Position numbers and translations under genes: made by a program
Part shown: positions 1-34,270 of the stretch, in pieces
Position numbering within the stretch: the first letter of the stretch is position 1
Layout of the letters: every line of letters begins with the position of its first letter
Source of the DNA: Bacillota bacterium
GTDB taxonomy: Bacteria > Bacillota > Limnochordia > DTU080 > JAAYLA01
DNA length: 34,270 nucleotides
Direction: 5' to 3'
Assembly: GCA_012522135.1 (NCBI GenBank)
Contig: JAAYLA010000035.1
Location: 1 to 34,270, forward strand
Notes under the pieces: model-generated
What the model was told of the DNA's origin: nothing
Database searches by the model: none
The model's input: the letters and a program-made list of their open reading frames with translations, nothing else

Positions 1-43
1 AGCGCGCTGTTTCCTTCGGCAGCCAGTAGGAGGTAGATGAGCT

Positions 44-1069
44 ATCGCAACGATTCGCGATGTGGCCAAGAGAGCCGGGGTGTCGGTAGCGACGGTCTCG
101 GCTGTCATCAACGGGAGCAGACCGGTCAGCGACGAACTGCGCAAGCGTGTACAGCAGGCCATCGCCGAACTCGACTATCGTCCGAACCTCGTCGCGCGGG
201 CGCTGTATACGAGGAGGACACAGAGCCTCGGTCTTCTCGTTCCCTCAATCACAAATCCCTTTTTTGCCGCCGTTGTCAAGGCCGCTGAAGAGACCGCGCA
301 CGAAAAAGGGTATGCCGTCTTTGTTGGCAATACGGACGGCGATCCCGACAAGAGCCGGGCGTACGCCGACCGCATGCTGGCCATGGGCGTGGACGGACTC
401 TTGGTCGTGCTGTCATGGGACGTTGTCGCAAGCGGTTTGATCGAGACTTTTCGCAGCCGGGGTGTGCCGGTCGTCGGTGTCGCCGGTGGAAGGCTCGTGC
501 CCGACATCGACTGCTTCGTCAGTGACGACGTGGGAGCGGGAAAGCAAGCAGCTAACTATTTGATCAGCCTCGGCCATCGCAACATCGCCTTCATCGGTGC
601 CGAACAGAGCAAGACGACCGAGTTGCGCTATACCGGCGCTATGCAGGCATTCGCCGAGGCCGGGATCGAAGCTGACGAGAGATTGCTCATTCGGGTAACC
701 GGTTACACCAGCGCCGACGCTGCAGCAGCCGTGTCCCAGCTATTGGCCCGAGGCGTCGCATTCACCGGCCTTCTGGTTTTCAACGACGTCATGGCCGTTG
801 GCGCCCTTGATGCGCTCGAAAGCCAGGGCTTGTCGGTGCCGGAGCAAGTCTCCATTTGCGGCTTCGACGATACGGTCTCCGTCTATTCGCGTCCGAGGCT
901 CACAACGGTCGCTTGTCCCAGCGAGGCGTTGGGGCGCAGTGCCGTCGGTAGGCTCCTGCAGCGAATCGGGGGCGACAAGGCACCTCCTGAGGTGCATGCC
1001 TTGCCCACCAAGCTCATTGTGAGGGAGTCCACACGTGCCCGGCTGAGTACAGAAAGCGTTCAGACTTAG
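44..1069 (+). CDS. LacI/GalR-family transcriptional regulator
   Basis: Frame reads ATIRDVAKRAGVSVATVSAVINGSRPVS (LacI HTH) followed by a periplasmic-binding-like domain. No ATG/GTG/TTG lies upstream of the HTH in frame (TGA at 38-40); the ORF track uses GTG at 62, which truncates the HTH. 44 (ATC) is a proposed start. Confidence 0.9.
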   Translation: MATIRDVAKRAGVSVATVSAVINGSRPVSDELRKRVQQAIAELDYRPNLVARALYTRRTQSLGLLVPSITNPFFAAVVKAAEETAHEKGYAVFVGNTDGDPDKSRAYADRMLAMGVDGLLVVLSWDVVASGLIETFRSRGVPVVGVAGGRLVPDIDCFVSDDVGAGKQAANYLISLGHRNIAFIGAEQSKTTELRYTGAMQAFAEAGIEADERLLIRVTGYTSADAAAAVSQLLARGVAFTGLLVFNDVMAVGALDALESQGLSVPEQVSICGFDDTVSVYSRPRLTTVACPSEALGRSAVGRLLQRIGGDKAPPEVHALPTKLIVRESTRARLSTESVQT

Positions 1070-1217
1070 CGCGCCGCGTTTCCTCCCTCATGGCGCTCGA
1101 CGCACATATACACCCGTTACCGCGGTCACTGGTTGCACCTGCCCGTATGCTCCTATACTGGGTCTTGCCGCAGCCGTGCGAAGTGAGTTGCGGAAGATGC
1201 AACGGGAGGTATGAAAA

Positions 1218-2219
1218 ATGGCGATGGCAAGAGGCGGCGGGAACTTGGAGCCCGCTGCGACCAAGCCCATCATTCGCGTCGAGGGCCTCCGCAAGCAGTA
1301 CGGCAAGACGTTAGCCTTAGCTGGTGTGTCCTTTTCCGTGCTGCCCGGCGAGACCTTCGGACTATTGGGACCCAACGGCGCCGGCAAGACAACCACCTTG
1401 AAAATCCTCTGTGGCCTTGTGCGACCCGACGGCGGCGATGTCACCGTCGACGGCCTGTCCGTCACCCGGAACACGCAAGCGGTGCAGCGGCTTTTGGGGG
1501 TTGTGCCTCAAGGACTTGCACTCTACGAAGACTTTACCGCCAGGCAAAATCTCGTCTTCTTTGCCAAGCTGCGTGGGATTCCCCGGTCCGAGCGGGCAAA
1601 GCAGGTGGACGACATTCTGCGCCTCATCGGACTGGAAGAAGATGCGAACCGCCGTGTCAAAGGGTTCTCGGGCGGCATGAAGCGAAGGCTCAACATCGGC
1701 ATCGGGCTGCTTGGAAATCCCAAGGTGCTGCTGCTGGATGAGCCGACGGTAGGCATCGATCCCCAGTCTCGACGGTATATCCTCGATTCAGTGCGCCGTC
1801 TGGCCGACCAAGGCGTGACGATCATCTACACGAGCCACTATATGGAAGAAGTCGAGTACCTGTGTGAGCGGGTGGCAATCATCGATCACGGCCGGGTTAT
1901 CGCCCAGGGGCCCATCGACGAGGTGCGGGCACTCGCCGGAGATAGTGTCGTACTCAGGGTGCCGGTGGCCAACGGTGACGTCGTCGATTTGGACAGCTTG
2001 CGCAGTTCGATCTCGGTTCCGATAGAAGCCCGCACGGGTGAGCTGCGCTTTGTGCTTCCCGAAGGTTCTGCGCAGGTACCGACAGTCTTGAACGCCCTCG
2101 TCGCTGTCGGGCTGCCCCTCGACGGCATGCGGGTCGAAAGTCCGAACCTGGAGACCGTATTCCTAGCACTTACGGGCAAGGCGCTGCGGGACCACGGAGC
2201 GAACGGGGGTGCGTCCTGA
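1218..2219 (+). CDS. ABC transporter ATP-binding protein (ABC-2 exporter type)
   Basis: Walker [10 protein letters not shown], signature FSGGMKRR, Walker [13 protein letters not shown]. Confidence 0.95.
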
Positions 2220-3340
2220 TGCAGCGTTCCCTCCGGATAACCGGGATCATCTGCGTAAATCAAGTCCGGCGCGTGTTGACCGATCGGGGCACGCCGATTT
2301 GGCTGCTTGCACTGCCCCTCGCCTTAATCGGGGTATTGGGGATGAGCTTGCAACCGTTGATGTCATCGGACTTTGCTCCTTCCAAGCCTTTTCATGTGGT
2401 AGTGGCCGAGATCCCCGGCGGAAACCACGTAGCGGTGATCGAGGCTTTGCGCGGCATGGAACGATTTCTTGAAGTGGCTTCCGTCGCGGACCCCGAGTCA
2501 GCCCGGGAGCTTGTCCGCCACCGCGTCGCGGATGCGGCACTCATCTCATCCCCGGGCAAACCAGCCGCGGTGACCATTGTCGCGGCTCCTGGCTCGGTCG
2601 TTGCGGAGGTGCTGGAGTCGGCCATCGAGCGCATCTTGTTGGAGATCACCGTCCAGCGCACGGAAGGGGTCGAGATAGCCCATACACAGGTCGACGTAAC
2701 GGACGGTGCCGGCGAGACACCGCCTTGGCTGCGGACCGACGCGTTTACCTACTACGCGGCTGGCATCACGGCGATGTTCGTCATGTTTGCGGCCCACGCC
2801 GTAACCGTGACGGTGGCGACCGATCGGGCTACCGACGCCTACGCCCGACTGCGCAGCCTCGGGGTGAAGCCGGCCGTTTACATGCTAGGGGGCAGCTTGG
2901 CCGCCGTTGCCGTGGCCATCCTGTTTGTGTGCACCGTGGCGTTGATCTCGGCGCTGCTTTTCGGTGTGAACTGGGGAGCCCTTGGGCCCTGGACGGTGTT
3001 GACGGTTCTGGGCGCCACGGCGGCAGCGGGGCTGTCGCTGGTCGTAATGGCCCTCGTCCCGAATCCGGAGCATGTCGACAGCGCGGGCAGTGCTATTTAT
3101 AACGTCCTCGCTTTCTTGGGCGGTTCGATGAGCCCCCTTCTCGTGCTGCCCGAGTGGTTCCGCCGCTCCTTTGCCTGGCTCCCGAACCGGGCGCTGCTCG
3201 ACGGATACCTGAAGACATCCCTGGGCGCCGCAGCTTCGGAAGTTTCGGCCGAGGCGACGACTTTGCTTGTGGCTTCCGTAGCACTATTTGCCTTGGGCTG
3301 GACCGTTTGGAGTGTCCGGGGAAGGGGAGAAGAGGCATGA
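2219..3340 (+). CDS. ABC-2 type transporter permease
   Basis: Hydrophobic TM segments, ABC-2 topology; start overlaps the ATPase stop. Confidence 0.88.
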   Translation: MQRSLRITGIICVNQVRRVLTDRGTPIWLLALPLALIGVLGMSLQPLMSSDFAPSKPFHVVVAEIPGGNHVAVIEALRGMERFLEVASVADPESARELVRHRVADAALISSPGKPAAVTIVAAPGSVVAEVLESAIERILLEITVQRTEGVEIAHTQVDVTDGAGETPPWLRTDAFTYYAAGITAMFVMFAAHAVTVTVATDRATDAYARLRSLGVKPAVYMLGGSLAAVAVAILFVCTVALISALLFGVNWGALGPWTVLTVLGATAAAGLSLVVMALVPNPEHVDSAGSAIYNVLAFLGGSMSPLLVLPEWFRRSFAWLPNRALLDGYLKTSLGAAASEVSAEATTLLVASVALFALGWTVWSVRGRGEEA

Positions 3341-4425
3341 TGGAGCGACTGTACCGCATTGCCGTGATGACCGCGGCCAACACCCACAGGGCCTTTCGCA
3401 CGCCCGCCAACATCATCTGGACCTTGGTGGTGCCGATCGTCTTCAGTCTAGTAATCGCTGCCTTGTTCAGCGGCCCGGGCGGCGGACCGCAGACGGTATA
3501 TATCGTGGACGAAGACCGAACCGAGACGTCCCGTCGTTTTGTCGACGGTCTGGCTTCACGCTCCTACCAACCGCGGGCAGTTCCACGGGAAGAGGCGGAA
3601 GGCCAGCTCGCGGCGGGCAGCTCCGGGTTCGTGCTGATCATTCCGTCCGGATTCGAGGCGGCAGCAACTCAAGGCCAGCCGCGCGTTGAGATCCTGCACG
3701 GTGCGGACTACACCGGCGGAGACTTCGAGACGTGGGCGACGGCCGTGGCGCAGGCGCTCGTTCGTGGCGAAGCCGTGCCGTCCGTTGAGGTTACCCAAGA
3801 ATCTCCGAACGGGAATCGGGCCGGCGACGCGCTGGCCCAGATGCGCACTGCCTTCGGGGTGTACATCGTCTTTGCCTTTGCCGCTCTGTTTGCGCGGGGC
3901 GGCGCGCTGCACCAGGAGAGGGAGGACGGCACCTTGCACCGCCTCGTCGCGGCCGGCGTGCCGTACGGCGAGGTCGTTGCGGCTCACGTGGCGAGCCTGT
4001 TCGGGATTGGTCTGTTGCAGGCGGCGGTTGTATTGACGGTCACGGGCGCCTTCGGCACGCTGTGGCTGGCGGCGGGCTGGGGAGTGCTTGCCCTGGCCCT
4101 TCTCGGCAGCCTGTACGTCGCGGCGGGGTTGGCCTTAGGGCTCGCCGGTATCACGCGCAGCGCGACGCTTCTGCAAGGCCTCGCAGGAGGACTGCCGCCG
4201 CTGCTCGCCATGATGGGCGGGGCCTTCTTTCCCCTGGAAGTGGCGCCGCTCGCTCTGCAGCGGGCTGCCCGCATCAATCCGATTTTCTGGGCCATGGAAC
4301 TGGTCACGGAGGGCTACATGTACCGAGGTGTCTCGTCACAGCTCATTCCGTTGTTCGTTCTCATCTTGCTCGGTACTTTGGGCAGCGTAGTAGGCATTCA
4401 GCGCTTGCGGCGAATGGAGCTGTAA
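3337..4425 (+). CDS. ABC-2 type transporter permease
   Basis: Internal start MMERLYRIAV at 3337 overlaps the upstream stop (ATGA); ABC-2 membrane architecture. The longer ORF from 3154 overlaps the previous gene and is rejected. Confidence 0.88.
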   Translation: MMERLYRIAVMTAANTHRAFRTPANIIWTLVVPIVFSLVIAALFSGPGGGPQTVYIVDEDRTETSRRFVDGLASRSYQPRAVPREEAEGQLAAGSSGFVLIIPSGFEAAATQGQPRVEILHGADYTGGDFETWATAVAQALVRGEAVPSVEVTQESPNGNRAGDALAQMRTAFGVYIVFAFAALFARGGALHQEREDGTLHRLVAAGVPYGEVVAAHVASLFGIGLLQAAVVLTVTGAFGTLWLAAGWGVLALALLGSLYVAAGLALGLAGITRSATLLQGLAGGLPPLLAMMGGAFFPLEVAPLALQRAARINPIFWAMELVTEGYMYRGVSSQLIPLFVLILLGTLGSVVGIQRLRRMEL

Positions 4426-4429
4426 TGTT

Positions 4430-5632
4430 TTGGATGCCATGGGGACGCCCGAACCCGGCGACGGAGGGAATGAGGTGAGGGTACACGGAACCGGGACCCG
4501 GTCTGTGGGAGATTTGTGGCCGCTGCTGGCACTGCGTTACCTCACCATCGCGTGCGGCGTTTCGGTCTGGTTATGGGAAGCAGAGCGGACCGTCGCCTTC
4601 GCCGTGTCCGCCCTCTTGTTCTCGCTCGTCCTGCTCCTGGATCTGTCCGTCTACGGAGGGGTTGTGACGCGGAGGCGCAGCGTCTGGGCCTTCGTTCAGA
4701 CCGGCTGTGCTCTGGTCGCTCTGATCGCCCGTCCCGGCGTCCCCGCGGCGTTGATTCTGGCTGCAGTCCTCGCAGGAGGCGCTGCCACCGTGAGTTGGCC
4801 CGGTGCGGCGGCTTCGCTCCTTATTTCAGGTGCCGTTACCGCCGTGCACATCGCGGCGCCGATCGGAATGCTGGCCGCGCTCCTCATTCTGTACGTAATG
4901 GCGGTCGCTGCCGGACGCTTCTTCGCGCTCCGCGCGGAGGAGTCCCGGCGGCACAAGGTCACGGTGGAAGAGCTGGAAAAGGCCCAGGCGCGCGTGGCCG
5001 AGTACGCAGAAGCGACCCGCGAGCTGTCCGCGGCACGGGAACGGCAGCGTCTAGCCGAAGAGCTGCATGACACGTTGGGACACGCCTTGGTCGGTGCGCT
5101 GCTCCAAGTGCAGGTCGCCCAGCGTTTGCTCAGGGCCGACGCAGGCGAAGCCGAAGCCCGGCTGGCCCGCGTGGAGAGGGACCTGCGCGGTACGTTGGAA
5201 AAAGTGCGCCACGCGCTGCGCCGCGGAGCGGAAAAGCGGGACAGCCTGCCGCTTCACCTGGCCATCGAAAGTTTGGCGGCCGACTTCGCGGCTGCCGGGG
5301 GCCCCGACGTGCAGCTGGTGTTTCGTCCCGATGCCGAAAGCGTGTCGGACGTGGGGCCGGAGGTGACCGACGCCTTGTATCGTGTGGTGCAAGAAGCCCT
5401 GACCAACGCGGTGCGCCACGGAAAGGCCACACACATTGTCGTTGCGGTGGAAGCCGTTGGGCCCCGGCTTTTCGTGCGGGTGAGCGACAACGGCGCCGGG
5501 GCGGACCAGTACACGCTGGGTATGGGGCTTTCGGGCATGATCGGACGGGTGCAGGCGGTCGGCGGCACCGTAAGGTTCGAGACGGCGCCGCGGCAAGGGT
5601 TTACGGTTGAGGTAGGGGTGAGGCGCCGGTGA
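4430..5632 (+). CDS. NarL/DesK-type sensor histidine kinase (HisKA_3)
   Basis: N-terminal TM helices, H-box ERQRLAEELHDTLGHAL, HATPase motif ALTNAVRHGKA; real start may be GTG at 4475. Confidence 0.93.
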   Translation: MDAMGTPEPGDGGNEVRVHGTGTRSVGDLWPLLALRYLTIACGVSVWLWEAERTVAFAVSALLFSLVLLLDLSVYGGVVTRRRSVWAFVQTGCALVALIARPGVPAALILAAVLAGGAATVSWPGAAASLLISGAVTAVHIAAPIGMLAALLILYVMAVAAGRFFALRAEESRRHKVTVEELEKAQARVAEYAEATRELSAARERQRLAEELHDTLGHALVGALLQVQVAQRLLRADAGEAEARLARVERDLRGTLEKVRHALRRGAEKRDSLPLHLAIESLAADFAAAGGPDVQLVFRPDAESVSDVGPEVTDALYRVVQEALTNAVRHGKATHIVVAVEAVGPRLFVRVSDNGAGADQYTLGMGLSGMIGRVQAVGGTVRFETAPRQGFTVEVGVRRR

Positions 5633-6291
5633 TTCGCGTTTTGCTTGCAGAAGACCAGGCCCTCGTGCGCGACGGTCTGTGCGCTTTGCTCGAGCTTGAG
5701 GGCGGTTTTGCCGTGCGTGCGGTAAATAACGGGAAACAAGCTCTCGCCGCTGCGGCCGAAGAGGCTCCGGATATCGCCGTGCTCGACGTGCGTATGCCCG
5801 AAATGGACGGCGTCGTCTGCACGCGAGAGCTTCGCAAACGGTATCCCAGGCTACCGATTCTCATCTTGACGACCTTCGACGAGCGGGCCTTGGTGCAAAG
5901 CTGTCTCGAGGCGGGCGCTAGCGCGTACTTGCTCAAGGACATCGAACCCGGGCAGCTGGCCACCGCCATCCGGCTTCTTGTTGCAGGCGAGCGGCTCATT
6001 CCGGGCGATTTGGCCAGGGCGATCTTGAAGGAGCAGGGAGAAAGGCGCGAGCAGGAGGCGGAAACCACCGTGTCCGAGGCCCTGACGCCGCGACAGGAAG
6101 AGGTGCTCCAGCTCATCGCAGCTGGCCTGTCCAATGGCGAGATTGCCGAAAAGCTTTATCTTTCCGAGGGGACCGTGAAGAACACCGTGAGCGAGATCTA
6201 CGCCCGGCTCGGCGTGCGCGACCGGGTGCAGGCCGTGCTCAAGATGTTGGGCAAGGCAGGAGACGGCGGCGAGCGGGCCAAAGACCTGTGA
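5629..6291 (+). CDS. LuxR/NarL-family response regulator
   Basis: Receiver LDVRMPEMDG and C-terminal LTPRQEEVLQLIAAGLSNGEIAEKLYLSEGTVKNTVSEIYARL; overlaps HK stop. Confidence 0.96.
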   Translation: MIRVLLAEDQALVRDGLCALLELEGGFAVRAVNNGKQALAAAAEEAPDIAVLDVRMPEMDGVVCTRELRKRYPRLPILILTTFDERALVQSCLEAGASAYLLKDIEPGQLATAIRLLVAGERLIPGDLARAILKEQGERREQEAETTVSEALTPRQEEVLQLIAAGLSNGEIAEKLYLSEGTVKNTVSEIYARLGVRDRVQAVLKMLGKAGDGGERAKDL

Positions 6292-6319
6292 TATGGACTC
6301 CGAAAGAGGAGGCAGGACC

Positions 6320-7387
6320 GTGAATTCGAATACGTATATGGATGTGCTGAGCAAAGCCACGTACAGGGAGTTCGCGTTCCGCGCCGCGTCGGTTGCCGAG
6401 GCCGTAGCGTGGCAGCAGCGCTTTCGGCCCCGCCTCAGACAGCTCCTGGGCCTGGACGCCATCGCCGAGCACGCTGCGCAGCAGCCGGGTGCGAGGCGCT
6501 TGGCATCCGAGCAACTGAGCGACCACGTTCGCGAAGAATGGGTGCTCGAGACCGAGGCCGGCTACTGGGTGCCCTTCTTCTACCTGCGTCCTTTGCGGGT
6601 GCGCGGCAAGATTCCCTTGGTCGTTACGCCCCACGGCCACAACAAGCGGGGCAAGGCAGACTACGCCGGCGTCTACGACTCTCCGGAGCAGCAGCGCGAG
6701 GCCGAGGCGAACGACCGTGACATCGCATTGCAGGCCGTCCGGCAAGGTTATGCCGTCGTCGCACCCGACATGCGCGGCTTTTCCGGCCTCAGGCGACGGG
6801 AGGACATCGAGAAGGACGCCAACAACTCTTGCCGCACTTTGCAAATGCATGCTTTGCTCTTCGGCCGCACTTTGATCGGCGAGCGGGTTTGGGATGTCAT
6901 GCGCCTTATCGACTGGGCCTTGGGCCAGCCCGAAGTAGACGGGGACAAGATCGCCGTCACCGGAAACTCGGGCGGTGGAACCGTCACGCTGTTTGCGGCC
7001 GCGGTCGACACGCGCATCCGTGTCGCAGCAGTGGGCAGCTATTTCTGCACGTTCACGGACTCGATCGGGTCCGTGTACCACTGCGAGTGTAACTACATTC
7101 CGGGTCTTTTGCGGCACGCGGAAATGTACGACGTCGCAGCCCTCATCGCACCTCGGCCCTTCATGGCGGTGCACGGGGTCGAGGATCGCATCTATCCTAT
7201 ATCAGGGACGCGCTTCGCGTTCGAACGGCTGCGCGAGGCGTACGACGTATTCGGAGCGGCGCACCGGTGCCGCTTGAGCGAAGGACAGGGCGGGCACCGC
7301 TACTACAGCCGCGACGTGTGGCCCTTCATCGCCGAACAGTTTGGGGAGGCTGTGGGGCGGAAGCCGGCAGGGGACAAGTCACGATAA
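6320..7387 (+). CDS. acetyl xylan esterase / dienelactone-hydrolase-like alpha/beta hydrolase
   Basis: Nucleophile elbow VTGNSGGGT and APRPFMAVHGVEDRIYP; SD AGGAGG precedes GTG at 6320. Confidence 0.82.
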   Translation: MNSNTYMDVLSKATYREFAFRAASVAEAVAWQQRFRPRLRQLLGLDAIAEHAAQQPGARRLASEQLSDHVREEWVLETEAGYWVPFFYLRPLRVRGKIPLVVTPHGHNKRGKADYAGVYDSPEQQREAEANDRDIALQAVRQGYAVVAPDMRGFSGLRRREDIEKDANNSCRTLQMHALLFGRTLIGERVWDVMRLIDWALGQPEVDGDKIAVTGNSGGGTVTLFAAAVDTRIRVAAVGSYFCTFTDSIGSVYHCECNYIPGLLRHAEMYDVAALIAPRPFMAVHGVEDRIYPISGTRFAFERLREAYDVFGAAHRCRLSEGQGGHRYYSRDVWPFIAEQFGEAVGRKPAGDKSR

Positions 7388-7399
7388 GAGGGGATCGAC

Positions 7400-7849
7400 G
7401 TGCAACAGATCATCATCGGCATCGCAGCAGGACTCGCCACGGGCATCATTAGCGGACTTGTCGGCATTGGAGGCGGCGTGCTGCTCGTACCCATCCTCCT
7501 GTACGTCTTTCGCGCGGACATGCACACGGCCGCGGGAACTTCGCTGGCGATCATCATACCAACGGCCCTGTCGGGAGCGATATCGCACTTCAGCCGCGGC
7601 TCCGTCGATTTGCGCCTCGCCCTCTTGCTCACGGTGGGCGCGATCGCAGGGGCGCTTGTCGGCACATGGCTCGGCCATGCCCTGCCGGCGGTCACGTTGA
7701 AACGCATTTTCTCGGTCATCTTGTTGATCGTCTCGTTTACTATCTTGCTCGACTCGTACGGCATCGGAGTAGGCAAGTTCCTCGGACGAGGAGATTCCCC
7801 GGCGCAGCAAGTATCGGTGGCGCACGATGGCCCGGGGGAGGAAAGGTAA
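7400..7849 (+). CDS. half-size TauE/SafE family membrane protein
   Basis: GIISGLVGIGGGVLLVPILLYVF motif, about 4 TM helices, 149 aa. Confidence 0.85.
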   Translation: MQQIIIGIAAGLATGIISGLVGIGGGVLLVPILLYVFRADMHTAAGTSLAIIIPTALSGAISHFSRGSVDLRLALLLTVGAIAGALVGTWLGHALPAVTLKRIFSVILLIVSFTILLDSYGIGVGKFLGRGDSPAQQVSVAHDGPGEER

Positions 7850-7932
7850 GGGCGGGCCCGTTCCCGCGCGTCCGGGCACGACCCGACCGGAGTAACGGAC
7901 CCGGCCGGCCGTAGCCCGTGGCACGGCGCTGC

Positions 7933-9291
7933 CTAGGCGCCTCGCCGCATGTCCCAGCAGCAACGCTTGTACTTCTTGCCGCTGCCGCACGGACACGGAT
8001 CGTTCCGACCGGCGCTGCGCCACTTGGCTTCATCTTGTGCCTGCAGCTCGGCCATCAGCTGCGACGCCGGTCTGCCGGCGTGCAGGAGGTCCAAGATCCT
8101 CCGGGCATAGGGCCGCACGTGGTTGAAAAAGCGGCGGTAGCCGGCACACAGGTAGTTGAGGCCGGGCTCGCCGTCGGGCGTCTCAATGAACCGGTTCTTC
8201 GGGCATTCGCCGTGGCACAGCGACAAGACCTCGCACCGCCTGCAGTACGCGGGCAGACTATCGCGCTTGGCCTCGCCGAACGCCTGTTGCCTCGGATCTG
8301 TAACGAGCTCGCGCAGGGGCGTCCGCTCGATGTTGCCCAAAAGATACTCCGGCAGCACGAAGTGGTCGCAGCTGTAAAGGTCGCCGTTGTGCTCGAGGGC
8401 CAGCGCGTCGCCGCACGTCTCCTGAAACACGCATAGCCCGCCGGGGATGCCCGCTTCGCTCCGGATCGCCTCTTCGAAGGTTTGTACGTAGATGCGGCCG
8501 ATGTCGTTGCGCACCCACTCGTCGAAAATCGTCGTCAAGAAGCGTCCCCACTGCTCAGGCCGGACCGAGCGATCCGTCACTTCCTTTTCGCCGACACGTT
8601 CGACGGCGGGGATGAACTGGATCCACCGCACACCGGATTCCTTGAAGAAATGATATACCTCCAGAGGATGTTCGGAGTTGGCCCGGTTCACCACGCACAG
8701 GACGTTGTACTCCACCCGGTGTTCTTGCAGGAGCCGCAGGCCACGCATCACCTTGGCGTGGGTTGGACGCTGTCCTTTGTCGAGCCGGTAGATGTCGTGC
8801 AGGTGTGCGGGCCCGTCGATGCTGATGCCGACGAGAAAGCGGTTCTCGCGCAGGAACGTGCACCACTCGGTGGTGAGCAGCGTGCCGTTGGTCTGGAGCG
8901 CGTTGGTGCACACCCAGCCCGCGGGAAGGTACTTTTTCTGCAGCTCCACGATGCGCCGGAAAAAGTCGAGGCCCATCAGCGTAGGCTCGCCGCCCTGCCA
9001 GGCAAAATGAACCTCGGGACCGGGATTGGCCTCGATATATTGCCGGATGTACGATTCCAGAAGTGCATCGTTCATCCGAAAGGAGCGAGTGCCCGGATAC
9101 AACTGCTCCTTCTCGAGATAGTAGCAGTAGGCACAGTCGAGGTTGCATATGGGCCCGATCGGTTTGGTCATCACGTGAAAGGGCCGTCGGGTCTCCGGTG
9201 TCGTTTGGTGCACTCTGTGATCATCCGTTCCCTTCGGTGGGGTCCGCGGAGCGCCCATCGGCGAACCGGTCCGCACCGTAAGATTGTACAT
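7933..9291 (-). CDS. anaerobic sulfatase-maturase-type radical SAM/SPASM protein with C-terminal SEC-C motif
   Basis: FHVMTKPIGPICNLDCAYCYYLEKEQLYP (CxxxCxxC), SPASM cysteines CRRCEVLSLCHGECPKNR, C-terminus RNDPCPCGSGKKYKRCCW. Start uncertain (GTG near 9213 possible). Confidence 0.93.
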   Translation of the reverse strand: MYNLTVRTGSPMGAPRTPPKGTDDHRVHQTTPETRRPFHVMTKPIGPICNLDCAYCYYLEKEQLYPGTRSFRMNDALLESYIRQYIEANPGPEVHFAWQGGEPTLMGLDFFRRIVELQKKYLPAGWVCTNALQTNGTLLTTEWCTFLRENRFLVGISIDGPAHLHDIYRLDKGQRPTHAKVMRGLRLLQEHRVEYNVLCVVNRANSEHPLEVYHFFKESGVRWIQFIPAVERVGEKEVTDRSVRPEQWGRFLTTIFDEWVRNDIGRIYVQTFEEAIRSEAGIPGGLCVFQETCGDALALEHNGDLYSCDHFVLPEYLLGNIERTPLRELVTDPRQQAFGEAKRDSLPAYCRRCEVLSLCHGECPKNRFIETPDGEPGLNYLCAGYRRFFNHVRPYARRILDLLHAGRPASQLMAELQAQDEAKWRSAGRNDPCPCGSGKKYKRCCWDMRRGA

Positions 9292-9611
9292 CCCTTCTAC
9301 TGATCACGCCGAGATCCTTCTACCGGGCGGAACGGGCGGTACGCTCAAGCCGAGCCGTCGACGGGAGGTTCATATCGTGCTATCATGTTCAGATCGTGCT
9401 CTTGCCACCGGCGGCCAATCCACCTATGCTGAATGGTGGGGCATAAGCGCCTCGTGGGAAAACATGAGGGCCGTGTCCCGGGTGTGGTCAGTAACGCCTT
9501 GTCACAGGGGGCAGGCGAAAATATCGACAAGCCGTCCGTCCGGATCGAGCGGCGACCCCCTTGCGGCGTCGGGCGGCTCCGGACCGTCGGCGTGCATGGA
9601 GTGATCACGAC

Positions 9612-12050
<2,439 letters not shown>

Positions 12051-12067
12051 GAGGGCCGTGCCGCGAA

Positions 12068-12130
12068 TTCCAGAAAATGTGTCTCATGCCCGGGACAAAG
12101 CGGCTCCCTATTGAGACACATTTTCTGGAA
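12068..12130. repeat. perfect 19-bp inverted repeat with 25-nt spacer
   Basis: TTCCAGAAAATGTGTCTCA (12068-12086) and TGAGACACATTTTCTGGAA (12112-12130) are exact reverse complements; located between convergent genes. Confidence 0.95.
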
Positions 12131-12180
12131 GGGACGCCCTGGCAAGCGTCTCGGACCCCCCGTGCCCCCCCTGTTGACCG

Positions 12181-12684
12181 TCAAACGACTTGGACCACGA
12201 ACGCGATGACCAGGCCGATGCCCACGAACAGCTTGACCACCATGGATCCGAGCGCGCCGATCAAGCCTCCAAAGCCGGCTCTCACCGCGTCGGGTCCATC
12301 CTTGCCCGCCAACAGCTCACCGACTGTCGCACCCAGGAACGGGCCGAGCACAAGACCGACGGGTAGAAAAAAGAGGCCTGCGATCGAGCCGATCACGGCC
12401 CCGATGCTTCCCGCTCTGCCCGCACCGAAACGCCTGGCGCCGTAGGCCCGCCCGAACTGGTCAGCGACTTCCGCCGCGACGACTACGGCCAAGGTGGTCA
12501 GGAGAAAGGTTCCGTCTACCCGGACGAACCCTTCCACGGCGGCGAACCCGGCCATCGCCAGCCAGACCAGTGGCAGGCCCGGCAAGATGGGGACCACCGT
12601 CCCCGCCACGCCGAGCAGCATGACGAGGACGGCGGCCGCAAAAGCGATCCAGCCTAAGGCGCCCACGAAACCGACCTCCGACAA
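12181..12684 (-). CDS. DUF456 domain membrane protein
   Basis: LLGVAGTVVPILPGLPLVWLAM... FFLPVGLVLGPFLGATVGELL, typical DUF456; TTG start. Confidence 0.82.
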   Translation of the reverse strand: MSEVGFVGALGWIAFAAAVLVMLLGVAGTVVPILPGLPLVWLAMAGFAAVEGFVRVDGTFLLTTLAVVVAAEVADQFGRAYGARRFGAGRAGSIGAVIGSIAGLFFLPVGLVLGPFLGATVGELLAGKDGPDAVRAGFGGLIGALGSMVVKLFVGIGLVIAFVVQVV

Positions 12685-12706
12685 AACCTTGCGGCCTCGC
12701 TTCGGA

Positions 12707-13786
12707 TCATATCACTTCCAGATAATCCCGATCGGGCAGAGGCGGATGGGGCGCGTGGGGCTCCAGCTGGTACCAAAATACGGTGGACGCAATGTCGTCT
12801 TGCAGAGGCAAGTACCGGCCTCCGGAGCGCCATCCCAGGGCCTGAATCGTCACCCGCAAATCCTTCTCGAAGCGGATGGGATCTTGGATGTGCCAGCGGT
12901 ACATGCCGAACCGCTGCTGACTCCGGTAAAGCCCGTCGGGCCGGATCACCTGGGGCAGCCCGAGGTACGGCGTGCTGAAGGTGCGGTACTCACCGTTTAC
13001 ATCGAAGTTCCAGGCGCCGCCGAAGTAGTCCTCCGTGCCGGTGCCGCAGATGGTCGGAAAATCGCGGTCGCCGTCGATGTAAAACTTCACTTCCCCTTCG
13101 CCCCACCAGCCCGAATTGTTCACACCCCAGGCAATGTAGGTTCCCACGTACTGCCCTTGACCTCGGATGTGGTCGACCAAGGTGTGCACTTCTTTGTAGG
13201 GAAGCGGGTTGCTGCGGCGCCAGAAAGCGTGGAAGTAGGCCGCGTCGTCGGGTACCTCGGTCAGCACATAGTCGATCTGGTAGTAGACGGTCGCGTCTTC
13301 GTCGGAAAGGTTTTCGATCTCAAGGCGCGCTGACTTCCGGAACGGCATCTCCCAATACGAGTTCATGCCGCCGTGGGGATTGACCGCTATGGGAAGGGAG
13401 TTGATCTGCGCGAACTCGCACCAGCCGCTGCAGAAAAAGTCGCCGTAGGGCACTTCGACCGAAGGGAGCGGTTCATCGTCCCAGAAAAAGCGGAGCACGA
13501 GCTGGCGCCAATGTTTGCGGTGGGTGGTGATCCAGATATGTTGGATGGCCCCGGGACCTTCAATTTCGGCCAGTACGAATTTCGTGCGGGCTTCGAGGCG
13601 GATCGAGGGCGAGACCTTCCAGCCTTGACCAAGCTCTCGGGCGGCATGCGCTCCGGTGCCTTCCGTGGCCATTCCGCCTTTGCCTTTTTCGCCCGTAAAA
13701 TTTTCCGCACTGATTGAGCGCGTTTTCGCCGGCGAGATGCGCCACAGATTATGTAAACCGACTCCGAGTCCGTTGAAACGCTGCAT
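12707..13786 (-). CDS. DUF2961 / GH172-family protein
   Basis: SISAENFTGEKGKGGMATEG, GPGAIQHIWIT, CGTGTEDYFGGAWNF; SD AAGGAGG before ATG. Confidence 0.9.
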   Translation of the reverse strand: MQRFNGLGVGLHNLWRISPAKTRSISAENFTGEKGKGGMATEGTGAHAARELGQGWKVSPSIRLEARTKFVLAEIEGPGAIQHIWITTHRKHWRQLVLRFFWDDEPLPSVEVPYGDFFCSGWCEFAQINSLPIAVNPHGGMNSYWEMPFRKSARLEIENLSDEDATVYYQIDYVLTEVPDDAAYFHAFWRRSNPLPYKEVHTLVDHIRGQGQYVGTYIAWGVNNSGWWGEGEVKFYIDGDRDFPTICGTGTEDYFGGAWNFDVNGEYRTFSTPYLGLPQVIRPDGLYRSQQRFGMYRWHIQDPIRFEKDLRVTIQALGWRSGGRYLPLQDDIASTVFWYQLEPHAPHPPLPDRDYLEVI

Positions 13787-13892
13787 GACCTGTCCTCCTT
13801 ATGCTCCATCCGTGCTCTCGGGAAACGCTTAACACACTACCGTAGCCGAGGCCGTCCGTTCCCACTTTCTAGCGGTGCCCACGTAATCCTCC

Positions 13893-15623
13893 CTATAGGC
13901 TGCCGGCCGCCACGAGTTCGATCAAGTACCCGGCATCGTCGTAACGGTCCTCGGCGCTCAGAAAATGGACGTAGCTGATGCCGAAGGCGCTCGGGTGTAC
14001 CAGCGGCAGGGTAAGGGAGCGCTCGCCCACGGTGAGCCGGCACGCGCCTGTGTCCGCCGCGTCCCAACGGAAGACAAGCTCGTGCCAGACGCCGGGCTCG
14101 AGCTGCACCGCCCCGGACTCATCGGGCCTGAACGTGACCGTGTACATGGCGAAGTGACGGGCAAATACGTCCGTCGGGTTGAACCAGCGATCCGTAAGAT
14201 TGATGCGGCCGCCTGCGGTGCCGGGCAGCAGTTGGATGCGGGTGCAGAACGTGCCGGAGGGCGCGGCGGGGAAGTTCCAGACGGCCCCCTGCACGTCGCT
14301 CACAAGGCTCGGGTCGGGCGTACGGCGGATGTGCAGCACCTGCGCTCCGGGCCGGTCGGGATGGGCCACGAGGCGCGGGCCCACCTTGCGGTCATAGGCG
14401 CAGTGGCCTCGAATTTCATCGATGTATTGGTGGACGCTCCAATGCTCCAGACCGTTTTCGAAGTCGTCGCGGCGCCCCTTTTCGTACAGCCAGGCCGGAT
14501 CGAAAATGAGGAGCCTGCGGCAGACGGGGTGTTGCCCGACCGCGACCAGCACTTTTCCGTGAGGCAGCTCGACGGCTTGGGACTGGTGCACGCTCTTGTC
14601 CAAGGAAACCGCCGGGCCGCCGCCGCTCGTGGCGAAGTCGCCGTCGTTGCGAGCCGGGTTGAGCAGCAGTTCCCGAAAGCCGATCCACGTTTTGCCGTCG
14701 TCTTCGCTGATGGCGGCGTGGAAGGCGTCGCGGTTCGTGAACACGTCTTCAGCCCGGCCCGACCGGATGGACTCGGTAAGGGGATCGCCCTCGGGAAGCA
14801 GGCTGTGGTCCCGCTCGGGCAGGGGCGTCGTGTTGCACCAGAGGAACAAGATGCGTCCGTCGGATAGGCGATGGAGCGTCGGCATGGTCAGGGTGCCGTA
14901 GAAGGGGGACGGTTTGGGCGCTGTCCACGTATCGCCGCCGTCATACGAGAAGGATTCGTAGTGGTTGTTCGTGGACGTGCGCAGCAACATCCACAGGGTG
15001 CCGTCGGAAAGCTCGACGACCGTGGGCTCGGTGACGCGGTTTTGCCAGCGGATACCTCGGTCGGGCCAGGTGATGGGATAGGGGTCTATGGTTTCAATCT
15101 CCCGGACCCGCCACGTGTGGCCGTCGTCGTCGGAAAGGGCCACGGCCGCCCGGTTGATGCCGTCGTCGCAGTACAGGTTCGTGGGGACGATGACCCGCTC
15201 GCGGCGCCGCAGGAAAAGGGGCAGCCGCATCATGCCGGCGAGACGATGGTCGATTTGCCGGGCGTGATACGGGCCGTCGATGCCGGTCGTGGAGCGATAG
15301 ACCGACAGCGGAACGCCGGGCCCGCTCCAAAGGAAATAGTAGTCGCCGGAATAGGGGCTCGGCACGCCGGGCGAAGGGGAGACCACTTCGTCCACGGTAG
15401 GCTTGTCCGTCAGGATGAAGCCCGGGTCGAGTTCTTTCGACTGCCACGTGAGTCCGTTGTCCCTGCTTTCGATATAGAGGGGATGCGGCTCGCGCACCGT
15501 GCCTCGGTAACCGTAGCAGCGGATGGTGCCGTCGGGCAGTCGAATCAAGTTGCGAAAGGCGTTCGAGGGAGGAACGCCGGTGACGACGGGGGCGAAAATG
15601 TTGTCGAGTTCGACGCGGGGCAC
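13893..15623 (-). CDS. BNR/Asp-box exo-sialidase-like protein with C-terminal lectin-like domain
   Basis: Asp boxes SRDNGLTW, SDDDGHTW, SYDGGDTW, SEDDGKTW; SD AAGGAGGA before GTG at 15623; no signal peptide from this start. Confidence 0.85.
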   Translation of the reverse strand: MPRVELDNIFAPVVTGVPPSNAFRNLIRLPDGTIRCYGYRGTVREPHPLYIESRDNGLTWQSKELDPGFILTDKPTVDEVVSPSPGVPSPYSGDYYFLWSGPGVPLSVYRSTTGIDGPYHARQIDHRLAGMMRLPLFLRRRERVIVPTNLYCDDGINRAAVALSDDDGHTWRVREIETIDPYPITWPDRGIRWQNRVTEPTVVELSDGTLWMLLRTSTNNHYESFSYDGGDTWTAPKPSPFYGTLTMPTLHRLSDGRILFLWCNTTPLPERDHSLLPEGDPLTESIRSGRAEDVFTNRDAFHAAISEDDGKTWIGFRELLLNPARNDGDFATSGGGPAVSLDKSVHQSQAVELPHGKVLVAVGQHPVCRRLLIFDPAWLYEKGRRDDFENGLEHWSVHQYIDEIRGHCAYDRKVGPRLVAHPDRPGAQVLHIRRTPDPSLVSDVQGAVWNFPAAPSGTFCTRIQLLPGTAGGRINLTDRWFNPTDVFARHFAMYTVTFRPDESGAVQLEPGVWHELVFRWDAADTGACRLTVGERSLTLPLVHPSAFGISYVHFLSAEDRYDDAGYLIELVAAGSL

Positions 15624-15726
15624 TGCTTGCTCCTCCTTCGGGACCGGCTGCGGCACAGCCGCCCGGTTGGCGTTGTGCACGGCGCAACCGGCCATGCGGC
15701 AGGTGCATTATAGCACGGAACGCGGG

Positions 15727-15757
15727 GGAAGGCTCCCACGGTTTCCGGGAGCCTTCC
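15727..15757 (-). terminator. hairpin downstream of SBP gene
   Basis: GGAAGGCTCCC/GGGAGCCTTCC perfect 11-bp stem, 9-nt loop; no clear T-tract. Confidence 0.5.
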
Positions 15758-15795
15758 GTCCGTGTGATCGAACGATCGATTTTCTGTTAGTTTTG

Positions 15796-17073
15796 TTAGT
15801 CCTCCATAGCGCGCACGATTTCTGCCCGCCATTCGTCGTTGGCCCGCTCTAGGGCGATGGAAGAGGGCTCCTGGTCGATGAGCACCGCATTGCGGGCGCG
15901 GACCAGGTGGTTCCATACGTTCGGCACGCCTTCGCCGTACGGATTGTGCTTCTCGAACCGCACCGACTCGGCATGCGAGAGCGAGGCGATGTACCAGCGC
16001 GTGAGGGGATCGTCGAAGCGCGAGCCTTGAATAAACTCACGCGACGGCCCAAAGAACCCCGTCGTGCCGAAGATGAGCGTCTGGGCCTCCGGGGACGTCG
16101 CCAGGAATTCCGCCAGTTTCCAGGCGGCGTCGATGTGCTTTGCTCCCTTGGGGATCATGTTGATGAACGTGGTGACCTGCTGCTTGCGTGTGCCGTCCCA
16201 GGTTGGATGCCAGGTGACTCCGAATTCATGCTCCGGCGCCCGGCGGCCAAGTTCGGCCGGCGCGTAGGCGCCGAGGTTTGCCATGGCAGTCTGTTGCCGC
16301 CCGATCAAATACCAGCCGGCGGGCATGGCCTCGTGAAACTCTTCGGCCGACCGGGCTTGGCCCAAAACGAAGTTGTCGTTCAGGAAGTCGAGGGCACGGG
16401 CCACTTCCGCTGAATTGAGGCGGGGTTCGCCGTCCGCGATGAGGGTTAGATCGAAATAAGTTTCCAACACGTCGGGGTTGGAGTTGCGCCCCTCCAGCGG
16501 ATGGTAGCCGATGCGGACCAGGTTGTCGTCGGCGGAGCGGACGACGAGCTTTCTGGCGAGCTCGACCAGCTCCGTCCACGTTATAGAGCGGTCTTCCGGC
16601 AGCGGTTGGATGCCGCCTTCGGCAAACATCGTCTTGTTCCAGACAAGTCCGTCGAGCGGGTAGAGGGCTACTCCGGGAACCCCGTATTCAACGCCGCGAA
16701 ACTGGGCCGTCATCTCGAGGCCGGGCAAGAGTTTTTCCCACAGTCCGGTGGCGGCAAAGTAGGCGTCCAAAGGCTCGAGGCCGTCCAGGAGAAGCATGGA
16801 TTCGTAAAAGCCCGACGTGCCCAGGACTAGGTCGGGGGGAACCCCTGCCGCGGTGGCCGTAGCCAACTGGTCCAGGTTGACGCCGACGCGCTTTGTAACC
16901 TTGAGATCCGGGTGGAGCTGTTCGAATAGGGCGATGGCTGCGTCGATGCCTCCTTGCGATTCCTGCGGCCAGCCCCAGACCCAATATGTAATCTCCTGTT
17001 GCGCCGACACGGGAACGACCAACATCGCAAGCGCCAGTACCCAGACGAGCGACAATCCGAATGCGCGTGTCAC
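15796..17073 (-). CDS. ABC transporter extracellular solute (sugar)-binding protein, family 1
   Basis: Signal peptide MTRAFGLSLVWVLALAMLVVPVSA|QQE, ITYWVWGWPQE, family-1 SBP pattern; SD GAGGAGG before GTG at 17073. Confidence 0.9.
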   Translation of the reverse strand: MTRAFGLSLVWVLALAMLVVPVSAQQEITYWVWGWPQESQGGIDAAIALFEQLHPDLKVTKRVGVNLDQLATATAAGVPPDLVLGTSGFYESMLLLDGLEPLDAYFAATGLWEKLLPGLEMTAQFRGVEYGVPGVALYPLDGLVWNKTMFAEGGIQPLPEDRSITWTELVELARKLVVRSADDNLVRIGYHPLEGRNSNPDVLETYFDLTLIADGEPRLNSAEVARALDFLNDNFVLGQARSAEEFHEAMPAGWYLIGRQQTAMANLGAYAPAELGRRAPEHEFGVTWHPTWDGTRKQQVTTFINMIPKGAKHIDAAWKLAEFLATSPEAQTLIFGTTGFFGPSREFIQGSRFDDPLTRWYIASLSHAESVRFEKHNPYGEGVPNVWNHLVRARNAVLIDQEPSSIALERANDEWRAEIVRAMED

Positions 17074-17196
17074 GGTCGTGCAGCCTCCTCGTCCTTGTCG
17101 AGTCCCTGGTGACGTCTGTTCGCTTCCAAGGCAATGACACAACGCGGTGCGAAGATCGTGGGTACAGCCCTCCCTCATCTTGTCTATATTCGGTAT

Positions 17197-17222
17197 GTGG
17201 ATACAGAAACCACAAAATGGTT
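17197..17222. promoter_or_regulatory. tripartite operator-like site B
   Basis: G-TGGAT-ACAGA-AACCA-CAAAA-TGGTT; includes perfect palindrome GAAACCA-CAAAA-TGGTTTC (17206-17224). Confidence 0.65.
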
Positions 17223-17230
17223 TCGAGCCG

Positions 17231-17260
17231 ATTGTACCACCGCAGGCTTTGTCGTGTCAA
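17231..17260 (-). promoter_or_regulatory. sigmaA-type promoter of the SBP gene
   Basis: Minus strand TTGACA (17260-17255), 18-nt spacer, TACAAT (17236-17231), reading toward the SBP start at 17073. Confidence 0.7.
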
Positions 17261-17654
17261 GAAGAGTCAATTGCGACATCTAAGCGTCCCCCGGCGCCCG
17301 GCCCAACGGTAACCATGCCGGTCACTGCGCCCGCAGGAACTGCCGGAACCCGGAACACTTCGTGATAACGGGCACAGGCGGTGCCGGCAGGATTCTGCCG
17401 CCGCCTGGGCGAATGTTGTGACACAGTATGCAGAGTCAGTCTCCTTCCGGGGCATCGGTACGGTCGCCCTCCCGCCGGTTCGCACGCGGAGCCGGTGGAG
17501 TGGATCAGGTCCGTCACCGGTGCCCCAGCCCTTTTAAGGACTTGAAAAACCCGGGGAGAGCGTCGAGCTAGCGCGCAGCACTCAATATGCGGCAATATCT
17601 CCTGCGGTTGCCACGCACGCCGTGACATGGTAGAATTGTGCCGGAAGTCGTTTC

Positions 17655-17680
17655 GTGGATCTTTTATCCATAAAGTGGAT
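17655..17680. promoter_or_regulatory. tripartite operator-like site A
   Basis: G-TGGAT-CTTTT-ATCCA-TAAAG-TGGAT; same 10-bp-phased layout as site B. Confidence 0.6.
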
Positions 17681-17757
17681 AAACCGTAGGCCCCAATCTC
17701 CCTAATCCGGGTACGCCCTGTCACCGGGTCACCAGGCGGCTCGGGAGATCGGTCGGC

Positions 17758-18567
17758 TCACGCCGTCCGGCGGCGTTGCAGCAGTTCGGTGTACCAGTGC
17801 CTGGGATCCGCGCTCAGCTGCATGCCTAAGGCGGCCGACGCGTCGCGGCAGACATCGCACACACGGGCTGCGTGATCTTGCAAATCGGCCTCTGTAAAGG
17901 GAGCCTTCTCCGAGGAGATGGAGATGGCCGCTTCGGGAAGGCCGTGTGCATTGACAATGACCGAGGCGACGCAGTGCAGCCCGAGCGTGCTCTCTTCGTC
18001 GTCGAAGGAAAAGCCGTTCGTTCTTATCTGTTCGATCGCATCGCGCAGCTTGGCCTCCGACGTGATCGTGTTGGGCGTGAAGGGCCGGAACTCGTAGTTT
18101 TCGAGGATTTCCTCGATTTCATCGTCGGGGCTAAAGGCGATAAGGGCTTTGCCCAGAGCCGTGGAGTGGAGCGGTGCCCGGGTTCCGACGGGGGTGTAGC
18201 GGGCATACGCCTCGGGGGGCAGCACCGTATCGAGGTAGACGACTTCTTGACCCGAGCGGACGGCCAGGTGCACGGCGGCGCCGCAGTCCTGGCTGAGCTT
18301 CGCCATATACGGGTAGACGAGGCGGCCCAGAGTGGCTTGATGTACGCCGGGGTTGTAGAGACGGAGCACTCGGGGACCGATCCGGTAGATTTTGTTCGAA
18401 CGTTGAAAGTGCAGGTACCCCAAGCGGGCGAGGGTAGTGAGCATGCGGTGGGCCGTCGCGTACGGCAGGCCGAACCGGTCGCTGATCTGCTGCGCGGTCA
18501 GTCCATCCCGCTCCGCGGCCACCGCCTCGAGTATGGAAAGGGCCTTCTCCACGCTGCGTACCGTCAC
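17758..18567 (-). CDS. IclR-family transcriptional regulator
   Basis: SVEKALSILEAVAAERDGLTAQQISDRFGLPYATAHRMLTTLARLGYL and IclR effector domain GTRAPLHSTALGKALIAF; SD AGGAGG. Confidence 0.96.
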   Translation of the reverse strand: MTVRSVEKALSILEAVAAERDGLTAQQISDRFGLPYATAHRMLTTLARLGYLHFQRSNKIYRIGPRVLRLYNPGVHQATLGRLVYPYMAKLSQDCGAAVHLAVRSGQEVVYLDTVLPPEAYARYTPVGTRAPLHSTALGKALIAFSPDDEIEEILENYEFRPFTPNTITSEAKLRDAIEQIRTNGFSFDDEESTLGLHCVASVIVNAHGLPEAAISISSEKAPFTEADLQDHAARVCDVCRDASAALGMQLSADPRHWYTELLQRRRTA

Positions 18568-18740
18568 GTCGTATCCTCCTCGGAACCGGTCGTTCTTTCC
18601 CCGCTCGGACGCCAGTGACCCCCGGCTCGCTGGAACGGGATTCCGAGTTCAGTCTATCACGAATCGAATGGGCGGGGAAGGAGCGGGCAGGGCGAGGTGT
18701 ATGAGCCGGCGCGGCAAGTTGCGAGTCGATTAAAGGGGGA

Positions 18741-20555
18741 ATGGTTGTGAGACGTTCACGCACCTGGGTCGCATTCCCAGTCTTCATGCTGCTTATGGCC
18801 GTGGCGGCGGGCAGCATGGCCCAGGCTGAGCAGGGCGCGCATAAGGAAGGATGGGTGTTGGTGTTTGAAGATGACTTCGACGGCGACGGCCTGGATCAGA
18901 CGAAGTGGAACCTGTTGCCGATAGGAGCTCCGGTCGCACCGCGCAAAGACGGGTACTGGGCCCACGAAGCGGTTTTCCTGGACGGCGAGGGGCACCTGGT
19001 TATCCGCACGTTCGAGGGGGACGGCGCCTACTACACGGGCGGCGTCAACACCCTGGGCAAGTTCGAGCAGGCATACGGCTACTACGAGATCCGGGCCCAG
19101 TTGCCCAAGGAGCCGGGGTTTTGGGCGGCCTTTTGGCTGATGACCGACGGCGTGCACCGTGTCGGCGACCAGGGGCGCGACGGCACCGAGATCGACATCT
19201 TCGAGTCGCCTTACGCGTCTGCCGATACGATCCACCACGCGCTGCACTGGGACGGCTACGGTGAAAGCCATCGTTCCGTAGGCCGCGACGTGCACATCCC
19301 GGGCATCTACGACGGGTTCCATGTGTTCGCGGTCGAGTGGAACGAGGAAGAGTACATTTTCTACGTCGACGGCGTCGAGACGTGGCGGACTTCCGCGGGC
19401 GGCGTCTCCAGGGTTCCGTCTTTCCTCAAAGTGACGGCGGAAGTGGGCACATGGGCCGGCGACATCCGTCAGGCCCGGCTGCCGGCGGATTTTATCGTCG
19501 ATTACGTGCGGGTTTACGCTAGGGATCACAAAATCGAGATCGATGCGCCCCCTCGCGATGCGGTCGTTGCCGCCGACGCACCTGTGCGCTTCCGCATCGC
19601 TCCGGACGTCGCCGTGAAGGAGGTCCGCGTGGTTCAAAACGGTACGGAGATTTACCGGGGAGCCGCGGTACCGGACGAGCTGACGCCGGCCTTGCCTGTG
19701 CAAGATGCGGAGGAGGAGCATCGCCTGACGGTCACCGTGCTCGATGCGGAAGGCCGCGAACACGAGCGGTCCGTGCGGTTCCGCGTGCAGCAGCTAAAGC
19801 TCGACATCCCCTTTGCCGTCGGCAGCCGAGTCCGTGAGGTGATCGACGTACGGGCAGCGGCCGGATTTGCGGCGGGAGAGCAGATAAGCGAGGCGCGGCT
19901 TGTTTTGCGTCCGGTGCAGCCGGGCGAGGAGACCGGCGGCGCAGGCACGGTGCTGTATGAGGGAGCCGGGCTGCCCGCCGTATCTTGGGACACCCGCACC
20001 TTTGCCGACGGCGCCTACGATCTCGTCTTGCTCGTGCGGACGGACAAGGGAAGGACGCTCGAGGTTCAGGAGCGCATTCTCGTGGACAACTGGGAAGTGC
20101 TGGAGGAGCCCTTTAACGCGCCGATCGCCTTTTTCGGGATGCAGGTCGACTCGCTCTTGGCCGTAGAACGTTCCCCGGGTTGGCACCACGTAACCGAGCG
20201 GCCCGCGGCCTTCTTCGGCGATGACGGTCGACTCGCAGCTCAAGGCCTCGGCGACCACGTCCTGGTTTGGAGGCTGCCGCGCCTTCGCTCTTTTGAGCTG
20301 GAAGTGTACGTGCACGATGAAGCTGACGCCGAACTCTTGCGCTTTGCAGCTGCTGCGGAAGGGGGCGAATGGCGAGAGCTGACCGGCAGGGTGTCGGTTG
20401 AGGAACGCTCACCGGAAGGCTGGCTGCGTCTGCGGATTTACGGTACGGTGCCGGATGCGTGGGAGGCCGACTTGTTCCGGCTTACGTACGCCCCGCAGGA
20501 GGAAGCGAACGCACCCTTGCAGCTGGGCCGCTTGCTGCTCCGGGGCCAGAAGTAA
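18741..20555 (+). CDS. secreted GH16 family glucanase (laminarinase-like) with C-terminal accessory modules
   Basis: Signal peptide; LVFEDDFDGDGLDQTKWN, GFWAAFWLM, catalytic DGTEIDIFES, FHVFAVEWNEEEYIFYVDG. Confidence 0.93.
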   Translation: MVVRRSRTWVAFPVFMLLMAVAAGSMAQAEQGAHKEGWVLVFEDDFDGDGLDQTKWNLLPIGAPVAPRKDGYWAHEAVFLDGEGHLVIRTFEGDGAYYTGGVNTLGKFEQAYGYYEIRAQLPKEPGFWAAFWLMTDGVHRVGDQGRDGTEIDIFESPYASADTIHHALHWDGYGESHRSVGRDVHIPGIYDGFHVFAVEWNEEEYIFYVDGVETWRTSAGGVSRVPSFLKVTAEVGTWAGDIRQARLPADFIVDYVRVYARDHKIEIDAPPRDAVVAADAPVRFRIAPDVAVKEVRVVQNGTEIYRGAAVPDELTPALPVQDAEEEHRLTVTVLDAEGREHERSVRFRVQQLKLDIPFAVGSRVREVIDVRAAAGFAAGEQISEARLVLRPVQPGEETGGAGTVLYEGAGLPAVSWDTRTFADGAYDLVLLVRTDKGRTLEVQERILVDNWEVLEEPFNAPIAFFGMQVDSLLAVERSPGWHHVTERPAAFFGDDGRLAAQGLGDHVLVWRLPRLRSFELEVYVHDEADAELLRFAAAAEGGEWRELTGRVSVEERSPEGWLRLRIYGTVPDAWEADLFRLTYAPQEEANAPLQLGRLLLRGQK

Positions 20556-20562
20556 AGACGGG

Positions 20563-20600
20563 AGGGCCGTGCGGACGGGGGCTCCTTTCCGCGCGGCCCT
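20563..20600. terminator. bidirectional terminator between convergent genes
   Basis: AGGGCCGTGCGGA/TCCGCGCGGCCCT 13-bp stem with one G-U, 12-nt loop. Confidence 0.6.
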
Positions 20601-20611
20601 TGCGCTATGCT

Positions 20612-21778
20612 TTACCTGCCTTCCCAGTGCAGGTCAACCCACGCGAGATATGCCTGCACGACAATGGGCGCCGGGCGCTTGTCGTAGTACGCGGCGATCA
20701 CATCGAATACCCGTTTATCGTACAAACCGAGTTCCAGCCACCGGCCCACCTGAAGCCCGTACGAATCGTCTAACTGGCCGGTGCCGCCGATGTGGCTGTA
20801 CACGTTGCCCTCCGGAGTAAAGATATTCTCCAAGACGGTGCGGACCAAGGCATCGATGTCCTCACGCTGGAAGACGATACCGTGTTTGTAGGCCTGGATG
20901 ATGAAGTCGGCATTGATCGCCGCGTGGGAGATGTCTTCTCCCGTGCGGGCGATGGAGCCGGCGAAGGGGCCGGCCGGAATGGAAACAGGGCCCGTGAGCG
21001 GCGTCGGATCGGCCCGGTACGGCCACACGTAGGAGCCGTTCGGCATGCGGTAAAGTCGATTGCGGAAGAAGTGGGCCAAGCGGCTTGCTTTATCTAAGTA
21101 TTCCGGGTTTCCCGTGGCGGCGTAGAGCTCAATCAAGGTGAGTCCGAGGGCATTTTGCTGGTTCAGGGGCAAAACGTCGCCCGACACGATTCCGTGCTCG
21201 GCCGCCGCGCCGAATACATAGTATCCTTCTCGCTCGAAATCCGGACCGAGGACGAAATCTTCGTCGTGGGTCCGGACCGCGTCTTCCACCGCCCTTAGGT
21301 ATTCGAGGGCCCGGGCACCCCACCGCGCCTGCAGCCTTTCGTCTGCCCACACTAGCCGTACGAAGCGGATCATCGGGTAGGTGATCATTCCGGTGTGGAC
21401 GGCCCATACGTAGTGGCTGCTCCCGTCCGTGCTGTATCGCGCCGTGCCCCACGCCGACCGCAGCCTTCCCAGATAGTCCGCGTCGCCCACAGCATCATCC
21501 CGCTGCGCGAGAACCCGCTCGATGGCCTCGGCCAGGATTTCCAAGTACTTCTCGTCCGCCGTCGCCTCGTACATGATGGCGAGCGACCGCATGTAGTAAC
21601 TCACGTTCCAGGCGTACAAGTCTTTGTTGTCCAGATAGCTCTTGTCGAAGTCGCGAAGGGACTGCTCATACTGGGTTACGTACCGACTGGCAAGGGCTGC
21701 AGGCAAGGGACAGCAGGCAAGGCACAGCGCGAGAAAGAGCGCGGTGCGTACGGTCCTGCGGCTACTTGCGCCGTTCAT
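20612..21778 (-). CDS. secreted uncharacterised protein, possible (alpha/alpha)-toroid carbohydrate-active enzyme
   Basis: Signal peptide TALFLALCLACCPLPAALAS; helical repeats and aromatic/acid motifs (YAWNVSYYMRSLAIMYEA, GEDISHAAINADFIIQAYKHG). Confidence 0.6.
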   Translation of the reverse strand: MNGASSRRTVRTALFLALCLACCPLPAALASRYVTQYEQSLRDFDKSYLDNKDLYAWNVSYYMRSLAIMYEATADEKYLEILAEAIERVLAQRDDAVGDADYLGRLRSAWGTARYSTDGSSHYVWAVHTGMITYPMIRFVRLVWADERLQARWGARALEYLRAVEDAVRTHDEDFVLGPDFEREGYYVFGAAAEHGIVSGDVLPLNQQNALGLTLIELYAATGNPEYLDKASRLAHFFRNRLYRMPNGSYVWPYRADPTPLTGPVSIPAGPFAGSIARTGEDISHAAINADFIIQAYKHGIVFQREDIDALVRTVLENIFTPEGNVYSHIGGTGQLDDSYGLQVGRWLELGLYDKRVFDVIAAYYDKRPAPIVVQAYLAWVDLHWEGR

Positions 21779-23814
21779 CCATCATTCCTCCTCTTCCCGT
21801 TACGTTCTCCGTCTCGTACCGACGGCCGGTTACGTGCCGTGCGCACTGGACTCGTCTCGCCCGCATCCTCCGCTTCGGAAGGAGCTCGCCAGTGCGCGAG
21901 GTGCGGCACGTTCCACCAGCCGCCGGGCGGTCCGAGGCGTTCATAGAGCTCCTCCGTCCAAAGGTATTGCTCGGGGCGGCCGCCGGCGAAAACGAGCTGC
22001 CGGGGCCAGAGGAGACCGGCTACATAAGGCAAGTCGGTGACGCGCAGTACGCCGAGCAGCTCGAGGGCAGGGCCCGTGCCGTCCGGATGTCCCGGCGTGT
22101 TGTGGGTGGCCGGCGGGTCGAAAAGGATCAGGCCGCGCACCGTGTTGTCCAAGAGCGCAGCGTACATGGCCACCGCCGCCATTTCGCCCCGGGCCACGAG
22201 GTAGACGGGACTGCCGGCGACCGCTTGCACGGTGCGCAGAGCGCGTAAGGCCTGCAGCGTGTCGAAGATGCGCAAGGACGCCACTGTGCGCCCGGTCAAA
22301 GCCAGGGCCCGGCGCACGTGCCAGGAAAGTCCCGACGGCCAGCCCGCGGTGCCCGTCCCGCGCGTCTCGACCACGGCCCGGCGCCAGCGGCGCGGGAGAC
22401 CCGGCGTCCACCTGTACGCCGCGAGCCACGCCATATCGTCCGGATGAAGCAGTTCGACCGCCAGCGGAGCGTCGCCCGGTGCATCGTTCGGCAGCATCAA
22501 AGTTCCGCCCAGCCGCCACTCCCGTTCCGAGGCGTACGTAAAGGCCGTGTAGCGGTTGCCCGCTTCGTCGAGCCATTCTTGGCGCCGGCGGAATTCGGGC
22601 TCCGGCGCGGGGTCCGGAAAGGCACTAAACGAGGTCTCCCGCAGGCGGTCGACCACGCGCAGCCGCTCGATCTCGAGGGCTTCCGGACCGTCGATGCGCG
22701 GCGGGGGAGCCTGCGGCACGAACCAGTCGTGAACCGTCGTGGCCTTGTTGTTGCGTGGCGGGCCCATCTCGTACACCCTGAGCGTCTCGAAGGCTTCCGT
22801 GTGGCCGTCCACATCGTCAACTTGGGTCCAAGGAACGTCCTCGCCTTGCAGCTTCCGCACAAACCACTGGAACGTCTTGCGGCGGGATTCCGGCCGGTAC
22901 GAGTGCGGCGCGCGGAAGGTGAAAAGCTCGAGATTGTCCAGCGCGCCGAGGGAACTGTACACTTGGGCGAGCCGGGCGTAAAACTCGCGGATGCCGTCGG
23001 CGTGGAAGAGCGCGTCACGGTCGGCCGAGACGATCAGCAACGGCCGGGGAGCGACGAGGGCGGCCATGTCGACCAAGGACCAGCCGTACAGGTTGACGGG
23101 GAACATGCAGTCGCAATGTCCGTCGATGGTCCGGTGTTCGATGTGGGAGGCGATCGTCGACGTGGCGCACGAGGGAGAGGCGGCGCGGATCCGAGCGTCG
23201 GCGGCCGCGATCCACCAAGTCATGGCGCCTCCTCCCGAGGTGCCCGTGACGCCGAGCCGGGTTGCGTCCACGTCCGGCCTCACGGCGAGCAGATCGAGGC
23301 CGCGTATGCCGTTCCACGTTTCCACGCCGGCAGGGGTAAAGCCGCGGCTTATCCAGTGAAACCAGCCGTAGCGGTGCGTGCCGTGGTGGTAGCCCCGCAC
23401 TTCGCCCAGCTGTACGGTGTCGATGATCAAGGTGACGAAGCCGAGCTGGGCGTACCGACGGGCGTGCTGCTGATAATGGGATGCCTTTTGCAGCTCCGAG
23501 TGGCCGCACAGGTACAAAACGGCAGGATGGGGGCCGGGACCGTCGGGGACGTACAAATTCGCCTCTACCTGGAGACCCGGCAGGCTCTCGTAGTACAGGC
23601 ACTCGATGCGGTAACCGTCCCGCGGGTGCACTTTCGTCACCTCGAACGCAGGGGGCTGCCGCGGGCCTTTCATATAAGCGTCGATGCCCAACATTTCCCA
23701 AAACCGTTCCCGTCGTTCCTTCTGCCACGCCTGCCACCTTTCGCCGGGCGGCAAAGCGGGAGCGCCCCCGGTCAAACTGCGCGCACAGTCGATCAAGTAC
23801 TGTCGGATGTCCAC
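21775..23814 (-). CDS. tandem two-domain acetyl-xylan-esterase/dienelactone-hydrolase-like protein
   Basis: Domain 1 has VTGTSGGGAMTWW and VAPRPLLIVSADRDALFH; domain 2 has degenerate YLVARGEMAAVAMY; ATGA overlap with the downstream gene. Confidence 0.8.
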   Translation of the reverse strand: MDIRQYLIDCARSLTGGAPALPPGERWQAWQKERRERFWEMLGIDAYMKGPRQPPAFEVTKVHPRDGYRIECLYYESLPGLQVEANLYVPDGPGPHPAVLYLCGHSELQKASHYQQHARRYAQLGFVTLIIDTVQLGEVRGYHHGTHRYGWFHWISRGFTPAGVETWNGIRGLDLLAVRPDVDATRLGVTGTSGGGAMTWWIAAADARIRAASPSCATSTIASHIEHRTIDGHCDCMFPVNLYGWSLVDMAALVAPRPLLIVSADRDALFHADGIREFYARLAQVYSSLGALDNLELFTFRAPHSYRPESRRKTFQWFVRKLQGEDVPWTQVDDVDGHTEAFETLRVYEMGPPRNNKATTVHDWFVPQAPPPRIDGPEALEIERLRVVDRLRETSFSAFPDPAPEPEFRRRQEWLDEAGNRYTAFTYASEREWRLGGTLMLPNDAPGDAPLAVELLHPDDMAWLAAYRWTPGLPRRWRRAVVETRGTGTAGWPSGLSWHVRRALALTGRTVASLRIFDTLQALRALRTVQAVAGSPVYLVARGEMAAVAMYAALLDNTVRGLILFDPPATHNTPGHPDGTGPALELLGVLRVTDLPYVAGLLWPRQLVFAGGRPEQYLWTEELYERLGPPGGWWNVPHLAHWRAPSEAEDAGETSPVRTARNRPSVRDGERNGKRRNDG

Positions 23815-24133
23815 GGTTGATCACCTGCCTGGATAAGAGGTTTTCGTATGGCGGGCAAAATCCTCCGGAATCCGACCGCGCCGGCGGCCTTTCCGAGGGC
23901 GCGGACCGCCCTGGAGCAGCGATTCTGCAGCGCCTGTACTAAGAAGGAGGTAAACAAAGGGGCGCAAGTTAACGAAAAGAAAAACAAATATAAAGGGATT
24001 TTCCTATCCGCCGTATAACAATGCCTTTGGCTTCTCGGCCGCCGCTCTCGGAGCTCGGCGCGGGCTAGGGAGGGAGCCGGGGCACGAGCGCCGCTCTGGG
24101 GGTAGAATCTGACGGCAGAGGGAGGCGAAGACG

Positions 24134-24820
24134 GTGAAGCGAGCCCTGGTGCTCTGTGTATTGTTGGCCGCGTTGGGATGGGCCGGGGCTTCGGCGGCAG
24201 ATGACCTGCCGCTCGTCCTGGCGGAGGATTTTTCCACAGGTGAAGTGGGCGGTTTGCCCGCCGGGTGGATCTTGGCGACCCGCGGCAGCACGCCGGACAT
24301 ACCCGTCCTGTCGGATGAGGTAGCCCGCTCGGGCGATATGGCGCTCCGCTTAGGGCGCGAACCGGAAAATGCCCATATCAGCAACGCGGTCGTCATCTCG
24401 TTCGCTCCGCTGACGGAACGGGCGGTCATTACCTTTTGGTTTTACGCGATGGACCATGATCGATCGCTTGTGATGGGCTTTGCGGGCCGCGCTCAGGGTA
24501 CCAACCTGTTCGGCAGCTCGACGGGAGGATTCGTGGTCCTGCGCAACCGGGCGGTACAGGCTTACGATACCGCTTTCCACGATGCAGGCTCGTACGAACC
24601 GGGCAGGTGGCATAAGGTGACGATCGACGTGGACATCCAAAGCGGCACATACGACGTGTACGTCGATGACGCCCGGCGGGCCGGAAACGCCGTGCCCGTG
24701 CACTTTCGAAACCCCGGCGTGACGGACATCGCTGCCGTCGGCTTCGGCTTTCAGGCGGCCAGCGCGGCGCAGGGGCTGCAGCCTGTCTACATCGACGATC
24801 TGGAAGTGCGGGGCCGTTAA
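24134..24820 (+). CDS. secreted LamG/concanavalin-like domain protein
   Basis: Signal peptide VLCVLLAALGWAGASA; WHKVTIDVDIQSGTYDVYVDDARRA lectin-like strand pattern. Confidence 0.65.
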   Translation: MKRALVLCVLLAALGWAGASAADDLPLVLAEDFSTGEVGGLPAGWILATRGSTPDIPVLSDEVARSGDMALRLGREPENAHISNAVVISFAPLTERAVITFWFYAMDHDRSLVMGFAGRAQGTNLFGSSTGGFVVLRNRAVQAYDTAFHDAGSYEPGRWHKVTIDVDIQSGTYDVYVDDARRAGNAVPVHFRNPGVTDIAAVGFGFQAASAAQGLQPVYIDDLEVRGR

Positions 24821-24842
24821 GCCAAGGTGCCGCATGGAACGA

Positions 24843-24873
24843 GATGCCCCGGCCGGCGCGAGGCGGGGGCATC
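24843..24873 (+). terminator. hairpin after LamG-like gene
   Basis: GATGCCCC ... GGGGCATC followed by TTGCGTTT. Confidence 0.45.
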
Positions 24874-25210
24874 TTGCGTTTCGGAAGGCTTCTCCGGTTG
24901 GGACGAATGGGGCAGGCGCGCCTTGCGGGCCGTCTTCTTTACCCGATCGATGTCGGCTCGTCTTGCGCAGGGGAAGCCTTCCTCGCTCGGTGGATCCTGT
25001 GGATGCGCTGCCGGGAAGAACGCAAGCGAGCCAGGTAGAGGGCGCTTACGCTGCCCATCAGCCCTACTCGCCGGCAGGGACGCCTGTCCTTCTGCTCTCC
25101 AGATGAAAGTTTATAGACGATCATTTGAACATTCCCCCTCCCCCGGCCCATTCCTTCCTTATTTGAAGGATATCAAGAGCAATGGCCGAAAGGTAATGGG
25201 CATCTGTCAA

Positions 25211-25230
25211 ATTGTGAAAACGATCACAAT
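25211..25230. promoter_or_regulatory. CRP/FNR-like palindrome
   Basis: ATTGTGA-AAACGA-TCACAAT, perfect 7-bp arms, 6-nt spacer, 83 bp upstream of the LRR start codon. Confidence 0.55.
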
Positions 25231-25312
25231 CGTGCGTCCGGGTCGGCTTCGGTCCCGGCACCCGCTGCTGCGCCGACAAAGGAAGGAAGGGATCGCGGGC
25301 GGAACTAGCACA

Positions 25313-27646
25313 ATGCGTTACTTCGGACGACATCGGCGAGAGGTGAGGCTTTTGCTGTCTCGTGCCAAGGGGTTCCTTTACGTTCTTCTGTGCATCCTGC
25401 TCGCTTGTTCCGCACCCGTGGGCGCTCAAGTAGTGCTACCCGTGCGGACGCTAGGTGAGCTCCAGCGCTGGCGCGTCGACCAGGCGGGTGAGGCGTACGT
25501 AGGAGGATGGCCCGAGTACCACATCCAGTACAAGCTCGCGACCGCATTCTGGGGGGAGGGCGAGGGGGCGGGGCCCTTTGACACGGTGATCATCGTTCCC
25601 TACACGAGCGAACTGCTTTGGATCGAAACGCGGACCGCGGAAGAACGAGCCGGTACGAGCAACCACACTGTATGGAGCACGTACGAGGCAGTGAACCGTT
25701 ACCCCGACGAGCTCCTCTTCCAAGTGTTCGTCTACGGGCCTCTAGCGGCTATCGATCGAGGGGCTTTGCACTTCGTATACCGGGACAGCGCAGGCAGTTT
25801 TCAACACGTTACGCCTTCTGCCCACGAGCCAATCTACGAGACGAACACCGACACGCCAGCCGGAGCCACGGTGGAGGTCGTAGTGCAGCTACCGGCCTTT
25901 CCCGAGCGCCTCGACTGGTTCTCCCTGCACGTATGGTCGTCCGTGAGTCCCGAAGGCGTCGAGGCCAGCTGGACATTCCGGTCCGTGGATCCTGAGCGGG
26001 CCGTGCGTTTCGCCGATCCGGCCCTGGAGCTGCTCGTGCGCGACGTTGCTGAATTGCCCTACGGCGAGATCGAATACGACGACGTAAGCTGGATCAGGGA
26101 GCTTTCGGGGGCCTATTACGACATCGCCGCGCTGGATGGAATCGAGCAGTTGACCGGTCTCGAACGGCTGGACCTTGCGCACAATGCGATTCGCGACGTC
26201 ACACCCCTCGCCGCGCTGACGAACTTGCGCTCGTTGGATCTTTCCGACAACCTCGTTGAATCCGTCGCACCTTTGGCGGCGTTGACCAATTTGCGCTCAC
26301 TGGACCTCTCCTATAACCGCATTGAGTCGTTGTCTCCCCTTTCGTCCCTCGACGGATTGGAGGAGTTGAACGTACTGGGTAACCGCATCCGGTCACTGCA
26401 CGGTGTTGAAGGGATGACCAGTCTGCGGGCGTTGAACATCGCAGCCAATCCGGTGGAAGGACTGGAACCTTTATCCGGGCTGGCAAACTTGGAGCACTTG
26501 GTTGCGTGGAGCTTGGGAATAGACGACATTGCGCCGCTCGCGGGCCTTGCGAACTTGCGTTTTCTCGATCTGTCCGACAACCGCATCGCCGATCTCACTC
26601 CGATCGCCGGCTTGCCCAACCTGGAACGCCTCGACGCCTTCCGGAACCGCATTGCTCACATCGAACCGCTGGCCGATCTACCGAAGCTGGTACGGGCCGA
26701 CGTGTCGGTCAATGCCGTCCAATTCCTCGGCGGCTGGCTGGAGAGCGAGAGCGCGCCGACCGTCATCGCCATGGGCAATCCCATCATCGGCACGGGGCTA
26801 TCCGAGGCAGCCCTGGCGGCGGTGCGCGGCAGCTTGGTCGAACTACATGAAGTCGGCCCGTATACCGTGCGCTTCTACGATCTCGAGGACGGCTGGCTGA
26901 GTTCGGTGGAAATTTGGTTTGGCGACACGTTGCTCGCCTCGCGCACCGGATTTTCTTTTCTTCCGATCGGCACGCACGGGCAGAGGGTCTCGGAAATCCA
27001 ACCTTTTCCCATGGGCGAGGGCCTCGCGCGTTATATGATGATCCGGGAATACACCGGCGGGTGGCACTGCTGCTATCTTGTCCACGTCTTTCAGGTCGAT
27101 CCGGAGCTGCGGTACGTCGATACGGTGGTCGGTGTGCACGAGCATCCAGAGTTCGTGGACTTGGACGGCGACGGGCAGTTCGAGGTGCGGGTAAAAGACT
27201 GGAGTTTCGCGTACTGGAGGACCGCCTTCGCCACCTCGCCCGCGCCCTGGGTCGTGTTGCAATTCGACGGAGAGAGCTTTCGCCTAGCCCCGGAGCACAT
27301 GCGGCGCGCGGCGCCGGCCCCCGGCGAGCTGGCAGCCTTGGCCGACGAGGTGCGGCACGATGCCTTCTGGGAGCACTACGCGAGGGAAAGAGGCGCTTTG
27401 CTCGGTCCCCCGCCGAAGCTTTGGGCCGTGATGCTCGATCTGATCTACGGTGGCCATTGGGATCTCGCCTTCGGGTTCTTGGACCTGGCTTGGCCGGCCG
27501 AGGTGCCGAGCAAAGAGGCCTTCACAACGGCTTTCCTTGCCCGTTTGCAGAGGAGCAGGTACTGGCCGGAGATCGTCTCGGGCTTGTACGGAGGGCAGAC
27601 GACGAGCGCTGGAGCGGCGTCCCTGCCGGCGATGCAGCAGGAATAA
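25313..27646 (+). CDS. secreted leucine-rich-repeat (internalin-type) protein with novel flanking domains
   Basis: Signal peptide KGFLYVLLCILLACSAPVGA; LRR units LAALTNLRSLDLSDNLVESVAP; ORF open further upstream but sequence before 25313 is not protein-like. Confidence 0.82.
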   Translation: MRYFGRHRREVRLLLSRAKGFLYVLLCILLACSAPVGAQVVLPVRTLGELQRWRVDQAGEAYVGGWPEYHIQYKLATAFWGEGEGAGPFDTVIIVPYTSELLWIETRTAEERAGTSNHTVWSTYEAVNRYPDELLFQVFVYGPLAAIDRGALHFVYRDSAGSFQHVTPSAHEPIYETNTDTPAGATVEVVVQLPAFPERLDWFSLHVWSSVSPEGVEASWTFRSVDPERAVRFADPALELLVRDVAELPYGEIEYDDVSWIRELSGAYYDIAALDGIEQLTGLERLDLAHNAIRDVTPLAALTNLRSLDLSDNLVESVAPLAALTNLRSLDLSYNRIESLSPLSSLDGLEELNVLGNRIRSLHGVEGMTSLRALNIAANPVEGLEPLSGLANLEHLVAWSLGIDDIAPLAGLANLRFLDLSDNRIADLTPIAGLPNLERLDAFRNRIAHIEPLADLPKLVRADVSVNAVQFLGGWLESESAPTVIAMGNPIIGTGLSEAALAAVRGSLVELHEVGPYTVRFYDLEDGWLSSVEIWFGDTLLASRTGFSFLPIGTHGQRVSEIQPFPMGEGLARYMMIREYTGGWHCCYLVHVFQVDPELRYVDTVVGVHEHPEFVDLDGDGQFEVRVKDWSFAYWRTAFATSPAPWVVLQFDGESFRLAPEHMRRAAPAPGELAALADEVRHDAFWEHYARERGALLGPPPKLWAVMLDLIYGGHWDLAFGFLDLAWPAEVPSKEAFTTAFLARLQRSRYWPEIVSGLYGGQTTSAGAASLPAMQQE
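26141..26734 (+). repeat. nine 22-residue (66-bp) LRR units
   Basis: LxxLxxLxxLDLSxNxIxxLxP periodicity in translation; two adjacent units share LAALTNLRSLDLS. Confidence 0.85.
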
Positions 27647-27742
27647 CGAGAATTAAGGAGGAAATTCGCATCGTGTCTCGAGAATATAACAACAACTGCG
27701 GCTCGCAGGGAGAGGGGTCGCTGTTACCCTGGTTGCGAGGCG

Positions 27743-30085
27743 GTGGTCACGTTCGCCAAAGGGCAGCGCCGTCGGAAGGTCCTGGACCTGATAGCGGGTA
27801 GTATCGCGATCGTTGCAGTCCTGCTCACGTTGGGCGGAGGGATGGCCATGCGCACAGCACGGGGGGCCGCGCCGGAGGGCGGGGAGGCGAAGGCGCCGGC
27901 CGTAGTGCAGATGGGCCGGGGCAGTTACACTACGCAGCTTCCTCCGGGACGCGCCGAGCCGCCCGATCGCGTTTACCTGTTGGACGAACCGGTAGGACCC
28001 GTGCCGACGAACAAATGGTGGAGCTCGGCCCTGTGGCTGCCCCTCTCGGAGCCGCTTTATGCCCATCCTCTGGTGTTCCGGGCGACTGCTCAGGGGCTAG
28101 GCGTCGGTTATCCGCCGTTGCGCGTGCGCGGCGGTACCAACCCGGCCTTCTTTGCCACGTACCGGCAAGACCTCGTCCTCAGTTTGCACGGTCTGCACGT
28201 CGATACGGCATGGGTGGCCGGTTGGGGCGATTGGACCGTCGAGTTGCAATTTGAAAGTGGCGACCTGCGGCTTTCCACGCGCATCGGACACGGGCTGCCG
28301 TACGTGTACGCAACTTTCGCCGGAGCGCCGCCGGTCGTCATTTTCTCGGGGCCCTACTCCGTGTGGCAGGAGAGCGGCGACGGACGGGCCCTCGGCGTCA
28401 CGGTCAACGGAAACCACTACGGCCTTTTCTGTCCTGCAGGCGGCGCTTGGCGGAGAGAGGGACCGTACCGGCTAGTGTGCGACGGCGCGGAGCAGGCCGG
28501 ATACGTCTCCCTAGGCCTTTTGCCACACGCGGATCCCGAACTCTTGGCGCTACTGCAACGTCACGCCTTCGTCTTTCCCCGCGACACACGCGTTACGTGG
28601 GCGTACGTGCGCGACCGGGCCGAGGTATTGACGGAGTTCGTCGTCGACGTGGAGGTTTTCGAAGGCGACGAAGGCCGTGCCCTGCTTGCTCTGTATCCCC
28701 ACCAGTGGAAACACACCTCGCATCCGACGGTAGACGGCCTTTCCTACCAAAGCCCCCGTGGCCCAATGCGCGCCATACAGGGCAACGGCTTCGTCACGAC
28801 GCATACGTACCCGGGGATCTTGCCCTTTCTGCCTCCTTTGCCCGCATCCGAAGACGAAATCGTGCGCGAACTCCTTCGGCAGTCCGTCCGCGGCGACCTT
28901 TGGCCGCGGGGGCTCGGTACGGGAGTGCGCGACACGTACTGGACCGGCAAGTCGGTCAATCGAGTGGCCCAAATGCTGCCCATCGCCGAGCAGGTGGGAG
29001 AGGAAAACGTTCAACGGCGCCTGCTCGAAGAGCTGAGGAGCCGGCTCGAAGCGTGGTTTACGGCGTCGGGCCCTGACGATCCTGACTTGTTCTATTACCA
29101 TGCGCGCCTCGGGACGTTGATCGGATATCCGGCCAGCCACGGCACGGACTCCGAAATGAACGACCATCATTTCCACTACGGATACTTTATCGGCGCCGCG
29201 GCGATCGTTGGGCTGTATGACGGGGAATGGGTCCGGCCGGAAGCGTGGGGCGGCATGGTGCAGCTGCTGATCCGCGACTGGGCTGCGTGGCGCCGGGACG
29301 ATTCGATGTTTCCTTTCTTGCGCACGTTTGACCCGTACGCCGGCCACTCGTGGGCGTCCGGACGCGGCGACATGTTCGAAGGCAACAACCAGGAATCGTC
29401 GTCGGAAGCCTTGCACGCGTGGGCGTCCCTCGTTTTGTTCGGCGAAGTAACGCAAGACGAGACGATCCGCGACCTAGGGGTTTGGGGTTACACCTTGGAG
29501 AGCCACGCGTCCCGTTACTATTGGTTCGACGTCACGGGCGAGCTGTTTCCCGCCGGGTACGAGCCGCCCGTCATCGGACGTCTTTTCGGCAGCGGAGGCG
29601 ACTACGACACGTGGTGGACCCGGGACGCACGGGCCGTGCACGCGATCAACGTGTTGCCGGTGACGGGCGCAGCGCTGCACCTTGGGCGCGATCCGGCGCG
29701 GGTCGCGCGCAGTTGCGCTTGGCTGGACGGCGTCGGGAGGGGGCAGGCCGAAGGCTGGACCGACATTTTGGCTGCATACTGCGCCTTGGCCGATCCCGCC
29801 CGTGCCTTGGAAGAGTGGCGCCGGGACCCGATTGCCGAATTCGGCGACTCCCCCGCCCACACATATCATTGGATCGAGAATTTGCGGCGTCTCGGCCACG
29901 TCGACGCGCAGGTGACCGCGGACCACACACTCTACGCGGTGTTCAATAAGGACGAACTCCGCACCTACGTGGCCTACAACGCGGGGAGCGAGACGCTGCG
30001 TGTGCGGTTTTCGGACGGCGTGGAAATCGACGTAGCCCCGCGCAGTTTCGGGATCACGCGCGCCGCCGGTTCCTTCGCGGGATGA
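27743..30085 (+). CDS. GH81 endo-1,3-beta-glucanase
   Basis: VPTNKWWSSALW, DSEMNDHHFHYGYFIGAAAI, MFEGNNQESSSEALHAW; N-terminal hydrophobic segment; start uncertain. Confidence 0.94.
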   Translation: MVTFAKGQRRRKVLDLIAGSIAIVAVLLTLGGGMAMRTARGAAPEGGEAKAPAVVQMGRGSYTTQLPPGRAEPPDRVYLLDEPVGPVPTNKWWSSALWLPLSEPLYAHPLVFRATAQGLGVGYPPLRVRGGTNPAFFATYRQDLVLSLHGLHVDTAWVAGWGDWTVELQFESGDLRLSTRIGHGLPYVYATFAGAPPVVIFSGPYSVWQESGDGRALGVTVNGNHYGLFCPAGGAWRREGPYRLVCDGAEQAGYVSLGLLPHADPELLALLQRHAFVFPRDTRVTWAYVRDRAEVLTEFVVDVEVFEGDEGRALLALYPHQWKHTSHPTVDGLSYQSPRGPMRAIQGNGFVTTHTYPGILPFLPPLPASEDEIVRELLRQSVRGDLWPRGLGTGVRDTYWTGKSVNRVAQMLPIAEQVGEENVQRRLLEELRSRLEAWFTASGPDDPDLFYYHARLGTLIGYPASHGTDSEMNDHHFHYGYFIGAAAIVGLYDGEWVRPEAWGGMVQLLIRDWAAWRRDDSMFPFLRTFDPYAGHSWASGRGDMFEGNNQESSSEALHAWASLVLFGEVTQDETIRDLGVWGYTLESHASRYYWFDVTGELFPAGYEPPVIGRLFGSGGDYDTWWTRDARAVHAINVLPVTGAALHLGRDPARVARSCAWLDGVGRGQAEGWTDILAAYCALADPARALEEWRRDPIAEFGDSPAHTYHWIENLRRLGHVDAQVTADHTLYAVFNKDELRTYVAYNAGSETLRVRFSDGVEIDVAPRSFGITRAAGSFAG

Positions 30086-30151
30086 GGTGGACCGAAGACC
30101 GGCGTGCCGTTGTGAAGCCGTGACTATGAACAAGCAAGGAGGGATTTCAAC

Positions 30152-31432
30152 ATGCGGCGGATCGTTTGGGTTGTCTTGGCTCTAGCGGCGGTGGCGTTCG
30201 TGCCGGTGCCGGGCGGCGCCCAGGAACAAGTGGTCATCACGATGTATACCGGAAGTCCTATCGGTTCGGTGCCCAATGCGGCGCTGCAGGAGTATTTGGA
30301 TCTTTACATGGAGCTCAACCCGCACGTGCGCATCGAGAATCTCGGCCAGGAACACAATCCCGACAAACTGGTCACGCTCTTTCTCACCGGCGAAGCACCT
30401 GACATCATCGAGCACGATGCCGCGTTCATCATCGAGTACTACCAGCGCGGCTTTTTGGCCCCCGTTCCGGAAGATCTGCGGAAGAAGGCGGAGGAATTTT
30501 TCTATCCGGTGTCGACTTATTCGGTTACGCTAGGCGACGTCATGGTCGGCATCCCAGTAGAAAGCAATGCGGTCGGCCTGTGGTTCAGCCGCCAAGCCAT
30601 GGAGGAGGGGGGCGTCACGGAAGTGCCCCGCACCGTCATCGAGCTCGAACAGGTGGCGCGGCGCCTCGCCAGGGTCGACTCTGAGGGCAACCTCGTGCGC
30701 GCCGGCCTGGCCCATTCGGGGGATGCACCGTGGGCGTTCACCCATACGGTACTGGCCTTCATGATCGCGGAAGGCGGCAGTGTCCTCGACGAGGAGGGCC
30801 GCATCGCCCTCGACAGCCGTCCGGTGCTCGATACGATCGTGCGCCTCGCGGGTTGGCTGCAGGTGGGCGACTTTTTCGGTTTCGAGCCCGACTGGCGTTC
30901 GTACAGCGCGTTCCACAGGGGCGAGGTCCCCTTCGGCGTCGGATATCCGTGGTGGATGCAGGACCAGCGGCAAGTTTACCCCGGCGACTACACACAAAAC
31001 TTCGGCGTGGCCCTATTGCCGGGTACGGAAAGCTACGGTACGGTCCACTACGGCCACGCCTACGGCGTGAACCGGCGCAGCCCGCACTTGGACGAAGTCT
31101 GGAGGCTGCTCGAATGGCTCAGTCTGGAGAGCGTCGACGGCATCACTCCGCTCGGCGCATACCATGCGGCCATCGGCACATTGCCCGTGCACCGTGACGA
31201 CGTGGCGGCCGACCACTTCGCAGCCGAGCGCGCCATATACCAAGGTTTCATCGACAATTTGGCCTACGCGCGCACGGTCACGGAATGGCGCCGCTTCGGT
31301 GCGGATCCCGATATGTCGCAGGCCGTGCTCAGCGTAGCCAACGGCGAGGCGAGCCCCGCACAGGCGGTCGAGACCTTGGTGCGGACCACGCAAGCGGCCA
31401 TGGAGCGCTACGGTGAGCTCGTGCGGGAGTAG
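30152..31432 (+). CDS. ABC transporter extracellular sugar-binding protein
   Basis: Signal peptide MRRIVWVVLALAAVAFVPVPGGA|QEQ, VITMYTGSP..., family-1 SBP pattern; SD AAGGAGGG. Confidence 0.9.
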   Translation: MRRIVWVVLALAAVAFVPVPGGAQEQVVITMYTGSPIGSVPNAALQEYLDLYMELNPHVRIENLGQEHNPDKLVTLFLTGEAPDIIEHDAAFIIEYYQRGFLAPVPEDLRKKAEEFFYPVSTYSVTLGDVMVGIPVESNAVGLWFSRQAMEEGGVTEVPRTVIELEQVARRLARVDSEGNLVRAGLAHSGDAPWAFTHTVLAFMIAEGGSVLDEEGRIALDSRPVLDTIVRLAGWLQVGDFFGFEPDWRSYSAFHRGEVPFGVGYPWWMQDQRQVYPGDYTQNFGVALLPGTESYGTVHYGHAYGVNRRSPHLDEVWRLLEWLSLESVDGITPLGAYHAAIGTLPVHRDDVAADHFAAERAIYQGFIDNLAYARTVTEWRRFGADPDMSQAVLSVANGEASPAQAVETLVRTTQAAMERYGELVRE

Positions 31433-31457
31433 TCCGCACATAGGCGGTATGCAGCAA

Positions 31458-31486
31458 CGGGCGCCGGAGCTCGCCTCCGGCGCCCG
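31458..31486 (+). terminator. intrinsic-type hairpin after SBP
   Basis: CGGGCGCCGGAG/CTCCGGCGCCCG 12-bp perfect stem, 5-nt loop; no T-tract. Confidence 0.6.
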
Positions 31487-31737
31487 GCGCGTGCAGCCCG
31501 CTCCACCTGTTGCCCGGCGACCGCGGCACCCGGGTGTCGTTCGCCACGGGTCGAGCGGCGGGCAGGCGCGGGAAGTGGCGGTGGACCATTGGGTCGCGTG
31601 CCACTGCGGGAGCTGCGGCTGCTTACCGTAGACGATTGCCCGCGCAGCGAAGAGGGGCGGCCCACGCGTCCCGCCGGTATGGCTAAGGACGCGGCCGGAG
31701 AAGCTACCCCCGGACGTGAACGTTAGGGGGGGTAGCG

Positions 31738-32148
31738 ATGCAGCACGACGAGTTCATCGGCCACGTGCAACAAAGGGCGCGCCTTGCTTCGCGTGGCGAC
31801 GCGGAGCGGGCGACCCAAGCCGTCTTACAGACCTTGGCCGAGCGGCTGGCCGGCGGTGCGGCCGAGAACCTGGCCTCGGAGCTGCCAGCGCACCTTGCCG
31901 GCTACGTCATGCAGGGTGAGTTGGGCGGCGAACCGCAGTCGATGACGGTAGACGAGTTCCTGCACCGGGTAGCGGAGCGGGAAGGCGTGGACCTGCCAAA
32001 AGCGGTGTTCCACGTGCGGGCGGTGCTTGAAGTGTTGGGCGAGGCCGTGTCGGAAGGGCAAATGCGCAAGATCAGAGCCCAACTACCGGAGGAATGGGAC
32101 CCGCTCTTCGAATCCGGCAGCGAGGGGGAAATGGACCTGCGGATGTGA
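31738..32148 (+). CDS. DUF2267 domain protein
   Basis: QTLAERLAGGAAENLASELP... VFHVRAVLEVLGEAVSEGQMRKIRAQLPEEWDPLFES. Confidence 0.88.
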   Translation: MQHDEFIGHVQQRARLASRGDAERATQAVLQTLAERLAGGAAENLASELPAHLAGYVMQGELGGEPQSMTVDEFLHRVAEREGVDLPKAVFHVRAVLEVLGEAVSEGQMRKIRAQLPEEWDPLFESGSEGEMDLRM

Positions 32149-32174
32149 CAGCGGCAAGGTCAACCCGGCAAGTC

Positions 32175-32208
32175 CGGGGCCCGGCTGCGCTACGGCAGCC
32201 GGGCCCCG
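32175..32208 (+). terminator. strong hairpin terminator after DUF2267 gene
   Basis: CGGGGCCCGGCTGC/GCAGCCGGGCCCCG 14-bp perfect stem, 6-nt loop. Confidence 0.7.
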
Positions 32209-32222
32209 TCGCGTTTACGCCC

Positions 32223-32251
32223 TTGACCAGTTGATAACAAGTTGATATCAT
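32223..32251 (+). promoter_or_regulatory. promoter of SPFH-RHH operon
   Basis: TTGACC (32223-32228), 17-nt spacer, TATCAT (32246-32251). Confidence 0.65.
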
Positions 32252-32272
32252 ACTGGTAACTCATACATATCA
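32229..32272. promoter_or_regulatory. 11-bp-periodic operator-like array
   Basis: AGTTGATAACA|AGTTGATATCA|TACTGGTAACT|CATACATATCA. Confidence 0.55.
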
Positions 32273-32290
32273 CGGTAGGAGCGATGAACC

Positions 32291-33157
32291 ATGCGTCTGG
32301 AAAAAGAACATAGGGCTCTGCCGGGGATTCCCATCTTGCTTCTGCTGCTCGTGCTGCTTGCACTTTTCACGTGGTTTCTCGTTCGTGCGATTATGGCCGA
32401 GGCGCCGCTGTTCATCTTCGTGACCACTCTCGGCTTGACGGCCGTCATCGTGGTCATGACCGGCTTGTTTACGGTGCATCCCAACGAAGCGAAAGTGCTC
32501 CAGCTCTTTGGCAAGTACGTAGGAACCGTGCGCCGGCCAGGGCTTTGGTTTGCCAACCCCTTTTATACCAAACGCAAAATCTCCACCCGGGTGCGCAACT
32601 TTGAAACGGATAAGCTCAAGGTGAACGACCGGGACGGCAACCCGGTAGAAATCGCCGCCGTGGTTGTGTGGAGGGTCGTCGACACCGCCGAGGCCATGTT
32701 CGAAGTGGACAACTACACCGAGTACGTCGAGGTGCAAAGCGAAGCCGCGTTGCGCGGCCTCGCTACCCAATATCCTTATGACGCTGCGGACGAAAACAGC
32801 CTTTCCCTTTCCGCCAACGCCGTGCAAATTTCCGAGCAGCTTAAGGCGGAGATCCAGGAGCGCCTGAACAGAGCCGGCGTCGAGGTGATCGAAGCTCGCA
32901 TCAGCCACCTGGCTTATGCGCCCGAAATCGCCAGCGCCATGCTCCAGCGCCAGCAGGCCAATGCGATCATCGCGGCACGGCAAAAAATCGTCGAGGGGGC
33001 AGTCAGCATGGTCGAACAGGCTTTGGAGGATCTGAAAGCCCGGCACGTTATCGAGCTCGACGACGAGCGAAAGGCGCAAATGGTGAGCAACCTCTTAGTC
33101 GTGCTCTGTGCCGACCGCAGTCCGCAGCCTATCGTGAATACCGGAACGATTTATTGA
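32291..33157 (+). CDS. SPFH (stomatin/prohibitin-like) domain protein
   Basis: N-terminal TM helices, [80 protein letters not shown]. Confidence 0.94.
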
Positions 33158-33170
33158 CGAGGAGATTTCC

Positions 33171-33350
33171 GTGTCCAAGAAGAAGTCCCTGTTGTTACGG
33201 CTCGATCCAAAAGTCTATGCCGCCATTCAAAAGTGGGCGGCGGACGAGCTGCGCAGCGTGAACGCACAGATCGAGTACATTCTGCGCCAGGCGTTGATCA
33301 AAGCGGGCCGTGCCGACAGTCTGGACGAAGGCGATAATGAGCAGGGATGA
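33171..33350 (+). CDS. 59-aa ribbon-helix-helix (Arc-like) DNA-binding protein
   Basis: [67 protein letters not shown] before GTG; below the ORF-track length cut-off. Confidence 0.85.
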
Positions 33351-33368
33351 CTCATCACGTTGCAGGTT

Positions 33369-33401
33369 GAGGGGGGGTGCCGCGTCCCGCGGTATCCCCT
33401 C
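33369..33401 (+). terminator. hairpin after RHH gene
   Basis: GAGGGGGGGTGCCGCG-TCC-CGCGGTATCCCCTC stem with two wobbles and a bulge, then TGTTTG. Confidence 0.5.
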
Positions 33402-33497
33402 TGTTTGCAGGAAACGGGCGGCTCGGCGGAGAAAGTTTCCAATAGAATAGAATCTTAATTTACTCGTGGTGCCGGACTTGTCGGCAGGGGCGGGGGG

Positions 33498-34142
33498 GTG
33501 AGCCGAATGGACGCCATGGTCGAGCGACTTCTCGACGAAATGGAAGAGATGTGCCGGCGCATCGCGCGTTCGAGCCTGGTCATCGGTCCGGGCGGGAACT
33601 TGAGCGTGCGCCTCGGAAACATGGTGATCATTACGCCCACAGGATACAGTTTCGAGTCGATACGGAAAGAAGATCTTGTAGGGATCGACCTGACGACGGG
33701 TGAACGGGTGATGGGACGCCTCAAGCCGAGCTCGGAATCGCATCTGCACCTTGCCTGCTACCGGGTTCGGGATGACATCGCCAGCGTCTTGCACACTCAC
33801 CCTCCCTACACGGTAGCGGTGGGCACCACGCTGGGGCGCATCCCGCCTATGGTGGCCGAGATGCCGGTACACATTCCGAAGCTGGAATTTCTCGATTACA
33901 CGACGCCGATGACGAAGCGCCTCGCCGATGCGGTGGCGCAGAAAATTCGTACCACCGACACCGTGTTCCTTAAGAAGCACGGGATGGTGGTCGTCGGGAA
34001 GTCCATTGCCGATGCCTACGACAAGACTCTCGTCATTGAGGAGTCAGCACGCATTTATGTGTACGCTTCGATGGTGGGCAGGCCACAAGAGCTTACGGAA
34101 GACGAGATCCGGGACGTGATGCTCCTGTCGCCGGGAGGGTGA
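33498..34142 (+). CDS. class II aldolase/adducin family protein (fuculose-phosphate-aldolase-like)
   Basis: GPGGNLSVRLGNMVIITPTGYSFESI, ESHLHLACYRVRDDIASVLHTHPPYTVAV. Confidence 0.92.
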   Translation: MSRMDAMVERLLDEMEEMCRRIARSSLVIGPGGNLSVRLGNMVIITPTGYSFESIRKEDLVGIDLTTGERVMGRLKPSSESHLHLACYRVRDDIASVLHTHPPYTVAVGTTLGRIPPMVAEMPVHIPKLEFLDYTTPMTKRLADAVAQKIRTTDTVFLKKHGMVVVGKSIADAYDKTLVIEESARIYVYASMVGRPQELTEDEIRDVMLLSPGG

Positions 34143-34187
34143 ACACGCACGGCTCTCCGGCAGTTGTCTGCACGTTGGGGAGGGAGG

Positions 34188-34217
34188 GGCTCCGGGCGCC
34201 ACGGGCGTCCCGGAGCC
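34188..34217. terminator. bidirectional hairpin terminator
   Basis: GGCTCCGGG ... CCCGGAGCC then TTCATCGTTTCTC. Confidence 0.65.
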
Positions 34218-34238
34218 TTCATCGTTTCTCGGTCCCGC

Positions 34239-34270
34239 TTACCTCAGCAAGCTTTCGATCGCCGCGGCGA
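34239..34270 (-). CDS. possible C-terminus of a minus-strand gene cut by the window edge
   Basis: Reverse strand reads ...AAAIESLLR-stop (TAA at 34241-34239) facing a bidirectional terminator. Confidence 0.3.
   Translation of the reverse strand, partial: AAAIESLLR

Follow-up and report, generated by a model that had tools for sequence, protein, structure and literature searches.

IclR-type regulators are known to bind sites built from short, alternating half-sites. In a survey of the family, three-box sites were described for 32 orthologue groups, and also for PcaU, PobR and HmgR (Suvorova & Gelfand 2021, PMC8222616). The published consensuses are GKTYCRYW3-4RYGRAMC for group 1 and TGRAACAN1-2TGTTYCA for group 2, and three-box sites combine both; tandem palindromic sites, with centres 18–22 nt apart, were assigned to 94 orthologue groups (PMC8222616). 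The DNA analysed here, referred to as the window, is a stretch of 34,270 nucleotides from a Bacillota bacterium (contig JAAYLA010000035.1, assembly GCA_012522135.1). An initial annotation had noted two 26-bp sites next to an iclR gene, and both 26-mers were found letter for letter, site B at 17197–17222 and site A at 17655–17680. They are 458 bp apart, measured start to start, within a gap of ~580 bp between two minus-strand genes, one for a substrate-binding protein (SBP) and the other iclR. In each site, TGGAT-N5-AWCCA represents a group 2 pair and AWCCA-N5-TGGWT a group 1 pair. Site A consists of a group 2 element (TGGATCTTTTATCCA) followed by a group 1 element (ATCCATAAAGTGGAT) with ATCCA common to both, and therefore agrees with the IclR family in architecture as well as in half-site sequence. 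The operator layout is one already described for the family, of which sites A and B are a new, well-supported example.

When the whole genome (3.22 Mb) was scanned with the pattern of the initial annotation, sites A and B were the sole exact matches; the next-best match has two mismatches. Allowing up to three mismatches, the window contains three matches (two of them exact), as compared to 0.39 expected. Since the pattern had been derived from sites A and B themselves, the exact-match count alone is an unfair test, and symmetry was therefore scored separately, with no letters preset, by asking whether a half-site is followed after 5 bp by its reverse complement and after a further 5 bp by the half-site again. 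The score was 10/10 for site A and 9/10 for site B, and in 1000 dinucleotide shuffles of the 579-bp intergenic stretch a score of 10 never arose, nor did 10 plus 9. Site B includes the perfect palindrome GAAACCA-N5-TGGTTTC, site A the perfect palindrome TTTATCCA-N5-TGGATAAA, and in both an extra TGGAT half-site is located 10 bp to the left (5' side) of the palindrome. Across 73 class genomes, the core TGGWT-N5-AWCCA-N5-TGGWT has five exact occurrences, sites A and B being two of them. Simple symmetric words rich in A/T can arise randomly; however, the shuffling result, the rarity of the core and the positional conservation described below make it extremely improbable that the sites are products of chance or passive repeats. 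Judged by their sequence features, they are a real, functional-looking and conserved pair of predicted operators.

A total of 21 pattern matches were examined in all genomes. Five, at the loci of the window and of the relative G007, are outside evident genes, and the other 16 are inside ORFs, including those for a ribosomal protein and for membrane proteins. The ORFs which overlap the window sites (465 and 570 nt) were judged to be spurious frames. An ORF of 155 aa on the minus strand (17257–17724), which covers site A, was dropped, as it crosses the operator-promoter region and is without other support. Elsewhere in the same genome, C254:1378 and C254:1583 were considered as a second pair of sites and rejected, both being inside ORFs; a match with two mismatches at C378:6339 was rejected as G+C-rich and without a perfect palindrome. 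Orthologues of nanA, nanE (split over two contig ends), a NagK-like kinase gene and the BNR gene are present on separate short contigs (C17, C122, C308 and C395). A search for the operator near these four genes found none in the available sequence; because the contigs break next to both nanA and nanE, the assembly may lack an operator that flanks these two genes. The genome also contains a second IclR-type gene (G000:C10:2179-2958), whose product shares 34% identity with that of the window; the match includes one TAG, possibly the gene end.

The iclR-type gene of the window (17758–18567, minus strand), the presumed owner of the operators, has its end at 17758, in agreement with the initial annotation, and encodes a protein of 269 aa from a GTG start behind the Shine-Dalgarno sequence GAGGAGG. 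Matches to HTH_IclR (PF09339, 7.6e-17) and IclR_C (PF01614, 1.8e-43) place the protein in the IclR family, and the closest solved structure is 1mkm, an IclR transcriptional regulator (phmmer, 7.3e-34). The SBP gene (15796–17073, minus strand), the predicted target of site B, codes for a sugar ABC transporter substrate-binding protein according to its SBP_bac_1 profile match. Its start, chosen by inspection, is likely the GTG at 17073, which stands behind GAGGAGG at 17084–17090; the open frame reaches 17178. A gene for a sialidase-like BNR-repeat protein (13893–15695, minus strand; BNR_2, 2.8e-17) is on the same strand with a gap of 100 bp and is probably co-transcribed with the SBP gene, as probably is the gene of a DUF2961 protein (12707–13786, minus strand; match 1e-98). 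A secreted GH16 glycan hydrolase is encoded on the plus strand (18741–20555), and its orthologue in G007 has a promoter and an operator directly upstream. The C-terminal module of the GH16 protein is also present in an M60 peptidase of G007 (L056:22-2262; 30% identity over 242 aa), whose gene adjoins iclR in divergent orientation; the arrangement looks like a swap of catalytic domains beside the same regulator. At 27743–31432, the window has in addition a gene for a GH81 enzyme of the beta-1,3-glucanase type with a further SBP gene behind it, and no operator was detected in the vicinity. Searching the long intergenic region against Rfam revealed no RNA element, and two sub-threshold matches to microRNA and lncRNA families, located outside the intergenic region, were taken as chance.

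Conservation was compared in the three relatives with the closest IclR proteins, namely G007 (58% identity), G004 (51%) and G010 (39%). Widening the orthologue search to 400 genomes of the phylum and to GTDB contigs yielded none closer than these three. In G007, the only zero-mismatch match of the 2.6-Mb genome (C5:11295-11319, TGCAT-acttc-AACCA-catta-TGGAT) is intergenic and upstream of an SBP gene within the iclR cluster. Two sites with one mismatch are on another contig than iclR: C7:993-1017 precedes the orthologue of the window GH16 gene (49% identity) by 110 bp, and C7:3057-3081 is ~400 bp upstream of a second SBP gene. At the latter site (L139:3045-3081), an extra GTGGATGTGGATCCAC is found in the flank, and the boxes go on at 4-bp, not 5-bp, spacing. 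The SBP gene downstream of it (L139:3476-4774) has an in-frame TAG at 3599–3601, after the signal peptide, which points to decay of the gene or to a mistake in the assembly. G010 has four phased boxes, AACCA-N5-TGGTG-N5-CACCG-N5-TGGTT, directly upstream of iclR and behind TTGACG-18-TATGAT. In G004, no clear site was found near iclR; a weak palindrome is visible by eye at about L059 4668-4690. Conservation of the motif upstream of orthologous SBP/IclR loci, proposed as a check in the initial annotation, thus holds for two of the three relatives, but not for G004. Since iclR and GH16 orthologues are shared with one genome only, the conservation rests on few lineages. The iclR cluster of G007 comprises genes for a BNR protein, a NanA-like aldolase, NanE, a NagK-like kinase and the M60 peptidase, and its GH16 contig also carries those of a GH95 enzyme and a second M60 peptidase; in G004, the BNR, NanA-like and SBP genes are divergent from iclR.

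In neither the window nor G007 does the motif stand directly upstream of iclR, which could mean that another regulator, sharing these loci by chance, owns the sites. This appears highly improbable, given that the half-site fits the published IclR consensus, that sites outside genes are confined to genomes which have this IclR subgroup and are found beside its linked genes, and that the site of G010 does precede iclR directly. It is very likely that the IclR protein encoded next to sites A and B uses them as operators; we infer its binding from these sequence relationships.

The initial annotation had described three phased half-sites per operator. The alternating 10-bp layout was confirmed, but comparison of six sites favours a count of four. 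A weaker box 10 bp upstream, termed box 0, appears across the six aligned sites as ATTCG, AGTCG, ATTCA, GGTCA, CCCAC and AACCA; the first two are the degenerate fourth half-sites of B (17188–17192) and A (17646–17650), respectively. As compared to random flanking words, box 0 is in excess with p = 5e-5 for the pattern AWYCR, which was partly shaped by the sites, and with p = 0.007 for KTYCR, an independent family consensus, whereas the same test at the mirror position downstream gave no excess (p = 0.99 and 0.72, respectively). Box 0 is weak in one of the six sites, and one G007 SBP site is without a fourth box. The comparison favours a 35-bp array in which four half-sites alternate in direction, forming two tandem palindromes 20 bp apart, with the consensus AWYCR-N5-TGGAT-N5-AWCCA-N5-TGGWT. 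Read in this way, the predicted operator B covers 17188–17222 (plus strand, ATTCG-N5-TGGAT-N5-AACCA-N5-TGGTT) and the predicted operator A 17646–17680 (plus strand, AGTCG-N5-TGGAT-N5-ATCCA-N5-TGGAT). The second palindrome, at about 20 bp, falls within the 18–22 nt of IclR tandem palindromes.

Promoters, the element that implies repression, had not been mentioned in the initial annotation. A simple sigma70 scan of 17000–18800 returned two promoters, as compared to 0.4 expected, each running into one of the sites. P_B (17231–17260, minus strand; TTGACA-18-TACAAT with TG before the -10) matches the consensus at 11/12 positions and is directed toward the SBP gene; 8 bp separate the end of its -10 from site B, and the chance of such a promoter within 30 bp is 0.0155. 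P_A (17608–17636, plus strand; TTGCCA-17-TAGAAT, likewise with TG before the -10) matches at 10/12 positions and points away from the SBP gene, with 9 bp between the end of its -10 and the outer box of site A (chance 0.0095). The distance from the -10 to the array is 8, 9, 10 or 11 bp at four of the six sites, with a chance of 0.01–0.08 for a promoter near each; the distances of 10 and 11 bp belong to the G007 GH16 site and the G010 iclR site, and no promoter match was found near either G007 SBP site. The array would span about +2 to +37 relative to the predicted start, and the geometry therefore implies repression. Activation from sites A and B, as reported for PobR and PcaU, has in its favour that these two regulators have three-box sites and that PDB entry 5hpf names PobR a transcriptional activator. 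It is nevertheless very unlikely here, since an array which begins 8–11 bp downstream of the -10 normally blocks the polymerase, and since P_B, with its 11/12 consensus match and extended -10, should need no activator. We infer repression rather than activation.

The two sites might also act jointly, as suggested in the initial annotation: one IclR tetramer could hold A and B together by DNA looping, so that A would serve as an auxiliary operator in the repression of the SBP promoter. The near-identity of the pair, 458 bp apart in one intergenic region, and the ability of IclR proteins to form tetramers (PMC8222616) are compatible with looping. However, an own promoter at matching spacing explains each site separately, the sites of G007 are separated by 2 kb or lie on different contigs, each upstream of its own gene, and 458 bp corresponds to about 43.6 turns at 10.5 bp per turn, a non-integral number. 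Looping is thus unlikely.

P_A is oriented antisense to iclR and toward GH16. The first gene on its strand is GH16 at 18741, with iclR between on the opposite strand, and no other promoter match of at least 8/12 was found on the plus strand in 17600–18760. The predicted geometry fits that of an excludon, in which one transcript is an mRNA as well as antisense to a neighbour. Tentatively, and with rather low probability, P_A and site A may form a feedback switch in which release of IclR would yield an mRNA of GH16 which at the same time is antisense to the iclR mRNA. If true, this would be an excludon in which the antisense RNA of the repressor gene is under the control of the repressor itself, and, provided that P_A is real, the locus would be a natural test of a repressor governing antisense transcription across its own gene. 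Alternatively, site A is possibly a remnant from iclR coming to lie between operator and GH16, or possibly an auxiliary operator.

Taken together, it is highly probable from sequence comparison that the neighbouring IclR protein is a ligand-released repressor which controls genes of carbohydrate uptake and glycan degradation via sites A and B. The four alternating half-sites would present two palindromes at a distance of 20 bp and on one face of the helix, an array that would suit two IclR dimers or one tetramer. As site B is directly downstream of the near-consensus predicted promoter of the presumed SBP-BNR-DUF2961 operon, IclR bound there would block transcription start or escape, and a ligand, presumably derived from a sugar, would release IclR and switch the operon on. 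Site A would have the same role at the second promoter, on the opposite strand. The linked genes suggest glycans with amino sugars, possibly mucin-like, as the substrates; GH16 and GH81 in the window could equally mean beta-glucan. A literature search for IclR regulators of sialic acid genes found no relevant study. An unstudied IclR subgroup of uncultured Bacillota relatives is hereby given an operator concrete enough to test, together with a predicted regulon of small size, and appears to be tied to glycan degradation (GH16, BNR, M60, GH95 and NanA/NanE-type proteins) and not to aromatics. The continuous four-box array moreover would be a clean case for studying IclR dimerisation on alternating boxes, a question left open by the 2021 survey.

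Among the described systems, the three-box operators, with their group 1 pair KTYCRY-W3-RYGRAM and group 2 pair TGRAACA-N1-2-TGTTYCA (PMC8222616), resemble sites A and B in the alternating half-sites, the spacing and the middle box common to both pairs. Tandem palindromic sites (PMC8222616) are similar in that boxes 0 and 1 and boxes 2 and 3 form two palindromes 20 bp apart; they differ in that the inner boxes here form a third palindrome, the array is continuous, and its first box is weak. At the protein level, the likeness to 1mkm, of the same family, extends over nearly the full length. The PobR/PcaU-type assignment of the initial annotation was borne out for the alternating 10-bp layout, but not for the sequence, which is that of a general IclR half-site: the boxes are TGGAT/AWCCA with a TGGAT core instead of GTTCGAT-type boxes, there is an apparent fourth box, and the predicted targets are carbohydrate-related genes (SBP, BNR, DUF2961 and GH16), in contrast to the aromatics protocatechuate and 4-hydroxybenzoate. 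Finally, as far as the excludon-type arrangements are outlined in PMC4179725, the locus would be alike if P_A reads through, producing an mRNA for one gene that is antisense to a divergent neighbour; it would differ in that the predicted antisense target here is the repressor of the same promoter.
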